Virus record (IMG/VR): IMGVR_UViG_3300042448_001702
Span: 96,008-160,007 of that record
Length of the DNA stretch: 64,000 bases
Direction: 5' to 3' (one strand)
Source: a virus
Each line of letters opens with the position of its first letter. Position 1 is the first letter of the stretch. This document shows, in pieces, positions 1 through 64,000 of the stretch. Made by a program: the position numbers and the translations under genes. The notes under the pieces are model-generated. The model ran no database searches. It was not told the DNA's origin and saw nothing but the letters and a program-made list of their open reading frames with translations.

Positions 1-93
1 TTCTTCTGGTGTATCATCATCAACCATAATATCACTTTCCAACAGTTTAATAAGTTGTCTTTCCTTTTCTAATATTTGTTCTCTTTTACTCAT
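1..93 (-). CDS. Partial hypothetical protein (N-terminal 31 residues)
   Basis: An open reading frame starts with ATG at 93 and runs off the left edge, so only its first 31 codons are seen. The peptide is charged, beginning MSKREQILEKERQLIKLL, and looks helical. Its start lies 2 nt past the stop of the upstream HAD gene, as expected for an operon partner. No family can be assigned from so short a fragment. Confidence 0.6.
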   Translation of the reverse strand, partial: MSKREQILEKERQLIKLLESDIMVDDDTPEE

Positions 94-95
94 TT

Positions 96-620
96 TTATC
101 GGTTTAGTTTTGTTATACATTCTTCTACCTTATCTCGCAATCTACCACCTTGCCCCCAATCACCATCAACTGCCACATGCCTCCACATTGGAACTTTGGG
201 TGATAACCATTTGAATTGCTCACCTAAACGAAGGTCATCAATAGCAATCCAATTTGTTATCTTATTATCTTTAGCCCACTTAGCAACTTCTAATGCTCTT
301 TCGTGGTCTATGGATGGTCTACTCATTTTGTGCCATAAGTCCTGATGTGTGGTTATATCAACCAAATGTGCGGTAATTCCATAGTGCCAGAAAATGTGTT
401 TCATCTGATTGAATGTGAAATGTTTTTTCCAATCTGAACTAAGTACTAACTCAGCGTTTGTTTCATCGCATATTTTTTGTAGTGCTTCACAATCTTCTTT
501 AACCCAAGGGTATGGTATTGTAAAGTCTTCCGGTCCACCTTTGATAGTAACCTTGCCATCATTCCAAGTTGCCCAAGCCAATGGGCCATCTACATCTATG
601 AATATAATTTTACGTCTCAT
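96..620 (-). CDS. HAD-like phosphatase of the Swiss-Army-Knife RNA-repair type
   Basis: A 174-residue protein with the order of motifs expected of the HAD superfamily. There is a DxD nucleophile motif (D9-V-D11-G), a serine-rich motif followed by Asp (SSDW at 61-64) and a late acidic IDD motif near residue 127. The spacing resembles the small HAD domains found with RNA-repair and phage nucleotide-processing proteins. The likely reaction is removal of a phosphate, but the substrate cannot be read from the sequence. It has its own promoter at 637-668 and is probably the first gene of the leftmost operon. HAD superfamily membership is fairly sure; the RNA-repair link is family knowledge only. 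Confidence 0.75.
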   Translation of the reverse strand: MRRKIIFIDVDGPLAWATWNDGKVTIKGGPEDFTIPYPWVKEDCEALQKICDETNAELVLSSDWKKHFTFNQMKHIFWHYGITAHLVDITTHQDLWHKMSRPSIDHERALEVAKWAKDNKITNWIAIDDLRLGEQFKWLSPKVPMWRHVAVDGDWGQGGRLRDKVEECITKLNR

Positions 621-636
621 AACTTTTTATAATATA

Positions 637-668
637 CAAATATACGAATTTTTTTGGAATAAATCAAA
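637..668 (-). promoter_or_regulatory. Bacteroidota-type promoter upstream of the HAD gene
   Basis: Read on the minus strand, TTTGA (664-668) is followed after 19 nt by TATATTTG (637-644). This fits the TTTG/TAnnTTTG consensus of the Bacteroidota primary sigma factor. The A-rich leader and the ATG at 620 follow directly. Confidence 0.7.
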
Positions 669-673
669 TAAAT

Positions 674-722
674 AACCCATTGATTTTCAACGAGTTATAA
701 TCAGTTGATTTTCAATGGGTTA
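674..722. repeat. Palindromic intergenic element with two copies of the 19-bp repeat
   Basis: Two copies of a 19-mer lie on the minus strand: TAACCCATTGAAAATCAAC (704-722) and TAACTCGTTGAAAATCAAT (679-697). The outer arms 674-691 and 704-721 also form an imperfect inverted repeat with a central T/T mismatch. The element sits 5 nt upstream of the promoter at 637-668. It could be an operator or a transcription terminator. The rest of 723-805 shows no gene that can be supported. Confidence 0.6.
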
Positions 723-805
723 AAGTGGGTCTTAAAACGCTTTTAGAGCAATTTTAAGGGTGTCTCCCGCATGGCATGCAAGTCTTTGAGTATTCTTATA
801 TTAGA

Positions 806-910
806 TTAGCATTTTTTTCCAAATAACCCCTTTTTAAACAACATTTTACGGGTCTTTTTTGCTAACTGATTACGCCTTCTTACTTTCTTTTGTTTCTTAG
901 TTAATGACAT
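806..910 (-). CDS. Small, very basic hypothetical protein (34 aa)
   Basis: The short frame begins MSLTKKQKKVRRRN and ends with a Cys before the stop. About 40% of residues are Lys or Arg, suggesting binding to nucleic acid or to an acidic partner. It lies 20 nt downstream of a small membrane-protein gene on the same strand. It cannot be assigned to a family. Support is the intact frame with an ATG, the operon position and the strongly biased composition. Confidence 0.5.
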   Translation of the reverse strand: MSLTKKQKKVRRRNQLAKKTRKMLFKKGLFGKKC

Positions 911-930
911 ATTAAAATTTTTACTAATAA

Positions 931-1080
931 TTATCTTTTTCTTTTATAATAACGATATATTTGGGTAATATATGAATCCAATAGCATTACTATATTAATA
1001 AATATAGCCAATGGTATTACAAAAATTATAACTCCCAATAACAAAAGTATAGTTGCTAATTTGAGAAAGAACTTCATCAT
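931..1080 (-). CDS. Small single-pass membrane protein (49 aa)
   Basis: The start codon overlaps the stop of the IscA-type gene as ATGA, the usual mark of translational coupling in this genome. Residues 4-36 are almost entirely hydrophobic ([17 protein letters not shown] core), followed by a short basic tail YRYYKRKR that would face the cytoplasm. Such one-helix proteins are common in phages and include holin-like and superinfection proteins, but nothing here identifies the role. Confidence 0.6.
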
Positions 1081-1406
1081 AGTGAAAACGATTCACCACA
1101 TCCACAAGTTCGAGATGCGTTTGGATTCTCCCATTGAAATCCTTTACCATTTAATCCATCTGAATATGTCAATTGAGTACCATAAAGATATAGTAAACTC
1201 TTTCTATCAATTACTACTTTCAATCCATCAGCCTCTACCACTTCATCAGTAGGTTCTATCTTATCATCGAAATCCATTGTATAAGATAACCCACTACATC
1301 CACCACCTTTGATACCAACTCGTAAGTTATGAGTATCAGACGTTAAACCACCTTCCTTCATTAATTGGATTATGTGTTCTAATGCTTTAGGTTGTAGTGT
1401 TACCAT
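1077..1406 (-). CDS. iscA: A-type iron-sulfur carrier protein (IscA/ErpA/HesB family)
   Basis: A 109-residue protein of full family length. The three ligand cysteines are present: Cys37 in GGGCSGLSY, and Cys101 and Cys103 in the C-terminal TCGCGESF. A-type carriers accept an Fe-S cluster from a scaffold and pass it to apo-proteins in the cytoplasm. An IscU-type scaffold gene lies 1 kb upstream in the same gene string, so the phage carries both scaffold and carrier. No cysteine desulfurase is seen nearby, so sulfur would have to come from host IscS or SufS. The family call is secure; the phage benefit is inference. Confidence 0.93.
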
Positions 1407-1408
1407 AA

Positions 1409-1678
1409 TTATTCAGTTTCTTCAGATATTATATCACCATACTCTTTGGCCGCTTTTGGATTTCTTTCCAATAGGATTTGATACGCAATTTGGTATCTAC
1501 CTAACTCAATTTGGCAAGGGAAGTTTTCATTATGAAGTGAGTCAGCAGCTGCTGTTTGTACTTTAACTTCAGCTCTTAACTTACTTAATTCCTTTTGTTG
1601 TAAGAAACATATAAGGAGTACCGATACGGCTCCCGTTCCTACAATTGCTTTCTGATACTTTGCAATAAACTCTTTCAT
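1409..1678 (-). CDS. Membrane-anchored coiled-coil protein, function unknown
   Basis: An 89-residue protein with one predicted N-terminal transmembrane segment (about 11-27, [15 protein letters not shown]). A charged, helical region follows ([20 protein letters not shown]) and could form a coiled coil. The layout recalls small phage inner-membrane proteins such as i-spanins, but there is no overlapping o-spanin lipoprotein, so that role is not claimed. It lies 2 nt from the IscA gene and 4 nt from the PspC gene. Confidence 0.6.
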
Positions 1679-1682
1679 AATT

Positions 1683-1862
1683 TTATTTTTTAGGTATAAT
1701 AATCCACGCCAAACAGTACATAAAAATCATAGGGAATGGAGCACATATTAATGCCAAAAAAAGTAATCTCCAAATTGTTGGGTCACTATTTGTATATTCG
1801 GCGATACCACCACACACTCCACCTATTCTACTATCTGTTGTACTTCTAAATAATTTTTTCAT
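1683..1862 (-). CDS. PspC-domain membrane protein
   Basis: A 59-residue protein matching the PspC domain. It has the opening KKLFRSTTDSRIGGVCGG, then AEYTNSDPTIWRLLF, a hydrophobic helix and the C-terminal WIIIP motif. PspC proteins sit in the inner membrane and take part in envelope-stress responses. The ATG at 1862 is chosen over the upstream ATG at 1898, which would overlap the preceding gene and lies outside the conserved domain. A phage copy may damp or mimic host envelope stress signalling; that role is inferred. Confidence 0.8.
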   Translation of the reverse strand: MKKLFRSTTDSRIGGVCGGIAEYTNSDPTIWRLLFLALICAPFPMIFMYCLAWIIIPKK

Positions 1863-1863
1863 A

Positions 1864-2061
1864 TTATTTTGTTTTACTTCCAACCATTTGATACGCATCC
1901 CAGACTTGTCCTAATGCGTATTCTATTTTGAATTTTATTTCTTCATCAGATTGAGCCAATGGGTGTTCCAAACAATGGTCATTTAAGTTACACATTATAA
2001 CGTGTAATCTATCTAATAACTCCAAATAGTGTCCATCGTTTATTTCTATCTTATCTTCCAT
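1864..2061 (-). CDS. Hypothetical protein (65 aa)
   Basis: The start at 2061 forms a TAATG overlap with the stop of the upstream gene, which favours it over the ATG at 2091. The product is acidic and probably helical, with repeated Leu/His positions (HYLELLDRLHVIMCNLNDHCLEH). No recognisable domain is visible. It belongs to the same tight gene string as the PspC and IscU genes. Confidence 0.6.
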   Translation of the reverse strand: MEDKIEINDGHYLELLDRLHVIMCNLNDHCLEHPLAQSDEEIKFKIEYALGQVWDAYQMVGSKTK

Positions 2062-2369
2062 TATGGTAAAATTTGAGTTCCATCTAACCAAACCGATTGA
2101 ACCTTAGCCCCACTTACAGCCTTTTCACCAATATCTTTTAATTGCTGTCCACTTAGGCAGGTTGAATAAAAATTAAAAGATGTAGATGATGATGTTGTGG
2201 TTATACTACTCGGTTTACAATTAGGTGGGAAATAATTTATCATCGTATTAATAACCGCCCTAATCTGCGTTCCATCCAAAGGTTTCTCCCACTTAATAGA
2301 ATAAATGTGTAACTCAGCACCTACTTTTTGGCCGAATATACTCCTTAACCAGTTCAATAACTTTTTCAT
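2061..2369 (-). CDS. Hypothetical protein (102 aa)
   Basis: The chosen start gives MKKLLNWLRSIFGQK and lies 1 nt after the IscU stop; an ATG 9 nt upstream is also possible. The N-terminus is amphipathic. The middle is Ser/Thr-rich (SSITTTSSSTSF). The C-terminal GAKVQSVWLDGTQILP may be a small beta region. No family is recognised. Its place next to IscU may be coincidental. Confidence 0.55.
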   Translation of the reverse strand: MKKLLNWLRSIFGQKVGAELHIYSIKWEKPLDGTQIRAVINTMINYFPPNCKPSSITTTSSSTSFNFYSTCLSGQQLKDIGEKAVSGAKVQSVWLDGTQILP

Positions 2370-2370
2370 A

Positions 2371-2769
2371 TTAATCAAATTTAATTGGTTCTAATCCGTT
2401 TTTTGTTCGGTAATCATTGATAGCGGCTTGAACTGCATCCTGCGCCAATACCGAACAATGTATCTTTACAGGTGGTAGAGATAATTCCTCAACTAAATCC
2501 ATATTATCCAACTTAGCCGCCTCATCTACACTCTTTCCCTTTAACCATTCAGTTGCTAAGGAACTGGCTGCGATTGCCGAGCCACATCCGAAAGTTTTGA
2601 ATTTGGCATCCGTTATGATACCATCTTCGATTTGGATTTGGAGCCTCATTACATCACCACATTCGGGCGCCCCAACTAACCCAGTCCCCACCGTTGGTTT
2701 ACTCTTATCCAACGTACCAACATTACGGGGGTTTTGATAATGGTCAATGACCTTTTCTCCGTATGCCAT
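2371..2769 (-). CDS. iscU: IscU-type iron-sulfur cluster scaffold
   Basis: A 132-residue protein of normal IscU length. All known cluster ligands are in place: Cys37 and Asp39 (APECGD), Cys62 (FGCGSAIA) and His104-Cys105 (KIHCS). The LPPVK motif at 98-102, the recognition site for the HscA chaperone in bacterial ISC systems, is intact, so the protein may still engage host HscA/HscB where these exist. The scaffold assembles a 2Fe-2S cluster using sulfur from a cysteine desulfurase. With the IscA-type carrier downstream it forms a two-gene subset of the ISC pathway. The identification is strong. Confidence 0.95.
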   Translation of the reverse strand: MAYGEKVIDHYQNPRNVGTLDKSKPTVGTGLVGAPECGDVMRLQIQIEDGIITDAKFKTFGCGSAIAASSLATEWLKGKSVDEAAKLDNMDLVEELSLPPVKIHCSVLAQDAVQAAINDYRTKNGLEPIKFD

Positions 2770-2781
2770 AATTTTTAGTTT

Positions 2782-2871
2782 TTAATACGGCCTTTGATTT
2801 TTCCAATACTCATACATAGCAAGGCCGAATGCTATGAATGTTGCTTCTAATTTTAAGAGTATAAGTTTCAT
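2782..2871 (-). CDS. Possible 29-aa peptide
   Basis: A short frame between the WavE-like gene and IscU encodes MKLILLKLEATFIAFGLAMY and then a polar tail. The hydrophobic stretch could span the membrane once. It is supported only by an ATG, an intact frame and the otherwise unused 120-nt gap; it may be untranslated. Confidence 0.35.
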   Translation of the reverse strand: MKLILLKLEATFIAFGLAMYEYWKNQRPY

Positions 2872-2891
2872 ACCCTTAAATATTGGAAAGT

Positions 2892-3548
2892 TTAAATTAA
2901 TGGATACGCTTTCCAATTTAATGGTATCCTAGTAAAATACAAAGATGGGTGGTTTTTATTCTCTGATAAATGATAATTTCGTTTTATCCAAAATATATCA
3001 TTTTCATTTGTTAAATTCTGCCCAAACGTTTGTGTTTTAAAATTTAATTCATTCCTATAAATTTGACGGGTTATAGAATGTTCCGGAAAAATTAATTTCT
3101 CTTTATGTCCGTCTTCCGGCGAAAATATTTTTATAATATCTTCACATTCACCCTCAAATACAAAATCAGCCACATATCCCATTTCAGAATTAACCCAAAA
3201 ATATATGTTTAACCCATCACCAAACAATTCATATAATTTAAATGGATTGGTTGGTATCATATCACTTCTCCACTTTATAGCCCTTTTATATCCCAACTCC
3301 ATTGCTTTCATCATACCATTGATTGTAGAAATCTTTTGGTAATTGTAGTTGGCGTGTCCGGAGTGAGATGGTGGATTATTTTGAATTACAATCTCACTTG
3401 GATAAAACCAATCTTTAGGTATATAATTCCAAGTTGACCAAATGATTTGGTAATCACCGGATAGTAAAAAAGAATTCCTTATTTTCTTTACGGATTCTTT
3501 ATTTTCATACGTTCCTTGGATAACAACACATTTATTTGGTCTTGGCAT
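2892..3548 (-). CDS. WavE-like putative glycosyltransferase
   Basis: A 218-residue protein with features of the WavE lipopolysaccharide-synthesis family. An opening strand VVIQGTYE is followed by IIWSTWN, then IVIQNNPP, the NYNYQKISTINGM helix and the IKWRSDMIP segment, where R and D probably bind the donor sugar. A related but clearly different protein is encoded at 12906-13673. The likely role is transfer of a sugar to a surface polysaccharide or a virion protein. It is a stand-alone gene among small unknowns rather than part of the large glycan island. Confidence 0.65.
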   Translation of the reverse strand: MPRPNKCVVIQGTYENKESVKKIRNSFLLSGDYQIIWSTWNYIPKDWFYPSEIVIQNNPPSHSGHANYNYQKISTINGMMKAMELGYKRAIKWRSDMIPTNPFKLYELFGDGLNIYFWVNSEMGYVADFVFEGECEDIIKIFSPEDGHKEKLIFPEHSITRQIYRNELNFKTQTFGQNLTNENDIFWIKRNYHLSENKNHPSLYFTRIPLNWKAYPLI

Positions 3549-3568
3549 AAACTATCAAGAAATTTTCC

Positions 3569-3596
3569 ATAACGACTCATCCTTCGGATTCGTTAT
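3569..3596 (-). terminator. Possible stem-loop at the end of the 62-aa gene
   Basis: The minus-strand sequence forms a 7-bp outer stem (ATAACGA/TCGTTAT) and a 4-bp inner stem (ATCC/GGAT) with a GAA loop. It includes the stop codon of the 3593-3781 gene. There is no clear U-run after it, so it may instead be an RNA-processing or regulatory hairpin. Confidence 0.35.
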
Positions 3597-3781
3597 TCGA
3601 ACAAATTCACCGATGCCAATCTTACACCACCATTACCATTATCTACATATAATTGTAATTCACCTGTTTGGGCATTAAATACTTTTCTTCCTAATTGCTC
3701 CGGCGTTGGTTGTAATGATTGAGATGCTATAAGTTCATTTAACTTATCTATCTGAATTTGTTGTAATGGTTCTAATTCCAT
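3593..3781 (-). CDS. Hypothetical protein (62 aa)
   Basis: The N-terminal half is Gln/Leu-rich and helical (LEPLQQIQIDKLNEL). The C-terminal half looks like a short beta segment (VFNAQTGELQLYVDNG). Short phage proteins ending this way sometimes attach to fibres or baseplates, but no assignment is justified. The gene sits 2 nt from its upstream neighbour. Confidence 0.55.
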   Translation of the reverse strand: MELEPLQQIQIDKLNELIASQSLQPTPEQLGRKVFNAQTGELQLYVDNGNGGVRLASVNLFE

Positions 3782-3783
3782 AA

Positions 3784-4059
3784 TTAATAAATTGGGTCTA
3801 TATATAGTATAACCTCATAAAGGTCTTTGTACCCACTATCCTTTGGTTCAATGCCTCTAATCTTCCACAACATTTTTTCGAAGTTTAACTTACCACCTAA
3901 AGTGTAAGCCGGTCCACCTTCAAAATCAAATAGGGTCATATCCCCATTCTTATTTTGAGATTTACGAACAAACTGCGATTCTCCTAACACTCTAACTTTG
4001 TTTAGATTGATTCTTTCAATACTTCTCTCATGTCCGAATCTGCTCTTTACGATTTCCAT
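3784..4059 (-). CDS. Hypothetical protein (91 aa)
   Basis: The product is basic and of mixed alpha/beta character (MEIVKSRFGHERSIERI ... TLFDFEGGPAYTLGGKL). It lacks cysteine and any hydrophobic helix, so it is probably cytoplasmic or a virion component. It is 9 nt from the upstream gene and 2 nt from the downstream one. No family is recognised. Confidence 0.55.
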   Translation of the reverse strand: MEIVKSRFGHERSIERINLNKVRVLGESQFVRKSQNKNGDMTLFDFEGGPAYTLGGKLNFEKMLWKIRGIEPKDSGYKDLYEVILYIDPIY

Positions 4060-4068
4060 AACTGTTTT

Positions 4069-4263
4069 TTAGTTGTTTTTGTTTTTAATAATAATTGAAA
4101 TTTGCTCTTTATCTTCCGAAGATAAGTTTTGAAACCACTCCGGATTTATATCACTATATAATTTTTTATCTTCTACATTTGGCGTTCCATCATCATTTGA
4201 TTGATAAACTCCAGTTTCGTCAGCCCATACATTTAAGGACTGTAATTTGATTAAGTTGTTCAT
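4069..4263 (-). CDS. Hypothetical acidic protein (64 aa)
   Basis: A small acidic protein (ADETGVYQSNDDGTPNVEDKK) ending in a Lys/Asn-rich tail. It resembles no domain known to me. Support is the intact frame, its fit between adjoining genes and an ATG following an A-rich leader. Confidence 0.5.
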   Translation of the reverse strand: MNNLIKLQSLNVWADETGVYQSNDDGTPNVEDKKLYSDINPEWFQNLSSEDKEQISIIIKNKNN

Positions 4264-4279
4264 AGTACGGTATCTTTTG

Positions 4280-4771
4280 TTAGAATAAATATTCCAACCC
4301 TTTGGTATTCGGTTTCCTCAACTGAATATCCTGTATAGATTGCGGATTTTTCACTTTGCTGTTTTTCCTATACCATTCATACAAATCCTCTAATGTACCT
4401 TTTCCTCTTTGTCTTTCCATAGCTTTATCCCACAAATCCTTTCCAAATTCCTTCTTTAATTCCGTCCTCAACTTCCATAATATGATTTCCTCATCTCTAG
4501 CTGCTTCCAACTCCAACTTAATAGCTTTCACTCTTTTCATTCTACTGGCTTCCAATGCAGCCTGTTCCCTATTCTTTTGGTCAGTTCCACCATAGTTCTT
4601 ATATGTTTGTTCATAAGCTTTGGTAGCAGTTTCTCTCATCCCTTTAGCTTCATTGAACATATACGAATAATCAAAGTCACCATTCCTTATCTTTAACAAC
4701 AATGGAGTATCTGCTTTAAGTGGTTTGTTTGGTCTACCTTTAGTCCACCATCTAAATGGATTATATCCCAT
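4280..4771 (-). CDS. Hypothetical helical protein (163 aa)
   Basis: A long, charged helical protein with a likely coiled-coil region from about 50 to 125 (ATKAYEQTYKNYGGTDQKNR, then EAARDEEIILWKLRTELKK). The aromatic N-terminus GYNPFRWW is distinctive. Such composition is common among phage internal or head-associated proteins, but there is no decisive motif. It starts 4 nt after the upstream stop. Confidence 0.6.
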   Translation of the reverse strand: MGYNPFRWWTKGRPNKPLKADTPLLLKIRNGDFDYSYMFNEAKGMRETATKAYEQTYKNYGGTDQKNREQAALEASRMKRVKAIKLELEAARDEEIILWKLRTELKKEFGKDLWDKAMERQRGKGTLEDLYEWYRKNSKVKNPQSIQDIQLRKPNTKGLEYLF

Positions 4772-4775
4772 ATAA

Positions 4776-5201
4776 TTAATTTGTTATTAACAATCGAATA
4801 GTCCCATCTTCATTGAACCATCCCTTTAACTTATACTCTTTATCATTATCAGATGCCGAAGTTAAGTATCCTTTTAAATGAGGTCTATTACCTTTCATAT
4901 TCTCACCCATACTACTCTTAAAACTGATTGTGTATTTATCAACATGTCCACCACTACCCGGCACATTCGCCATAGGTTCAAAAACTTCTTTAGTAACATT
5001 GAAGTTAGTAAACCCTTCAATCTTTAAGTGACCAGCTGCCTGCAACTTACCTAATATGTGTTGGAATTGAGAATCACTTATACCATCTCTGCCGGATTTA
5101 CGTGTAGCCATTTCAAATCGCATATCCTTTACTTTTCGTCTACAATATTTTCTTCTACCGGGTACAAATGCTGCTGCTTCGGGATACTTTGTTGGTTGCA
5201 T
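4776..5201 (-). CDS. Hypothetical protein (141 aa)
   Basis: The N-terminal part is basic, with a helical segment resembling a small winged-helix core (DGISDSQFQHILGKLQAAG, followed by HLKIEGF). The C-terminal part looks beta-rich. A DNA-binding role is conceivable but unproven. Its ATG overlaps the stop codon of the upstream gene by one base. Confidence 0.5.
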   Translation of the reverse strand: MQPTKYPEAAAFVPGRRKYCRRKVKDMRFEMATRKSGRDGISDSQFQHILGKLQAAGHLKIEGFTNFNVTKEVFEPMANVPGSGGHVDKYTISFKSSMGENMKGNRPHLKGYLTSASDNDKEYKLKGWFNEDGTIRLLITN

Positions 5202-5473
5202 TATTTCAACAATTGAATTTGTTCCATAATTTTAGATACTTCTTCTGCTTTCAGATAACCCAACACATCATTTGTAATTGGAGTATCGTATGTAATATGT
5301 CCATTCTTACCGAACACTGCTAACTCATACAAACCATCCTTACCACCATAACTAAATTCGGTTTGAACAATTGATGCACCATATCCATTATCAAATGTGA
5401 TACGAGCCTGAACCCCACCAAGATGCCCTGTATTTGGGTGTGGTTTAAAATCTAAATCTTTAAAGGTTTTCAT
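5201..5473 (-). CDS. Conserved phage-type hypothetical protein (90 aa)
   Basis: The start at 5473 (MKTFKDLDFKPH) is preferred. The ATG at 5497 would leave almost no leader after the promoter at 5511-5542. The body GGVQARITFDNGYGASIVQT and GGKDGLYELAVF resembles short uncharacterised phage proteins that look beta-rich. It is the first gene of the operon that continues leftward to the IscU/IscA region. Function is unknown. Confidence 0.65.
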   Translation of the reverse strand: MKTFKDLDFKPHPNTGHLGGVQARITFDNGYGASIVQTEFSYGGKDGLYELAVFGKNGHITYDTPITNDVLGYLKAEEVSKIMEQIQLLK

Positions 5474-5510
5474 TTTATGCCTTTTAAGGTTGAACAATTA
5501 ATTAACTATA

Positions 5511-5542
5511 CAAATATACGAAAAAGTCTTGGAATTACCAAG
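5511..5542 (-). promoter_or_regulatory. Bacteroidota-type promoter overlapping a terminator
   Basis: On the minus strand, CTTGG (5538-5542) is followed after exactly 19 nt by TATATTTG (5511-5518). The -33 box lies inside the stem of the hairpin at 5523-5547, so one short intergenic region holds both the end of the SPFH transcript and the start of the next. Confidence 0.7.
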
Positions 5543-5547
5543 ACTTT
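5523..5547 (-). terminator. Intrinsic terminator after the SPFH gene
   Basis: A perfect 10-bp inverted repeat, AAAGTCTTGG/CCAAGACTTT, with a 5-nt loop, followed on the minus strand by TTTT. It lies 10 nt downstream of the SPFH stop codon. Confidence 0.75.
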
Positions 5548-5557
5548 CTCTAAAAAT

Positions 5558-6481
5558 TTATTTTTGGATGTTTCTGAACAATTGTGGAACTTCGCCATAT
5601 ACCGGCAATTTACCATCCCATTTTTGTACATATTCCAATTGAATAAGTAACGGTGTCAATGTTTGCTGTTTCATCCTATTTGCTTCAGCTTCAGCTTTAG
5701 CGGAAGTAATTAGTGCCTGTGCATTACCTTCTGCAGTTGCTACTTTAATCTTAGCTTCAGCTTCTGCTTGCTTAACTTTATTCTCAGCCATCAATGCCGA
5801 TTGTACTGCGTTATTCTTAGCTTCAATAGCTGTTTTGAATGTTTCGGGATATACTAAGTTAGATGTGAATTGATTAACTACAAATCCTTCTGCTAATAAC
5901 TGTCCTTCTAATATTCTACGAACTTCTATTTCAAACTTCTGTCTATTACTAATTAATTCATCAGCAGTATAAACGTTAGTTGCCAAACGGAAGGCATCAA
6001 ATACAGCTGTCTTTAAAAAACCTTCTTCTATTTGGTCCAAACTTCTACGATATTTAGCGAAGATTGCCGGAACTTTCTCTCTCTTTACTGAATAGTTAAT
6101 GATTGGTGATACATGGAACTCACTACCATCTTTACTATTTACTACGAATGAATTATCACCTGTATATTCTTTGTGTTGAATAAACGTTGGGAACTCATAG
6201 ATGCTATGCGTAATTGGATTATAGAATACCATACCAGTTACTTCAGTCACATCACTTACACCTTTGTTATCACCATAAAGGTTTACTTTAACACCCACAT
6301 GTCCTGCATCAATTCTTTCACAAGATTTGAAAAGGAATACCATTAGGAATAATCCTATAACACTACCACCAATAATTTTTGTCATCTTTTTAATTTTTAA
6401 TTGTTGTTCTAATTTATATTGTTTAAGTTCTTCGTCACGTTCTCTTTCCAAACGTGCAAATCTTTCACTCATTGATTCCAT
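5558..6481 (-). CDS. SPFH/prohibitin-like membrane protein
   Basis: A 307-residue protein with a charged N-terminus, one transmembrane helix (about 36-52, IIGGSVIGLFLMVFLF) and then a prohibitin-type SPFH domain (ERIDAGHVGVKVNLYG onward). A long alanine/glutamate-rich coiled coil covers about 225-280. SPFH proteins oligomerise on membranes and in bacteria often hold the protease FtsH. In phages they have been proposed to regulate proteolysis or protect the membrane during infection. The next upstream gene encodes another membrane protein and may be a partner. The family call is secure; the phage role is inference. Confidence 0.88.
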   Translation of the reverse strand: MESMSERFARLERERDEELKQYKLEQQLKIKKMTKIIGGSVIGLFLMVFLFKSCERIDAGHVGVKVNLYGDNKGVSDVTEVTGMVFYNPITHSIYEFPTFIQHKEYTGDNSFVVNSKDGSEFHVSPIINYSVKREKVPAIFAKYRRSLDQIEEGFLKTAVFDAFRLATNVYTADELISNRQKFEIEVRRILEGQLLAEGFVVNQFTSNLVYPETFKTAIEAKNNAVQSALMAENKVKQAEAEAKIKVATAEGNAQALITSAKAEAEANRMKQQTLTPLLIQLEYVQKWDGKLPVYGEVPQLFRNIQK

Positions 6482-6482
6482 A

Positions 6483-6827
6483 TTACTTTGTTTTTTTAGT
6501 TACTGATTTTTTTCTAGTCTTTACAAAAGGTTCATCACTCTTAACACCATCAAATTGTTTAGGATTTCTTTTCTTTGGGTTTTCTTTAACCATTTGTTCA
6601 GCTTCCTTCAATTCCTCTTTATCAACTATCCCACCTTTATCAGATGTTACATAAGAATAAAGTGCCAAACCACCCCAAATAATTAATAGCAATAATCCAA
6701 TACCTGCCATTATATTTGAAAATGTATTAGCAGTTGTAAGACCGGGATAAATTGCGAATTCTAAAATCAAAAATATGGTAATCACATTAAAGATTTGTTC
6801 TTTGTACTTTTTTAAAAAATTTATCAT
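6483..6827 (-). CDS. Two-helix membrane protein, function unknown
   Basis: A 114-residue protein with two hydrophobic segments (about 11-31 and 38-58) followed by a basic, probably cytoplasmic tail ending in KKSVTKKTK. Its stop lies 1 nt before the SPFH start, so the two are translated together and may act together at the membrane. Two helices and a charged tail also fit a holin-like layout, but no endolysin is nearby. Confidence 0.6.
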   Translation of the reverse strand: MINFLKKYKEQIFNVITIFLILEFAIYPGLTTANTFSNIMAGIGLLLLIIWGGLALYSYVTSDKGGIVDKEELKEAEQMVKENPKKRNPKQFDGVKSDEPFVKTRKKSVTKKTK

Positions 6828-6828
6828 T

Positions 6829-6999
6829 TTATTTATTTTTTTTGTTTACTAAATCTTTTTTATCCCTCTCCATAATGATACGAAGTTGGGACTCTTTTAA
6901 TAACCTTGCAGGTTCTTTATTTTCCTTTGGTGCTTCCTCTGGTATGCGATAGTTCTTCACTAACTTATCCATCCAGTCTTTTGTTGTATCCTTACTCAT
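6829..6999 (-). CDS. Small charged hypothetical protein (56 aa)
   Basis: An intact frame fills the gap between FolE and the two-helix membrane protein. It starts MSKDTTKDWMDKLVKNYRIP and ends with the basic tail VNKKNK. It begins 1 nt after the FolE stop. The strongly charged, helical composition gives no family. Confidence 0.6.
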   Translation of the reverse strand: MSKDTTKDWMDKLVKNYRIPEEAPKENKEPARLLKESQLRIIMERDKKDLVNKKNK

Positions 7000-7000
7000 A

Positions 7001-7627
7001 TTAATTAAGTTTATTCATTTTTATAGCGTTCATAAATTCTTCTCTCACCAAATTATCCTTTTCCAAAAACCTACCACTAAATTTATTGGTAGTCATTAAG
7101 GAATCAGGATGTTGTACACCTCTCATACCACAACAAAGGTGATGTCCGCTGATTGATACCGCCACATGCTCACATTCCAATTTATCACTAAGGTATTTGT
7201 GTATTTGTTGTGTAAGCGATTCCTGCATTTGTGGCCTTCTACTAAACCAATCTACAACTCTATTCAACTTACTCAATCCTATTACATTCTTTTCGGGCAG
7301 ATAAGCTACAGCTGCATATCCATAGAAAGGTAAGTTATGGTGAGCGCACATTGAGTTCACCTTAATACCAGTCTGAATTACTATACCATCATAACCTTCC
7401 TCATTTGGAAATACAGTTATATTTGGTGCATGTGTCATACTCCCTTTAACCAAATCCTCTACCCAAGCTTTAGCTACCCTCAAAGGAGTTTCTACCGTTT
7501 GTGGGTCAGCCTCATAATCAAATCCTAATGATTCTAAAAACAGGCCATAGTATTTAGCCGCATCTCTAATCCTTTTCTTCTTCTCAAAGGAATCAATTAC
7601 TTCGTTTTCGTTTGCTTTCTTTAACAT
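7001..7627 (-). CDS. folE: GTP cyclohydrolase I
   Basis: A 208-residue protein of normal family length. The zinc site is recognisable: Cys94 and His97 in MCAHH, and Cys165/166 in HLCCGMRGV. The enzyme opens GTP to 7,8-dihydroneopterin triphosphate, the first step of folate and of 7-deazaguanine synthesis. In several phages it feeds deazaguanine DNA modification, but no queC, queD, queE or DNA transglycosylase is seen in this window, so a folate or thymidylate role is equally possible. It lies just downstream of the AAA+ operon terminator. Confidence 0.93.
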   Translation of the reverse strand: MLKKANENEVIDSFEKKKRIRDAAKYYGLFLESLGFDYEADPQTVETPLRVAKAWVEDLVKGSMTHAPNITVFPNEEGYDGIVIQTGIKVNSMCAHHNLPFYGYAAVAYLPEKNVIGLSKLNRVVDWFSRRPQMQESLTQQIHKYLSDKLECEHVAVSISGHHLCCGMRGVQHPDSLMTTNKFSGRFLEKDNLVREEFMNAIKMNKLN

Positions 7628-7661
7628 ATACTATGAATGACCATTAAAAAAATGTTTGTTT

Positions 7662-7694
7662 ACAAAAAATGGTGGATGACCGAAGTCACCCACC
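7662..7694 (-). terminator. Strong intrinsic terminator with UUCG loop
   Basis: The minus strand reads GGTGGGTGAC-TTCG-GTCATCCACC, a 10-bp stem with one G-U pair capped by a UUCG tetraloop, followed by ATTTTTTG. It lies 25 nt downstream of the AAA+ ATPase stop codon and is the clearest terminator in the window. Confidence 0.85.
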
Positions 7695-7719
7695 TTATGT
7701 TTGGATTTAACCCCTTAAA

Positions 7720-8925
7720 TTACCAAACAATTTTTTCACTATCATCTTCGGTTGGTTCGGTGAATAAAGCCTCATCAGCTTTCTCATCCTTTACATACTT
7801 TTGTACCAACTGCTTAACATAGGTACGTTCACTATCCACACCACCATCATTACTGAAGAAGGGGAACATACTAATCTCAGCTGCTTCGAACAAACTGAAT
7901 CCATCATAGATAAGTCCAGCAGTTTCTACACTAGCACGAGTTGATACACCAGTTGATAATTTACCATCACCACCTTTAGCTATTTCTCTAGTATGGTGAG
8001 CGATTTCAGCTACTGCTTTCAAATCATCATCATTAACAGCTGGATACATATACTTTAACAAGTCAAACTCCTGCGTATCGTTCAATACATCCATTTCAAT
8101 TGTAGTGAAACGGTCTAAGATAGCACGGTCAAGAACACGCGTTGATGTATATTCACCACCAATGTTAGCCGTAGCGATAAAGGTAACACCTTCAGCCACA
8201 TTTACAATTGGTGAATCAACAGCTTCATCCAAACGAAGGTAACGTTGTCCCAAATCCAACACTGTCATAAGAATATTCCAAGCATCAGGATGTGCTCTAC
8301 TCAACTCATCCAATAGGATAACAGCGTTTGGAGTGGTGATTGCTTTTACGAAAGCGGATTCAGCGAAGAAAGTACCTTTCTTAGAATCAAAGTGCGTGTT
8401 ACCAATCAACGTTGCTCTAGCATCTTGCGTAGCACCTAAGTTGAAATAGAAATCAGGTCTCTTTAAACCTTTAGTTAATGCTTTAGCTGCTAATGTCTTA
8501 CCACAACCAGCAGGTCCAGTCATCATAATATTTTTAGCTCTCACAGCTGAACGAATAAGGTATTTCCATTTAAGGTCTGAAATAACCAATCCTTCAGGTT
8601 TAAGTTTAACCGATTCGTTATGGATAAAATCGGTAATCTCTTTATGATTATCCAATTTCTCAACATTAACTTCGGCGTTGCTTTTCAATGGAGCAACTAA
8701 GTTATCAAATTCAGCCATATCGGTTAAGCGGTATTGAATCTTACCACCACTACCAACTACTTTACGAAGTGCTTTACCAGCTTCGAAAGCTTTCTTACGA
8801 GTACCAGTACTAATTCCGTTAGTACCTACAATTTTACCAGCAGTATTTGCTAGTTTGAAATGTGAGCCTACCTTCACTACTTTGAAGATTACTTTACTCA
8901 CTTTGTCTACATTAGACTTTGCCAT
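7720..8925 (-). CDS. MoxR/CobS-type AAA+ ATPase
   Basis: A 401-residue protein. After a basic N-terminal region of about 100 residues comes an AAA+ core with Walker A GPAGCGKT (137-144), Walker B LLDE (204-207), a sensor region (FIATANIGG) and an arginine-rich stretch VLDRAILDRF. MoxR/CobS ATPases usually act with a VWA-domain partner to remodel or metallate a target protein; such a VWA gene lies directly upstream. True CobS works with CobT and CobN in cobalt insertion, but no CobN is seen. It has its own promoter (8982-9013) and terminator. An ATPase-VWA pair is well supported; the target is unknown. Confidence 0.88.
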   Translation of the reverse strand: MAKSNVDKVSKVIFKVVKVGSHFKLANTAGKIVGTNGISTGTRKKAFEAGKALRKVVGSGGKIQYRLTDMAEFDNLVAPLKSNAEVNVEKLDNHKEITDFIHNESVKLKPEGLVISDLKWKYLIRSAVRAKNIMMTGPAGCGKTLAAKALTKGLKRPDFYFNLGATQDARATLIGNTHFDSKKGTFFAESAFVKAITTPNAVILLDELSRAHPDAWNILMTVLDLGQRYLRLDEAVDSPIVNVAEGVTFIATANIGGEYTSTRVLDRAILDRFTTIEMDVLNDTQEFDLLKYMYPAVNDDDLKAVAEIAHHTREIAKGGDGKLSTGVSTRASVETAGLIYDGFSLFEAAEISMFPFFSNDGGVDSERTYVKQLVQKYVKDEKADEALFTEPTEDDSEKIVW

Positions 8926-8981
8926 AATTAAGGGGTTTTAAATATAAATAATAATTGTTATTTCTTATCAATCTTACTTCG

Positions 8982-9013
8982 TAAAGATACGAAAAATACC
9001 TGAAACTACCAAA
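8982..9013 (-). promoter_or_regulatory. Bacteroidota-type promoter for the AAA+ gene
   Basis: On the minus strand, TTTGG (9009-9013) is followed after 19 nt by TATCTTTA (8982-8989), then an A-rich leader to the ATG at 8925. This is the TATCTTTA variant of the window's promoter family. Confidence 0.68.
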
Positions 9014-9045
9014 TGTTTTTTTAATTATTTTTTGAGATTACAAAT

Positions 9046-9103
9046 GGTTGAAAATCAATGAGTTAGCTGTATTTTTGCTAACTCATTGATAATCAATTAG
9101 TTA
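9046..9103. repeat. Long palindrome built from 19-bp repeat units
   Basis: Arms 9048-9067 and 9077-9096 can pair over 20 positions with two mismatches around a 9-nt loop. Unit copies lie on both strands: TAACTCATTGATAATCAAT on the plus strand at 9079-9097, and related units on the minus strand at 9085-9103 and 9046-9065. One unit begins with the stop codon of the VWA gene. It may terminate VWA transcription or act as an operator for the promoter just downstream. Confidence 0.65.
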
Positions 9104-11317
9104 TGAATTTTGTGGTTTACTCATAAACAATTTGTTCATTGTACGGGCCACTTCGTTTACATTAGTTACATTAATATAACTAGCTGAAGGTCCATAACAC
9201 TCTTTGAATATACGAGCTGAACTATTTGTGGTTTCATCCATATCGTAACCATTATCTGCCACAAAGTAACTCAATACTTTGATACCCATACTCTCAATAG
9301 ATTTCATCATCTTACGAGTGTGTTTAGCTGCATTACTACCACTATAACTCATACCCTTGCCATGGAAGTAAGGTTCACCATCTGATATGTTTAAGAAGTA
9401 TGAATCAACTTCGCCATTACTACCTACCATTTGTTTTGAAATTGCTTCGAAACACAAACCTTCAGGCGTAGTTCCGTTTGGATGTAAATAACCAAACAAC
9501 TGCTTAACCTTCATAAACTTATCCACTCTACTATCATAAGCCAATACAATATAAGGTAACTCACCAGTTGTTGTACGGAAACTAATTTGAATGTTAAGGT
9601 TAGGAATCATATCAACTGCCTTAGCCAATGCCACAATATTAGTCATAGTTTTATTCCACTTAGAACCACTCATTGAACCAGAGGCATCTACTGAAATATG
9701 TAGGTTAGCTTTTTTGAACATATCAATCTCTCTAGTAAAGAACACATGCTCATTACCATACCCCAAAGAAGATACCATTCGTTTATCCATCTTACCTACA
9801 AGCTGGCGATTGAAAATCGTTTCTCTACTCTCACCTCTAACTTGCATTTTCTTACCCAATAAAGTACCAATACGAATACCTTCTAACACTTCTTTAGCGT
9901 GCTGCTCATACATAGTATCTTCGGTACTACTCCATCTTTTGGTTGTAAGTGGGAAGTTATCTTGCTCCATTAAGCTACGAGTCATCTTCTTAACCACAAC
10001 ACATTCAATACCTTTGAACGAAGAAGAAGTACCATAATAATCCTGTGCTACTACTTTCATCTCTGCGCCAGCTTCCTCAATTGATTGAAGTTGTTTGGAT
10101 TCAGATTGAGACATTTTAGATTTCTTAATGTTACCACGTAAGAACTCTTTTTGTTTCTCAATCTTCTTACGAATGATGTCCATCTGTCTTTGTGATAATC
10201 TACCATCAGCAGGTTTATCGGAAGGTTTACCACCTTTACCAACTTTAACACTAATCTTACCGGTCATACCTTTACCATCTTCAGCAGGTTCATTAGAATC
10301 ACCACTCATATCCGAATCACCATTGGTATCACCACTTTTATCATCACCATCATCATCACTCATTTGAACATCAATATCATCTTCACCCGCTTCTTGCTCA
10401 CCCTCACCTGCTTGCCCATTACCACTACCTTGTCCAATTCCGTTTTGTTGTTGTTGCTGATTAAGTGGTTCAATAGCTTCCACAATTATTGAGTAAACTT
10501 CAATAGCAACTTTAAGTGCATCTTCAGTTGTTCTCAACCTACTGATTTGATTAAGTTGAATTACCGAAGCGATAGAACGTAATTGTTTAAGGGCATCTAA
10601 CCTACTGAATTTAGAATGTAGGTTAATCAATCGGAACATATAAGCCTCAAACGTTTCTTCGGTGAACTCATCAGATTTCATACCCTTATCAATAGCAGGG
10701 TCATTGAAAAACTTATCATACATTGAACGATAATAATCTCTATAACCGGGTGCTGATTTGTAGATGAAGTTATCAATCCTTCTATCTTCTACATAGTTAA
10801 GTAAGTCTTTCACAATACCTGTAAAGTATTGAATACCTTTAGCTTTAGAAACTTCATCCAATCGTTTGTATTCTTCACTACCAACAATACGATGTATTGC
10901 CGAATCCAAATCTCTCAATAATTGGAAATTGGAAAGTTTGATGTGTGAACCTTCATGCAATGCCAAACCTACGGCCGGGTCAAACTCCTTCGGTTCAGCT
11001 ATGTTAGCCGAAATAGTTACTACCTTACCATCAGTATAGGAATCGCCTTTAGTTGAAAACTTAACAGGAATAGATTGACCTGTTACAATAGATACGAAGT
11101 TAGCGATTGCTCTACGATGAGCTGCCAACTTATATAGGTTCTTAGTAGCAATCTCTTTTGTAGTGTATGTACTATAAACTGGAGAGTGGTAATCCACATC
11201 CCAATCGTCCATCCACCAAGAGGATTTACCATAAGAACTATATGATTTACTTTTTTTGGATTTGCCACTAACTAAGTGGTCTTTTGTACCTGTCTTAAAA
11301 TCGGAATACCAACTCAT
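9101..11317 (-). CDS. VWA-domain protein with HExxH motif (CobT-like partner of the AAA+ ATPase)
   Basis: The start at 11317 (MSWYSDFKTG) is chosen because the ATG at 11377 lies inside the promoter -33 box. The 738-residue product has an N-terminal region with HEGSH at 121-125 followed by NYVEDRRID at 174-182, an arrangement like zinc metallopeptidases. Next comes a very acidic, Gly/Ser/Asp-rich linker (about 295-350). The C-terminal von Willebrand A domain carries an intact MIDAS motif DASGS (544-548). CobT-like proteins share the acidic linker plus VWA layout and pair with CobS/MoxR ATPases, as here. Whether the HExxH site is catalytic is unknown. Confidence 0.85.
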   Translation of the reverse strand: MSWYSDFKTGTKDHLVSGKSKKSKSYSSYGKSSWWMDDWDVDYHSPVYSTYTTKEIATKNLYKLAAHRRAIANFVSIVTGQSIPVKFSTKGDSYTDGKVVTISANIAEPKEFDPAVGLALHEGSHIKLSNFQLLRDLDSAIHRIVGSEEYKRLDEVSKAKGIQYFTGIVKDLLNYVEDRRIDNFIYKSAPGYRDYYRSMYDKFFNDPAIDKGMKSDEFTEETFEAYMFRLINLHSKFSRLDALKQLRSIASVIQLNQISRLRTTEDALKVAIEVYSIIVEAIEPLNQQQQQNGIGQGSGNGQAGEGEQEAGEDDIDVQMSDDDGDDKSGDTNGDSDMSGDSNEPAEDGKGMTGKISVKVGKGGKPSDKPADGRLSQRQMDIIRKKIEKQKEFLRGNIKKSKMSQSESKQLQSIEEAGAEMKVVAQDYYGTSSSFKGIECVVVKKMTRSLMEQDNFPLTTKRWSSTEDTMYEQHAKEVLEGIRIGTLLGKKMQVRGESRETIFNRQLVGKMDKRMVSSLGYGNEHVFFTREIDMFKKANLHISVDASGSMSGSKWNKTMTNIVALAKAVDMIPNLNIQISFRTTTGELPYIVLAYDSRVDKFMKVKQLFGYLHPNGTTPEGLCFEAISKQMVGSNGEVDSYFLNISDGEPYFHGKGMSYSGSNAAKHTRKMMKSIESMGIKVLSYFVADNGYDMDETTNSSARIFKECYGPSASYINVTNVNEVARTMNKLFMSKPQNS

Positions 11318-11347
11318 ATAAAAGGGGTTTTGTTGATTAATTATACC

Positions 11348-11378
11348 CAAATATACGAAGATTTCCTGATATAGCAAA
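11348..11378 (-). promoter_or_regulatory. Bacteroidota-type promoter for the VWA gene
   Basis: On the minus strand, TTTG (11375-11378) is followed after 19 nt by TATATTTG (11348-11355). The spacing is one base shorter than in its siblings. It fixes the VWA start at 11317, since the upstream ATG would not be transcribed. Confidence 0.72.
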
Positions 11379-11403
11379 ATCTTTTTTAATCTTTTTTATA
11401 AGT

Positions 11404-11423
11404 GATTGAAAATCAACCAGTTA
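11404..11423 (-). repeat. Single copy of the 19-bp intergenic repeat
   Basis: The minus strand reads TAACTGGTTGATTTTCAATC, matching the TAACTCATTGAwwATCAAT family. It sits 3 nt downstream of a stop codon and 25 nt upstream of the VWA promoter, the same arrangement as the copies at 674, 9046 and 54617. Confidence 0.55.
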
Positions 11424-11426
11424 TGC

Positions 11427-11612
11427 TTAATCCAATTCCTCATCATCATACCCATCCATAGGAAAAGATGACTCAATTTCTTCAAAAAGGAATGTCAGTT
11501 CTTTGTGGGCATCTTCTACCCTACGCCAATCTTCAAAGGACATAGCATCTTCTAGCATATCAATCACCTGTTTTACTTTATTTTCAATATTCATAGTGCT
11601 AATATTTTTCAT
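11427..11612 (-). CDS. Small acidic helical protein (61 aa)
   Basis: A strongly acidic protein (EDAMSFEDWRRVEDAHKEL) ending DGYDDEELD. It could begin at MKN or six residues later at MNIENK. Acidic peptides of this kind include inhibitors and DNA mimics, but nothing specific identifies one. It lies upstream of the VWA operon and is followed by an intergenic repeat. Confidence 0.5.
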   Translation of the reverse strand: MKNISTMNIENKVKQVIDMLEDAMSFEDWRRVEDAHKELTFLFEEIESSFPMDGYDDEELD

Positions 11613-11644
11613 TTAAATATAATGATATTAAACTAAACGAAAAA

Positions 11645-12460
11645 CTAATCTACTTTGAACTCTTTTTTTACATCTTTTACAAATGTGCCGGCTGGATTAA
11701 CATTTAGTTCCTTTTCATCACTACATTCAATAGTTTCTTCCGCTGGGGAAACGTAGTTGTTATAATATTCATGTGGTGAATCTTTCCAAACTCTTGTAAT
11801 CAATAGATAATTTGGAAAGCTTCTTATTTGAATATGAATCTTTTTAAAGTGAACGTGTAGTAAATGTTCTGCAGGAATCATATAATGTCCAGCCTGCTGA
11901 TATTCCATTGCTTTTAAAAATACAAATGCGTAGTAATCCATAATTTTTGGTGTACCATACGCAAATATATCAGTAATACTTGCCGAATCGGGCCACATTT
12001 GTGCTTTAATTCTACCCATAGGGATATTCAGCATTTGATTATATCTAATTTCAAAATTATCATCCAATACAATGTCTGTTCTTGCTCTTATTACCAAATC
12101 ATATTCAATTCCTATATGTTTGGATAGCATATTAGCTCTCCATATTTTATAGTACATTGATATTTGTCTAAATTCTTTTGCTGCTTTTTTTAAACCATCA
12201 TTGAAAAAGGATGGTGGGTCGACATACATAGAAGCAATATCTAATGTTGTTTCTTTAAAAACATCATATCTTTCAACTTCCCATTTTTTTGGTGTATATA
12301 TTTTTAGAAAATTATTTATAGTATCACCTTTATCTTCATTTTCTTCATCCCAAAATGAAGCATATACATCCATCTTATATTTTTCAATAAGTTCAGTCCA
12401 AAAAGTTTTTGTTTCATTTAGGTCTCTCATATGACCCGAAAAACATAATGCTATTTTCAT
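11645..12460 (-). CDS. Putative glycosyltransferase of the FSGxMR type
   Basis: A 271-residue protein opening with LCFSGHMRDL and then DVYASFWDEE, a pattern seen in putative glycosyltransferases of large DNA viruses and phages. A conserved central stretch YDLVIRARTDIVLDD carries the R-x-R-x-D motif typical of nucleotide-sugar binding in GT-A folds. Its ATG overlaps the stop of the phosphodiesterase-like gene, and a WavE-like gene follows upstream, so the three form a small glycan cluster apart from the main island. Confidence 0.65.
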   Translation of the reverse strand: MKIALCFSGHMRDLNETKTFWTELIEKYKMDVYASFWDEENEDKGDTINNFLKIYTPKKWEVERYDVFKETTLDIASMYVDPPSFFNDGLKKAAKEFRQISMYYKIWRANMLSKHIGIEYDLVIRARTDIVLDDNFEIRYNQMLNIPMGRIKAQMWPDSASITDIFAYGTPKIMDYYAFVFLKAMEYQQAGHYMIPAEHLLHVHFKKIHIQIRSFPNYLLITRVWKDSPHEYYNNYVSPAEETIECSDEKELNVNPAGTFVKDVKKEFKVD

Positions 12461-12909
12461 TGCTCTTTATATTTTTGAATGTAATCTGAACATATTCCAC
12501 TACACTTTGAAACATCATCATTATTTATTTCGGGCATTACTGCTATACTTTTTTTAATTGGCTGTTTACCAGGATATACCCAAACATAATTAAATGATGT
12601 CAATGTCATTGTATCTTCTTCATGCCAAAACCAATTGATATTAGCGGCTTCATAATCATTTTCTGCAAAATATTCAACTGCGTGTTTATTCTTACAATGA
12701 ATCCACAACCTATCACTTCTATCATCCATCCAATCAAAATCTATTTCGTATTGTGGCTCATCGTGTCCTAACGACCATTTACCATCAACATACCAAACAT
12801 CAATTTCAACATCATATCCTAATGTAATTGCTTCATCTATATATTCAGGTTTATTTTCGGCATCTGTTACCCTTCCGTTTACATTTCCTCTATGTGATAT
12901 GTATATCAT
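12457..12909 (-). CDS. Glycerophosphodiester phosphodiesterase-like (PLC-fold) protein
   Basis: A short 150-residue protein with the start of a GDPD domain: the catalytic HRGN at 6-9, the metal-binding EIDVWY near 35 and the second catalytic GHDEP near 48. It ends far short of the usual 230-250 residues, so part of the barrel is missing. Similar short PLC-like proteins occur in polysaccharide gene clusters. It overlaps both neighbours by 4 nt, suggesting a shared role, perhaps processing a phospho-sugar or glycerol substituent. Confidence 0.7.
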   Translation of the reverse strand: MIYISHRGNVNGRVTDAENKPEYIDEAITLGYDVEIDVWYVDGKWSLGHDEPQYEIDFDWMDDRSDRLWIHCKNKHAVEYFAENDYEAANINWFWHEEDTMTLTSFNYVWVYPGKQPIKKSIAVMPEINNDDVSKCSGICSDYIQKYKEQ

Positions 12910-13673
12910 TTATTTGGAATTTTATAAGGCTCATCACTAAATAGTTGGTCAATTGTGGAAATACTATAATTTCTTTCTGGTATAAAATTATCTCTCCATT
13001 CTACTTTGAAACAATTTGCTTTTATCTTATATGGTTTTAATACATCAATATTTAGAATATCAAAATTTTCTTTCATTAAAATTCTACCATCAATTTTTTC
13101 AAATTTATTAGGGTGTTTTGCATTTAAATAAGATTTTGTTAATCGCTCTTCAGGAGAATGCGTATTACCCCACTTCCAAAATTTACCATCTATTATCCAT
13201 TTGGAAACATTTAACTTACCATTATCAAAATTATGTTTAGTTTCTTTAAACATTAATGACATATTTTCTTTTGTTCCCGCCATCAAATGGTCCGATACGT
13301 GATATTCTGCAAATGACCAATGTCTAAAAAATACGGATGATGTATATATCTTATCTTCATTTTTCTTTATGGTATTTACAATATTTTCTAAATTTGACCA
13401 ATATTCATCACCCCTTATTTTTATTACATATTTTGTTGTAACACACTCTAAGGCATTAATTGTGGATATTAATTGATAATTCAAATTTTGGTCACCAGAT
13501 AGTAATGGTATTTGTGATAAAATTATTCTAAAGTTATCGTGAATGTTCAAAAAATTAATTTGATTATCAACCCATGTAGAAATAATAACTTTATATTGCT
13601 TATAATTTTCTAACCAAAAATCATAGGCTTCTTGTGAAATTCTACCTTGAACAATAATAGTAACATCTTCCAT
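12906..13673 (-). CDS. WavE-family putative glycosyltransferase
   Basis: A 255-residue protein with the WavE pattern: IIVQGRIS, the WLENY helix, VIISTWVD, LSQIPLLSGDQN, NYQLISTINAL and then TTKYVIKIRGDEYW, where the R-G-D-E segment probably forms the donor-binding site. It resembles the protein at 2892-3548, but the two differ in length and surrounding sequence. The likely function is sugar transfer in synthesis of a surface or virion glycan. The family is fairly sure; the substrate is unknown. Confidence 0.72.
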   Translation of the reverse strand: MEDVTIIVQGRISQEAYDFWLENYKQYKVIISTWVDNQINFLNIHDNFRIILSQIPLLSGDQNLNYQLISTINALECVTTKYVIKIRGDEYWSNLENIVNTIKKNEDKIYTSSVFFRHWSFAEYHVSDHLMAGTKENMSLMFKETKHNFDNGKLNVSKWIIDGKFWKWGNTHSPEERLTKSYLNAKHPNKFEKIDGRILMKENFDILNIDVLKPYKIKANCFKVEWRDNFIPERNYSISTIDQLFSDEPYKIPNK

Positions 13674-13693
13674 TCGTATAACTATACATTATG

Positions 13694-14104
13694 TTATTTT
13701 GTCCAGCCAATTTTTTTACCGGCTTTTACTCTACGCTCATATTCTTCTTCTGAACCGGGAAATCTCCAAGCCCATACTAACCAAAATAACATAAATAATG
13801 CTATCCCAATCAGTGCTCCCACTTTATGTAATGTAAATAATAGAAATGTATAGCTCACCAAACAACAAAGAAGCATAATATACTTAACCTTTGTTGGATA
13901 TATTCTTTTAGTTTCCCATCTGATAAGATGTGGTGAGAATGTTGGGTGCGTATGCAACCAATGATTTAATGCTGGCGAACTTTTAGCGAATGCCCATGCA
14001 GCTAGTACCACAAAAGTTGTCATAGGTACGCCTGGTACAATAGCTCCTATGTATGCACAACCTACAAAAAGTAAGCCGAGCGCTCTCCATAACCATTTAT
14101 TCAT
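13694..14104 (-). CDS. YbaN/DUF454-family inner-membrane protein
   Basis: The start at 14104 (MNKWLWRALG) avoids overlap with the upstream gene and fits the family. Typical features are GAIVPGVPMTTFVVLAAWAF, then AKSSPALNHWLHTHPTFSP, and a further hydrophobic helix pair, followed by a charged tail. The 136-residue length is normal. DUF454 proteins are small inner-membrane proteins of unknown function in many bacteria; presence in a phage suggests capture from a host. Confidence 0.82.
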   Translation of the reverse strand: MNKWLWRALGLLFVGCAYIGAIVPGVPMTTFVVLAAWAFAKSSPALNHWLHTHPTFSPHLIRWETKRIYPTKVKYIMLLCCLVSYTFLLFTLHKVGALIGIALFMLFWLVWAWRFPGSEEEYERRVKAGKKIGWTK

Positions 14105-14115
14105 AACTCTATATA

Positions 14116-14277
14116 TTAATCCCAATCATCAGAATAACTCTTTTTACCTTTAATTGGTTTTGAGTCCTTCTTCTTTGGTTTTTGTTTCTTAACTTTGCTT
14201 TTATCTTTTATGTATAATTCTTCTTCATCAATTTCGTTATACACAAACTTTTTCAAGTAAGCTTTTCCGTTTTTCAT
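14116..14277 (-). CDS. Small basic hypothetical protein (53 aa)
   Basis: An intact frame running MKNGKAYLKKFVYNEIDEEE, then a Lys-rich centre (KVKKQKPKKKDSKP) and the tail KKSYSDDWD. Its stop lies 11 nt before the DUF454 start. The KKSY element is shared with the next small gene upstream, so the two may be related in use. The function is unknown. Confidence 0.6.
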   Translation of the reverse strand: MKNGKAYLKKFVYNEIDEEELYIKDKSKVKKQKPKKKDSKPIKGKKSYSDDWD

Positions 14278-14286
14278 AAACCCATT

Positions 14287-14412
14287 TTATCTACCCTGTC
14301 CTCTATACTTTTTAGGTGCTTGTGCTTTAGGACCATACGATTTTTTTCCTTTTGGATTACTCTTTCTTTTACCAAAAGATACTTTGTTTGCCGAACCTAC
14401 TGATTTAGCCAT
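14287..14412 (-). CDS. Small Gly/Lys-rich protein (41 aa)
   Basis: The frame encodes MAKSVGSANKVSFGKRKSNP, then KGKKSYGP and the C-terminal KKYRGQGR. It is highly basic, with no hydrophobic core, and so is probably disordered and bound to nucleic acid or another protein. I recall similar short peptides in T4-like phages but cannot name a family. It lies directly upstream of the 53-aa gene. Confidence 0.6.
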   Translation of the reverse strand: MAKSVGSANKVSFGKRKSNPKGKKSYGPKAQAPKKYRGQGR

Positions 14413-14417
14413 TTGTT

Positions 14418-14444
14418 GTTACAATTTTAACGTAAATTTGTAAC
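14418..14444 (-). terminator. Possible stem-loop downstream of the P-loop kinase gene
   Basis: GTTACAA and TTGTAAC (read on the minus strand) flank an AT-rich centre, giving an 11-position imperfect inverted repeat in the 40-nt gap between genes. No clear U-run follows, so it may be an operator rather than a terminator. Confidence 0.35.
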
Positions 14445-14452
14445 GTAACCTA

Positions 14453-15247
14453 TTATTTGCTTCTAACTTTCTTTAGAGCTCTTGCACCCAATATCCATTT
14501 TTTTCCTATTGGGTTTTCAATTGGTTTTCTAAGGAAAGAATCAACTTGCTTTTGTACTGATTTAGAAACTGGATGGTATTCCGTATTATCTACTATGATA
14601 AAATTGTTGTGGAATATTCCCTGAAACTTACCCATATTCTCTTGGCACTTTCTCCAAACGTCTTTTACCAACGATTCAGGTAGGCTTCTGCTTCTTTCAG
14701 CATTTCTTTTTAATGCAACTTCCAACGAAGTGTTTACGAATACCATATAACAATCATATCCAAGCTTTTCGGCTTTGTCTTTTTTGTTACGGATTTTAAG
14801 AACTTCATCTCCCGTTCCGTCAATTATCATTCCTAAACGTCCTGCTTCGTAAAATTCTTGTTGTTTCTTAGTAACCTCTTTAGCCTTATTACGAATAGAA
14901 TCACCAGTCTCCCCAGCTATAAAAGCCCAGAAGTTAGGGTCATTCTTTTCGATGTCTGCTAAATCTTTTGGATTGATTCCTCTTTTTTTGAGAGCTTGTT
15001 CAAATGCGGTGTCTGAATTGATTATCTTCAATCCACCTGCCGATACCGAATCCATTTCTCCCCTACCAACACCAAAGATTTCCTTTGCCGTGTAGGATTT
15101 ACCGCTACCCGGTCCACCAGCCAAAAAGATACATTTAAGGATACCAGGATCATCAACTCCTTCGGTGATAATATCTACGAATAAGTTTGTTCTGATTTCC
15201 TTTAGCTCTTTTTGGATAGTAGATAGTTCGGATATAAGCTTTTTCAT
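14453..15247 (-). CDS. Zeta-toxin-like P-loop kinase
   Basis: A 264-residue protein. A helical N-terminus is followed by Walker A GGPGSGKS (44-51), a Zeta-toxin-like acceptor region with NSDTAFEQAL and a catalytic-looking IDGTGDE segment. The later RNAERSRSLPESLV resembles the lid arginines of small-molecule kinases. Zeta-type enzymes phosphorylate UDP-sugars, while phage relatives may act on other small molecules or on protein. No antitoxin-like partner is adjacent, so a toxin-antitoxin role is unlikely. Confidence 0.72.
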   Translation of the reverse strand: MKKLISELSTIQKELKEIRTNLFVDIITEGVDDPGILKCIFLAGGPGSGKSYTAKEIFGVGRGEMDSVSAGGLKIINSDTAFEQALKKRGINPKDLADIEKNDPNFWAFIAGETGDSIRNKAKEVTKKQQEFYEAGRLGMIIDGTGDEVLKIRNKKDKAEKLGYDCYMVFVNTSLEVALKRNAERSRSLPESLVKDVWRKCQENMGKFQGIFHNNFIIVDNTEYHPVSKSVQKQVDSFLRKPIENPIGKKWILGARALKKVRSK

Positions 15248-15250
15248 TGA

Positions 15251-15499
15251 TTACTTACTAGTCTTCTTCTTTGCTGCTGGCTTTTTCTTTTCAACAACAA
15301 TAGTCTTAGCAACTTTTTTAGCCTTATCAGCTACTTTCTTTACTTTAACTGCAACTTCCTTAACTTCTTCGATTTTTTCTTCGATAGTATCTGGAATGTT
15401 ATTGTTGTTCTTATCTTCAATCTTTCCAGACTTCATACCGAAGTATGCGAATGTACCACCGATTGCAAGAACTGCCAAAATAATTAAAAATGTTCCCAT
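15251..15499 (-). CDS. Membrane-anchored Lys/Ala-rich protein with a calcium-loop-like motif
   Basis: An N-terminal transmembrane helix (about 3-21) is followed by KIEDKNNNNIPDTIEEK. Its DKNNNNIPD resembles the short DxNxNxIPD calcium-binding loops found in Bacteroidota surface proteins. The rest is a repetitive Lys/Ala/Val helix (VKKVADKAKKVAKTI) with a basic end. The protein may be anchored in the membrane or act as a virion component. It lies 3 nt upstream of the kinase gene. Confidence 0.6.
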   Translation of the reverse strand: MGTFLIILAVLAIGGTFAYFGMKSGKIEDKNNNNIPDTIEEKIEEVKEVAVKVKKVADKAKKVAKTIVVEKKKPAAKKKTSK

Positions 15500-15551
15500 A
15501 ATTTTTGTTTTAAGGTTTATCTATAAATATATAGTTTTTTTGTAAACAAAC

Positions 15552-15809
15552 TTAATCCTCATCGTATAAAGAGTATCTTTTAACAGGTTTCTCAACCTTT
15601 ATTTCCTCTTTATAGATTACTTCTACCGTCCCTTTACGAGCTGATAGGAAGAAATCCGTTTGTCCGGTTTGTTGAAAATGATACTCCAACCCATCGGTTA
15701 GAGATTCTAAAATGGTAGAAGGAGAGTCTACCGGCTGCCATCTATCACCCGGTGGTACTCTCCTTAATACTACTTCTTTAACTTCTTCTATTTTAGTTTC
15801 AAAAGCCAT
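15552..15809 (-). CDS. Hypothetical protein (85 aa)
   Basis: A small protein with a Pro/Arg-rich segment (LRRVPPGDRWQPVDSPS) and an acidic C-terminus YSLYDED. Its ATG shares one base with the stop of the upstream DUF4494-like gene, indicating coupling. No domain is recognised. Confidence 0.55.
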   Translation of the reverse strand: MAFETKIEEVKEVVLRRVPPGDRWQPVDSPSTILESLTDGLEYHFQQTGQTDFFLSARKGTVEVIYKEEIKVEKPVKRYSLYDED

Positions 15810-16030
15810 TATTTAATAACTTGTAAGATTTTAGATTCTTTAGCCGCAGATACTTCATAGTCTAATTGAATACCTGCTTTTTCGAATTCTTTAACTACCC
15901 TAGCTTCAGCTTCCGTAACGGTCATAGCATCAACCAAATAGTTTTCTTTCACTTTTTTGATTTTTGTACCACCTTTACCGCCATCTACCTCATGTTGTAC
16001 TGTTACTGTAACTTCAAAATACTTTGCCAT
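15809..16030 (-). CDS. DUF4494-like protein, half length
   Basis: A 73-residue protein whose core KKVKENYLVDAMTVTEAEAR closely resembles the first half of DUF4494 proteins of Bacteroidota and their phages, which are usually about twice as long. The ending DYEVSAAKESKILQV is probably a compact beta/alpha unit. It is the first gene after the promoter at 16057-16088. The function of the family is unknown. Confidence 0.65.
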   Translation of the reverse strand: MAKYFEVTVTVQHEVDGGKGGTKIKKVKENYLVDAMTVTEAEARVVKEFEKAGIQLDYEVSAAKESKILQVIK

Positions 16031-16056
16031 AATTTTATGTTTTTAATGTTTAATTA

Positions 16057-16088
16057 CAAATATACTACTTTTTTCTGAATTTTCCAAA
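16057..16088 (-). promoter_or_regulatory. Bacteroidota-type promoter for the DUF4494-like gene
   Basis: On the minus strand, TTTGG (16084-16088) is followed after 19 nt by TATATTTG (16057-16064). The ATG at 16030 follows an A-rich leader. The -33 box lies immediately next to the stop codon of the HNH gene. Confidence 0.72.
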
Positions 16089-16652
16089 TTAATATTCATA
16101 TTCTTTTTTAGGTCCAGAAAGGTTTCCATTTATTAAGAACGAACAATTGAAACACAACATTCTTAAATTATCGTATTGATGATTCTTTTTGTTACCATCT
16201 AAAAAGTCTAAAACTAATGGAACTCTATGGTCTGTTATTCTCCTTTCTTCAAATCCACAATTTGAACATTTTTCTTCAACATAGCCACTAAGTAGTAATC
16301 TTTTTTTAAGTTTCCATACAGGATACTTTGGATACTTACCAGCTATAATATCGTCCAATGCATGAAATCCACCCTGGGTTTGAGTTCCTTTTCTTATACC
16401 CAATCCGTGTGGATTTTTAAGGTCCTCAAATACACCATATTCTCTTGCGTATTTTTTATAGGTATTATATGATACCCCTAATAATTTTGCTGCTTCAGCC
16501 GCCGAACGGGCTTTTTTTTGTATATCCTTTATTTCACTTTCTAATAAAGGTCTAGCACCCAATCCCCTCTTTGTTCTTCGTTGGGGTGCCAATGATAAAT
16601 TCTTTGTAGGGTCAAAGTTAGGAAATTCCCTAAATTCTTTTTGCTCTTCCAT
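16089..16652 (-). CDS. HNH endonuclease-like protein with zinc-binding cysteines
   Basis: A 187-residue protein. The central AAEAAKLLGVSYNTYKKYA forms a helix-turn-helix. Next comes a zinc site with CSNCGF and, later, LCFNC, between which lie the HNH-like elements TDHRVPLVLDFLDGNKKN and HQYDNLRML. Such proteins in phages act as free-standing homing or packaging-associated nucleases. The conserved ALDDIIAGKYPKYPVWKLKK segment is typical of phage versions. HNH classification is likely, although the active-site histidine cannot be pinned with certainty. Confidence 0.75.
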   Translation of the reverse strand: MEEQKEFREFPNFDPTKNLSLAPQRRTKRGLGARPLLESEIKDIQKKARSAAEAAKLLGVSYNTYKKYAREYGVFEDLKNPHGLGIRKGTQTQGGFHALDDIIAGKYPKYPVWKLKKRLLLSGYVEEKCSNCGFEERRITDHRVPLVLDFLDGNKKNHQYDNLRMLCFNCSFLINGNLSGPKKEYEY

Positions 16653-16700
16653 AACAATTTTGATAGACTTATTTGCTTTCTTTATATAAGTATATCAATT

Positions 16701-16961
16701 TTATTTTTTCGGATTATTTTTTTTATTTTCAAATTCAATTTCTACCGAAATCCATTTTCCTCTTGGACAACCACCCATAACAGGCGTATATATTTTTTTA
16801 CTTAGCATACACCCACACTCTCCACAATGAATATATGGATTATCTTTTTTAGAATCGCATTTATCACAAATTTCCATTCTAGCAATAGCCAATCCGCTTT
16901 CCCATTCATTTGGATTATATGATATTTTCCAAGCCCTAAATATTTCTTCTATTTTGTTCAT
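16701..16961 (-). CDS. Zinc-ribbon protein (86 aa)
   Basis: Four or more conserved cysteines (ICDKCD, HCGECGCML, GGCPRGKW) form a likely zinc ribbon after a helical start. Small zinc-ribbon proteins of this pattern recur in phages next to glycosyltransferase or kinase genes, with no established function. Its ATG overlaps the stop of the kinase-like gene by 4 nt, so the two are probably made together. Confidence 0.65.
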   Translation of the reverse strand: MNKIEEIFRAWKISYNPNEWESGLAIARMEICDKCDSKKDNPYIHCGECGCMLSKKIYTPVMGGCPRGKWISVEIEFENKKNNPKK

Positions 16962-17374
16962 ATCTTTTGGTTTTCTCTCAAATAATGAACTAATTTAGTA
17001 AATGATTGTACTGCATTATCTGATGTTGTATCCATATCAAAAAAGTTTTCTTGCGGTTGTTCGTATTCGCACATTCTATCTTTCAATTTTTTCTTATTAG
17101 CATGTACATATATCTCTACTATACCATCACCGCATTTATTTTTGAATTCCTCTCTTTGTTTTAAATCAGGCGATGTGATAGAAACTACAACATCACAATT
17201 ATTATTATTTAAAAAGGCTGAAATTATTTGTGCTTCATTTATATCAAACGTATCGTTATCAATATGAAAGACATCCTTTCTCCAATTACGTTTTTCCGTT
17301 TGGAGAAGTTCTTTAAGTTTGTTTGCTTGTATTGTTTTGCCCGTACCCGGCTGCCCCGTAAACCAATATATCAT
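16958..17374 (-). CDS. Adenylylsulfate-kinase-like P-loop protein
   Basis: A 138-residue protein starting MIYWFTGQPGTGKT, with the Walker A motif at 7-14. The following FHIDNDTFD resembles the substrate-binding strand of APS kinases (CysC-like). The later catalytic regions are shortened relative to the usual 180-200 residues, so the true substrate may differ. Phages commonly carry such small kinases of uncertain role. The zinc-ribbon gene follows with a 4-nt overlap. Confidence 0.7.
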   Translation of the reverse strand: MIYWFTGQPGTGKTIQANKLKELLQTEKRNWRKDVFHIDNDTFDINEAQIISAFLNNNNCDVVVSITSPDLKQREEFKNKCGDGIVEIYVHANKKKLKDRMCEYEQPQENFFDMDTTSDNAVQSFTKLVHYLRENQKI

Positions 17375-17395
17375 AACTTTGTTTTACATAAGTAT

Positions 17396-17421
17396 TTTAT
17401 TTTAAAATAATTTAAAATAAA
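17396..17421 (-). terminator. AT-only inverted repeat after the fibre gene
   Basis: A perfect 11-bp inverted repeat (TTTATTTTAAA / TTTAAAATAAA, 4-nt spacer) starts right after the fibre stop codon. It is made only of A and T, so it would be a weak terminator, and it may instead be chance in an AT-rich genome. Confidence 0.35.
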
Positions 17422-19812
17422 TTATGCTACTTGTGTTACAGTTGCTATGATGGCTGGCGCTATAGGTCTAACAGGAACCAATGAACTACTAACACTTGCT
17501 AATTCTAAATTAGTATCCGAAGTTGCATATCGTAACTCCATATAACTACCAGATTCCATAGTATATATTAAATTCATTGAACCAATACTATATCCGTTAT
17601 TAGCTACACCAAATACGGAGTTAGAATACTCAACATCAGTTCCATTTTTTGCAAACCAAGTATGAAGGGTTGCAATCTGATTATCGTTAGTATCCATTTG
17701 AATACTATATTGGAAGTTGTAAATACCAGTATGTTCAAAAACTATTTTCGTATAAGTATTCGCGCCAGCGCTTCCACTTAAATACATACCACTTTTTACA
17801 TATAATGGTGATACTCCATTAACAAAAGATGCGGAATACAATTGGTTTTGTGTTAGTAATAACGAACCCGTATTTACCAATGATAGGAAATTAAACTGCT
17901 TCTGTCTATTTTTGTAAAAATCACCATCAACATACATTGAACCAGTAAAGTATGATGAACCCGTTACGGTCATTATTGAATTTTGGAAGTGCGTGCTACC
18001 ACTTACAAAAACAGAACCACTTAATACAGTATTACCAATTAGCGTGTTGTCTCCAGTTTGAACGGTTGACCCACTCATTTGAATACTACCACTTAATATA
18101 GTGTTACCAATTAGTGTGCTTAATCCACTTTGTATCATTGAACCGGTTAAGTTAAATGAACCACTAATTGTTTGAGTACCATAAAAAGTGTTTGCCGATG
18201 CGGTTTCTGCAAATTTATAATAGTTTGATATTTGGGTTGATGAAGATACAATATCTACTGCTTTTAATGAAGCAGTATATAATTCTATTGCCGAAATTTC
18301 TCCTTTTATAGAACCAGTTGATTCATATAAATTTGAGTTTAAAGCAAATACATCATAGTTTTGTATTTGAGTTGATGATGAAACAATAGCTACTGCTTTT
18401 AATGAAGCAGTGTAAGATTCTATATTATTTAATTCAATTCTAGCTGAACCTGTAAATGTATTAATAGCTGTTACTATTTCATCATAAGCTATCGGTCTCC
18501 ATTTAGAATCCGTATAACCCATAATTTTTGCTTCACTTGAATTATAAATCAACTGTCCCTCACCTAATACTAAACTATTGGTTTGAGCGTTTGTAAAAGA
18601 TGCCAACCTAAGTGATGATGATGAAATTAATACTACAGTTGCTGCTGTCAAACTTAACGATGATGGAGAAACAATTTCAGGATTTGCTGATTGTGATAAA
18701 TAAACCCCAGATGCACTTACAAATTCACTAATATGTGCTTTACCATAAACGGATAAAGTATTTGTTACTGCATCAAATGTAAGATTAGTTTCAACACTTC
18801 CACTTCCAGCCGGTAAATAAGTTATTAGACCATTATTTGTACTGCCTGATAATGGAAGTAAACTTGTACCCGATGAACCACTACTACCGCTTGAGCCACT
18901 TGTACCATTTTCACCAGATGAGCCGCTTGTGCCAGATGTACCGCTTGTGCCAGAAGTTCCTGGCGAACCATTACCGGAAGTTCCGCTTGTACCGCTTGAG
19001 CCGCTCGAGCCAGATGTACCAGCACCATCAGTACCGCTACTACCCGATGACCCACTACTTCCGCTTGAGCCGCTTGTACCGCTTGAGCCACTACTTCCGC
19101 TTGAACCATCAGTACCAGGCAATCCCGGACCACCGCTAGAACCTGATGACCCACTTGAGCCATCACTTCCTTGTGAACCATTTGTACCCGATGAGCCGCT
19201 AGAACCTGATGAACCAGGTAATCCACTACTACCAGAAGAACCAGATGTACCATTTACACCACTTGTACCAGAATCTCCCGAAATTCCGCTTGAACCGCTT
19301 GAACCGCTTGAACCGCTTGAACTACTTTCTCCACTTGAGCCGCTTGAACCAGAAGAACCAGGTGAACCTTGTACACCATTCACTCCAGATGAACCAGAAC
19401 TTCCCGAAGTTCCAAAGAATGTACCATTTTCTCCATTTACACCAGATGTCCCACTTTGACCGGATGAACCACTTGAGCCGCTTGAACCACTACTACCACT
19501 TTCTCCTGAACTACCCGATGAGCCGCTTGAACCGCTTGAACCATCAGTACCATTTTGTGATAAACCACTACTACCAGATGAACCAGATGAACCTGCACTT
19601 GCATTAGTACCGCTAGAGCCACTTGAGCCACTACTTCCGTTTGACCCACTTGTACCACTACTTCCGCTTGAACCAGATGAGCCACCTGAGCCAGCAGAAC
19701 CGCCAGTACCGGATGTTCCAATATTTATCAAATTTTCAAGATAAGAAAAGTTGGCATCCATTTCGGAAGCTGTAAGTGGAGAGCCTTTAGGAATTCTTAA
19801 TATTAATGACAT
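17422..19812 (-). CDS. Collagen-like fibre protein with Gly-Ser-Ser repeats
   Basis: A 796-residue protein in three parts. Residues 1-30 carry the phage tail-fibre start LTASEMDANFSYLENL. About 32-325 are nearly continuous Gly-X-Y triplets of GSSGSSGTSG type, which should form a collagen-like triple helix. The C-terminal 470 residues contain short repeated units (SGSIQMSGSTVQTG-like and GEISAIELYTASLKAVDIV-like) and a beta-rich head ending in a likely receptor-binding or trimerisation domain. It is probably a virion fibre on the tail or head surface. High GC in the repeat creates long spurious reading frames on both strands. Confidence 0.85.
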   Translation of the reverse strand: MSLILRIPKGSPLTASEMDANFSYLENLINIGTSGTGGSAGSGGSSGSSGSSGTSGSNGSSGSSGSSGTNASAGSSGSSGSSGLSQNGTDGSSGSSGSSGSSGESGSSGSSGSSGSSGQSGTSGVNGENGTFFGTSGSSGSSGVNGVQGSPGSSGSSGSSGESSSSGSSGSSGSSGISGDSGTSGVNGTSGSSGSSGLPGSSGSSGSSGTNGSQGSDGSSGSSGSSGGPGLPGTDGSSGSSGSSGTSGSSGSSGSSGSSGTDGAGTSGSSGSSGTSGTSGNGSPGTSGTSGTSGTSGSSGENGTSGSSGSSGSSGTSLLPLSGSTNNGLITYLPAGSGSVETNLTFDAVTNTLSVYGKAHISEFVSASGVYLSQSANPEIVSPSSLSLTAATVVLISSSSLRLASFTNAQTNSLVLGEGQLIYNSSEAKIMGYTDSKWRPIAYDEIVTAINTFTGSARIELNNIESYTASLKAVAIVSSSTQIQNYDVFALNSNLYESTGSIKGEISAIELYTASLKAVDIVSSSTQISNYYKFAETASANTFYGTQTISGSFNLTGSMIQSGLSTLIGNTILSGSIQMSGSTVQTGDNTLIGNTVLSGSVFVSGSTHFQNSIMTVTGSSYFTGSMYVDGDFYKNRQKQFNFLSLVNTGSLLLTQNQLYSASFVNGVSPLYVKSGMYLSGSAGANTYTKIVFEHTGIYNFQYSIQMDTNDNQIATLHTWFAKNGTDVEYSNSVFGVANNGYSIGSMNLIYTMESGSYMELRYATSDTNLELASVSSSLVPVRPIAPAIIATVTQVA

Positions 19813-19878
19813 GGTTCTTTTATGTTATTTTTGTAATGTTATAACAGTAAATATATTCAAATACTAAAAGAAATGATT

Positions 19879-20151
19879 TTAATCTTGAGAAAATCCCCTT
19901 TTCTTCTTCTTAGTTCCCAATGCTGATTCAGAAAGTGTTCCGATAGCAATTTTGTCCAAAATTACTTCTCTTTGATTTCTACGAATAGCCTTTTGTTTTT
20001 CTTCTCTCTTTTGAGTTGTGGGCTTAGTGTATTCCTTTCGGTTTTTTAATTCTATTATATGCCCAGACTTAATAACCTTTCTTTTGAATTCTTTAAGAGC
20101 CTTATTTATGTCCTGCTTTGTACAGTCCACTATAACTATTGATACTCCCAT
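19879..20151 (-). CDS. rpsU: Ribosomal protein bS21 homologue
   Basis: A 90-residue protein. Its first 60 residues match bS21: a beta start (IVIVDCTKQD), the helix INKALKEFKRKVIKSG, HIIELKNRKEYTKPTT and a basic helix (KREEKQKAIRRNQ). A tail of about 30 residues follows (to KKKKRGFSQD) that typical Bacteroidota bS21 lacks. bS21 joins the small subunit near the 16S rRNA 3' end and can be swapped into host ribosomes; phage-encoded copies are known from uncultured large phages. In Bacteroidota bS21 helps sequester the anti-Shine-Dalgarno sequence, so a phage version could alter start-site choice. It sits between the fibre and a HAD gene. Confidence 0.9.
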   Translation of the reverse strand: MGVSIVIVDCTKQDINKALKEFKRKVIKSGHIIELKNRKEYTKPTTQKREEKQKAIRRNQREVILDKIAIGTLSESALGTKKKKRGFSQD

Positions 20152-20154
20152 ATA

Positions 20155-20886
20155 TTATTTAATTTGTTGTATAGCTGCTTTATAAACTTTGGAGTCTTTA
20201 TCATAACGTAAAGCAGATGCAATTTTTATATCTTTGTTTGTTTCAGGATTTTTAATTCTTTTATTTAAAATCGTATCTTTTTCTTTTTGTGATTTCTGCA
20301 TAAAAGAATGCCAATTTTGTGATATTGGATTAAATACTTTAGGTTGAGATTCTTCTTTTGATTTTACATGCTGAATCTTTTGTTTTATGTTTGGGTACTT
20401 TTTTAATCTTTTTCGTACTGCCTCAACATTTTTAATTGAATCATCTACAAAGAAAACATCATCATACTTCTCATCCCTTACTTTTGCTTCAATCCAGTCT
20501 GCTTTCTTTTCAGGATCAGCATCACCTAAAGCAACAACATTTAAATTACGAATTCCTAAATCTCTAATAAAGTCATAAACAGGTTTATATGCACTCCTAG
20601 CAGTAAGAATGTAAATAGTTCTACCGCTATCAGATGCAGACATTCTTTTTAATAATTCAAAATACCCTTTAATTAACTTTGGATTTGATACCTTTTGAAA
20701 ATCGGCATAATCAAATACATCACCAGGTCTTTCTTTGTAAACAGCATATTGACCAGGACTTAATTTTGATTTCTTACCATCTTTATGAGTTACATATATA
20801 AAAGAAGATGTTTTGACAAGTGTATCATCAAAATCAAATACCCTTAACTTCTTATCTTCAGTAAATAAAGTTCTTGAGATTGGCAT
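20155..20886 (-). CDS. HAD-superfamily phosphatase (polynucleotide-phosphatase-like)
   Basis: A 243-residue protein with the HAD nucleophile motif DFDDT (18-22), motif II in TIYILTARSA and an acidic motif in VFFVDDSIKN. The C-terminal 80 residues are Lys/Gln-rich and may bind nucleic acid or a phage partner. The pattern resembles the 3'-phosphatase part of phage polynucleotide kinases, but no kinase domain is fused. It lies 3 nt upstream of the bS21 gene. Confidence 0.75.
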   Translation of the reverse strand: MPISRTLFTEDKKLRVFDFDDTLVKTSSFIYVTHKDGKKSKLSPGQYAVYKERPGDVFDYADFQKVSNPKLIKGYFELLKRMSASDSGRTIYILTARSAYKPVYDFIRDLGIRNLNVVALGDADPEKKADWIEAKVRDEKYDDVFFVDDSIKNVEAVRKRLKKYPNIKQKIQHVKSKEESQPKVFNPISQNWHSFMQKSQKEKDTILNKRIKNPETNKDIKIASALRYDKDSKVYKAAIQQIK

Positions 20887-20895
20887 TAAAACCTA

Positions 20896-21186
20896 TTATT
20901 TTAATTTAATTACAATAAATCCTTCAGTAGCTCCACCAGTACCTAATCGTATAGGTCCTCTATCACCAACGGGAGCTGCTAACATTGCTGCTGGTATAGC
21001 TTCAATTAAATCATCTACCATTTGATTTAATCTGGTCTTAGAATAAAAATCACCCGGAGCTACAATCCACATTTTATCCTTAAAGTGCTCAAGACGAACT
21101 TTACTACCTAAAGTTTGTTTTACTATCTTTTCCAATTTAGGATTAGATACTTCTACTAATAATGATTTAAGTGATACATTTGCCAT
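20896..21186 (-). CDS. Hypothetical protein (96 aa)
   Basis: A small protein with mixed helix and strand (SLKSLLVEVSNPKLEKIVKQ, then the glycine-rich GPIRLGTGGATEGFIVIKLK). No domain is recognised. Its position between the membrane coiled-coil gene and the HAD gene, near a fibre gene, suggests a late or virion role only by context. Confidence 0.55.
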   Translation of the reverse strand: MANVSLKSLLVEVSNPKLEKIVKQTLGSKVRLEHFKDKMWIVAPGDFYSKTRLNQMVDDLIEAIPAAMLAAPVGDRGPIRLGTGGATEGFIVIKLK

Positions 21187-21189
21187 TTC

Positions 21190-21501
21190 TTATCCGTTTA
21201 ATAATTTTTTGTTTCTTGGAGTCTTTACTAATTTATCATTCTCTTTGGTAAGGAATTCCACTTTAACACTCAATTCAGCTACTTTAGCTGTCATATCCAA
21301 AACCATCTTTCGTAATTCATCCTTCTCTCTGGAAGATGCGGCGAGAAGTGCTTCTAATTTAGTAATACGGTCTTTGCAATCATGTCTGATAAACTCATCA
21401 TCTTTCTCCTTACGCATTGCTCTCTTTTCATAGTAACGAAATGCGGTTGTTCCACTTAATACTGTGATTGCCGTTATTAATACCGAATATATGTTTTCCA
21501 T
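21190..21501 (-). CDS. Membrane-anchored coiled-coil protein (103 aa)
   Basis: One N-terminal transmembrane helix (about 5-22) is followed by a long charged coiled coil (KLEALLAASSREKDELRKMV, then AELSVKVEFLTKENDKL). The layout matches phage inner-membrane proteins such as i-spanin-like or lysis-associated proteins, but no lysis partner is seen nearby. It overlaps neither neighbour and follows the 108-aa gene by one base. Confidence 0.6.
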   Translation of the reverse strand: MENIYSVLITAITVLSGTTAFRYYEKRAMRKEKDDEFIRHDCKDRITKLEALLAASSREKDELRKMVLDMTAKVAELSVKVEFLTKENDKLVKTPRNKKLLNG

Positions 21502-21828
21502 TTAGATGTCTTTTTGTGGTTCTTCTTCAGTTTGAGGTAACGCTGCTGCAACTCTTTCTTGTCCTTTCTTATCGAAGTATTCTTTTACATACTTCAATCT
21601 CTTTTCGGTATCCAAAATTTCATGGTAGTCCATATCCATAAGGTCATTTAGAATCTGACCTCTATTTGATGTTTTCTTTCCAGTTACTACAATAGCTACT
21701 TGCTTCTTTGTAGATGGAGTACCTCTATCATAGTATTTCATAATAGCTTTAAGGTGAGTATCGTTAATACCCATCTCTTTTATGAAGTTTTCTCTTATTA
21801 TAGCTCTAATTTGCTCTTTTATATTCAT
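21502..21828 (-). CDS. Hypothetical helical protein (108 aa)
   Basis: The N-terminus MNIKEQIRAIIRENFIKEMG recalls the short helical start of several T4-like virion proteins. The rest is charged and helical, ending in an acidic tail TEEEPQKDI. It is adjacent to the membrane coiled-coil gene, and the large glycan island begins just upstream of it. No function can be assigned. Confidence 0.55.
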   Translation of the reverse strand: MNIKEQIRAIIRENFIKEMGINDTHLKAIMKYYDRGTPSTKKQVAIVVTGKKTSNRGQILNDLMDMDYHEILDTEKRLKYVKEYFDKKGQERVAAALPQTEEEPQKDI

Positions 21829-21854
21829 TTCATCTAATTTTACGATAATAAATA

Positions 21855-22757
21855 TTAGATTTGAAGATTAGGTTGATTTTTTTGAATTAATTTTGTAGCG
21901 AATGTTGAAATTTCTTGTCTTGCTATATCATAGGCCCTATCATAAAACTCCTTTTTCTTATCTATTGGTTTTATTTTATCAGCAAATTCAGGTACCCTAT
22001 TAATATAATCCTCTGTTATATAAACCCCATCTAATACAAATTGTTGTACATTGTATCCTAATTTTATTGCTATCTTTCCGGCTTCCATCCCATATGTATC
22101 TTCAGGCCCATATCCCCCAAATGATTCCGGAATATCTACTAATTCCCAAAATGATTTAGAATATAAAGTATGCATTCCACATCCAAATTTAAGTGTTGGA
22201 ATTTGCTTTGCACTTATAAAATTAATTTTTTGATTGTATGTATTTTCAATAACTTCTTTTGAATCTATTGCATATCCAAATGGTTTATCTAAATATTCAG
22301 AATGTGTTAAGTAGTCCCAACTAGTATCCCACCATTTTGGTAAAGATGGAGATAATAAATAAATACCATCTAATTTGTAAGATACATCCAATTGGTATCG
22401 TAACATATGTTCGTGAAACAGAATATCAGTATCACAAAATATAAATTGGTCATAATCCAATTTATAACTTTCTCTCTTTTGTTGTGTAGTTCCCCAACAA
22501 GATGTATCTAATATAATTTCATTTATATTTTTTAATCCATTAAAAAGAACACCAAATCTGGCTACAAAATATGATTGTTTGTATTCGCTATTATCCCAAT
22601 CTGTTAATTTTGGATTTAGGTTTAGTGTGGCTTTAATTGTAACATCATCATCGTTATTAAGATATTTAAAGGCTTTATGCATTTGAATCATAAGTCTTTC
22701 AAACATTTCCATTTCGGATGGCATTACATGGATACAAATTAGGGTTCTTTTTTTCAT
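21855..22757 (-). CDS. Putative GT-A glycosyltransferase
   Basis: A 300-residue protein with a clear DxD motif in FIFCDTDILF (metal and nucleotide-sugar site). The later GGYGPEDTYGMEAGKIAIKLG carries the acidic pair expected for the catalytic base and acceptor side. It closes the large glycan island on its downstream edge and overlaps the epimerase stop by 4 nt. Donor and acceptor are unknown. Confidence 0.72.
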   Translation of the reverse strand: MKKRTLICIHVMPSEMEMFERLMIQMHKAFKYLNNDDDVTIKATLNLNPKLTDWDNSEYKQSYFVARFGVLFNGLKNINEIILDTSCWGTTQQKRESYKLDYDQFIFCDTDILFHEHMLRYQLDVSYKLDGIYLLSPSLPKWWDTSWDYLTHSEYLDKPFGYAIDSKEVIENTYNQKINFISAKQIPTLKFGCGMHTLYSKSFWELVDIPESFGGYGPEDTYGMEAGKIAIKLGYNVQQFVLDGVYITEDYINRVPEFADKIKPIDKKKEFYDRAYDIARQEISTFATKLIQKNQPNLQI

Positions 22758-23602
22758 AATGAATTTATATAATCTTTTAATTTATCGGTTGGTTTCCAAT
22801 TTAATCTCTCCAAAGCATCGTTATTTTCTCTACAAGTTTCTCTATAATTACCTTTTTGGTTAGGCATATAAACTTTATCAACGCCAAACTTTTTAACAAA
22901 CATATCAGCAACCTCATTAAGTGAATAGTTAAAACCAGTTCCCAACTCCCATGCATCTTCATGTGTTTCAGTTCCAAATCCTATTTTAATTAATCCATCA
23001 ACAATATCATCAATATGAGTGAAATCTCTACGTTGTTTACCGTCACCAACAATAGTTATTGCTTTTTGTGTTATACATTGACCTCTCCACTTACCAATTA
23101 CAGCTGCCCACTTACCATCAGTAATTTCGTATGGACCATACACATTATAAAATCTTGCAATCTCAATGTTAGTTCCAAATACTTTACGATACATCTTACA
23201 TACATCCTCACCTAACTTTTTATACATTGCGTAAGGTGATTGAAATGGGTCATGCCATTGTGAAGATGAACCACTATATACTACTTTTACATTCCACTTT
23301 CTAGCCCAATCACATACAGCTTCAGTACCACTTACGTTTACTCTAAAGAAATCCGATGGAGTTTCAAATGATGGTTGTATTCTACTTAATGCTGCTAAGT
23401 GAAAGCATAAATCAACTTCATCGCCTTTGATAAAATCAATTTGCTCTACATTCATAGGAAGGTATCTTACTCCTTCAATTTGATTATCAACCACTCCAAC
23501 AGAATAATCATCTATTACAATTACTTTGTGCCCTTCTTCTTTTAACCTTTTTACTAAATTAGTTCCAACAAAACCAACTCCTCCTGTTACAATTATATTC
23601 AT
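22754..23602 (-). CDS. NAD-dependent sugar-nucleotide epimerase
   Basis: An extended-SDR enzyme of 282 residues. The NAD-binding GGVGFVGTN sits at 7-15, the catalytic serine in SGSSSQW and the YAMYKK motif (YxxxK) follow, and ARFYNVYGPY binds substrate. It is slightly shorter than GalE-type epimerases (about 330) but keeps all core motifs. It probably interconverts UDP- or GDP-sugars for the surrounding glycosyltransferases. Exact sugar specificity cannot be decided from sequence reading. Confidence 0.85.
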   Translation of the reverse strand: MNIIVTGGVGFVGTNLVKRLKEEGHKVIVIDDYSVGVVDNQIEGVRYLPMNVEQIDFIKGDEVDLCFHLAALSRIQPSFETPSDFFRVNVSGTEAVCDWARKWNVKVVYSGSSSQWHDPFQSPYAMYKKLGEDVCKMYRKVFGTNIEIARFYNVYGPYEITDGKWAAVIGKWRGQCITQKAITIVGDGKQRRDFTHIDDIVDGLIKIGFGTETHEDAWELGTGFNYSLNEVADMFVKKFGVDKVYMPNQKGNYRETCRENNDALERLNWKPTDKLKDYINSL

Positions 23603-23603
23603 A

Positions 23604-24830
23604 TTAAAATACGTTTTTGAAAAATGGTGGGACCATATCTTTTGTCCTTAAATTAAGTATATGTATTTGGAATATATCCCATTCAAAACTACCAATTGAA
23701 TCCGTTTGTTGAATTATAAATGGTATGTTTTTTATAAACTGCCCATAGTGTTCATTTTTTAATTTAGAGCCATCAAACAATATTTGTACATCACCTCTCA
23801 TCAAATCTCCTATGTTATGAACCTTTTCTGATATTTTGAACATTGATTGATTTTCTTCGTTTGCTATATAAGCAGAAAAATCACAATCAACGTAAATATG
23901 GTCACACCAAGGTTCTAAAACACCTAACAAATAAGGTGTACAATTATGAACTACAAATGAGGTATCGTATCTGTTTGGTACAATTGGCATCATAAGTTCA
24001 TCATGTAAAACATCAGTATGCCATTTTCTCCACCATTCTCTAAATTTGTTTTGACGAAGTTTTGTATATTCTTCAGAATCTTTTGGTTTATACCATTTTG
24101 TTCCATCTGGTAAATCAATTACCTTTTCTATTTCAATGCCATCTTTGAAACGTGAACCTCTACAAGTCATATGATATACAAAAGCATCTCTACTTTGTAT
24201 TAACTCATATTGCTGTAAATGAAATCTATTGAATATATCAGAATCTTCCAACTCCATTGGTGCGAATAAAAGGTCATGTCCACCAATACAAACAAAATCT
24301 TCTTTATATAACATCCAAGGTGCAAAGATACCTTTTGTTGTTTTATCTTCCATCACATATTCGGTTTCATAAACGAACTTTTGGAATGCACCATTATCAA
24401 ATGATTCCGGCTCCATACCAAAATCCATTACATACTTTTCAGGACCAGGTGGATGTAATGGTGGTTCAATACGAGTTGCTGAAACTACGCTCATTGGTTT
24501 TAAATGTTTTAGCATATTCCCAACATAGTTTTGAGTTACAATCATATCCGAATGTAATATAGTTACTACCGGAGTTTCGGCTAATCTAATACCAATATCA
24601 TAAAGTACAGTATGTCCTACTCTATTATCAGAACCATTCCTATATGTTTTAATGTATGGTTTATTTAGGTTGTTTACCCATTCCCAAGTTCCATCATTAG
24701 AAGCATCATCTAATATTACTATGTTATGAGTATCCCCATAACAATCTTCAATACTATTAACTGCTTGCTTTAAATATTTTAAATTATTTCGGCAAGGTAT
24801 AATAAATGTTATACGTTGATATTGTGCCAT
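23604..24830 (-). CDS. Family 2 glycosyltransferase, two-domain
   Basis: A 408-residue protein. The N-terminal 240 residues form a GT2 domain: ITFIIPCRNNLKYL, then IVILDDASNDGTWEW, and the DxD-like site in VTILHSDMIV. The C-terminal 160 residues (from about 245) are not GT-like and contain VPNRYDTSFVVHNCTPYLLG and other unknown elements, perhaps a second catalytic or partner domain. It shares a one-base overlap with the downstream stop of the HAD-nucleotidyltransferase gene. Confidence 0.75.
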   Translation of the reverse strand: MAQYQRITFIIPCRNNLKYLKQAVNSIEDCYGDTHNIVILDDASNDGTWEWVNNLNKPYIKTYRNGSDNRVGHTVLYDIGIRLAETPVVTILHSDMIVTQNYVGNMLKHLKPMSVVSATRIEPPLHPPGPEKYVMDFGMEPESFDNGAFQKFVYETEYVMEDKTTKGIFAPWMLYKEDFVCIGGHDLLFAPMELEDSDIFNRFHLQQYELIQSRDAFVYHMTCRGSRFKDGIEIEKVIDLPDGTKWYKPKDSEEYTKLRQNKFREWWRKWHTDVLHDELMMPIVPNRYDTSFVVHNCTPYLLGVLEPWCDHIYVDCDFSAYIANEENQSMFKISEKVHNIGDLMRGDVQILFDGSKLKNEHYGQFIKNIPFIIQQTDSIGSFEWDIFQIHILNLRTKDMVPPFFKNVF

Positions 24831-26206
24831 TATTTGTTATAATTTTCTAAGTAATATTTTAAATCCTCAGGTGTTCCCAATCCCCACATTTTTTCAATGT
24901 TAAATGTTTTTACTTTCTTACCATCTTCAATTGCTTCATTAAATGTTGGACAAGTATAAAATTCGTTGTTAGTTCTGATGTTCTTATCAATCATTTGTTC
25001 CGCATATTTAACATAGTCAGAACCTTTAGCCCAATAATAAACACCAACAGTTGCTATATCTGAAATTGGATTCTTCTCCGCAACTTCTGTTACATATCCA
25101 TAGTCATCTACTTTAGCGAATGACCATTTTGGATGTGTTGCTTTAAAAGTAACAATACCACCATCAACTTTTTGTTCAATCATCTTATACATAAACTCAT
25201 TTGAATCCCACTCTACAAATTGGTCAGAGTTTGCCATAACCAATGGAGCATCGTTATCAATATATTCTTTTGCTAATAGGGTTGTACAAGCAGCTCCCTC
25301 AGTCAAACCATCAACTTCTACAATCTTACAATTAGGAGTGATTAAGTTTAGGAGAGTATCTAAATTATACTTTTCTCTATGTTCTTTTTGTACTACATAA
25401 ATGTATGTAGCTTCTATATTTAAGTTATCCACTACAACCTGAATCATTGGTTTACCTTCCACATCAATTAGTGGTTTTGGAAATGTATAACCTGCCTGTT
25501 GAAATCTACTTCCTGCTCCTGCCATTGGAATTAATACATTCATCTTACCACCTTGCCATTTTGGTGTACTCATACTTTTCTTTTCGTTTAATTTGTTTGT
25601 TATTTTTTCCAATGTCAAATCATGCGGGTTATCTACTCTTAATACACTTGCTCTACTTCTACTTGCTGCCAATAACCCATGTGGAGAATCTTCTACAATT
25701 AGGGTTTCTTCCGGCAATACACCCATCATACTCATAGCCTTCCAATACATTTCAGGATGCGGTTTAGAGTTCTTTACATCCTCATTGGAGAGGATTAAGT
25801 CCATATACTCAATAAGACCTATCTTTGAAAGCATTACCAATACCGAGCGCCTAATTGAGTTTGAGCAACATGCGAGCTGATACCCCCTTTCCCTCAACTC
25901 ATTAAATAGATAAACCAATATATGATTTGTTTGCAATTGTGATATTGCCTGAATTGTTAGGTGTTGTTTTCTAAACCAAATATTGTCATAAAACTCAGGA
26001 TGTAGTCCTTTATTTTTTGTAAGTAGTTCTAATTTTTGGGTTGTCTTTAATCCATCATAAATTGAAAGATGCTCAGCTTCGGTAATAACATATTCATTAC
26101 CTGTTACGATTTCAGTTTCTCTAAGAGCCTGATTAAGCGTATCGTAATGTATTTGTTTTGCTTCAACCAATACACCATCCAAATCAAATATTATTAATTT
26201 TGTCAT
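24830..26206 (-). CDS. Fusion of HAD phosphatase and sugar-phosphate nucleotidyltransferase
   Basis: A 458-residue two-domain enzyme. Residues 1-205 are a beta-phosphoglucomutase-like HAD domain (FDLDGVLVEA; CCSNSIRR; EDSPHGLLAA). Residues about 222-458 are an NTP-transferase domain with LIPMAGAGSRFQQAG, TFPKPLIDVEGKPM and the metal site MANSDQFVEW. The fusion suggests sequential dephosphorylation and nucleotide activation of one sugar. An HldE-type sugar kinase gene overlaps it by 4 nt, so kinase, phosphatase and nucleotidyltransferase form a short pathway resembling heptose or other NDP-sugar activation. Confidence 0.85.
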   Translation of the reverse strand: MTKLIIFDLDGVLVEAKQIHYDTLNQALRETEIVTGNEYVITEAEHLSIYDGLKTTQKLELLTKNKGLHPEFYDNIWFRKQHLTIQAISQLQTNHILVYLFNELRERGYQLACCSNSIRRSVLVMLSKIGLIEYMDLILSNEDVKNSKPHPEMYWKAMSMMGVLPEETLIVEDSPHGLLAASRSRASVLRVDNPHDLTLEKITNKLNEKKSMSTPKWQGGKMNVLIPMAGAGSRFQQAGYTFPKPLIDVEGKPMIQVVVDNLNIEATYIYVVQKEHREKYNLDTLLNLITPNCKIVEVDGLTEGAACTTLLAKEYIDNDAPLVMANSDQFVEWDSNEFMYKMIEQKVDGGIVTFKATHPKWSFAKVDDYGYVTEVAEKNPISDIATVGVYYWAKGSDYVKYAEQMIDKNIRTNNEFYTCPTFNEAIEDGKKVKTFNIEKMWGLGTPEDLKYYLENYNK

Positions 26207-26961
26207 GGAAGTGCTTTTAAATGTTTACCAACTTTAGTAACTCCTTTATGTTGAACTGCTATTGTGGCACATTCATTACCATAAATTATTGCACTTTGAA
26301 TATCATTTGTTCTACAATATTGAATTACCAATGCAGAAATAAATGAATCTCCGGCGCCACTATTATCTCTAACTTCAACTTCTGCCACATTGTATTCTTT
26401 ATCCATATACTTACATCCCTTTCCACTCATAGTTACAATTAATTTATCGTAGAATTCTTTGAAGTATTGTCCAGCTGCGATATTGTTTTCATACTCATGC
26501 TCATTTATTTTAATGAACCTAGCTCCTAACATTTTTTCATTAATAATCTTTTTAGTATCAATGAATACAATATCATGCTTTGAACAAATATACTCAATAT
26601 CATCATACTCTAAAAATCCTTTATTGTAATCTGATATAATAACTGCGCAATAATTTTCAAAAGGAATATATTCTAGTCCTTCTACTCTTTTTGATTTGGC
26701 CGAATCAGAATCTACTCTAATGATTTGATGGTTTGTTTTTTCCTCAACATATCTTGTTTTAGTAATAACTTCCGAATTCGTAACTAAATCAACTTCAACA
26801 CCCAATGATTCTATATTTTCATATACGTTAGCTGCCATACCACCTGTTTCAGTCTTTCTTTGTGGAATGAATACAGGTACAGGAGCTTCAGGGCAAAGTC
26901 TATTTGCTTTACCATAAATGAATACATCTTTACAACTATCTCCTATAACTAATATTTTCAT
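26203..26961 (-). CDS. PfkB-family sugar kinase, HldE N-domain-like
   Basis: A 252-residue kinase with the HldE/RfaE signature GDSCKDVFIYGKANRLCPEA and PVPVFIPQRKTETGGMAANV, and the catalytic DNSGAGDSF near the C-terminus, where the Asp is the base. HldE kinases phosphorylate heptose-7-phosphate at C1. The protein lacks a fused HldE nucleotidyltransferase; a different nucleotidyltransferase lies in the next gene. At 252 residues it is shorter than the usual 310-residue domain. Substrate assignment as heptose is likely but unproved. Confidence 0.8.
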   Translation of the reverse strand: MKILVIGDSCKDVFIYGKANRLCPEAPVPVFIPQRKTETGGMAANVYENIESLGVEVDLVTNSEVITKTRYVEEKTNHQIIRVDSDSAKSKRVEGLEYIPFENYCAVIISDYNKGFLEYDDIEYICSKHDIVFIDTKKIINEKMLGARFIKINEHEYENNIAAGQYFKEFYDKLIVTMSGKGCKYMDKEYNVAEVEVRDNSGAGDSFISALVIQYCRTNDIQSAIIYGNECATIAVQHKGVTKVGKHLKALP

Positions 26962-26962
26962 A

Positions 26963-27367
26963 CTACCAACTAATTTCCCAATCTTTAAATTCTGCTGCTA
27001 AGCAATCAATCTTATAATCTTTTCTACCACCCATTACTTCTTGAATTTTGTTTTTAGCAACATTACGGATTCCATTTAATCCATGTGTTAATTCTAAATT
27101 ATTACCATCTTTAATTCCCTTACGATAATTTGATTCGTTATGCCAAATATGTAAGTTCATTTGTGATAAAACTATAATCGCTCTGATTGTTTCAGCTGTA
27201 ATTGGTTCTTTACTTTCATCCAAATACAATTGAATATCATGCACAATTGCTTTTATTTCTTCCGCGTATTCTTCTTTATGTTCGGTAATGAATACTTCTT
27301 TTAATTGAACGATACTTAAACGGTCAACTAATTCACTTAATGTAGGTAAATACTTTCTTTCTGTCAT
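26963..27367 (-). CDS. Conserved hypothetical protein of phage glycan clusters
   Basis: A 134-residue helical protein starting with LPTLSELVDRLSIVQLKEVF. The LELTHGLNGIRNVAKNKI and YKIDCLAAEF segments complete a pattern I associate with uncharacterised proteins next to sugar-nucleotide enzymes in cyanophages and bacteria. Its tight position between an HldE-like kinase and an epimerase suggests a part in sugar handling, but no reaction can be named. Confidence 0.6.
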   Translation of the reverse strand: MTERKYLPTLSELVDRLSIVQLKEVFITEHKEEYAEEIKAIVHDIQLYLDESKEPITAETIRAIIVLSQMNLHIWHNESNYRKGIKDGNNLELTHGLNGIRNVAKNKIQEVMGGRKDYKIDCLAAEFKDWEISW

Positions 27368-27368
27368 A

Positions 27369-28304
27369 TTATAAATTTGTAAAATTTTGATTATTTTTCT
27401 TAACTACCAATTTGTAAGCCTGTATCAATTGTTTGATTCCATAATCCAAATCATAAATTGGTTTCCATCCTAACGCTTCTAATTTCTCATTTGATACGAT
27501 ATAGTTTCTTTTATCAAAATCTTCTTTGAAATCATCTTGCTTAATTACTAATGATGGGATATGTGATTTAATTTTTTCTGCTAATTCTAATTTAGATAAG
27601 TTAGCGGTTGATAATCCAACATTAAATGCTTGCCCCTTACACTTCTCATAATTTTCAATAACAAATTGGAATGTACGAGCTATGTCCTGAACGTGTATGT
27701 AGTTTCTTTTAAAGTGTCCTTCAAATAACACTAAGTAACCATCTACCACACTCTTATATGTAAAGTCATTTACTAAAAGGTCAGTTCTCATACGAGGTGA
27801 TACACCAAACACAGTTGCCAATCTCAACGATACACCATTTCCTTTTGCTAACATTGCGTTTTCAGCATCACACTTAGTTGTTGCATATAATGATAATGGT
27901 TTGAATGGCGATTCTTCAGTAATGATTGAATCCGATGAACCATATTGTGAATTGGTATTTGGTAAGATTAACTTTTGGTCATCTCTTAATACTTCTAATA
28001 CATCTGCTATCTGTTGATAGTTCACAGCTACCGTTAATTCTGGATTAGCTTTACATGCCGGCATACCTACAATTGCTGCTAATGGAATAATAACATCGTT
28101 CAATGATACTAATTCTTGCAAAAGTTTTTTATCTCTAACATCCCCCAATTCAAAATGGAATTTAGGATTTCCAAATAAATGTAATAGTGATAATTGACCA
28201 TACATCAAATTATCCAACACAGTAACAGTGTAACCTGCTTCTAATAAATGTTTAGTAAGGGTTGAACCTAAATAACCCCCACCACCTGTAATTAATACTT
28301 TCAT
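27369..28304 (-). CDS. NAD-dependent epimerase/dehydratase
   Basis: An extended-SDR protein of 311 residues with GGGGYLGSTL near the start (NAD site), the serine region NTNSQYGSSDS, YATTK as the YxxxK motif, and FKRNYIHVQDIARTF as the typical cofactor/substrate helix. It overlaps the upstream epimerase by 4 nt. Likely a UDP- or GDP-sugar epimerase or dehydratase providing donors for neighbouring glycosyltransferases; the exact reaction is unknown. Confidence 0.83.
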   Translation of the reverse strand: MKVLITGGGGYLGSTLTKHLLEAGYTVTVLDNLMYGQLSLLHLFGNPKFHFELGDVRDKKLLQELVSLNDVIIPLAAIVGMPACKANPELTVAVNYQQIADVLEVLRDDQKLILPNTNSQYGSSDSIITEESPFKPLSLYATTKCDAENAMLAKGNGVSLRLATVFGVSPRMRTDLLVNDFTYKSVVDGYLVLFEGHFKRNYIHVQDIARTFQFVIENYEKCKGQAFNVGLSTANLSKLELAEKIKSHIPSLVIKQDDFKEDFDKRNYIVSNEKLEALGWKPIYDLDYGIKQLIQAYKLVVKKNNQNFTNL

Positions 28305-29272
28305 AATCTTTGTTTTATATCGTTATATACTTTTATCATCCCATCTCTCAGAGATGTTTGTGCTTCCCAATCTAATTCTTCTTTTGCTTTAGATACATCA
28401 CACCACTGTCCCCATATTACTGTTTTCTTATCAGTATCCCATTCTATTTCAATATCCTTTCCACTTATTTCAACAGCCGTATTTGCTATATCTTCTACCG
28501 TACATCTTTCACCTTTACCAACATTGTATGGACCTACTAATTGCTTAGTATCCATTGCTTCAATCATCTTTTCAATACAATCCAAAGCATCATCAATGTA
28601 ACAATAAGAACGAGTTTCTTTACCAGTACCCCATACTCTAAATGGTACTTCAGGATATTTGATTGCTCTATGTGAGAATACAGGAATTACTGAACCAGTT
28701 TCCAATCCAAAGTCTTGATTTGGTCCGTAGATACCAATGAATCTTGCTATTGCTGCTTTTAACCAATCGTTTTCAACTATTGCCGATTCAATTGATTTTT
28801 CACCAATTAGTTTTGCCCAACCATATGTTAGTTCGGGATTAGCTGGATATGCATCTGATTCTTTAATCATTGGAGAGTCTGCAATCATTTGTAACTCCTT
28901 TGGATAAATGTGTGCCGATGATGCGTAAAAATATGTATCTATTTTGTAATGCAATATTGCTTTCAAAACATTTGCATCCATCTCCATATTTGTTTTCATA
29001 ACACCATATGGATTATCCAAATAAACACCAATACCACCAACTTTAGATGCCAAATGTATAACCACATCTTTATCTTCAAAGAATTGCTGCATTGTTTCGT
29101 AATCTGTCAAATCACATACAACCAATTTTAATCGTTTAATGTTTTCAACGAAATCAACTTTACCTCTTTCCAAATTATCAATAGCAGTAACTTCATGTCC
29201 TCTTTCAACTAATCTCTTAACTAAATGAGAACCTATAAATCCCGCTCCGCCCGTAACTAATATTTTTTTCAT
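28301..29272 (-). CDS. GDP-mannose epimerase-like SDR enzyme
   Basis: A 323-residue SDR protein with the NAD motif GGAGFIGSHL, the YASSAHIYPKEL catalytic serine segment, YGWAK as the YxxxK motif and TRSYCYIDDALDCI. The YPK..YGWAKLIGEK arrangement is closest to GDP-mannose 3,5-epimerase-type enzymes. Its 4-nt overlap with the downstream epimerase and with the methyltransferase start shows operon coupling. The SDR family is certain and the GDP-mannose link is likely. Confidence 0.83.
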   Translation of the reverse strand: MKKILVTGGAGFIGSHLVKRLVERGHEVTAIDNLERGKVDFVENIKRLKLVVCDLTDYETMQQFFEDKDVVIHLASKVGGIGVYLDNPYGVMKTNMEMDANVLKAILHYKIDTYFYASSAHIYPKELQMIADSPMIKESDAYPANPELTYGWAKLIGEKSIESAIVENDWLKAAIARFIGIYGPNQDFGLETGSVIPVFSHRAIKYPEVPFRVWGTGKETRSYCYIDDALDCIEKMIEAMDTKQLVGPYNVGKGERCTVEDIANTAVEISGKDIEIEWDTDKKTVIWGQWCDVSKAKEELDWEAQTSLRDGMIKVYNDIKQRL

Positions 29273-29985
29273 AATACGAATGAATCAATTTTATTTCTTA
29301 ATGTTTCATATTTTTTATTAAAATATGTTGAATCAACAACCTCACCATTAACATAAGAATTATTTACTATTTTTTCAAAATTATTTGCTAATAAAAATTC
29401 GTCAAATTCAATTGGTTTGGGGTTATTTTCATAATAATTAAAAGTATTTACTTCACAATTTAAATAAACTATTTTATCTAAATATTTTCCAGCACTTTTG
29501 ATTATATCTAAATCTTTTCCTTGAGTATCTATTTTAACAATGTCAATATGGTCAAATCTTTCCCAATCTATTCTATCAAGTAATTCAAAAAATGGATAAA
29601 CATCAACATCACTTAATTCTCTAACCGAATCATCTAATTGATTTGTTGGTTTCAAAAGAGATGAAACACCAACATCATTAGACATATGATAAAATGGTTT
29701 TGTTGTTTTTTCGGCAACGTTATCAAGTGCAAGATTTAATAATAAAAAGTTATCATTTGGAAACGAAACACCAATACCATATTGATTAGTATATAAACCA
29801 TTCCTTATAATAGAATCTACAGCGTATTTATTAGCTTCAATTCCAATAACAAAAGTATTTTTATTTTTATTTAACCAATATGATGAATTTGGTGCACAAT
29901 AGCTCAATCCTATATCAAATCTGATGCTTTCTACATCCGATGGAATATCGAATTTTCCGTTTTCATTTAAAAATCTTTCTAACAT
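29269..29985 (-). CDS. FkbM-family methyltransferase
   Basis: A 238-residue SAM-dependent methyltransferase-like protein. The start at 29985 is chosen because it overlaps the upstream stop as TAATG; an ATG 36 nt upstream is weaker. Residues IRFDIGLSYCAPNS hold the SAM-binding start (weaker than the usual DIGAN), VIGIEANKYAV binds ribose, and DIVKIDTQGKDLDII is the FkbM catalytic-side motif. FkbM enzymes O-methylate sugars or antibiotics; here a glycan is the likely substrate. It is one of three FkbM-type genes in the island. Confidence 0.75.
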   Translation of the reverse strand: MLERFLNENGKFDIPSDVESIRFDIGLSYCAPNSSYWLNKNKNTFVIGIEANKYAVDSIIRNGLYTNQYGIGVSFPNDNFLLLNLALDNVAEKTTKPFYHMSNDVGVSSLLKPTNQLDDSVRELSDVDVYPFFELLDRIDWERFDHIDIVKIDTQGKDLDIIKSAGKYLDKIVYLNCEVNTFNYYENNPKPIEFDEFLLANNFEKIVNNSYVNGEVVDSTYFNKKYETLRNKIDSFVL

Positions 29986-30938
29986 TATAATCTTGCGTTT
30001 TCTTTGTTGTTTGAATACCACTCAATAGTTTGTTTTAAACCATCCTCCAAAGTTGTATTTGGTACATATCCAAATGTTTCTTTGAACTTACTCATATCAT
30101 AGAATCTCTTTGGTTGCCCATCTGGTCTAGTTGTATCCCAAACAATCTCACCTTCGTATCCTACTAACTTAGCGATAGTTTCGTTTAATTCTTTAATAGA
30201 TGTTTCAACACCAGTTCCTAAATTGAAAGGACCTGTTTCATTACAAGCCATAGCGTCAATGATTGCTTTAACAGTATCACCAACATATAAGAATTCTCTT
30301 GTTGCTACACCAGTTCCCCATACTTCAACGGTAGGTGAATTTGATTCTTTAGCTGCGATGAACTTTCTAATCAATGCAGGAATTACATGCGAATTTTCTA
30401 AATGGAAGTTATCATAAGGTCCGTAAAGATTAGCTGGTAGTAATACCGTTGTATTGAAACCATATTGTTCTCTATATGCCCACCCACCAATTACTAAGTT
30501 TTTCTTAGCCAATGAATAACCATACGAATTCATATCAGGTAATCCATTCCAAAAATCATCTTCTGAAAATGGTACAGGTATTTCTTTTGGATACCCACAA
30601 CCGGCTGCTAATGATACCAACTTCTCAACACCATTAACATAAGAATAATGATTAATCAACACACTCATCATTGCGTTCTTATAAAAGAACTCAGCTGGTC
30701 TTGCTTTGTTTGCAGCAATACCACCAACTAAACCTGCTATATGTAACACTATTTGTGGTTGATGTAATTGAAAATATCCTCTTACATCGTTTTCTCTCGT
30801 AAAATCCACTTCGGATGAAGATGGTGTTAAAAGATTTGTAAAACCCTGTCTTTGTAGTTCCTCTACTAAATTTTTACCTACGAAGCCGCTAGCTCCAGTA
30901 ACTAAAATTGTTTTGTTTTTAAATTGTTCTATATTCAT
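29985..30938 (-). CDS. fcl: GDP-L-fucose synthase-like epimerase/reductase
   Basis: A 317-residue SDR enzyme of normal Fcl length. It has TGASGFVGKN (NADP site), the LAAGCGYPKEIPVPFSEDD segment characteristic of GDP-fucose synthases, and YGYSLAKK as the YxxxK motif. These enzymes make GDP-L-fucose from GDP-4-keto-6-deoxymannose. The island also encodes a GT11-type fucosyltransferase, which would use the product. No GDP-mannose 4,6-dehydratase is seen in the window, so the host may provide the precursor. Confidence 0.85.
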   Translation of the reverse strand: MNIEQFKNKTILVTGASGFVGKNLVEELQRQGFTNLLTPSSSEVDFTRENDVRGYFQLHQPQIVLHIAGLVGGIAANKARPAEFFYKNAMMSVLINHYSYVNGVEKLVSLAAGCGYPKEIPVPFSEDDFWNGLPDMNSYGYSLAKKNLVIGGWAYREQYGFNTTVLLPANLYGPYDNFHLENSHVIPALIRKFIAAKESNSPTVEVWGTGVATREFLYVGDTVKAIIDAMACNETGPFNLGTGVETSIKELNETIAKLVGYEGEIVWDTTRPDGQPKRFYDMSKFKETFGYVPNTTLEDGLKQTIEWYSNNKENARL

Positions 30939-30949
30939 AATTTTTGTTT

Positions 30950-31678
30950 TTAAAGAACACTTGCGTATAAATCGGAAGATGCCATAAGTTTGAATGTTGA
31001 GTATCCATATGATTTTAATAATTCAACTATATCATCTTTTTTATATCCAAATTGTGTTGTATTTTTGTCATCATATTCCAAAAGAATTGATGGTTGATAT
31101 TCTCTTAAAGTTTTTTCTGCACCTTTTAAGATGTTAAGTTCAGCACCTTCCGTATCAATTTTTAAAAGGTCTAAACTTTCTAATTGTAAAGATTCCATTA
31201 AATCATCTATTGTTTCACAATTTACTTTAAAGTTTTTGTATTCACCAGATTTATTATCATACTGAAATCTTGATGGGTTATCTCCTAACGTTGCCAAACC
31301 ACTATCTGTCATATCTAAAGGAACTTTTAATTCCAATTCTTTTTTTTCTGACCACATTCCTAAGTTGAATGGTTTTACATTATCTTCTAAACCATTAAGT
31401 TTAATATTTTCTTCTAATGCTTCAAATGCCAATGGATTTGGTTCGAATGCATAGCATTTAATTGATTTATTAAGTATTGGTAAAAATATAAAACTACCAG
31501 TATTAGCACCTATATCAAAAAAATTAATGGTATCTCTGTTAAAGATTATATTATTATAAAAAGTTGCTATTAATTGCTCATCATAAATTTCACCACCACG
31601 AGAAGCACCCCATATAGAGTTACATTTATCTGATAGTAAAATTTCATTTCCTAAAAACTTTGATTTAAAGTGATTCAT
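30950..31678 (-). CDS. FkbM-family methyltransferase
   Basis: A 242-residue methyltransferase with a canonical SAM site FFDIGANTGSF, CYAFEPNPLAFE as the ribose-binding strand, and LLKIDTEGAELNIL as the typical FkbM motif. Expected role is O-methylation of a sugar. It overlaps the upstream GT-like gene by 14 nt. Family assignment is firm and the substrate unknown. Confidence 0.88.
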   Translation of the reverse strand: MNHFKSKFLGNEILLSDKCNSIWGASRGGEIYDEQLIATFYNNIIFNRDTINFFDIGANTGSFIFLPILNKSIKCYAFEPNPLAFEALEENIKLNGLEDNVKPFNLGMWSEKKELELKVPLDMTDSGLATLGDNPSRFQYDNKSGEYKNFKVNCETIDDLMESLQLESLDLLKIDTEGAELNILKGAEKTLREYQPSILLEYDDKNTTQFGYKKDDIVELLKSYGYSTFKLMASSDLYASVL

Positions 31679-32591
31679 AATTTTTCATTTTTTGATATAT
31701 TTTTTCAATCTCGTATTCCTTTACTTTTTCATATGCAGCATCTACAATTGGTTGATATGATTTATAGTTATGAATAATGTGATATAATTTATAAAAAAGG
31801 TCTTCTAAGTTATACCAATATATAAAATGTTCGTTTGGCGTGAACCAATTTTCTATAACATTCCATTGGTCATATTTTACCAAAACCAAAGTTTTACAAA
31901 CCATAGATTCTATCACTCTTGGTTTAAATTGTGGTATATATCCACTTTCCAAATCTTTAAATGCTTGGTTGTTTTGCCAACCATCATATTTGGTTATAAA
32001 ACCAGAATGTCCATTATTAATTGGTGCTAAGTTCATTGCTATTGAAACTTTACTTTTGGAAAGTATATCCCATTTCAATTTACTTTGAATATTAATATGG
32101 GTTGGTGTATATGGTGCCTGATAGCCGCTTATGGATGCATGAACATAATTGTAATTTTTCATTATATCAATTATTTTAAAATGCTCCTGTCCTAATAAAT
32201 GACCCATATAAATTACATCATATGTTTTTTCGGCAGTGTAATCAATTGATTCAAAAGATTCTTTAGCATATGGGAATGGTATTGGTATAAATTTTGTAGA
32301 ACTTTTTTTATTCATCCAATCACATGTATATGGACATAACGTATATACATGTGTAAAATACTCTTGCTCATCATTACAATTAGTTGTACTACAATATGCA
32401 CAAGGTGCTTCTAAATTAAGATATGTACGTTTATTAAAGTTTTTATATTTTTCTTTTAGTTCTGAATTAATTGATGTTGCATATCCTTGAAATAATACTT
32501 CTGTTTCAGAGTTATCATCAAATCTTTCTAAATTATAAAAACTATTTATGACATCGCCATATTCTCCACTATGTTCTGCTACTATTTTCAT
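31665..32591 (-). CDS. GT-B-like putative glycosyltransferase
   Basis: A 308-residue protein with a Cys-containing N-terminal half (NLEAPCAYCSTTNC) and a C-terminal half like GT-B enzymes. PRVIESMVCKTLVLVKYDQW resembles the ExxA/G donor-binding helix, where a Glu contacts the ribose. The protein is shorter than common GT-B enzymes (370-400), so part of the acceptor domain is reduced. The neighbours are FkbM methyltransferases on both sides. Confidence 0.65.
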   Translation of the reverse strand: MKIVAEHSGEYGDVINSFYNLERFDDNSETEVLFQGYATSINSELKEKYKNFNKRTYLNLEAPCAYCSTTNCNDEQEYFTHVYTLCPYTCDWMNKKSSTKFIPIPFPYAKESFESIDYTAEKTYDVIYMGHLLGQEHFKIIDIMKNYNYVHASISGYQAPYTPTHINIQSKLKWDILSKSKVSIAMNLAPINNGHSGFITKYDGWQNNQAFKDLESGYIPQFKPRVIESMVCKTLVLVKYDQWNVIENWFTPNEHFIYWYNLEDLFYKLYHIIHNYKSYQPIVDAAYEKVKEYEIEKIYQKMKNYESL

Positions 32592-32598
32592 TCATTTA

Positions 32599-33300
32599 TT
32601 ATTTTACGAAAAACATACCATAATTTATACGTCTTTCTGAATTAATTATTTTTTCCAATTCCAATTCACTTCTTTTGTAAAAGTTTTTTGGGTATTCCAA
32701 ATATGGGTCTCCCTTATCTGAAAATGTTGCTTTAGGAAATACGTCACCTTCATCAAACCAGCCAATGACACCAAATTGGTCATAACCCAAACTTTCCAAA
32801 TGGTCTAATATTTTATATAATTGTTCTGCTTCTTCTTCATGCCACTCAAAACAAATATCATTTGCTTTTTGTGTTAGTCCCTGCAACACATTTAATTCAT
32901 ATCCCTCAACATCAATTTTTATTAAATCGGGTATACCAAATCTTTCAAGCATACTATCCAAACTTATAGATTCTATTTTAATAGGAGCTTCCCATTTAAT
33001 TGAATTTGCTTCAACATTTTTACTTCCTTTTGTAAATCTAGAATTCTCCATAAAGGTTGTTGAAGCCGTTGATACACCTGTTGCATATTTTGATATGTAA
33101 AAATCAACCATGTCTCCTTCCTTATTGGAAACTAAATTGTTTAAAAGTGTAAAATTGTAGTTTGTATAAAAATGATTTGAAACTCTAGCCGCTAAATCCG
33201 GATTAGCTTCAACTGCCACTACTGAGCAATTTGGGAATTTGTTAAAGCATGTTTGTGTAAATTCACCAACGTTAAATCCTATATCAAATATTAATTCCAT
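32599..33300 (-). CDS. FkbM-family methyltransferase
   Basis: A 233-residue protein with MELIFDIGFNVGEF (SAM-binding loop), VVAVEANPDLA and LIKIDVEGYELNVLQGL. The third motif is close to consensus. It probably adds a methyl group to a glycan hydroxyl. It follows the fucosyltransferase gene by 5 nt and precedes the GT-B-like gene. Confidence 0.87.
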   Translation of the reverse strand: MELIFDIGFNVGEFTQTCFNKFPNCSVVAVEANPDLAARVSNHFYTNYNFTLLNNLVSNKEGDMVDFYISKYATGVSTASTTFMENSRFTKGSKNVEANSIKWEAPIKIESISLDSMLERFGIPDLIKIDVEGYELNVLQGLTQKANDICFEWHEEEAEQLYKILDHLESLGYDQFGVIGWFDEGDVFPKATFSDKGDPYLEYPKNFYKRSELELEKIINSERRINYGMFFVK

Positions 33301-33305
33301 TGTTT

Positions 33306-34163
33306 TTATTTTAAAATGTATTCTTTTGGGTAAAATTTTTCCCTTTTTAAAGTTGGTTCATCGGGGTGATACCATTCTGGCGCTACAACTATTTTGTTTG
33401 GGTTTGGATTAACATATGCTGCCCACCATCCGAAACTACTTGCATGTGATAGTATATTATGGTCACAACTCATTATTCTACAATAATCATCAATTTGTTC
33501 CTGTCCTTCAGAAAAAAGAAATCCATCTTCGCCAAAGAATTGTTTACACCAATCAACATCAATACTATTGTCTTCATTGAATCTCTGCCCACCGGTGAAT
33601 ACTAAGAACTTTACATTCTTTCCATCGAATACTTTCTTTGCTTCTTTGAAATAAGTTTCATACATTCCATCAGGTTCATACGCTTGAATCAATCCAGTTT
33701 GCCCATTAGTCATATTATCACCTCTCCTAACATGCACACTAACAATTTCACATTGATGTTGCTCTTTTAAGAAATCAATATAGTTCATTCCTTTATCCAA
33801 ATATTCATTCTTTGGAGTAAGTTCTTTTTTAATTTCCTCAGCTATATGTTCAAAGTAAAATATACTTTGATAATACCCATCTATTGTTGTATTGTCTGGT
33901 ACACTAAAGAAGTTTGAGTCATATTTTTGCCAAGTTGGTTCTTCATATAAGTTTTGTAATTTATTTGCATCTTCTTGAGTCAAATATTCACAATTAATAT
34001 TAAACTTATCCAACAAAGAAATCTGACCATGCCAGCTCATAGTTTGTGGGTTTGGTATTTTCATTTGGTAACCATTCTTAGTAGCCAACCCCTTTAAAGC
34101 AGCATATTGAAATAATTGATTTCCTAATCTTCCATTTTCTCCTAATCTATGGAATGTTATCAT
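33306..34163 (-). CDS. Alpha-1,2-fucosyltransferase-like protein (GT11)
   Basis: A 285-residue protein with the GT11 motifs: RLGNQLFQYA (14-23), VSVHVRRGDN as the HxRRxD donor-binding motif, and ILSHASSFGWWAAYV near the end. This family transfers L-fucose from GDP-fucose in alpha-1,2 linkage. A GDP-fucose-synthase-like gene lies about 3 kb downstream in the same island, which supports use of fucose. The start shares one base with the stop of the DegT-like gene. Confidence 0.9.
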   Translation of the reverse strand: MITFHRLGENGRLGNQLFQYAALKGLATKNGYQMKIPNPQTMSWHGQISLLDKFNINCEYLTQEDANKLQNLYEEPTWQKYDSNFFSVPDNTTIDGYYQSIFYFEHIAEEIKKELTPKNEYLDKGMNYIDFLKEQHQCEIVSVHVRRGDNMTNGQTGLIQAYEPDGMYETYFKEAKKVFDGKNVKFLVFTGGQRFNEDNSIDVDWCKQFFGEDGFLFSEGQEQIDDYCRIMSCDHNILSHASSFGWWAAYVNPNPNKIVVAPEWYHPDEPTLKREKFYPKEYILK

Positions 34164-34795
34164 TATTGTATAACTTTATTATTTTTGAAAACAGTGAATT
34201 CGGTTAAATCTCTATAGCCATTCAATTCACCTTGGTCCGAATTGTGTAAAGGTAAGTTTTGCATCATTGCCAATCCATGTGCTGCTTGTTGTGGAGTCAT
34301 ATACATATTCCAACCTAAGAACTCAATATCATCATCCTTATAATACTTCTCACTTCTACCCTCATATCTTGCTCTCTTAAACCATTCAGCTGCTTTAGGG
34401 TCATCAGTAAGAATCATACCACCTTTCCAAATTGGAAGTAACTTTTTAATATGAAATGATAATCCCATATAAGTTCCGGGTTGATACATACCTTGAGTAA
34501 ATCTTTTAGCTGCATCCCAAATTGGATATGGTTTCAATTGATAAGCCCCAACCCAATGATTTGTTTCAGGTCTCCTATCAAATATAACTTCACCACCGGC
34601 GTGGATGATTGATTGTGGTACTGATAGATAAGTTTTAGATGGTATGGTTACCTCTTTAACTTCTAAGTACTTACAAATAAGGAATAGTGCATTTGTGCAA
34701 CTATCAATTGAAATAGCGAAAGGAGCTCCAGTGTACTCTGCCACTTCTTCCTCAAACATCTTTACGATTTTGTATGGGTTGTGTAATTTAATCAT
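34163..34795 (-). CDS. DegT/DnrJ-like aminotransferase, half length
   Basis: A 210-residue protein resembling the N-terminal portion of PLP-dependent sugar aminotransferases: AEYTGAPFAISIDSCTNALF (cofactor loop), the WDAAKRFTQG segment and the SFHIKK region, which carries the usual PLP lysine. Full DegT enzymes are 360-400 residues, so the C-terminal domain is missing. The protein may be a degenerate enzyme, a binding protein or a partner of a host subunit. Confidence 0.65.
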   Translation of the reverse strand: MIKLHNPYKIVKMFEEEVAEYTGAPFAISIDSCTNALFLICKYLEVKEVTIPSKTYLSVPQSIIHAGGEVIFDRRPETNHWVGAYQLKPYPIWDAAKRFTQGMYQPGTYMGLSFHIKKLLPIWKGGMILTDDPKAAEWFKRARYEGRSEKYYKDDDIEFLGWNMYMTPQQAAHGLAMMQNLPLHNSDQGELNGYRDLTEFTVFKNNKVIQ

Positions 34796-34796
34796 G

Positions 34797-35408
34797 TTAA
34801 TCTTCTTTTATTATTTCTATACAAAGGATATTCTTATCATTTATCATAACAAGTCTACCATCTTTTGTTTCAAACTTTGTGAACTGTCCCTGCTTAATTG
34901 AATCAGTATCAACTCCATTAAATGTTCTTTTTTCTCCACCAACAAAGTGTAGAATCTTAGAAACATATTTTCCTTTTTGTGTAATTGAACTTTTTAAGCT
35001 AACCATTTTATTTTTTAGTTTATAGTATGTGAAGTTTTCATCCCTACCACTTACTTCAAACCCACAACTAATGAATAACTTATCACTAGCAATATTACCA
35101 TGCTTTACTTTAGCGTATGCAGTTGGCCATATAGCCATAGCTGATTTTATCATAAACTTACCAACTCCCATTCCAAAAAAATCAGGATGGGTACATACTC
35201 TAATATCATCTTCAATCACACCAACATATCCTGCGGGCTTACCATCTAATAAAGCAATACGATAATGTTGTGAATTATCTGTCATATACTTTATCTGTTG
35301 TTCTTCGGTAATTGGAGTTGTTTGTAAAAAGCCATCAATTACTCTACCATCCATTCGAAGCTTTCTAACAAACTCCCAATAGTCTTTCGTACATTCTACT
35401 AATTCCAT
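34797..35408 (-). CDS. GNAT acetyltransferase with extra C-terminal domain
   Basis: Residues 1-135 form a GNAT fold: ITEEQQIKYM, YRIALLDGKPAGYVGVIEDD, the acetyl-CoA loop HPDFFGMGVGKFMI and KLFISCGFEV. A second domain of about 65 residues follows (from KYVSKILHFVGGEKRTF to VMINDKNILCIEII) and looks like a small beta barrel. The start at 35408 (MELVECT) is one of two close ATGs. It overlaps the GT-D-like gene. It may acetylate a sugar amine, fitting the DegT-like and epimerase neighbours. Confidence 0.72.
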   Translation of the reverse strand: MELVECTKDYWEFVRKLRMDGRVIDGFLQTTPITEEQQIKYMTDNSQHYRIALLDGKPAGYVGVIEDDIRVCTHPDFFGMGVGKFMIKSAMAIWPTAYAKVKHGNIASDKLFISCGFEVSGRDENFTYYKLKNKMVSLKSSITQKGKYVSKILHFVGGEKRTFNGVDTDSIKQGQFTKFETKDGRLVMINDKNILCIEIIKED

Positions 35409-36181
35409 ATACATATTTTTTGAAGGTCACCACCACCTCTATAATACCAAAACCTTTGAAGATAATCTCTTTCTGTTGGCATTTTCATTAATGGTGTTAA
35501 GCAAGTACCAATATCAATAAAGGTGTTATTTGGGTGTTTTTTATATAGTTTATAAGTAGCTATATTTGTAAATGATGATGCTGAGAAAAGAAATACGTGA
35601 TTTTCTATTTTATTTTCCGTAATCCAATTATCAATTTCATCAATTACATGCAAATCATTTACCATAGCATTGTAACCAACTCTAAAATCTTTTACAACAA
35701 ATGGTAGTTTGGATGTATCGGCATCTTTATGACAAACCATAACACAATTTTTATTATAAAGTTCTGGTAGTACCCAACTTATAAATGTTGGATAATTTCC
35801 ATTAACCCATAGATTTGCCCAAGTTAAATCATCAGAATCACCATTAAACATTTTAATTTGTTTGTCAACATATTCTCTACCATTACAACAAACACATCCG
35901 ATTCCTTTATAGTATTCTGATTGTTTATGTTTCGCAGATTCTAATAATAATTCTCTAATATGTGCATGTTCTATTGGGTCAAAGTGTTTAAAATCTTGCG
36001 ATTTATATAAACCACCTTGCTTATGCTCACCAATTTGAATAAGATTATCATCTAATTTTAATTCTTGGTTATCAAGAATATATTGCTCACCATCAGAAAA
36101 TCTTACGAAGGCAAAGTTTTGGTTATTTCTTAATTTATTTAAGAAAAAAGTTAGTTCTTTTTGAAATTGTTTATTTCTCAT
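35399..36181 (-). CDS. GT-D-type putative glycosyltransferase
   Basis: A 260-residue protein with FAFVRFSDGEQYIL, matching the FxRFGDGE start of the GT-D glycosyltransferase domain, and VFLFSASSFTNIATYKLY plus TFIDIGTCL near the C-terminus. GT-D domains were first known from streptococcal serine-rich-repeat glycoprotein synthesis. Between them is a short Cys-containing segment (GCVCCNGREY). It begins 1 nt after the MBL-fold gene's stop. Donor and acceptor are unknown. Confidence 0.72.
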   Translation of the reverse strand: MRNKQFQKELTFFLNKLRNNQNFAFVRFSDGEQYILDNQELKLDDNLIQIGEHKQGGLYKSQDFKHFDPIEHAHIRELLLESAKHKQSEYYKGIGCVCCNGREYVDKQIKMFNGDSDDLTWANLWVNGNYPTFISWVLPELYNKNCVMVCHKDADTSKLPFVVKDFRVGYNAMVNDLHVIDEIDNWITENKIENHVFLFSASSFTNIATYKLYKKHPNNTFIDIGTCLTPLMKMPTERDYLQRFWYYRGGGDLQKICIWN

Positions 36182-36182
36182 A

Positions 36183-37370
36183 TTATCTATGGTATAAATG
36201 TTCTCTTGCCATTAAAAAAATGTGCCATAATTGTTGATGTTTTTTAATAAAAGCACCGGTTATGTTTAGTGTATCACCACCCCAAGGAGTTTTTAAATAA
36301 GCCATCAATTCTTCTCCGGGCAAAATACCAGCTATCCATTGGGTTGGTGTTTCTTCTTTAGTTATAAACACAAATTGTTTATTCTTTGTATCAATAAGTA
36401 AATTTTTACTATAATCAAAAAATTCAAGTATTACCATACCAGGACCTTCTATTCTATAACCCGAATCATATAATTTATTAAGTTCATTTATAATAGAATC
36501 TTCGCTTGGGAAATCACTAACAGTAGTTATTTCTTTTCTACAATTTGCTATAACATCATTCCATTTAACAATATTGGTATCATTATTTTCATTTGATGTT
36601 AATGATATTTCTTCATTGTAAAATGGTATTTGAGTTTTATATTTTGTAAGTGGAAGTAAGTCATTCAAACTAACAGCGTAATCATTTATGTAGTCATTGT
36701 ATTGCTTACAAAAATAAACATAACTAGCAAATGGTACACTCATTTTTGGTTGAAGATAATTTTGGTATCTAATAAATTTATCTATATGAAATTTTGTACC
36801 TTTTTCAATAATTGCATTTGGTTCGGTACTATTACCATAATAACCAGCTAAACTAAATTGGAATAACCATAAATCAATTTTAGGAAACATTTGTTTCATT
36901 CGAGGAAGAACTTCATCATCTAAATAAGCATCATTCTGATTACAAATCACATCATCACCAATTCTATAAACCAATGCGCTATCATGTCCTTCAGGAAATG
37001 CTGTTATTGTAAACCCTTCTTCTATTTCAGTTTCAATATAATGGTCAATGTATGCAAAACTGTATCCAAGCTTTTTACATTCATCCATTACATTTGGATT
37101 AGTTCTACGAGGAAATATAATTGTAATTTCGTTATCAGTTTTTGTTTTAATGTATTTTAATGTAGGCCAATGTAAATGGTCTGGGTGTTCATGTGATACC
37201 GAAATATATTTTACTTTTGAATAATCAATTTTACTATCATCAGTATCTTTAAGTAAAGACCAACTATTATTGAATATTCTACCAAAATACCAAGGGTCAA
37301 CTAATGTAATTGAATTGTCTGTTTCAATTGAAAACGATGCATGATTTAAAAACGTAACTTTATAATTCAT
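36183..37370 (-). CDS. Metallo-beta-lactamase-fold hydrolase
   Basis: A 395-residue protein with a metal-binding HxHxDH motif in SVSHEHPDHLHWPT (about 60), an aspartate-rich second site ICNQNDAYLDDE and a UlaG/CMP-Neu5Ac-hydroxylase-like N-terminus (FLNHASFSIETDN). The C-terminal 150 residues are not part of the fold. In an island of sugar enzymes, a hydrolase for a sugar lactone, ester or phosphate is plausible but unproven. It overlaps the WecB-like gene by 11 nt. Confidence 0.78.
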   Translation of the reverse strand: MNYKVTFLNHASFSIETDNSITLVDPWYFGRIFNNSWSLLKDTDDSKIDYSKVKYISVSHEHPDHLHWPTLKYIKTKTDNEITIIFPRRTNPNVMDECKKLGYSFAYIDHYIETEIEEGFTITAFPEGHDSALVYRIGDDVICNQNDAYLDDEVLPRMKQMFPKIDLWLFQFSLAGYYGNSTEPNAIIEKGTKFHIDKFIRYQNYLQPKMSVPFASYVYFCKQYNDYINDYAVSLNDLLPLTKYKTQIPFYNEEISLTSNENNDTNIVKWNDVIANCRKEITTVSDFPSEDSIINELNKLYDSGYRIEGPGMVILEFFDYSKNLLIDTKNKQFVFITKEETPTQWIAGILPGEELMAYLKTPWGGDTLNITGAFIKKHQQLWHIFLMAREHLYHR

Positions 37371-38367
37371 CTTTTAATATTTTATAAATTTTTTCCGATG
37401 CTTTCCCATCTCCATATGGACAAGGTTTACAAATATACGGATTTTTTTCTAATTCACAAAATAAATCGGATAGTTTTTCTGGGGTTTCGCAAACAAATAA
37501 ATGCCCAGAACCTTTCCCCTCTGGTCTTTCTGTTACTTTTCTACAAACTATTACTTTTTTGTTAAAGAAAGCCCCTTCCTCTTGCAATCCACCACTATCA
37601 GTTATTACTAACTTAGAATCCTTTAGAATGTTAATAGTTTCATCGTGCGTAAGGGGTTCAACAACATTTATGTTTGTCAATAACCCCTTATGCTTTTGAA
37701 CGTTTGGATTTGGATGCATTGGTAGTATAAATTTATACTGTGGATAATCAATTGCTAACTGATTAATCTGCTTAAACCATTCATCCATCCAATAAAAGTT
37801 TTCTCTACGATGCATTGTTACTAAGATAGTATCACCATAACTACCTTTGTCATACTTTAGGAGATTATCCAATACAGTATTTCCAACTATATGAATATCT
37901 CCTTTTACTCTTTCCGCATCTAAGTTTTCAGCGGAAAGTTGTGTTGGCGCAAAGTTTACATCTGCCAAGCGTGCTATCATTTGTCTGTAACCTTCCTCTG
38001 GATAAGGATTTTCTAAATCGTAACTACGGAGTCCCGCTTCTAAATAGTAAACCTTTATTCCTCTATGAAACGCTGCTAACGCACAGGCAAAAGCGGAGGC
38101 TGTATCACCTTGCACCAACACACCGCTGAACTTGTAATTTGGAAAATATTCCATACAAGCAATCATAATAGAATCTAATCTAGTATGACGAAAACTTTCT
38201 TCTATATTTACTCTAAAATCAACTCTTATATCTGCTAGTAGGTCTTCATGCTGACCTGTGAATAGTAGTTTGTATTCACTTCTATCCATTATATCAATCA
38301 AAGGCTTTACCTTTAACCACTCAGGTCTAGTTCCAAAACATACTAATATTGGGTGTTTCTTATTCAT
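37360..38367 (-). CDS. wecB: UDP-N-acetylglucosamine 2-epimerase
   Basis: A 335-residue protein of the WecB family with LLFTGQHEDL, GVLVQGDTASAFA, YLEAGLRSYDLENPYPEEG, ILVTMHRREN and LVITDSGGLQEEG, covering the UDP-binding and catalytic residues. The enzyme interconverts UDP-GlcNAc and UDP-ManNAc, giving ManNAc-type donors. It overlaps the flanking genes by a few bases on both sides. Confidence 0.93.
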   Translation of the reverse strand: MNKKHPILVCFGTRPEWLKVKPLIDIMDRSEYKLLFTGQHEDLLADIRVDFRVNIEESFRHTRLDSIMIACMEYFPNYKFSGVLVQGDTASAFACALAAFHRGIKVYYLEAGLRSYDLENPYPEEGYRQMIARLADVNFAPTQLSAENLDAERVKGDIHIVGNTVLDNLLKYDKGSYGDTILVTMHRRENFYWMDEWFKQINQLAIDYPQYKFILPMHPNPNVQKHKGLLTNINVVEPLTHDETINILKDSKLVITDSGGLQEEGAFFNKKVIVCRKVTERPEGKGSGHLFVCETPEKLSDLFCELEKNPYICKPCPYGDGKASEKIYKILKDEL

Positions 38368-39127
38368 TTACTAATTTCCAACCTTTTTGTCTTTGTTTAT
38401 GAAAATAATCATTCATTAATTGTTTGAATGGTACACCTTCTACACTTTTTTGGTTTGATTCCCAAAGTGAGTTAGCATCACCACCATAAGTTGCTCCTTT
38501 TGTACTTCCCCACATTTCTTTATCAGAACGAGGATGTGGTGGTACAAATGTTTTTATTCCAGCATATTTTTGTAACATATAAGAGAAGTGCATATCCTCA
38601 CCGCATGTATTATATTTTGGGTCAGGTTGCTCCATCCACATATAAGATAACCATTCTTTTTTAAAGAACCAACTATGCCCAACTAAATCAACTTGAATAG
38701 TCTTATCATTATTACCAGCTTCCGGCCATCCAAATCGTAAATAGTGTTCGTAATAAGATGAATGTTCTGCTGATAGTGGATTCAAATAAAGTAGTCCCAC
38801 CGTCCCCAACAAACCTTCATTTTCTTTCATTGTGTTCATACAATTCTCTAGCCACTTTGAACCAGGTATTGTATCATCATCAAATATACATACATAAGGA
38901 TTACGAGCCATAAATGCGAAAGCAAATCGTGCCCACACACCAAAGTTGTAATTACAATATGCAACGGGAACTTCTGTACCAATATCGTAATTGATTAATT
39001 CATTATCATCAGGGTTATTATACCACACCAATATCTCATCCGGCTGAACAGTTTGTTTTTTAAGTGCTTCCATTTGTTCATTAAGATTAGCACCTCTTTT
39101 GTAACCATTTAATATAACTGTTATCAT
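38360..39127 (-). CDS. Family 2-like glycosyltransferase
   Basis: The start at 39127 gives an ATGA overlap with the upstream stop and a GT2 opening (ITVILNGYKRGANLNEQMEA). The DxD site is in VCIFDDDTIPGSKWL. CGEDMHFSYMLQ carries the acidic residues of the later GT2 motif. At 255 residues it is a single catalytic domain. It probably adds a sugar to a surface or virion glycan. Confidence 0.8.
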   Translation of the reverse strand: MITVILNGYKRGANLNEQMEALKKQTVQPDEILVWYNNPDDNELINYDIGTEVPVAYCNYNFGVWARFAFAFMARNPYVCIFDDDTIPGSKWLENCMNTMKENEGLLGTVGLLYLNPLSAEHSSYYEHYLRFGWPEAGNNDKTIQVDLVGHSWFFKKEWLSYMWMEQPDPKYNTCGEDMHFSYMLQKYAGIKTFVPPHPRSDKEMWGSTKGATYGGDANSLWESNQKSVEGVPFKQLMNDYFHKQRQKGWKLVNE

Positions 39128-40125
39128 AATTCTCTTTTTATTCGTTGTAACCAAACTTCCTTTGAAAAACAAGCTTCATAATTTGATTTTGCTATTTCTG
39201 AACATTGATTATAAAACTCTTTATCATTTCTTAATTGTATTGCCAATTCTCTTGCAGTTTCCAAATCATTCACTGCTACCGATAAAGATGGATGACAAAG
39301 TAATTGAGTATCTACATCTTGATTTCCAATACAAGGTATTCCAAAATATGCACAATTAAGAGCAAATGTTCCAGCTGCTACCGTTGGCATCATATGAACT
39401 CCGTATTTGAATGTTGATAATACAGCCATCCATTCGTTCCACATCATTCGAGGTAAGTGAGTTAGATTATCCACACTATCCTCACCAATTCTCATAGCAT
39501 GTGATGTTTGTGCCCAAATAGGAACTTCGAAATTACCAGCTATCATATAACTCTCAAACCCACCATACCATCTTGCGAAGTTACCACCTATAATTGCTTT
39601 ATCTTCTTTTGTTGGTACAATATCTTTAATTAAAGTATCAATCATTAATGTACCAATAGGTCTTACCTTTTTATTAGGAAACAATCCTTTATAGTAATAT
39701 ACATCAGAATCATTATGTGTGAAAATTGAATCACAACTTGCTAAAAAGTTATAGAAATAAACTTGGTCTGATATTTCGTAATCGTTATACCACCAATGAG
39801 GTCCTTCTTGAATATAGTGAACCGAACCATTACCTTTTGCTTTAATTCTTTCAACTATATCTTGCCTCAATAATTCAGAAACTGGATTAGTACCTCTTAC
39901 CAATGTACTGCCCTCCGAACTTAAAAATGTTTTACCTTTTGGAAATATAATAAAGACATGGTCATATCCTGTCAAATTTTTATCAGAACCAAATAGATGA
40001 AGATTATAATGGTCAGCATCTAAAGCATGCATCCAAGCAAACTCCGTTCTCATATTTGGATGATTAGCTGGAACTTTTCCAACAAATCCCATTTCAGTTA
40101 GGAAAGCTATCTTAGATTGTATCAT
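39124..40125 (-). CDS. GT-B-like putative glycosyltransferase
   Basis: A protein of about 333 residues beginning MIQSKIAFLTEMGF; an ATG 30 nt upstream is also possible. The C-terminal half has YGVHMMPTVAAGTFALNCAY and FGIPCIGNQDVDT, typical of GT-B nucleotide-sugar binding. The N-terminal half has the alternating strand-helix pattern of a Rossmann domain. It partly overlaps the GT2 gene upstream. Confidence 0.65.
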   Translation of the reverse strand: MIQSKIAFLTEMGFVGKVPANHPNMRTEFAWMHALDADHYNLHLFGSDKNLTGYDHVFIIFPKGKTFLSSEGSTLVRGTNPVSELLRQDIVERIKAKGNGSVHYIQEGPHWWYNDYEISDQVYFYNFLASCDSIFTHNDSDVYYYKGLFPNKKVRPIGTLMIDTLIKDIVPTKEDKAIIGGNFARWYGGFESYMIAGNFEVPIWAQTSHAMRIGEDSVDNLTHLPRMMWNEWMAVLSTFKYGVHMMPTVAAGTFALNCAYFGIPCIGNQDVDTQLLCHPSLSVAVNDLETARELAIQLRNDKEFYNQCSEIAKSNYEACFSKEVWLQRIKREL

Positions 40126-40741
40126 ACAAAGCGTTTTGTTTTTCTTGTCTTTCAATTTGCTTATGATGATATAAACAATAAATTTCTTCTTGTGGTAAAA
40201 CCGATAAAGTATTGTATCCTATAATTCGCTCATGCACTTTACCGCTCCATTCGATTTCAGAAGTTCTTCTATAAAGGCGAGTTTGGTAATCAGGAAAATT
40301 TATCCATCCGTTTTCATTAACTTGCCATTTCCATTTTTGGATATGTTGTTTTGTTAATCCTTCAACAGTATTAATACGAGGAACAAAGAAAAGGTCAACA
40401 TCTTTATTATATTCTAAAAAGCTGTGTATATTTTCGACTAAGTATTCGGATGGTATTTCATCCGCATCAATTTGAAATATAAAAATACCATTTGCATGAT
40501 TCTTTAAATTATTCTTAAAAGAAGCAAAATCTTTATTTAAAGCAAACTCTATTACTCTAATATTTTTATGCAATTGAGCTATTATTTTTAAATAATCTTT
40601 TATTTGATTTGTAGATGAATCAGAATCATACTGAACTAATATTTCATCTTCTTCTTTTAATCTAGGATGTAGGAAATTAATAAGATTTGTAATTTCATTT
40701 ATTTCATTACAAACCGTAATTGCATATGTAACATTTATCAT
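40112..40741 (-). CDS. Family 2 glycosyltransferase
   Basis: A 209-residue GT2 protein with VTYAITVCNEINEI, EILVQYDSDSSTN and the metal-binding DADEIP. The C-terminal EWSGKVHERIIGY is typical of the SunS/LgtF-like branch. It is short, covering one catalytic domain. It stands between an uncharacterised gene and the GT-B-like gene. Confidence 0.78.
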   Translation of the reverse strand: MINVTYAITVCNEINEITNLINFLHPRLKEEDEILVQYDSDSSTNQIKDYLKIIAQLHKNIRVIEFALNKDFASFKNNLKNHANGIFIFQIDADEIPSEYLVENIHSFLEYNKDVDLFFVPRINTVEGLTKQHIQKWKWQVNENGWINFPDYQTRLYRRTSEIEWSGKVHERIIGYNTLSVLPQEEIYCLYHHKQIERQEKQNALYDTI

Positions 40742-40747
40742 AACTTA

Positions 40748-41230
40748 TTATAACTTCTTTAAAATTTTAATATATTGCTTTATATAATCTTTTTTTATTA
40801 TCACTTCTGATATTTGTTTAACACCAGTAATAGTGTATGTCCTATAAAGTTCTTTATTTGTTGTTCCTATTCTTTTATTTTTTACATGAGATTCGTAAAT
40901 ATTAGAACCGGCCCTATCACCTATTTGTAACAACTCTTCAAGCATTTTAGATTGAGAAATAGATTCTTCGGTAAGATTTGTTAAAAATAATTTTTTAAGC
41001 CATTTAAAAAAATCTTCAGGCTTTATTTCAGTTATTTTTAAACCTACGAGTTTTTTATCGTAAATTCCAAAAACAAAAACGATAGCAGTTTCGGGTCCAG
41101 ATAAAGATTTTCTAGTCCCATCAACATACTCATACGAAGTAATCTTATAAATGTTTCTTGGTCTTACTAAACTTTTAGAAACTTTTTTTTCGGATTCTAT
41201 TATTTTATCATATTGTTGTACAAATGGCAT
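40748..41230 (-). CDS. Hypothetical phage protein (160 aa)
   Basis: A basic protein with RPRNIYKITSYEYVDGTRKS, VFVFGIYDKKLVGLKITEI and a C-terminal lysine-rich helix. I cannot assign it to a family. It sits inside the glycan island between two glycosyltransferase genes, yet its sequence looks more like a small virion or assembly protein than an enzyme. It is separated by 2 nt from the upstream GT-B gene. Confidence 0.5.
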   Translation of the reverse strand: MPFVQQYDKIIESEKKVSKSLVRPRNIYKITSYEYVDGTRKSLSGPETAIVFVFGIYDKKLVGLKITEIKPEDFFKWLKKLFLTNLTEESISQSKMLEELLQIGDRAGSNIYESHVKNKRIGTTNKELYRTYTITGVKQISEVIIKKDYIKQYIKILKKL

Positions 41231-41232
41231 TG

Positions 41233-42540
41233 TTAAACTTTATTAAGTTTTGGAATTTGCATTTTAGATGTATTTAATTTTGGAATATTAAATGGTACTA
41301 ATTTTGGCTGTGGTTTTATGTACGAATCAACAATATTAGTAAATCTTTCATGCATTTTTTCTAATGTGAAATTTTTTAAAGTATTTTCTCGTAGCCCTTC
41401 TGATTTTTCTAAATAAGAATTATAATTTTTATAAACATCATATATCTTATTAGCTGCATTTGAATAATTTGCACTAAACCATTGTGCTTCCTTTAGAATA
41501 AATTGGTCAGCAGCGGATTCATCAATTTGAGTTAGTGTACCTTCCAAAAACACAGTGTGTTCAGCTGGTAGGAAATCCATATGCCCACTCCAACCACTAG
41601 CTATAATTGGTTTACCTGTCAAAGTAAACTCAGCCATTGGTCTACCATACCCTTCACCTTTTGTGAATGAAATCATTGCTTTTATTTTTGGATGATGATA
41701 AAGATTACTCATATCTGTTTCTTCCATGTCACCATGTAACAAATAAATTGGTGGACATTTTTGACCAAATGATTTTACAACATCTTCTATTTTTTGTCTA
41801 ATGTTTTCTCTATCAATAACACTAAATCCAGCGTGTGATGTTTTTATTAAAAGAGCAGGTTTTTTATCCTTCGGAGTGTGTTGAAATACAGTTGCGAATG
41901 TTTTTAAAGTCATTCCAATATCTTTTCTATCTTGTCCCAAATTACCCTTTAACCAATGACCAACAACTAAGAAACAAAAATCTTCTTTTATATTTTCTAA
42001 TATGTCAGCTTTATCACCAGGTCTTTCAAATCCTTTATTGAATATTTCAGTATCAACACCTTCGAACAAAACTTCAATTGGTTTTTGTAATTTTATTTCA
42101 CCAACAATTTCTCCAGTTTGTTGATTTTTTTGTTGATATACTGTACCTGCTAAGTTTTGCATTGTAAATTTAGATGGTACTATAATCAAATCCATTTTAT
42201 TAGACCCATCAATAAAATCTTTTGGACAAATTGTAGTTTCTACACCAGCAGTTACACCAATGTTATAATGTCCTTTTGGTTCAAATTCATTTGCTACTGA
42301 AACTTGCATAAACACATCCGGTTTATCACCAATCTCACCAATTACTCTCTCTAACATCCAGCGGCCAAAATCATCATCATCACTTACTTGGTTTTGTGGT
42401 GTATTACCCCAACGAAGTGGAATAATCTTTATATCGTACTTATCCATCTTACGAAGTGATTTCATCAAATCTCTACAATGGTCACCATACCCACTTCTAG
42501 TAAAAATAGGTCCCTGAAATACTAATGTTGGTTTATTCAT
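41233..42540 (-). CDS. GT-B glycosyltransferase (GT1/GT4 type)
   Basis: A 435-residue protein. The N-terminal half holds FQGPIFTRSGYGDHCRDLM, where the glycine-rich loop binds the acceptor side. The C-terminal half has a donor domain with FTKGEGYGRPMAEFTLTGKP, the E-x7-E-like motif of GT4 enzymes. It is the larger of two adjacent GT-B genes. Substrate unknown. Confidence 0.8.
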   Translation of the reverse strand: MNKPTLVFQGPIFTRSGYGDHCRDLMKSLRKMDKYDIKIIPLRWGNTPQNQVSDDDDFGRWMLERVIGEIGDKPDVFMQVSVANEFEPKGHYNIGVTAGVETTICPKDFIDGSNKMDLIIVPSKFTMQNLAGTVYQQKNQQTGEIVGEIKLQKPIEVLFEGVDTEIFNKGFERPGDKADILENIKEDFCFLVVGHWLKGNLGQDRKDIGMTLKTFATVFQHTPKDKKPALLIKTSHAGFSVIDRENIRQKIEDVVKSFGQKCPPIYLLHGDMEETDMSNLYHHPKIKAMISFTKGEGYGRPMAEFTLTGKPIIASGWSGHMDFLPAEHTVFLEGTLTQIDESAADQFILKEAQWFSANYSNAANKIYDVYKNYNSYLEKSEGLRENTLKNFTLEKMHERFTNIVDSYIKPQPKLVPFNIPKLNTSKMQIPKLNKV

Positions 42541-42550
42541 ATACTATAAC

Positions 42551-43933
42551 TTATTTAACTTTAAATACCTCAAATCTTTGGCGAGGTTTCCAATTTTCAA
42601 ATGTTGATTCAATTCCATCAATTAATGTTTGGCACATATTTGTATGAGATAATCCTGCTTCGTTTATAAAATGTTCTCTACCTTTAAGAGCGTTTGCTTT
42701 TCTTTCTTCTTTTGGTGTGTTATACATTTTCTCAATTGCTTCAGCAACTTCGGTTACATCAACTCTATCATCCCAAATATAAGGCGTTGGTACTGAACCT
42801 GCTAATGCCATTGCTCTACTCCATACCGGAATAGCCCAAGGACCAGGTTCTGCTTTGGCTTCCCATTTTCTCCACTCATGTAATGAACCAATTTTAATAT
42901 AATCGTCAGCAACTAATACATTGCCTTCTACTTTAAATCCACATTGGTCTTGCAATCCACCAGTTACATTTACGATGATTGGTGTACCAGCCATTACCGA
43001 TTCTGCAGTTGCTAATCCAAATCCTTCGTTGTTAGCGATGTTGATTGTACAATCTACTATATTATAGATAAGATTCAATTCTTGTTGTGACCTTCTTTTT
43101 TCTGAAAACTTAATATTAACATCAGATGCTACAGCTTCGATAACAGCATAAAGGTCAGTTCCATTTTCATCCACCGGTTGTGTATGCATTAATAGTAAGC
43201 ACTTATCTGCTTTTTCTTTTCCAATCTTGTCACAAAATAATTTATAAGCATATATAACATCAGCTGGTTGCTTTCTTCTAATATTACGATTTGACCAATA
43301 AAGAACAAAATCGTATTCTTTATCACCTAATACATCTTTTTTGAATTCTGCCGAAACTTCTTCCGGTTTGTATATATCAGTATTAATACCATGTGGTACG
43401 TATCCTACTTGCCAATCAGCTTTTGGTTTCCAAGTTGGTTTATCAATTCTTGCACTAATTCTTTTAATGATACCATATGTTTGGCGAGATATACAACCAA
43501 TCCAATCACAACTTTCATAGAAGTTACGATTATACATTGGGTCTGGTAAATCATCCCAAATTGCGTAAAATAATAGTGGTACGTTTTGTCTAATTTCGTG
43601 CTCAATATCATATAACCAAGTCCAATAACGAGGGTCAGTAAAGTGTAGGATAGCATCTGGTCTTTCTGCGTTAATTAGTTGCCTAATCAAATCCGCATTA
43701 CCATAACCATTCCAAGGTAAAATTTTTACATTAGCATCTGCAATTCCATAATTTTTTTGGATGTCTTCACTTACATCTAAAACTTTACCTGCTTCTGGGT
43801 GATTAATTGCCGCACCTACTTGAAACCAATCGTATTTGTGAGCAGTTCCTAAAACCAATTCCTTAGACATTGTAGCGATACCACTCGCCATTCTTAAATC
43901 ATCTGAAAGTAACAATATTTTTTTCTTTGCCAT
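42551..43933 (-). CDS. GT-B glycosyltransferase (GT4 type)
   Basis: A 460-residue protein with the N-terminal LLLSDDLRMASGIATMSKEL and a C-terminal donor site NIANNEGFGLATAESVMAGTP carrying the GT4 ExxA/G-type motif. It lies 10 nt upstream of the other GT-B gene and begins the glycan island downstream of a ribbon-helix-helix gene. The two GT-B enzymes may act in sequence on one glycan. Confidence 0.82.
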   Translation of the reverse strand: MAKKKILLLSDDLRMASGIATMSKELVLGTAHKYDWFQVGAAINHPEAGKVLDVSEDIQKNYGIADANVKILPWNGYGNADLIRQLINAERPDAILHFTDPRYWTWLYDIEHEIRQNVPLLFYAIWDDLPDPMYNRNFYESCDWIGCISRQTYGIIKRISARIDKPTWKPKADWQVGYVPHGINTDIYKPEEVSAEFKKDVLGDKEYDFVLYWSNRNIRRKQPADVIYAYKLFCDKIGKEKADKCLLLMHTQPVDENGTDLYAVIEAVASDVNIKFSEKRRSQQELNLIYNIVDCTINIANNEGFGLATAESVMAGTPIIVNVTGGLQDQCGFKVEGNVLVADDYIKIGSLHEWRKWEAKAEPGPWAIPVWSRAMALAGSVPTPYIWDDRVDVTEVAEAIEKMYNTPKEERKANALKGREHFINEAGLSHTNMCQTLIDGIESTFENWKPRQRFEVFKVK

Positions 43934-43941
43934 AACTAATT

Positions 43942-44142
43942 TTAAAATTGTGAACCTGAAACTTGAAGTTTTAAATACTCATTCATTTCTTTTCTGAAAT
44001 CTTCATCATTAACATATCTTTCCACAGTTCGATTTACTAACTTCTGAAGTGTTACATCTGATGTGAATGATACTTTTTTAAAGGATGAGTAAACATCTTT
44101 CAAGATTTTCACAGTTGTTAATTTTGTGTTTTCTTGAGTCAT
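43942..44142 (-). CDS. Ribbon-helix-helix-like DNA-binding protein (66 aa)
   Basis: A small protein with the pattern of an RHH transcription factor: a short strand (LTTVKILKDV), a helix (YSSFKKVSF) and a second helix (TLQKLVNRTVERYVNDEDF). Such proteins bind DNA as dimers and often regulate their own operon. It precedes the glycan island, so control of those genes is plausible. RHH folds are hard to call by eye, so this is moderate. Confidence 0.6.
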   Translation of the reverse strand: MTQENTKLTTVKILKDVYSSFKKVSFTSDVTLQKLVNRTVERYVNDEDFRKEMNEYLKLQVSGSQF

Positions 44143-44218
44143 TATAATATTAATTTATATATTTGTATATATAAGTATATTATAAAAATAAAAAACAACT
44201 ATTTTTAAAGAACTTTTT

Positions 44219-45088
44219 TTATTTATCAGCCTTACCATCACAATGCTTTCCTAAGAACTCACACCATTTACAATTCTTTTTGTTGGTACCCGGTACTTTG
44301 GGGAACTGAATATCTTTATAAGTTCCATCATCATTAAACACCGTATTGATAAATTCCATAAATTCATCATGTGCTTTTGTAACTGATGGTGCTCCATGCG
44401 AAGGAGCATGTTTTGATATGTAAGGAATTGGAAATGCCGAATCTTCGGGCAACTTCCTTCTCATAATTTGATATTCAACTCTAATTTTGGAAAGTGGAAT
44501 ATTAAATAATTCTGAGTAATATTTTTTATATAATAGTATTTGTGCGTTCTTAAACTTATCAGCTTTTTGGTATTGATTCCAACCTTGAGTTGATGTTTTA
44601 AGGTCAATAATGATAATTGAGTTCTCTGCTAAATCTCTAAGTACAATATCTATGAATCCAATAAAATGAACCCCTTCTTTGATTTTAGCATTAAGTGGAA
44701 TCTCAATACCAACTAATTCAAATCCTGATTTAGAATAGAATTTATTAAGATTCTTTTTTAACCATTCTAATATTCTTCTACCATCACCATAAAATTCTTC
44801 TAATTCAATTTGAGTACACGGAGTTCCTTCACTAAGGGCTTCTTTTTCTTTAGTAAAGTTTTCTTTCAATCTATCTAATAATAATTTATCCAAATTAATC
44901 TCATCGGCTTGTTTTTTGGATACACCATACATTACTGAAAGATAGTGTTGAATAGTTTCGTGCATTGAACTACCAAAGATAGTATGAATGTTTCCAGAAC
45001 TTTCACCTAACTTATCTATGTAATTTAACTTATATTGTTGTGGGCAGCTACTCCACATTGAGTACTGCGAAAATGATACTTTTGCCAT
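44219..45088 (-). CDS. Cas4/RecB-like PD-(D/E)XK nuclease with Fe-S cysteines
   Basis: A 289-residue protein. FGSSMHETIQHYL and then GFIDIVLRDL...IIIIDLKTST form the PD-(D/E)XK core, with the catalytic D-x-K in IDLKTS. Four cysteines (Cys15, Cys273, Cys276 and Cys283) have the one-plus-three spacing of the Cas4/AddB 4Fe-4S cluster. The product is probably a 5'-3' exonuclease or recombination nuclease. It has its own promoter at 45093-45124. Confidence 0.85.
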   Translation of the reverse strand: MAKVSFSQYSMWSSCPQQYKLNYIDKLGESSGNIHTIFGSSMHETIQHYLSVMYGVSKKQADEINLDKLLLDRLKENFTKEKEALSEGTPCTQIELEEFYGDGRRILEWLKKNLNKFYSKSGFELVGIEIPLNAKIKEGVHFIGFIDIVLRDLAENSIIIIDLKTSTQGWNQYQKADKFKNAQILLYKKYYSELFNIPLSKIRVEYQIMRRKLPEDSAFPIPYISKHAPSHGAPSVTKAHDEFMEFINTVFNDDGTYKDIQFPKVPGTNKKNCKWCEFLGKHCDGKADK

Positions 45089-45092
45089 AATG

Positions 45093-45124
45093 TAAAGATA
45101 CGAAAAAATGGTGAATATACCAAA
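45093..45124 (-). promoter_or_regulatory. Bacteroidota-type promoter for the Cas4-like gene
   Basis: On the minus strand, TTTGG (45120-45124) is followed after 19 nt by TATCTTTA (45093-45100), and the ATG at 45088 comes a few bases later. The leader is therefore extremely short. The -33 box abuts the stop of the clamp-loader gene. Confidence 0.65.
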
Positions 45125-45574
45125 TTAAACTTTGAGTTTTAATTTAGTAATTTGCTTAGTGTCAGTACCATAAGCCTCCGCAATTTCTTTGATGTGTTGC
45201 TTACCTGCGGTTGTTTGATAAAGTATATGAACATAATCCTCAGCTTCTAACTTAGATACTTCATAATACTTTGCAACTAACTCAATAACCCAACCTTCAT
45301 ACTTATCGGCTGAAGCTGGTTTCATATATTTTAAGAATGCTCTAGTCTTTGGTATCAATCCGATAAGAGCAAGATACATTGCTTTTGGTGGAGCTTCCTG
45401 AATGTAAGGTGATATATCTGCTATCAACTCTATCCATTCGGATTTCATAGAAAGAAAACGGAGTATCATATAGTTACTCCATGTCTTTTTATCGCTCTCA
45501 TCAAGCTTATCCCAATACTTTGGGTCTTTATCTTGCGTTATTGCATTTATATGGTCGAATAATGTTTTAGCCAT
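45125..45574 (-). CDS. 62: Clamp-loader small subunit (gp62-like)
   Basis: A 149-residue helical protein with KAMYLALIGLIPKTRAFLKY and KYEGWVIELVAKYYEVSKLE, resembling T4 gp62 (187 residues) in composition and in the motif around LIG. It is immediately followed by a zinc-ribbon gene and then the gp44-like gene, matching the T4 clamp-loader neighbourhood. With gp44 it would open and load the sliding clamp. Sequence similarity in this family is weak, so context carries much of the call. Confidence 0.75.
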   Translation of the reverse strand: MAKTLFDHINAITQDKDPKYWDKLDESDKKTWSNYMILRFLSMKSEWIELIADISPYIQEAPPKAMYLALIGLIPKTRAFLKYMKPASADKYEGWVIELVAKYYEVSKLEAEDYVHILYQTTAGKQHIKEIAEAYGTDTKQITKLKLKV

Positions 45575-45864
45575 TAATCTTCTTTTTTATTCATCTTATC
45601 TTTAGCTTCTAAAGCTTTAAGTTCTATTTGTTTTGAAAACTCTTGTTCAGCACCACATTCACCACAAACTGCGATTTGAAATGGAATATGAACGTCTTGG
45701 TCACCACCATACGCCAACTTAGATAATCTTCTAAGTTTCATAGCTGGGATGAACACATTATATCCACATTTTTCACACACCATTGGTGTTGATGATGATA
45801 TATCTAGTTTTGGTTGCATTCCGCCCATTTGTGGAATCTCCCCCTGTCCGATAATGTTAGCCAT
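45574..45864 (-). CDS. Zinc-ribbon protein (96 aa)
   Basis: CEKCGYNVFI and VCGECGAEQEF hold two CxxC pairs that would bind one zinc. The N-terminus is Gly/Met/Gln-rich and disordered, and the C-terminus is a charged helix. It lies between the gp44-like and gp62-like clamp-loader genes with a one-base overlap on one side. Its function may relate to replication or late transcription, but this is not shown by sequence. Confidence 0.68.
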   Translation of the reverse strand: MANIIGQGEIPQMGGMQPKLDISSSTPMVCEKCGYNVFIPAMKLRRLSKLAYGGDQDVHIPFQIAVCGECGAEQEFSKQIELKALEAKDKMNKKED

Positions 45865-45865
45865 A

Positions 45866-46804
45866 TTATATTATATTTAAAATTTGTATTAAGGTTGATG
45901 CTGCTATAATTTCTTTATCAATTGCTACCGCAGATTTAGCAATACTATCACCTAAAATAAGGATTACGCCCGATGTGTTATCAGCTGCATATTCATCTAC
46001 CTTATCATAAAGTAGTGTGTACAATTCTGAAAACTCCGATGCTCTACTATCAATTATAGCCTGTCTTAACTTCATGTATTTATTTCTTTTATCATCATTT
46101 GATTTAAGAATATCCAATACTTTTAATTTGTAATCATTCTCTAATAGATTTTGCACATCCACTTTCAACTTACCTTTATGCGAGTTAAGTTGGCAAGTAT
46201 TGATTACCTTACGAATATCAGGATAACTAGCATCAATTATTGGAACTAAATCTTTTGGGTCAAACTCCACTTCTTCAGCTTTCAAAATTTTACTCATCTG
46301 AATTGCTACATCCTTTTTAGTTGGTGGAATGATTTGGAAAGATTGACATCTACTCTGAATTGGTTCGATTACTTTCTCAACATAGTTGCACGTTAAGATG
46401 AATCGACAATGTTTAGAGAATGTTTCCATTAAGTTACGAAGGATTGCCTGAGCGTTTTGTGACATATAATCAAACTCATCCATTATGATAATCTTAAATG
46501 GTTTGAATCCCATAGAAGATGCAAAGTTTTTTACTTTTGTTCTTACAGTCTCAACGTTATTTTCATCCGATGCGTTGATAATCATATAATCACAATCTAA
46601 CGATTTAACAATTAATTTTGCTAACGTAGTTTTTCCCGTACCTGCTCTACCGTATAATAGTAAATGTGGTACATCTCCACTTTCTAAATAAGTTTCTACT
46701 TTTGATTTTAGGTGCTCATTACCTACATAATCTACCAACTTATTTGGGCGATATTTTTCTACCCATAATGAGTGGTTATTTTCTTCTTGTTGATATTCAA
46801 ACAT
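45866..46804 (-). CDS. 44: Clamp-loader large subunit (gp44/RFC-like)
   Basis: A 312-residue AAA+ protein with LWVEKYRPNKLVDYVGNEHL (the RFC start), Walker A GRAGTGKT (52-59), Walker B MDEFD (108-112) and the SRC arginine motif in IEPIQSRCQSF. It should form a tetramer that, with gp62, loads the clamp using ATP. It overlaps no neighbour and is 6 nt from the dUTPase gene. Confidence 0.93.
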   Translation of the reverse strand: MFEYQQEENNHSLWVEKYRPNKLVDYVGNEHLKSKVETYLESGDVPHLLLYGRAGTGKTTLAKLIVKSLDCDYMIINASDENNVETVRTKVKNFASSMGFKPFKIIIMDEFDYMSQNAQAILRNLMETFSKHCRFILTCNYVEKVIEPIQSRCQSFQIIPPTKKDVAIQMSKILKAEEVEFDPKDLVPIIDASYPDIRKVINTCQLNSHKGKLKVDVQNLLENDYKLKVLDILKSNDDKRNKYMKLRQAIIDSRASEFSELYTLLYDKVDEYAADNTSGVILILGDSIAKSAVAIDKEIIAASTLIQILNII

Positions 46805-46810
46805 ATTTTT

Positions 46811-47245
46811 TTATTTTCCAGTTGAACCGAATCCGCCTTCGCCTCTTTCGGTATTTGATAATTCTTCTGCTTCTACAAATTCAATAGGTGGATGTGGTAT
46901 AATCATAATTTGTGCAATTCTATCACCTATTTGGTATTTTTCAGATTCATTACCTTTCAACCAATTAGTTTTTTTGAATGTAGCTTGTAACTCACCTCTG
47001 TACCCACTATCAATTACACCTACACAATTTGTTAATGCCAAATCATATTTTCTAACAGATGAACGAGGAAATATTAATCCTACAAATCCATAAGGAATTT
47101 CCAATGCTATACCCATACCATAGGTAACATCAGTTATAGTTTCTGATATTATTGAAGTTGCTACTAAATCCATTCCAGCATCACCAGCTTTAGCGTATGT
47201 TGGAATTACTGCGTTTGGATTAAGCTTCTTTATTCTCACTTGCAT
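46811..47245 (-). CDS. dut: dUTP pyrophosphatase
   Basis: The start at 47245 (MQVRIKKLN) is chosen because it gives the normal N-terminus. The five dUTPase motifs are visible: AGDAGMDLVA, PRSSVRKYDL, GVIDSGYRGEL, GDRIAQIMI and the C-terminal RGEGGFGSTG. The trimeric enzyme turns dUTP into dUMP, lowering uracil in DNA and supplying thymidylate synthesis. It overlaps the upstream gene by 26 nt. Confidence 0.95.
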   Translation of the reverse strand: MQVRIKKLNPNAVIPTYAKAGDAGMDLVATSIISETITDVTYGMGIALEIPYGFVGLIFPRSSVRKYDLALTNCVGVIDSGYRGELQATFKKTNWLKGNESEKYQIGDRIAQIMIIPHPPIEFVEAEELSNTERGEGGFGSTGK

Positions 47246-47624
47246 ATTCTTCCATTTTTTGGTCAAAATTTTCCATATCAGCTTCTTTTAAACTAAAAGC
47301 TTCTCTTTGTTTTTCTCTCATTACTCTACCTTCATCGGATAATTCTCTAGCAAATATTTTAAAACATTTACCAGATTCTCCATTTGTAAATGTAATATAA
47401 GAATTTTCTACATTTGTAATTGTAAAAATTACTTTAGGGTCTTCTTGCTTATTTAATTGGTCATCTGTCCAAGCAAATACTTGTGGTTTATCTTCATCAA
47501 ATTGAAAACACCATTCACAATCTTCATATTTTTTTTGTTGGATTGAAATTACACCCAGATCATTTTGAGTTGGGGTTTCAAATTCAACTTCTTTTACTTC
47601 TTCTTTTTGTTTTTTCTTTGCCAT
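47220..47624 (-). CDS. Hypothetical protein (134 aa)
   Basis: A lysine-rich start (MAKKKQKEEVKEVEFETPTQ), a beta-rich middle (KVIFTITNVENSYITFTNGE) and an acidic helical end (ENFDQKMEEYASENKEA). It lies in the replication module between the DruA-like gene and the dUTPase. No family recognised. Confidence 0.55.
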   Translation of the reverse strand: MAKKKQKEEVKEVEFETPTQNDLGVISIQQKKYEDCEWCFQFDEDKPQVFAWTDDQLNKQEDPKVIFTITNVENSYITFTNGESGKCFKIFARELSDEGRVMREKQREAFSLKEADMENFDQKMEEYASENKEA

Positions 47625-47638
47625 AATTTTATTTTTTT

Positions 47639-48850
47639 TTATCTTCCTACTTCTCCCAAATATTTTTCTTTCATTTCTTCCCAGCTGATTCCAATCGCAT
47701 CTATGTAGAATAAATGTTCAGGTTTGATTCTGCCTTCATCATGTAGTTTTGTGTATCTACTAATAGCGTGTTTTTTCCACCATTTATTGATGTATTCTGT
47801 ACCTTGCTTAAACTTATCTTTGATGATTAGTTTATCTTCGGTAATTTCGTTACGAAGGAATTCACAACCATTCTCATACATCATAGCCATATACACACCT
47901 CTTTTAAATCCGTGATGATATTCAGTTGCCTTAATACCACATTCTTTAAAGATTTGTCCTAATATCTTTTGTTTGATACCACTAACAGGTCCGTTAGCTT
48001 CATATCCCATGTTAGCACCATTACGAGCTCTCTCATCTGATATATTTTCTTTATACCATTCGGCACGATTTTCTTTTAACCATTGATGCCAAGGGTCATA
48101 ATACTTATCATCCGGCTTAATGCTAATCTTACCAGCCGATTCACCTAAAGTTTTGAAAAGTGGAATACCATTGTATTGAGAATGGATACCATACAAAGAT
48201 GTTGTACCTACTGCTATAAGTACATTCTCATATTTCTTCTTCCAATACTCTCTTACTTCCGGCACCGTAGTCATCATAGCGATTAACTTACCACCTAAGA
48301 AGTTATAACCCAATGGTTGAGTACATACAATTGTAGAAGCAATAGTTGTATTATTTAACTTACCTTTTACAAATTTATCATCTTTAGTCCAACCAATGAA
48401 GTTATCTCTCACACCTAATGCGGTTACATCGGATGCTAAAGAGATTTGACCTAATAACTTTCCGCTTGTTCTATCTTTTACATTAATCTTTACATTTCTG
48501 CCAGGGTTTGCTGTAAAATCCATTGTGTGAATCATTCGTCTTACCGCTGCCCACTTAGTAGATTCTTTGGCATCATCCACAATCTCAACGTAAGGGTCTA
48601 ACGATTCAATTTCTTTTATCGTTAGCTCCTTATTGTTGATGTCAGTTGGTCTCCATTGAAGGTCATAATAAGATGCAATTTGGGATTTAGCCTGAATCAT
48701 TGTAGGGTCTTGCAACTCTACCCACTTTTTGTATAAAGTTTGCTCCTGCACAGACATCGTCATTAGATAGTCCATGTTTTCTTTTAACTTTTGTTTTTCA
48801 ACATCAAAGTCAAAGACAGGTTTTTGTGGTTCGGTATCCCAAAAGCTCAT
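47639..48850 (-). CDS. DruA/DUF4338-like protein
   Basis: A 403-residue protein. Its middle, GKLLGQISLASDVTALGVRD followed by NFIGWT, resembles the DUF4338 domain known from the DruA protein of the Druantia anti-phage system. YNGIPLFKTLGESAGKISI continues the same pattern. The C-terminal 120 residues are basic. DruA's biochemical role is unsettled. In this phage it lies between the clamp and dUTPase genes, so a replication or DNA-protection role is possible. The match was made by eye and is moderate. Confidence 0.55.
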   Translation of the reverse strand: MSFWDTEPQKPVFDFDVEKQKLKENMDYLMTMSVQEQTLYKKWVELQDPTMIQAKSQIASYYDLQWRPTDINNKELTIKEIESLDPYVEIVDDAKESTKWAAVRRMIHTMDFTANPGRNVKINVKDRTSGKLLGQISLASDVTALGVRDNFIGWTKDDKFVKGKLNNTTIASTIVCTQPLGYNFLGGKLIAMMTTVPEVREYWKKKYENVLIAVGTTSLYGIHSQYNGIPLFKTLGESAGKISIKPDDKYYDPWHQWLKENRAEWYKENISDERARNGANMGYEANGPVSGIKQKILGQIFKECGIKATEYHHGFKRGVYMAMMYENGCEFLRNEITEDKLIIKDKFKQGTEYINKWWKKHAISRYTKLHDEGRIKPEHLFYIDAIGISWEEMKEKYLGEVGR

Positions 48851-48852
48851 AA

Positions 48853-49548
48853 TTACTTAATTTCTACGAGGTAATAGTTTGAAGTGTAATCACCATCGGT
48901 AAACGATACGTGTGATAATCCTTTAGATGAAATCTTTAATGAAGATGTCTTAGAACCTTTGTTAGCCATTAAGATAGCTTTCAAATACTTTGCTGAAAAT
49001 GCTATTGGTTCAATATCTTCTTTACATTTACAATCTACAGCGATTGAAATTCGGTTAGAGTTAATTGAAGAATAACCCAATATAACTTCACCACTTCCAC
49101 CTTTACAAGTGAATGTAAATGTATCAGCATCAGCCAATGCACCTTTAGATTTGATGAACTTGTTAATAAAGTCATCATTAAGTGTAATCTCTGCATCAAA
49201 TTCAGGCAAAGCCTTCAAATCGGGTACCGCAGGAATTACTGAAGGTGCTGCTAACATATATTGTACCTTAGTACCTTTATCAGCGAACTTAACTGCTCCA
49301 GTTGTTTCTTCTACAGTGATTGCCTCATCCAATACACTCAACAATCCTTTTAATTGTGATGTAGTGTAGATGCCAAATTCACCTTTTGGAAAATCCTTTT
49401 CAGCTACAGTAACATCACCCAATAGAGTTTTGTCATCTGAAATCATTCTTACTGAAAGATTCTTACCATCGGCTTTTACCATAACGGATTCAATCTCACC
49501 ACCAAGGTTGTAACGATTGATAAAACCATCAAATTTACTTTTGTTCAT
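48853..49548 (-). CDS. 45: Sliding clamp (gp45/PCNA-like)
   Basis: A 231-residue protein, the length of T4 gp45 (228). It has alternating strands and helices with a two-lobed pattern, for example VMVKADGKNLSVRMISDDKT and SSINSNRISIAVDCKCKEDI, and ends in the C-terminal strand YTSNYYLVEIK. It lies between DNA polymerase and the clamp-loader genes, as in T4. It encircles DNA and gives the polymerase processivity. The context is strong; sequence similarity is modest. Confidence 0.82.
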   Translation of the reverse strand: MNKSKFDGFINRYNLGGEIESVMVKADGKNLSVRMISDDKTLLGDVTVAEKDFPKGEFGIYTTSQLKGLLSVLDEAITVEETTGAVKFADKGTKVQYMLAAPSVIPAVPDLKALPEFDAEITLNDDFINKFIKSKGALADADTFTFTCKGGSGEVILGYSSINSNRISIAVDCKCKEDIEPIAFSAKYLKAILMANKGSKTSSLKISSKGLSHVSFTDGDYTSNYYLVEIK

Positions 49549-49581
49549 AATATACTTTTTATAGTTTAAGTTTTAGAAATA

Positions 49582-49613
49582 CAAATATACGAAAAATTAT
49601 TCAATCTACCAAA
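49582..49613 (-). promoter_or_regulatory. Bacteroidota-type promoter for the clamp operon
   Basis: On the minus strand, TTTGG (49609-49613) is followed after 19 nt by TATATTTG (49582-49589), directly after the polymerase stop codon. It drives the clamp, DruA-like, dUTPase and clamp-loader genes. Confidence 0.72.
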
Positions 49614-52130
49614 TTAAAATGAAAAGAATTTTTCAGCGGTTTTAGCTGCGGAAAGTACCTCTCCCCATCCTAATGCTCCATAAAAATCCTCTAATTTCTT
49701 TAATAACTCCCTTTCAAAGATTTTGTCATAATCAATATATTGAGTTACCAACTCCATAATCTCAGGTGAATCATTATATCCTTTAAATGCCAATCCCTCT
49801 AATCCGTATGGGTTTTGTTTTAGATATACCCATTTAACTTTATCACCATCTCTCATTGGTTCGTATTTAGATGGAGATTTAAAGTGAACTAATAATTGAT
49901 TATGTGCAATTGCTGCTTTAACGTGCGCCGGAGTTGCTGATGCAAATTGGAACATTGCCGTTGGTTTCTTAGGCATGTACTTAGATAATTCCTTTACAGC
50001 CGAATTCTTAGCTATTGAAGTTACATCCATATTAACCAAATCTTTTTTGAATGCCTGAATCTTATCAGTCAAAATATCTTCAGTATCACCTTTTAGAATT
50101 TGAATAAGAACTTCACCCATAAATTTACGGAACTCGGCCGGATACGATGAACGTACTACGTCCAATCCTTTCACATCCAATCTATCCATCGGAATACCAT
50201 TCTCAGCCACAATCCATTGTGCGTATCTTTTCTTAGCAATCCAAATACCACTTCTACTAACAAACTCTTTTTTAATTTGGAAACGATGTTTTTCTTTTGC
50301 TACGTTGAATATTTTTTCAGCCAATACATCATAAAAGTTATTTAAGAAATCCTGCGTTTCACCAGCTATACCATCCACTAATTGTGCAATCTCACTATCT
50401 TCTCTTTGTTTCCAATCAGGAAATCTAAAATCTAAGATAGGAACTGCTGAAAAGAATACGGAATCAGTATCAATATAAATGTTATAATCACCGCCTTTAG
50501 TTCCCAACTCTTTGTTGTATTTAATGTTAGCCATATCCGCAGTTGATTTAATTACGGTCTGACCTGTTAGTGTTACCGCCTCAGCGTTATCCACATCATA
50601 GAAACGGAAAGCAGGTAATCCTAATACTCCATAAAGAGAGTTCAATAGAATCTTTTGTACCAGCTGTCTTTTCTTATAAAATGCGTATTTTTCTTTATCA
50701 CCAGCTTCACCAAACTTCTTCTCCAACTTACGGAATTCAACCCTTTGGTCAAACCATAAATTAAGAATATCAGGGATACAACCCGGCTTATCAGTTTTAT
50801 ATAGGACACCATTTGATGCTACCGAACACTTAGCTTCTTCAAATAGTTTCTTTAAGTTTTCTTTTGTAATCTGCCTATCACCAATTGTGTACATATCAAC
50901 TTCACCTTTCATAAACTTTTGTGCATCCCAATCATTAATCTTACCAATCTTAGTTTCAGGACTGATGTTTACAGTCATAATGATTGATGGGTAAAGTGAA
51001 GTTAAATCCAAGTCATATATCCATTCGTATTTACCAACGATAGGTGCTTTAACATATGCTCCAATAAACTTCTCTTCGTGATTCTCACGGATTGCTTCCA
51101 TACGTTCTTGTCTATCCGCAGGTTTGTTTGGTGCTACAATATTCTTTCTTTTAAGGTAAGTAAGCATCGCACCCTCTAAGTATTTAGATGAGTAAACGAA
51201 ATCTTCATACGGAACATGTCCAGCGTGGCATATACCTCTACACAAATCAATGAATTGTAATTTTCTATCCAATGATACTACGAGGTCAACGTCAATTAAG
51301 TTATACTCAATAAACTTTTCAATATCATTCTTAAACAATTCATCTAAGTTACCTTTATATTCAACCTTACCACGTTTAAGTTCTTTCATAGCGATAGAAT
51401 CTAAACGATAGTTATCCAATTCTGAATAAGTGTATGTACGATATAATTGTAAGTAGTCCAAATACGATACACCTGCCATAAAGAATCTCTTACGATATGG
51501 TGACCAGAAACATTCTCCGATTGGTGATAGCCTATTAGCGTGTTTAGCACCCAATAATCGTTTAATACGATTGTATAAGTAAGGAGTATCAAAATAATCA
51601 ATGTTCCACCCAGTAACAATACTTGGATTTATCATTTCATACAAATCCAAATACTTTAAAATCATATCCCTTTCATCTCTAAATGGAATTACAGTTCTAT
51701 TACCGGTATTACTTTCTTTCATCTTACCAGCCTTATCCATAATAAGAACCCAATAATGGTCAGTAGCAGAATCGTGCAAACCTATCGCTGTAAGTTCGTT
51801 CTCTGCTTTTTCCATATCAGGCAAACCCGTTTCCATTTCAACCTCAATATCGTATGTAAGCGTAACATGCCCTTCCGATGGAATATCGGAATCGGTATAG
51901 GTATCAACTAAAACACGTGTGGTTTCAGGAACATCAGATTCAAATAATTCAGGATCATCTTTTTTGAATTTCCATATTTTAGTTAGCCTATCACCATAAA
52001 GAGAAACATATTCACCTCTATCAGCTTTCTCATAAGCATATCTACTATATGGGAAAGTGCGGTATCCCAATTTATCATCCCAAATGTGCACTAAATTCTT
52101 TTCTCTTTGATAATAACAATTTTGATACAT
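49614..52130 (-). CDS. 43: Family B DNA polymerase (gp43-like)
   Basis: An 838-residue replicative polymerase. The exonuclease I motif is at D94-x-E96 (YDIEVEM). The polymerase A motif is DLTSLYPSIIM, the B region is KILLNSLYGVLG, and the catalytic C motif is YIDTDSVFF. Both the 3'-5' proofreading and the polymerase domains look complete. The clamp and clamp-loader genes follow downstream. At 838 residues it is close to T4 gp43 (898). Confidence 0.97.
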   Translation of the reverse strand: MYQNCYYQREKNLVHIWDDKLGYRTFPYSRYAYEKADRGEYVSLYGDRLTKIWKFKKDDPELFESDVPETTRVLVDTYTDSDIPSEGHVTLTYDIEVEMETGLPDMEKAENELTAIGLHDSATDHYWVLIMDKAGKMKESNTGNRTVIPFRDERDMILKYLDLYEMINPSIVTGWNIDYFDTPYLYNRIKRLLGAKHANRLSPIGECFWSPYRKRFFMAGVSYLDYLQLYRTYTYSELDNYRLDSIAMKELKRGKVEYKGNLDELFKNDIEKFIEYNLIDVDLVVSLDRKLQFIDLCRGICHAGHVPYEDFVYSSKYLEGAMLTYLKRKNIVAPNKPADRQERMEAIRENHEEKFIGAYVKAPIVGKYEWIYDLDLTSLYPSIIMTVNISPETKIGKINDWDAQKFMKGEVDMYTIGDRQITKENLKKLFEEAKCSVASNGVLYKTDKPGCIPDILNLWFDQRVEFRKLEKKFGEAGDKEKYAFYKKRQLVQKILLNSLYGVLGLPAFRFYDVDNAEAVTLTGQTVIKSTADMANIKYNKELGTKGGDYNIYIDTDSVFFSAVPILDFRFPDWKQREDSEIAQLVDGIAGETQDFLNNFYDVLAEKIFNVAKEKHRFQIKKEFVSRSGIWIAKKRYAQWIVAENGIPMDRLDVKGLDVVRSSYPAEFRKFMGEVLIQILKGDTEDILTDKIQAFKKDLVNMDVTSIAKNSAVKELSKYMPKKPTAMFQFASATPAHVKAAIAHNQLLVHFKSPSKYEPMRDGDKVKWVYLKQNPYGLEGLAFKGYNDSPEIMELVTQYIDYDKIFERELLKKLEDFYGALGWGEVLSAAKTAEKFFSF

Positions 52131-53246
52131 CTATTCTTTTAATTTTTTATGTAATTCAATAAGCATCTTTCCTTCATTTTCTGAAAGTTCTAATGCTCTT
52201 TCAATACTTTTTTGTTCTCTTTCTTTTCTATAAGTATCGTCATCCAATATCTTGTCTAATAGTTCAAATAGGTCTTTTTTAAATTTAAAGAACAATCCGT
52301 TTGGTTCTATTTCCTGATAACATAGTGATTCTTGATATATCATTGGTGTACCATTCATCAAGCAATCCGTTGCCGATACACTCCAACCATAATTTGTTTG
52401 CCTCATTTGAATACCAACTTTACATTGTTGTAATCTACCATAATATTCATGCTTTGGAAGTTTAGTAGCATCAATCCAATTATGTTCCGGTGTTCCTTTT
52501 AATTGAGGCACCCATACACTAAAATCTTGTCTACGTTCCCTATATTCTTCCATCAATTTAATGAAAGCGGGATAACCTTTATAAGCTGCTGCTCTATGAT
52601 TGAATACTATAATATTTCGTTTTTCTTCCGATGCTGATTCTATTACATTTTGTTTTGGTAAACCTAAGTTCCATACCACTAAAATATCATCTAGCTTTTT
52701 AACAAACTCATCATTGAACCAAATCTTAGCTTCTTCTAATACTCTATTCTTTTGGTCTTGTGTATTAAGGTAGCAAGTTTCCATTTGAGATATACCTAAT
52801 AATTCAATTGGCATCCATCTCCATTTATTTTTTCTATCTTCCGCATTGCAGGATTTCATTTCCCACCAATGGCAATATCCAATTATTTTAGTATCAAATG
52901 AATTCTTATATCTTCCAACTTGAGGCCAATCAGGCAAATGTGAATAGATAACATCATACTCTAATGTTTCTAACAGCTTATTGAAATCCGGCGGATAGGT
53001 ACGCATTTTAATCATATCACCAGAGAAGGGTAAGATATGCTGCTTTACATTTAGTAAATTCAATTTCTTAACCGGCTCGGGTAGTATAATATTCCAAAAG
53101 TATTCTCCGTGTTGCTCTAAACCTTTTATATGGTTATAGATAACATCAACGAATGAATCCTTTTCTATATTAGCGGAATTGGTGATATTAGGTATCACCA
53201 AAACACGCCTTGCTTCTTTACTTAATTGCCCTTCCCAAAAATTCAT
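52131..53246 (-). CDS. GT-B glycosyltransferase next to the DNA polymerase
   Basis: A 371-residue protein with a GT-B layout. The N-terminal domain has VLVIPNITNSANIE. The C-terminal donor domain has YGRLQQCKVGIQMRQTNYGW and SVSATDCLMNGTPMIYQ, with the pattern of nucleotide-sugar binding. It is outside the glycan island, one base from the polymerase gene and one base from the GIY-YIG/ParB-like gene. This setting is typical of phage DNA base-glucosylating enzymes, but acceptor specificity is unproven. Confidence 0.72.
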   Translation of the reverse strand: MNFWEGQLSKEARRVLVIPNITNSANIEKDSFVDVIYNHIKGLEQHGEYFWNIILPEPVKKLNLLNVKQHILPFSGDMIKMRTYPPDFNKLLETLEYDVIYSHLPDWPQVGRYKNSFDTKIIGYCHWWEMKSCNAEDRKNKWRWMPIELLGISQMETCYLNTQDQKNRVLEEAKIWFNDEFVKKLDDILVVWNLGLPKQNVIESASEEKRNIIVFNHRAAAYKGYPAFIKLMEEYRERRQDFSVWVPQLKGTPEHNWIDATKLPKHEYYGRLQQCKVGIQMRQTNYGWSVSATDCLMNGTPMIYQESLCYQEIEPNGLFFKFKKDLFELLDKILDDDTYRKEREQKSIERALELSENEGKMLIELHKKLKE

Positions 53247-54523
53247 TAATCTAATTGATTTGTAATTGTTGTTTGCATTTCAATAATTTGAAATGTATAT
53301 TTAAGTGGATGTAAGAAATATTTTAATTTTGCAATTGCATCCGGTTGATAATCTTGCTTCCACTTATCTTCAGCAGCTGGTCCGTTGTGATGAACCAATA
53401 TAACCAACTTTGATTTTGTCTTTTCTCTACTTTTTGTTTTCTTATCAATTTCAGTTTCACTAAATATATGATTAAAAATATTATCCCACTTAAACATTGC
53501 TGATGATAAAGCTATACACATTGTATCTTTATCTTTAGTACTATCTTTTTTTGCTTCCAAAGCTTTCTTACCAGACCCAGTTGTATAATCAATCCACAAT
53601 TGATTGGCCTTCTTTAAATCATCTTTATCTATTTCTTTCTGAGCTTCTAAAAGAATTGATTTTATTTGTTTATTTGTAAACTTCATTTCTTTAAGAAACT
53701 CTTTGTTAGATGAATCATTTACTGGTACTCCTTTTAAGTGTTGAGTTTGGATATATTTTATCATATCCAACTTACTAGCACGTTGCTTTACTACATCAGA
53801 AGGTCTATTTAAAAGATTACCAACTGCTATTAATTCCTCATTTGTATATTCATTATGTACATCTTCAGGAATTACAGCAACAATAACATCTCTACCATGC
53901 TTTGATTTAAGAATACCAGCAACTGTATGGTTTCCATCAATAATAACATTATTACCAGCTTGTCTAGCTTTAGCTACAACCACTGGGTTACATTTATCAG
54001 TATTTCCACCCGCATCATCAATCTTTTCTGAAATTTCTCTTACATGCTCAGGATTTTCTAAAAACCTTACCTGTAACTTAAAGTACTTACTTACTTCTTC
54101 TATTGATTCTTTTGTATCCAATGTAAATTCGCCATTTTCAATTCTTGCAACTAACTCCTTAACTTTATCCACATCAATTGGTTTATACTTTGGAGCTCCA
54201 TTTGTTAAATTGAAATACATAGGATTGTTTTTAGCATCAGCTTCAGAAAGTATTTTGTGTTCCGACACAGTCATTTGATTATAATCACCATATTCTAAAA
54301 TTTCAAATTTAAGATTAGAATCGGTATTAGATAATAGTTTATTAAACTCTTTATTTTGTGATGAATGCCAATAACCATCACCAACATATCCTTTATGGAC
54401 ACCAACATATACTCTATTGGTATCCATATCGGTAAAACGATATAAATATCCCTCATATGTAGTGGGCATATTTCCTAACTGAACATCTTTAACTGATTCC
54501 GGTTTATTTGCAAATAAATTCAT
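53246..54523 (-). CDS. GIY-YIG-like / ParB-like fusion protein
   Basis: A 425-residue two-part protein. The N-terminal 100 residues fit a GIY-YIG nuclease: YLY (26-28), YVG (39-41), the conserved DGYWHSS turn, a Glu in VSEHKILS and the Asn in YFNLTNG. Residues about 160-225 are ParB/Srx-like with NPVVVAKARQAG and IDGNHTVAGIL, where DGNHT stands where ParB has a DGHHR-type motif. The C-terminal part is Lys/Asp-rich. The first gene after the promoter at 54560, it is co-transcribed with a glycosyltransferase and the DNA polymerase. Confidence 0.72.
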   Translation of the reverse strand: MNLFANKPESVKDVQLGNMPTTYEGYLYRFTDMDTNRVYVGVHKGYVGDGYWHSSQNKEFNKLLSNTDSNLKFEILEYGDYNQMTVSEHKILSEADAKNNPMYFNLTNGAPKYKPIDVDKVKELVARIENGEFTLDTKESIEEVSKYFKLQVRFLENPEHVREISEKIDDAGGNTDKCNPVVVAKARQAGNNVIIDGNHTVAGILKSKHGRDVIVAVIPEDVHNEYTNEELIAVGNLLNRPSDVVKQRASKLDMIKYIQTQHLKGVPVNDSSNKEFLKEMKFTNKQIKSILLEAQKEIDKDDLKKANQLWIDYTTGSGKKALEAKKDSTKDKDTMCIALSSAMFKWDNIFNHIFSETEIDKKTKSREKTKSKLVILVHHNGPAAEDKWKQDYQPDAIAKLKYFLHPLKYTFQIIEMQTTITNQLD

Positions 54524-54559
54524 TCTTTTATGTTTTATGATTTTAAAAATTTTACTATG

Positions 54560-54591
54560 TAAAGATACGAAAAATCCCCCAATTTGCCAAA
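54560..54591 (-). promoter_or_regulatory. Bacteroidota-type promoter for the GIY-YIG/ParB operon
   Basis: On the minus strand, TTTGG (54587-54591) is followed after 19 nt by TATCTTTA (54560-54567). The -33 box lies in the loop of the hairpin at 54576-54602, again combining terminator and promoter. Confidence 0.7.
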
Positions 54592-54602
54592 TAAATTAGG
54601 GG
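54576..54602 (-). terminator. Terminator-like hairpin before the GIY-YIG/ParB operon
   Basis: The minus strand reads CCCCTAATTT-ATTTGGC-AAATTGGGGG followed by ATTTTTCG: a 10-bp stem with one G-T pair. It lies downstream of the Mom-like gene's stop and overlaps the following promoter. Confidence 0.65.
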
Positions 54603-54616
54603 ATAATTTATAATCA

Positions 54617-54635
54617 ATTGATTATCAATGAGTTA
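54617..54635 (-). repeat. Copy of the 19-bp intergenic repeat
   Basis: TAACTCATTGATAATCAAT is identical to the plus-strand unit at 9079-9097, 45 kb away. An overlapping 16-bp perfect palindrome ATAATCAATTGATTAT lies at 54610-54625. It is just downstream of the Mom-like stop and upstream of the promoter at 54560. Confidence 0.62.
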
Positions 54636-54639
54636 CATA

Positions 54640-55440
54640 TTACCAATAGTTTTCAGCCCCTTCAGGTGCTACATAATTCGTTTCATGTCTTACCACTTCG
54701 GTGTTAAAATCGGTAGCACTTTTTGGATATGATTTGATGGGATGTTTGAGTGCCTTCATCATAGCCTTTCTTTCTTTCTTATCTTGTGGAAGTAATTGTA
54801 CATATCGGTGCTTTGGTGGCTCCATTCTTCTCCAAAAGTATTGATAACCTTCTTTACCAATTTCATTTTTTAAATGCTCTAAGTTACCACTACCCCATTT
54901 ACTGAATACAGTTCTACTATGAATCCATTTGTAAGGATTTTCTTGCAAAGATATACCCCAATTTGGCATTAATGCAATATCAGATGAAATACCCTGATAT
55001 ATCCAATTGGTAGCTTGATAAATTGCTCCTAAGTGTTGTTGTCCTGCATCAGCATAAGATAGTAACAACTTAATATTTTTATCATTTTCTTTAATCCACT
55101 TAAACGATTGTGATATTGCATATGATTCAATATTAGAACCATAACCATCATCACAATACAAACGGGTCAATTCTAAAATGTTATCTTTAGTCAATCCTTC
55201 ACAAACAGATGTTGCTGCTTTTGCTCCAACAGGGAATCCGTAAATAATACAACCTATAAGTTTATCACCATCAAAGGTCATAGCATCTTCTGATTTATAA
55301 TAGATACCTAATGCATAACGGCAAGATGTCCAAGCGTGAGTATAGTGTCTCTGAACAATAATATCTTTTGCGATATTTTTAGCTATTGGTGCGATGTACA
55401 CTTTACTTACATCACAATATTGTTTACCTTCTACTTTCAT
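54640..55440 (-). CDS. Mom-like putative DNA-modification enzyme (copy A)
   Basis: A 266-residue protein with the pattern of the Mom family of Mu-type adenine-modification proteins: LIGCIIYGFPVG, ILELTRLYCDDGYGSNIESY and then LLSYADAGQQHLGAIYQATN followed by WIYQG. Mom proteins have a GNAT-like fold and change adenine in phage DNA to protect it from host nucleases. The start overlaps the 54-aa gene's stop as TAATG. It shares its first residues MKVEGKQYCD with copy B and is clearly a duplicate. Activity on DNA is inferred. Confidence 0.8.
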   Translation of the reverse strand: MKVEGKQYCDVSKVYIAPIAKNIAKDIIVQRHYTHAWTSCRYALGIYYKSEDAMTFDGDKLIGCIIYGFPVGAKAATSVCEGLTKDNILELTRLYCDDGYGSNIESYAISQSFKWIKENDKNIKLLLSYADAGQQHLGAIYQATNWIYQGISSDIALMPNWGISLQENPYKWIHSRTVFSKWGSGNLEHLKNEIGKEGYQYFWRRMEPPKHRYVQLLPQDKKERKAMMKALKHPIKSYPKSATDFNTEVVRHETNYVAPEGAENYW

Positions 55441-55604
55441 TACCAGAATTTCTTTTTATCTTTTTTAGGTGGATTGGTTTCCAATTCCTTTTTTAATTTC
55501 TTTTTTTCAGCCGGCGTTAGGTTTGTCATCTTCTGCCATTCTTCCAACTTTTCCCAACTATCAATTATATAATAACCTTCCTTATCCTTTGTTAGCTTTG
55601 CCAT
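55440..55604 (-). CDS. Small lysine-rich protein (54 aa)
   Basis: An intact frame encoding MAKLTKDKEGYYIIDSWEKL, EEWQKMTNLTP and a highly basic end. Its stop overlaps the Mom-like start as TAATG, and its own start overlaps the upstream 82-aa gene. It may be a partner of the Mom-like enzyme or an unrelated small protein. Not recognised. Confidence 0.6.
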   Translation of the reverse strand: MAKLTKDKEGYYIIDSWEKLEEWQKMTNLTPAEKKKLKKELETNPPKKDKKKFW

Positions 55605-55830
55605 TTGCTAATGCTTTTTCCAATGTTGATTGTTTCTTTTCCAACTTTGCCAACTTTGCTCTTTGCTTCATTTGTTTATCATAGCCGGCTGGATATTTGT
55701 TTGTTACTTCAATAGGTCCATTTGGAAATTTCTTTAAATCATATTTCCAAACTGATTCAACCCCATCATCATCTTTATATACGTGTTCAAACTTTGTGGG
55801 TTTTTCTATTGGTCCTTTAGATACTGCCAT
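55582..55830 (-). CDS. Small basic hypothetical protein (82 aa)
   Basis: A protein with FEHVYKDDDGVESVWKYDLK and a basic, helical C-terminal tail (QRAKLAKLEKKQSTLEKA). It is the first gene after the promoter at 55845-55876 and overlaps the 54-aa gene. No family recognised. Confidence 0.55.
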   Translation of the reverse strand: MAVSKGPIEKPTKFEHVYKDDDGVESVWKYDLKKFPNGPIEVTNKYPAGYDKQMKQRAKLAKLEKKQSTLEKALANGKANKG

Positions 55831-55844
55831 ATCATAAATTTATA

Positions 55845-55876
55845 CAAATATACGAAATTATTCTGAAACTACCAAA
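55845..55876 (-). promoter_or_regulatory. Bacteroidota-type promoter for the Mom-like A operon
   Basis: On the minus strand, TTTGG (55872-55876) is followed after 19 nt by TATATTTG (55845-55852). It overlaps the C-terminal coding end of Mom-like copy B. It drives the 82-aa, 54-aa and Mom-like A genes. Confidence 0.7.
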
Positions 55877-56631
55877 TCTATCGGGTCCATTCTATGAACT
55901 TCATCAATAATATCCAACTCTACCTTTGGATACGGAAAGACCTCATGTTTAAGTGATTTTAAGAGGGCTTTACGCTCCTTCTTATCTTTGGTTAGAATAT
56001 ACACATATCGGTGCTTACGGGGTTCTCTTTTAATCCAGAATGGGCTTGTAACCATTGTCTGAATTATCTTCGGGTCATTCGTTCCGTACTTCACATAAGA
56101 TGTCCGAGAATGATGCCATTCATCATCTTCACTCCATTTGAAACTCCAACTATCTGACCATCTGATTTTATTACCCTGATATATCCAATTGGTAGCTTGA
56201 TATACCGTTCCTAAGTGCCCAGCATTTGGGTCTGAATAAGATATAAGTGCTTTGATACGAGGTACATTAGTTCTTAACCATTCGAAAGTTTGTCCAACGA
56301 ACCAACTTTCAATGTTACTACCATACCCATCGAATACGAATAGTCTTGTCAATTCTAATACACCATCTCTAGGAAGTAATTCGGAAATTGATGCTCCGGC
56401 GTTTCTACCAACCGGGTCACCATAACAGGCAACTCCAACTAATTGTTCGTTTACACCACTAAAAAAATTATGTTCATCTTCGGATATATAAAACAAGCCA
56501 ATAGCATAGGATACCTTTGTCCATATACCACTGTAATGGTTATTGACAATAATATCCTTTGCAATATTCTTATTGATTTCTCTTATTGAGAATTTGGATA
56601 TGTCACAATATTGTTTTCCTTCTACTTTCAT
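55858..56631 (-). CDS. Mom-like putative DNA-modification enzyme (copy B)
   Basis: A 257-residue paralogue of the neighbouring gene: LVGVACYGDPVG, VLELTRLFVFDGYGSNIESW and LISYSDPNAGHLGTVYQATN followed by WIYQG. Both start MKVEGKQYCD, but beyond the motifs they differ widely, so the duplication is old. Its ATG overlaps the stop of a small HTH gene, and it is the last gene of the RNR operon. Two Mom-like enzymes may use different adenine contexts or form a heteromer; that is inference. Confidence 0.8.
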   Translation of the reverse strand: MKVEGKQYCDISKFSIREINKNIAKDIIVNNHYSGIWTKVSYAIGLFYISEDEHNFFSGVNEQLVGVACYGDPVGRNAGASISELLPRDGVLELTRLFVFDGYGSNIESWFVGQTFEWLRTNVPRIKALISYSDPNAGHLGTVYQATNWIYQGNKIRWSDSWSFKWSEDDEWHHSRTSYVKYGTNDPKIIQTMVTSPFWIKREPRKHRYVYILTKDKKERKALLKSLKHEVFPYPKVELDIIDEVHRMDPIDLVVSE

Positions 56632-56831
56632 ATACTACCAGACCAAAATTCATTTAGATGATTCCAAGTTTTACGTTGGATAATCTTCATTACATTGGCT
56701 GGGGAAACTTTATTGTTTCTTGCAATCACCTTTACGTTTCGGTGACCCATATTCCATAATCTTCTGATGTTTAGAACTTGCTCATCTGTCAGTTTAGCGG
56801 CAGGATGAGTTTGCCCTCTTAAAATAGCCAT
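56628..56831 (-). CDS. Small HTH protein (67 aa)
   Basis: A compact helix-turn-helix protein: KLTDEQVLNIRRLWNMGH, then VKVIARNNKVSPANVMKII and RKTWNHL. The pattern resembles the DNA-binding repeat at the C-terminus of HNH-type homing endonucleases. No nuclease domain is attached. It couples to Mom-like copy B by an ATGA overlap and may bind DNA to guide or regulate that gene. Confidence 0.68.
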   Translation of the reverse strand: MAILRGQTHPAAKLTDEQVLNIRRLWNMGHRNVKVIARNNKVSPANVMKIIQRKTWNHLNEFWSGSI

Positions 56832-56851
56832 GTAACCTTTATTAATATTTT

Positions 56852-57118
56852 TTATCCTATTGCTTCATTGATAGCGTTTTTATAAGCTACCTTTGAAGTT
56901 AATCCTTGAAATCTTTCAACAACAACACCATCCTTTTCAACAATAACTAATGGAATTGAAGTTACATTATATTGTTGTGCTTCATTTGGAGAATTATCTA
57001 CGTCATATTCAATGAAAGTTGCCTTACCATTAAATTCTTCTTTTAATTGTTCCAAAACAGGTTTTAGCATTCTGCATGGTCCACACCATTCTGCTCCAAA
57101 TTTTTTAATCGTTACCAT
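56852..57118 (-). CDS. Thioredoxin
   Basis: An 88-residue thioredoxin-fold protein with the active site WCGPC at 11-15 and the cis-proline region TSIPLVIVEKDG. It is shorter than the usual 105-110 residues but keeps the core fold. It lies two genes from ribonucleotide reductase, which needs a dithiol donor, so it probably reduces the C-terminal RNR cysteines. It overlaps the DUF5522 gene by 14 nt. Confidence 0.92.
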   Translation of the reverse strand: MVTIKKFGAEWCGPCRMLKPVLEQLKEEFNGKATFIEYDVDNSPNEAQQYNVTSIPLVIVEKDGVVVERFQGLTSKVAYKNAINEAIG

Positions 57119-57299
57119 CGTTTATTGTTTTATATTGTTTTTCTAATTCTATATTTCCTTTTATGTGTTTAGGTTCGTAAGGACAGTGTCTACACCCATT
57201 ACCACAACAATAGCCACGCTCTATGTGGTATTCAGGTGTAAACACTATCCTACTACCTTCAAAGTAATACAGCTCCTCTCTTTCTTTATTTAACTTCAC
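57105..57299 (-). CDS. DUF5522-like cysteine-rich small protein
   Basis: A small protein with IVFTPEYHIERGYCCGNGCRH and then CPYEPK, the pattern of DUF5522. The ATG at 57329 would overlap RNR by 44 nt, so a GTG at 57299 is favoured: it is preceded by a GGGGGAG-like segment and gives normal family length. The cysteines may bind a metal or Fe-S cluster. The function of the family is unknown. Confidence 0.68.
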   Translation of the reverse strand: MKLNKEREELYYFEGSRIVFTPEYHIERGYCCGNGCRHCPYEPKHIKGNIELEKQYKTINDGND

Positions 57300-59142
57300 A
57301 AGCTCCCCCTGCACATGCCAACTCACCACTTAAGTCAGTTGTATCTTCCAATTCTACAACTTTACTTAAATCAACATCATGTAATGTTTTCATAAGTTCT
57401 TCGTACTTCTCTTTAGTGCAATCTTCAAATGGAGCTTGAATATAAGTTCCACCATCATAAGGTAATACTGAAAGTCCATTGTAGAATTCTTTATTATCCC
57501 ACATCCATTGCCCAACCGCATCCCACTCATGCTCTCTAATTGAGATTGTAGCAGATACGTTGTGTGTATTGTTACCACTTCTATGCCCTGGCTTAATCCA
57601 TTCACCATGCACTCTCTTAACTCTTTCCAATAATTGAATTGGAGATTCGGTTCTAAAAATTGCATCTGCTGGAGCCATTTGTGGAATACCAATTACCGCA
57701 GTATCATGTGGTCTAAAATATTCATCTTCTACCAATTCAGGGTGATGTATTACTAAGTGAGAATAAATTGCTTCATTCTTACCCACCCTTACTCTACGAA
57801 TATAATAATCATTGTGCCAAGCGTGAATACCGGATGATGTTCCCAAAGTTAATGATGTAGTTCCAGCAGGCTTAACAGTTGTAGTTCTAGCCGATGCGTT
57901 GATACCCATAACTTCTGCTAATCTTTTGTTTTCTACTTTAACAACTTTAGCTGCTTCTTTCATATCTAACTTTAATACTGCACCACTTCCGATACCAGTC
58001 ATAGATACTCCGATAAGTGCATCCTTTTCAGTTGTTCTTTGCCAAATAGGTCTTAGATAATGGAAATCAGTATATCCAGCCTGTAATGTTCCAATGAATG
58101 ATGCTGCTTTAACTCTTTCGTTTAAATCTTTTTGGTCAACTACATCAGAAACATTTACTTCACATAAGTTACAGAATTGGAAAGGTCTTAATGCAATCTC
58201 ACAACAAGGATTAGTTCCCCAATCTTTATCGTTTGATAAGTAGATACCAGGTTCACCTGCTCCACTTGCTTCAATTCTTTTCCATAAATCCATAAAATAC
58301 TCTTTGGTAATTTTATGTCTCATTAATACTGCCGAGTTATTTGCTCTACCTCTTTGTGGATTATTTTCCCACCATGCACCACTCTTACAACTAATCATTT
58401 GCTCATCAGTTGCGGAGAATAATGCAATCAATGCTGCTCTACGGATACCACCTGCTAATACTGCATCGGCAATGTGACAAACCATATCATGCACTTCAAT
58501 TGGTTTTAATTTCTCACCATCTTTTTTTGCATCTAAGATACCTTCCAATTTGATAAGGCACTCTTTCAATGGTTGAGGACCAGGTGCTTTACCACCAGAT
58601 GTTACCAATCGTGCTCCCTTCTCTCTAATATCTCTAAAATCAAATACCGGCTTACTACCACCAAAGAAATATGCTTTTACAATTACTGAAACTGCATCAG
58701 CCCATCCTTCAATAGAATCACCGATTAAAAATCTTCTTGTCTTATCAGCTGATGGCTTCCTGATTTCAGGCAAAGCATCAACGTGATGTTGTTGTACTGA
58801 ATAACCTACTCCCGTCCCACCTAAAAGTAAGAACATAATTTCTGAAAATACTCTCCAATCATCAACCGGCGCAAATGCACAGTTGTATATTCTATTTGGT
58901 GACAATTCAATTGGTTTACCAGCGAACTGCATTGAACGCATTGAAGGTAAAACCTTTTTATCATATACGAGTTTGTAGTTCTCTCTAATTTCTGCTTCTA
59001 ATTTTGGGAACTTCTTAATATGCATATTCATATTACGAGTTACCAATTCTTCCCAGGTTTCCCTTCTTTTTAATTCTGGTCTGTACTTTGCGTACTTCAT
59101 ATAGACCGTAATCTCTGATAAAATTCTTTGTGAAATGTCCAT
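57286..59142 (-). CDS. nrdJ: Adenosylcobalamin-dependent ribonucleotide reductase (class II, monomeric)
   Basis: A 618-residue class II RNR of the ribonucleoside-triphosphate type. The catalytic residues are visible: the thiyl Cys313 in NPCCE (Asn311, Glu315), the redox pair Cys88 and Cys324 (FQFCNLC), and the C-terminal dithiol pair Cys610/Cys615 in CAGGAC. The enzyme makes deoxynucleotides using B12 and needs no oxygen. Thioredoxin and DUF5522 genes follow downstream. The start at 59142 comes after a likely promoter. Confidence 0.94.
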   Translation of the reverse strand: MDISQRILSEITVYMKYAKYRPELKRRETWEELVTRNMNMHIKKFPKLEAEIRENYKLVYDKKVLPSMRSMQFAGKPIELSPNRIYNCAFAPVDDWRVFSEIMFLLLGGTGVGYSVQQHHVDALPEIRKPSADKTRRFLIGDSIEGWADAVSVIVKAYFFGGSKPVFDFRDIREKGARLVTSGGKAPGPQPLKECLIKLEGILDAKKDGEKLKPIEVHDMVCHIADAVLAGGIRRAALIALFSATDEQMISCKSGAWWENNPQRGRANNSAVLMRHKITKEYFMDLWKRIEASGAGEPGIYLSNDKDWGTNPCCEIALRPFQFCNLCEVNVSDVVDQKDLNERVKAASFIGTLQAGYTDFHYLRPIWQRTTEKDALIGVSMTGIGSGAVLKLDMKEAAKVVKVENKRLAEVMGINASARTTTVKPAGTTSLTLGTSSGIHAWHNDYYIRRVRVGKNEAIYSHLVIHHPELVEDEYFRPHDTAVIGIPQMAPADAIFRTESPIQLLERVKRVHGEWIKPGHRSGNNTHNVSATISIREHEWDAVGQWMWDNKEFYNGLSVLPYDGGTYIQAPFEDCTKEKYEELMKTLHDVDLSKVVELEDTTDLSGELACAGGACEVK

Positions 59143-59204
59143 TTGTTTTGTAAAATTTAAATGTTTGTGAGTTTGATTTTTTCAGGAAAACCCGAAAATA
59201 AAAA

Positions 59205-59236
59205 AATAAATATAAGGCCTCTCACCAAACGATTCA
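59205..59236 (-). promoter_or_regulatory. Possible promoter upstream of RNR
   Basis: On the minus strand, TTGA is followed after 19 nt by TATATTTA, then an A/T-rich leader to the ATG at 59142. It departs from the standard TTTGG start and is therefore weaker. A separate hairpin GTGGAT-TTTTT-ATCCAC lies just upstream, near 59253-59270. No gene is seen in 59143-59304. Confidence 0.4.
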
Positions 59237-59304
59237 ATTTTGTGGATAAAAAATCCACTTTTCTTTAAATTTTTTTGGTGTCAAAATTCTAACCTATTAA
59301 AACA

Positions 59305-59330
59305 TAAGAAAAGGGGAGAGTTACTCCCCT
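59305..59330 (-). terminator. Intrinsic terminator after the histone-like gene
   Basis: AGGGGAG-TAACT-CTCCCCT on the minus strand, followed by TTTTCTT. A 7-bp GC-rich stem with a U-run, 4 nt downstream of the small gene's stop. Confidence 0.82.
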
Positions 59331-59334
59331 ATCA

Positions 59335-59508
59335 TTATGCTGCCTTTTGCTCTTCTGTTGAAGCTTTCTTATACGCAGTTACTAATTTCTTCAACTCACC
59401 AATCGCTTTTCTAGCTCTTGATTTGTTTACTTTCTTAGTACCATTGTGCTCAGTTTCAAAAGTTGTGAATAGAGCTTTCATTTGTTCGAATAGTTCTTGA
59501 CTGTTCAT
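59335..59508 (-). CDS. Histone H1-like (Hc1-type) small DNA-binding protein
   Basis: A 57-residue protein: MNSQELFEQMKALFTTFETE, then GTKKVNKSRARKAIGELKKL and VTAYKKAS. The pattern of an acidic N-terminal helix and a basic KKVNKSRARKA helix matches the short Hc1-type proteins of Bacteroidota, which bind and compact DNA. It lies between the helicase gene and a strong terminator. It could shape phage or host nucleoids. Confidence 0.68.
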   Translation of the reverse strand: MNSQELFEQMKALFTTFETEHNGTKKVNKSRARKAIGELKKLVTAYKKASTEEQKAA

Positions 59509-59527
59509 AGTTTTTGTTTTTAAATGT

Positions 59528-60922
59528 TTATCCTAACCCCGTATTGGTATTTGGTTTACTACCAACCGGCATTGCTTCCATATACTTTTTGTGTAACAAT
59601 TGTCTTTCCATTTCGGCTCCATTAGCACTCTCTTTAGTTGCCATCATTCCATCTGCTGATGTAGCGGTGTAAACATCCAAAGTACCATGTGTAGTATCCA
59701 TCTTCGCTGGGAAGGTGATACCATCTTGTCCGAAACGATTTTTCATAACATGCACCCTAGCGGTATTGTTCAATTTATCTTTTGCTTTTCTACTCAAACT
59801 CATAATGAAATCGGCGTTCATTACTTTAGCGTAAGAATCTGCAATTTTATCAGCTTCAATAACCTCACTATCAATTGCTGAACGATTGGTTTGTGATGCT
59901 GTCCAAATTGGTATTCCTAACTCACCACTCATTCCTCTTAAATCAATGTACACACCACCTTGCTCAGCGTATGTACTATCCGTTTTGTTTGAATGTGATA
60001 ATAACAAATCAGCATAATCCACAATAACTAAATCGGGCTTATTACCGGCTGCTATCATCTTTTCTAAGTGAGCTTGAATTGTTTTGGAACTTGCTGCTTT
60101 TGGTGGGAAGTATTTGATTTTTAATTTACCTCTTAATTTCTTTAAGGAAATCAATACTTCTTCTTTCTTATCAGATAACTCATGCGATGCTATGTGAGAG
60201 AATACCGTATCGTATCTCAAACCAACATACTCTTGCGATAATTCTAATGAGTAGTGTACCACAGTCTTTCCAGCTTTTACAGCTGCTGCTCCTAAAGCAC
60301 ATAATACCCAAGTCTTACCAACACCGGATGGTGCAACTACAACCCCCAATTCACCAGGTCCTAATCCACCATTCATAAGTTCATTGATACATTCCCAATC
60401 GGTTGCCACCGTATCTCTTTTTGTTTCATCATATCTTCTTTCAAAGTCTATGAGATAATCCATACCTAAATCAGAATCAACACCAACTTTCATTGCCTTA
60501 TCAACCAACTCTTTGATTTTATCATAGTTGCCTGATTTTAGTAAATCAATTGATTGTACGATTACATTCTTTAAGTTTTGATTAATACAAAATGCTGTGA
60601 ACTCATCTTTAATATATTCCAAATCGGTATTACCAATTTGTCCATATACTTCTTTGAGTTGAGTTACGATTGTTTTTTGTAGAGATTGATTATCAAGCTT
60701 AGATACTTGAACTTTAAATACATCTAACGAAGGTACTTTATTGTAATCTTTATGGTGCGATACAATTTCATCCACTATCCACTTATTTGCTTCGGACTCA
60801 AAGAACTTCTTATGGATTACATCTGAAAGTGTATCCATCATTCGTTCATCCGTAAGCAAAGCAGATATTACTTTGGTCTGAAATGATTGCCCATATTTAG
60901 AGAGTGTATCTTCGCTGTGCAT
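59528..60922 (-). CDS. 41: DnaB-like replicative helicase (gp41-type)
   Basis: A 464-residue protein with an N-terminal helical domain and a RecA-like core: Walker A APSGVGKT (197-204), then KTVVHYSLELSQEYVG, and Walker B LVIVDYADLLL. It unwinds DNA at the phage fork. Its position next to the flap nuclease, UvsX and SSB genes parallels T4. It has its own promoter at 60938-60969. Confidence 0.92.
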   Translation of the reverse strand: MHSEDTLSKYGQSFQTKVISALLTDERMMDTLSDVIHKKFFESEANKWIVDEIVSHHKDYNKVPSLDVFKVQVSKLDNQSLQKTIVTQLKEVYGQIGNTDLEYIKDEFTAFCINQNLKNVIVQSIDLLKSGNYDKIKELVDKAMKVGVDSDLGMDYLIDFERRYDETKRDTVATDWECINELMNGGLGPGELGVVVAPSGVGKTWVLCALGAAAVKAGKTVVHYSLELSQEYVGLRYDTVFSHIASHELSDKKEEVLISLKKLRGKLKIKYFPPKAASSKTIQAHLEKMIAAGNKPDLVIVDYADLLLSHSNKTDSTYAEQGGVYIDLRGMSGELGIPIWTASQTNRSAIDSEVIEADKIADSYAKVMNADFIMSLSRKAKDKLNNTARVHVMKNRFGQDGITFPAKMDTTHGTLDVYTATSADGMMATKESANGAEMERQLLHKKYMEAMPVGSKPNTNTGLG

Positions 60923-60937
60923 AATTTAATTGGTTTA

Positions 60938-60969
60938 CAAATATACAACAATTTAGTGGTTTCACCAAA
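60938..60969 (-). promoter_or_regulatory. Bacteroidota-type promoter for the helicase gene
   Basis: On the minus strand, TTTGG (60965-60969) is followed after 19 nt by TATATTTG (60938-60945). It directly follows the flap-nuclease stop codon and drives helicase and the histone-like gene. Confidence 0.72.
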
Positions 60970-62013
60970 TTATTTTACTATTATATTTGTATAAGTTGAT
61001 TTTAACCAATCGTTTATATCTTTCCAGTTTTGAAGAATTTTATACTTCATAGCGGCTTTGATAAATTCCATCTTGTCAAACTTTTTATTTGGTTCGGCAA
61101 AACGGTCATTAATTTTCAACTTCGTATTTGTATTGATATGTGGTTCTTGCAATTGCATGATTTGTTTATTTCGTAATACATCATTTTTAGCTGCAAGAAT
61201 ATCTTCATAGATTTTAGCATCTCCCCTTCTATCTTCACATATTTGAAAGAACTCATCAAAAGTTATTTCTCTATCTTCGGATAATTCAGGAAATCTTTTA
61301 AGAACAGTCTTTAATCCACATCCTTTAACACCAGGTACATTATCTGAATTATCTCCATCCAATGTTCTGAATAGTAAAAGGTTTTGCGGATACATTCCCC
61401 ATTCTTCTTTAACCAATTCTCTATTGTATAATTTCTTTTTAGTTGGTGAAAATACAAATGTTTTTTCATCTACTAATTGTAAAAAATCTTTATCGGTAGA
61501 AACAATGTAACATTCTTCATCTTCTGCTAATACGTGCTTAGCTATGTGTCCTATTACATCATCTGCTTCGATACCATCATATATCATTGTAGTAATTGGT
61601 AAACTATCTAATAGGTCTACCAACCATACAAATTGTCTTTTCATTGAAAGTTGCTCATCTTCTTGAGACATCATTTCTGGGTATTGTCTATTAACCCTAA
61701 AACGATTCTTACCTCTATCAGCTTTATATCCTTCAAACAATTCTTTCCTACCTTTAGAACCACCCTTACCATCAAAGGTTAAGATAACTCTAGTTGGATT
61801 GAATTGGCGGATTTGATACCCGATTGAATTTAATGAACCAATAACTCCACCCGTATGTTCACCATCCTCATTCATAATGGGGTTGGTAGTCCAGCTACGG
61901 ATGAAGGTATTTAGTCCATCTATGATAAGAACTCTACCATTCCTTACCCTTTGGGCATTAGATTCATGTTCAGATTCTACTTCATTGAGTAATTTTTTGT
62001 ATAATTCTTTCAT
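60970..62013 (-). CDS. rnh: 5'-3' exonuclease / flap endonuclease (RNase H-type)
   Basis: A protein of about 347 residues. VLIIDGLNTFIRSW and VILTFDGKGGSKGRKELFEG begin the FEN domain, DGIEADDVIG and YIVSTDKDFLQL carry metal-binding aspartates, and GDNSDNVPGVKGCGLKT is the helix-hairpin-helix. The enzyme removes RNA primers and flaps at replication forks. The start at 62013 (MKELYKK) fits the usual leader; an ATG 15 nt upstream is also possible. Confidence 0.92.
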   Translation of the reverse strand: MKELYKKLLNEVESEHESNAQRVRNGRVLIIDGLNTFIRSWTTNPIMNEDGEHTGGVIGSLNSIGYQIRQFNPTRVILTFDGKGGSKGRKELFEGYKADRGKNRFRVNRQYPEMMSQEDEQLSMKRQFVWLVDLLDSLPITTMIYDGIEADDVIGHIAKHVLAEDEECYIVSTDKDFLQLVDEKTFVFSPTKKKLYNRELVKEEWGMYPQNLLLFRTLDGDNSDNVPGVKGCGLKTVLKRFPELSEDREITFDEFFQICEDRRGDAKIYEDILAAKNDVLRNKQIMQLQEPHINTNTKLKINDRFAEPNKKFDKMEFIKAAMKYKILQNWKDINDWLKSTYTNIIVK

Positions 62014-62032
62014 ATTGTTTTGTAACATTTAA

Positions 62033-63154
62033 TTAATCACCGATTACTTCTGAGTCTGTCACCAAACTATCAGTATCCAATGAATCTTTTTTGTATTGAG
62101 AAATTGTTGCTTCACAAATCCTTTTATAGATTTGCTCTTTAACTTCCTGATTAGATTCCAATGTTGTTGGAAAATCTTTGGATTGGAATTTAATCACTTC
62201 GCCAGTATCAATATCAGTATATTCATACCAAGCTCCTGATTGTTTCACAATACCATTATCCTTCATTATTGCTAACCAAGCTCCATAGTTATCAATTCCT
62301 CTGTCAAAGAAAATATCAAAATCTGCGGAACGTAACGGCGGTCCCATACGATTCTTTACTACTTGACAACGAACTTTAATACCTACGATTCTTTCGTTAC
62401 CATTTTCTTTTGCTTTAATCGTTCCCATACTCTTTAATCTCAAACGAACCGAAGCATGGAAAGCGATTGCTTTACCACCACTCGTTGTCCAAGGGTCAGA
62501 GAAAGGCATTGCGTTCATCTTCTGTCTTAATTGGTTTGTGAAAACCAAAGTGATTTTCTGTCTACCAATAAGGTTTGTAATTTTACGCATTGCTTTGGAA
62601 ATGATAATTGCTTTATCCGTAGCGTAACCATCCTTACCATAATCAGCTTCCATCTCCTTTTCAGTTGATGCTGCTGCTACTGAATCCACAACGATTGTTA
62701 CATACTTATCCTTTGAGTTAGTTCTCACTTTCTCAATAATAGTTTCGGTATATTCAAAACATTGTTCAACAGTCTCAGCTGCTACATAAAGTAATTTGGT
62801 TGTATCTACTCCAATGGCTTCTAAGAATTCTCTACTTACGGCGTTTTCAGTATCAATCAACACAGCTATACCACCTAACTTTTGTGTTTCGGCAAGTAAG
62901 TGAGCTGATAGTAATGATTTACCACTTTGTTCCAAACCTGTCACTTCGGTAATTCTACCAACAGGCAAACCACCATACGGGCGATTTGAGATAGCCACAT
63001 CTAACATTGATGCTCCGGTTGAAATCCATCCCTCTACATTAGTGGGAGCCTCATCCGAGTCCAAAAAGAATGCTACCTTTTGGTCTTTTGATTGTTTGTT
63101 TAGTGACTCAGCAAGCACTGCTGCTAAGTCCACTTCCTTAGTTGCTTTAGCCAT
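62033..63154 (-). CDS. uvsX: RecA/UvsX-like recombinase
   Basis: A 373-residue protein with Walker A GLEQSGKS (73-80), VTIVVDSVAAAS as the Walker B region, and LVFTNQLRQKM followed by PWTTSGGKAIAFHASVRLRL as the DNA-binding loop region. It is closer in length to UvsX (391) than to host RecA (350). It coats ssDNA and drives strand exchange for repair and replication restart. It lies 13 nt downstream of the SSB gene. Confidence 0.94.
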   Translation of the reverse strand: MAKATKEVDLAAVLAESLNKQSKDQKVAFFLDSDEAPTNVEGWISTGASMLDVAISNRPYGGLPVGRITEVTGLEQSGKSLLSAHLLAETQKLGGIAVLIDTENAVSREFLEAIGVDTTKLLYVAAETVEQCFEYTETIIEKVRTNSKDKYVTIVVDSVAAASTEKEMEADYGKDGYATDKAIIISKAMRKITNLIGRQKITLVFTNQLRQKMNAMPFSDPWTTSGGKAIAFHASVRLRLKSMGTIKAKENGNERIVGIKVRCQVVKNRMGPPLRSADFDIFFDRGIDNYGAWLAIMKDNGIVKQSGAWYEYTDIDTGEVIKFQSKDFPTTLESNQEVKEQIYKRICEATISQYKKDSLDTDSLVTDSEVIGD

Positions 63155-63167
63155 ATATTAACTTATT

Positions 63168-63983
63168 TTATGAATTGAAAAGGTCATCAAATGCTGCTGC
63201 CACATCATCTAATTTCTTAGCTGGTGCTGCGGCTGGCTTTGATGGAATTGTATCGAATGGTGCTTCATCATCGTTAGCAGTTGAAGATAAAGTTTCAGCT
63301 GATGCTGATTTTTCATCTTCAGAAGTTGCTGATGGATTCAACCAACCTTCTAATACATTTTTCAATTCTGCATAAGTTAATTCTGAATAAAGTTCAGTAA
63401 TTTCTTTTTGAGAAGATAAGTACTTATCCGTTTCTTCTTTTGAAGTTGCCAATGGAGTTTCCTTTGGTTTAACACGGATTGTTGTTACAGGGTAAGATGT
63501 ACCACTGTCTTCAGCTGATACTACTTCAACAGTAATATCTCTACCTTCATTTGGGTCAGTAATATCACCATAATCAGGATCTGCCATATAACCAAGAATT
63601 TCTTGATATACAGTTTTTCCAAAGCCCCAGAATCTTACGCCTTCACCTTCTTCACCTCTTACCAATACTGGTACAAAAGTTCTAAGTTTCGGCTCCATTT
63701 TCTTAGCAGCTTTCCAATCTTCCTTATCACCCATTCTTTTAAGTTTATCAGCAAACTCAACAATTGGGTCAGGTCTACCGAATGACATCGGAGATAGATA
63801 AGTTTTGTTGTTTACGTTGTAGTGAAAGTACAATTCAATGAAAGGATTCTCTTTGTTGAATTTGTAAGGGACCAAACGAATAGTGTGTTTGCCCGGTGCT
63901 GGTTTCCAAAGTTCTACAGTTGTTCTTTGGGTGTTTTGCAGTTTGTTAAGTCTGCTCTTAATTGCGTCTAAATTAATAGCCAT
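63168..63983 (-). CDS. 32: ssDNA-binding protein (gp32-like)
   Basis: A 271-residue protein resembling T4 gp32 (301 residues) and its relatives. The core ELWKPAPGKHTIRLVPYKFN and YFHYNVNNKTYLSPMSFGRP matches the OB-fold start of phage gp32. The C-terminus is acidic and Ala/Ser-rich (DDVAAAFDDLFNS), as used for protein contacts. The gp32 zinc-finger cysteines are absent, as in many relatives. It is the first gene at the right edge, followed by UvsX. The start at 63983 is 17 nt from the window end. Confidence 0.85.
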   Translation of the reverse strand: MAINLDAIKSRLNKLQNTQRTTVELWKPAPGKHTIRLVPYKFNKENPFIELYFHYNVNNKTYLSPMSFGRPDPIVEFADKLKRMGDKEDWKAAKKMEPKLRTFVPVLVRGEEGEGVRFWGFGKTVYQEILGYMADPDYGDITDPNEGRDITVEVVSAEDSGTSYPVTTIRVKPKETPLATSKEETDKYLSSQKEITELYSELTYAELKNVLEGWLNPSATSEDEKSASAETLSSTANDDEAPFDTIPSKPAAAPAKKLDDVAAAFDDLFNS

Positions 63984-64000
63984 GTCTTTTAAGTTTTAAG

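Follow-up and report, generated by a model that had tools for sequence, protein, structure and literature searches.

Two Mom-family DNA-modification genes form a conserved tandem pair in a lineage of uncultured T4-like phages

The phage described here encodes two members of the Mom family of DNA-modification enzymes, MomA and MomB, and genome comparisons indicate that this pair is a trait of its lineage, a large family of uncultured phages in which both genes are retained throughout. The reading that we favour, somewhat more than all others together, is that the two are competent enzymes derived from an old duplication within the lineage, that both modify phage adenines and that both are kept because they differ in the sequence context of their sites and, in this sublineage, also in timing. 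Phage Mu uses Mom to chemically disguise its DNA from bacterial restriction enzymes, the group in Mu being carbamoylmethyl; few bulky modifications of adenine are known besides the Mom product, and the site choice of Mom is poorly understood. The enzyme family and its suggested function are already known; new, as far as our literature search shows, are the conserved tandem A-B pair, the predicted separate promoter of one sublineage and the recurrent repertoires of two or three Moms in uncultured phages.

The window, by which we mean the whole 64-kb stretch of DNA that was analysed, is the last part of a 160,007-bp virus record. It encodes a T4-like replication set (PolB, UvsX, a gp41-like helicase, gp32 and a clamp-loader subunit) and ribonucleotide reductase, with nearly all genes on the minus strand, and momA and momB are located between the ribonucleotide reductase and polymerase genes (Table 1). 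The record-wide search found no Mom genes besides these two. The lineage is T4-like and probably infects Bacteroidota, a host suggested by the type of promoter motif described below; the closest isolate polymerase belongs to a Microcystis phage, though the promoter motifs point to a Bacteroidota host. Elsewhere in the window, a 403-aa protein (47639-48850, minus strand) matches DruA of the Druantia defence system (PF14236, E 3.8e-18; PADLOC, E 2.3e-17), its gene adjoining a dUTPase gene near the polymerase gene. The polymerase gene matches of two relatives are interrupted by insertions that resemble inteins or homing elements (L124, 7021-11029; L126, 8602-12158).

Table 1. Features of the mom locus in the window and comparable features in other records
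Feature	Record	Position	Strand	Evidence or remark
MomA, 257 aa, upstream copy, Mom-family GNAT-fold DNA-modification enzyme	window	55858..56631	-	PF25680, phrog_1384, AlphaFold/8bv8, dN/dS 0.11
MomB, 266 aa, downstream copy, Mom-family GNAT-fold DNA-modification enzyme	window	54640..55440	-	PF25680, AlphaFold/8bv8, dN/dS 0.13
Predicted Bacteroidota-type promoter motif, between momA and orf82	window	55845..55876	-	motif search, conservation
Terminator-like hairpin with T run, downstream of momB	window	54574..54604	-	sequence
HTH protein, 67 aa, basic, pI 11.7	window	56628..56831	-	phrog_20467, E 1e-6; stop overlaps momA ATG
orf82, 82-aa basic protein ahead of momB	window	55582..55830	-	homologues ahead of momB in close relatives only
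orf54, 54-aa lysine-rich protein	window	55440..55604	-	stop overlaps momB ATG; in a subset of close relatives
Thioredoxin-like protein, backbone gene upstream of HTH-momA	window	56852..57118	-	syntenic in 58/66 distinct A-B pairs
GIY-YIG/ParB-like protein downstream of momB	window	53246..54523	-	weak phrog_7504 and phrog_1033 matches
Cargo at the momA-momB junction in close relatives	L024; L026; L088; L129	6791-7315; 4100-5600; 4675-5556; 4901-5686		
Thioredoxin/glutaredoxin beside Mom (also window 56852-57118)	L316; L315	2480-3304; 2450-3791		

Both open reading frames proposed in the initial annotation are present, and they share the N-terminus MKVEGKQYCD and the paired motifs that had drawn attention to them (LTRLFVFDGYGSNIES and SYSDPNAGHLGTVYQATNWIYQG in MomA, LTRLYCDDGYGSNIES and SYADAGQQHLGAIYQATNWIYQG in MomB). 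An identity of 48% across 256 aa (E 3e-82) shows that the two proteins are homologous and not alike by chance. The PF25680 (Mom) profile matched MomA with E 1.5e-43 and MomB with E 1e-44 (149 and 153 bits, the curated cut-off being 27.1; profile positions 2-202 of 202 covered), and both copies matched PHROG 1384, 'Mom-like DNA modification protein' (MomA, E 1.2e-47). When the PDB was searched by sequence, the sole strong match was Mu Mom (E 6e-11 for MomA and 1.2e-6 for MomB). AlphaFold models of the two proteins (pLDDT 91.1 for MomA and 90.9 for MomB) had as their best Foldseek matches in the PDB the Mu Mom structure 8bv8, with E 5.9e-13 and 1.3e-12 for its chains in the case of MomA and E 1.1e-15 in that of MomB; GNATs came next for both models at E about 1e-4. 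Thus, the full-length profile matches and the top rank of 8bv8 establish the membership that had been suggested from motifs, and place both proteins in Mom and not in an unrelated acetyltransferase family. Mu Mom (NC_000929 Mup55) shares the Pfam family and fold with MomA and MomB at about 20-23% identity in structural alignments. An assembly artefact as the source of the pair is ruled out, since many independent metagenomes carry it.

The residues that define the family are retained in both copies. PDB entry 8bv8 is titled 'inactive mutant S124A', and S124 of Mu Mom aligns with S109 of MomA and S106 of MomB. In an alignment of 56 diverse Moms this serine is invariant together with H32, Y33, E93, R96, S131, H139, Y144 and N148 (MomA numbering), which include the HY pair, the E and R of ELxR, the serine of SY[SA]D and the Y and N of YQATN; 12 alignment columns are invariant among the 56 sequences, and MomA and MomB retain all of them. 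Similarly, the Mu residues HY, E.R, S124, D149 and Y159 (241-aa numbering) are aligned and conserved in the two proteins. Judged by these residues, both copies look functional and catalytically competent.

Among IMG/VR relatives, A lies upstream of B on the same strand in all 71 distinct pairs, and in 31 of these, from distant relatives, the two ORFs overlap. Two Moms were found in 22 of the 25 records that were searched whole, three in one (L126) and one in two, of which one is cut at a contig end and the other is B-only; these counts are lower bounds, because the records may be fragments, and the samples of relatives were drawn by similarity, not at random. Where A lacks a B, the contig always stops within about 1.3 kb, whereas B occurs alone in some phages, including the large records L194 (238 kb) and L213 (175 kb). 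Further sets consist of three Moms in tandem (L126 and L158), A, B and C (L176), B and C, or a B-like Mom with C and a third. Among long records encoding a C-type Mom, 18 of 22 have at least two Moms over the cut-off and 9 have three, and a sample centred on the Mom of a Polaribacter phage contained at least two in 7 of 34. The recurrence of such sets argues for selection for a repertoire. In addition, the momA-momB junction takes cargo in relatives, namely a DNA methylase, a RimK-like ATP-grasp protein, a NUMOD3 protein and a 175-aa protein of unknown family.

The asymmetry between A, never without B except near a contig end, and B, which can stand alone, would be expected if the two formed a heteromeric enzyme in which A needs B, for example for DNA binding or activity, and the fixed order and overlapping ORFs suggest translational coupling. 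We nevertheless consider such an enzyme unlikely. All family-invariant residues are kept in both copies, one Mom is enough for activity in Mu, isolates as a rule have just one, and a sister-type A (L182) is alone on a 28-kb fragment. Moreover, distance correlations set against DnaB and PolB revealed no A-B co-evolution beyond the genome background, the A-B value (rho 0.57) being no better than those of A-DnaB (0.87) and A-PolB (0.71), and close relatives share 98% in A with 79% in B, which implies that A and B recombine independently.

The view that most Mom phages carry a single copy is supported for isolates, but it does not extend to the environmental lineage, where two or three Moms are usual. 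Searches of 50,697 GenBank phages by tblastn matched 313 records with MomA and 260 with MomB as query, at one place each, and a C-type query matched 324 places in 323 records. The PF25680 profile had exactly one match over the cut-off in 14 of 17 reference genomes; of the remaining three, RaK2 has one and one borderline match, PA5oct one below the cut-off and Mel-JY01 none. According to a 2021 review, PA5oct has five 'momylating enzymes', and the Moms of jumbo phages are as a rule joined to a nuclease domain in one protein (PMC7824862), so phages with several Moms are not wholly unknown; this remark was all that a literature search for tandem or paired Mom genes returned. PA5oct is thus alike in that more than one Mom-type enzyme is reported in one phage, and it differs in that its one PF25680 match is sub-threshold, its Mom-type proteins being, by this profile, far more divergent. 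Polaribacter phage P12002L, also a phage of Bacteroidota, has the isolate Mom closest to this pair (44% to A, 40% to B); this is a single Mom, its gene adjoins a DNA methylase, and it mixes A-type and B-type residues at the fixed sites described below.

Our data bear out the earlier proposal that the paralogues are old. The same codon is used at 70 of the 125 residues identical between MomA and MomB, the chance expectation being 66; synonymous sites are therefore saturated, and the duplication is old. In a tree of 50 sequences A and B form separate clades (UFboot/SH-aLRT 94/99 and 98/93, from one alignment and with a midpoint root), and the duplication appears to be older than the diversification of the lineage. 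Both proteins are under purifying selection, the dN/dS values in Table 1 being medians within the orthologue groups. A 30-bp stretch, TATCAAGCTACCAATTGGATATATCAGGGT, is identical in the two copies (P = 0.008 by codon resampling) and raised the possibility of gene conversion; because in other genomes this motif shows 0-6 base differences, and overall synonymous identity matches the chance level, gene conversion was rejected and the stretch taken as coincidence.

Expression of the two genes may be separately controlled. The motif TTTG-N20-TATATTTG begins within the last momA codons, and 14 bases separate its end from orf82; in flavobacteria the -7 element has the consensus TAnnTTTG (PMC9723704). 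The TTTG-N20-TATATTTG motif is found 14 times in the window versus 4.3 +/- 1.9 in shuffles; one copy, at 60938-60969, directly precedes the helicase gene, and another directly precedes the gene at 48853-49548. Of 29 distinct A-B gaps in relatives, 28 contain it; the one that lacks it belongs to L158, where a third Mom sits in the gap. More generally, TTTG-N17-21-TAnnTTTG motifs are enriched, mostly on the coding strand (for example 60938-60969, 49582-49613, 37430-37460 and 11348-11378). The T4-type late promoter TATAAATA is depleted and was discarded as a candidate. With this motif after the momA stop and a hairpin after momB, the separate promoters and different operons of the initial annotation hold as a motif-level prediction, and MomB probably has its own promoter in this sublineage; a single operon, suggested by the short gap, was dropped given the conserved motif. 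Since A and B overlap in so many pairs of deeper relatives, the promoter separation looks derived.

The neighbouring genes were only in part as first described, when small basic and HTH genes were said to adjoin both copies: the HTH gene adjoins momA only, and the basic ORFs lie between the Moms, ahead of momB. As suggested partners, the HTH gene is conserved, lying no more than 500 bp upstream in 62 of 66 distinct A-B pairs, whereas orf82 is confined to close relatives and matched no family in Pfam or PHROG. In Mu, which has one Mom where this phage has two, the small upstream ORF that overlaps mom is com, and here the HTH ORF overlaps momA; however, Com is a zinc-finger regulator with CxxC motifs, and a zinc-finger Com was not found at this position, the overlapping gene encoding a cysteine-free HTH protein that is not Com despite its com-like position. 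The GIY-YIG/ParB-like gene was considered as a partner and rejected, being present at 10 of 82 loci; other cargo varies between relatives, and a conserved nuclease beside mom, as in a restriction-modification pair, was not found at these loci. The Mom gene of Synechococcus phage DSL-LC03 (L325, 2424-3594) overlaps a gene annotated as a type II restriction endonuclease, and the two may form a restriction-modification pair carried by the phage. Thioredoxin or glutaredoxin genes are also found beside Moms in the unrelated phages Enterococcus EFA1 (immediately downstream) and S-SSM7 (two genes downstream), and may represent a redox partner or simply the clustering of nucleotide-metabolism genes.

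The differences between A and B are fixed at 26 positions (80 A versus 89 B sequences), and many of these flank the HY, ELTRL, SY[SA]D and C-terminal KHRY motifs. Given these positions, the specialisation proposed at the outset is plausible, and because many lie beside catalytic motifs and in the C-terminal part, a different site preference is our best guess. If both copies had the same specificity and were retained for reasons of dosage or to permit expression at two infection stages, this would agree with the conserved separate promoter of momB in close relatives and with the invariant residues common to the two; yet 48% identity, 26 fixed differences and saturation far exceed what dosage needs, and the pair is older than the separate promoter, as the overlapping ORFs of deep relatives indicate, so that dosage or timing alone is less likely and we hold it to be improbable. 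Least probable of all is that one copy has another substrate or acyl donor (RNA, host DNA or another group on adenine), for while fixed differences adjoin conserved motifs, including HY[S/T] and SY[S/A]D, the invariant residues are all kept in both and nothing indicates a specific alternative.

We thus return to two competent Moms with differing site contexts, a reading built on what is observed: family, fold, a conserved essential residue, age, purifying selection, conserved pairing and a promoter motif. From there we infer what the modification is, where it falls and how the two copies divide the work. After an old duplication within this phage lineage, each Mom would attach a Mom-type group to adenine N6 in the DNA of the phage itself and thereby block host restriction endonucleases, and both copies would be retained because they modify different adenines according to sequence context. 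Against a need for two enzymes, B alone suffices in the large records L194 and L213. In this sublineage the copies may also differ in time of production, MomA being expressed by read-through of the replication operon, together with the adjoining HTH gene, while a Bacteroidota-type promoter of its own would drive momB; this timing is motif-based and would not apply to relatives with overlapping A and B ORFs.

More speculatively, and with distinctly less confidence, environmental T4-like phages might carry sets of two or three Moms (A, B, C and others) with distinct targets or products, or as heteromers, that write a multi-letter pattern of bulky adenines tuned to the restriction repertoire of the host. 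Co-resident paralogues with few fixed differences and 80-89 orthologues each provide a comparative set for locating the determinants of Mom specificity. If the copies do differ in specificity, these phages would stack Moms and so evade several restriction systems at the same time, in the way that other phages combine methyltransferases.
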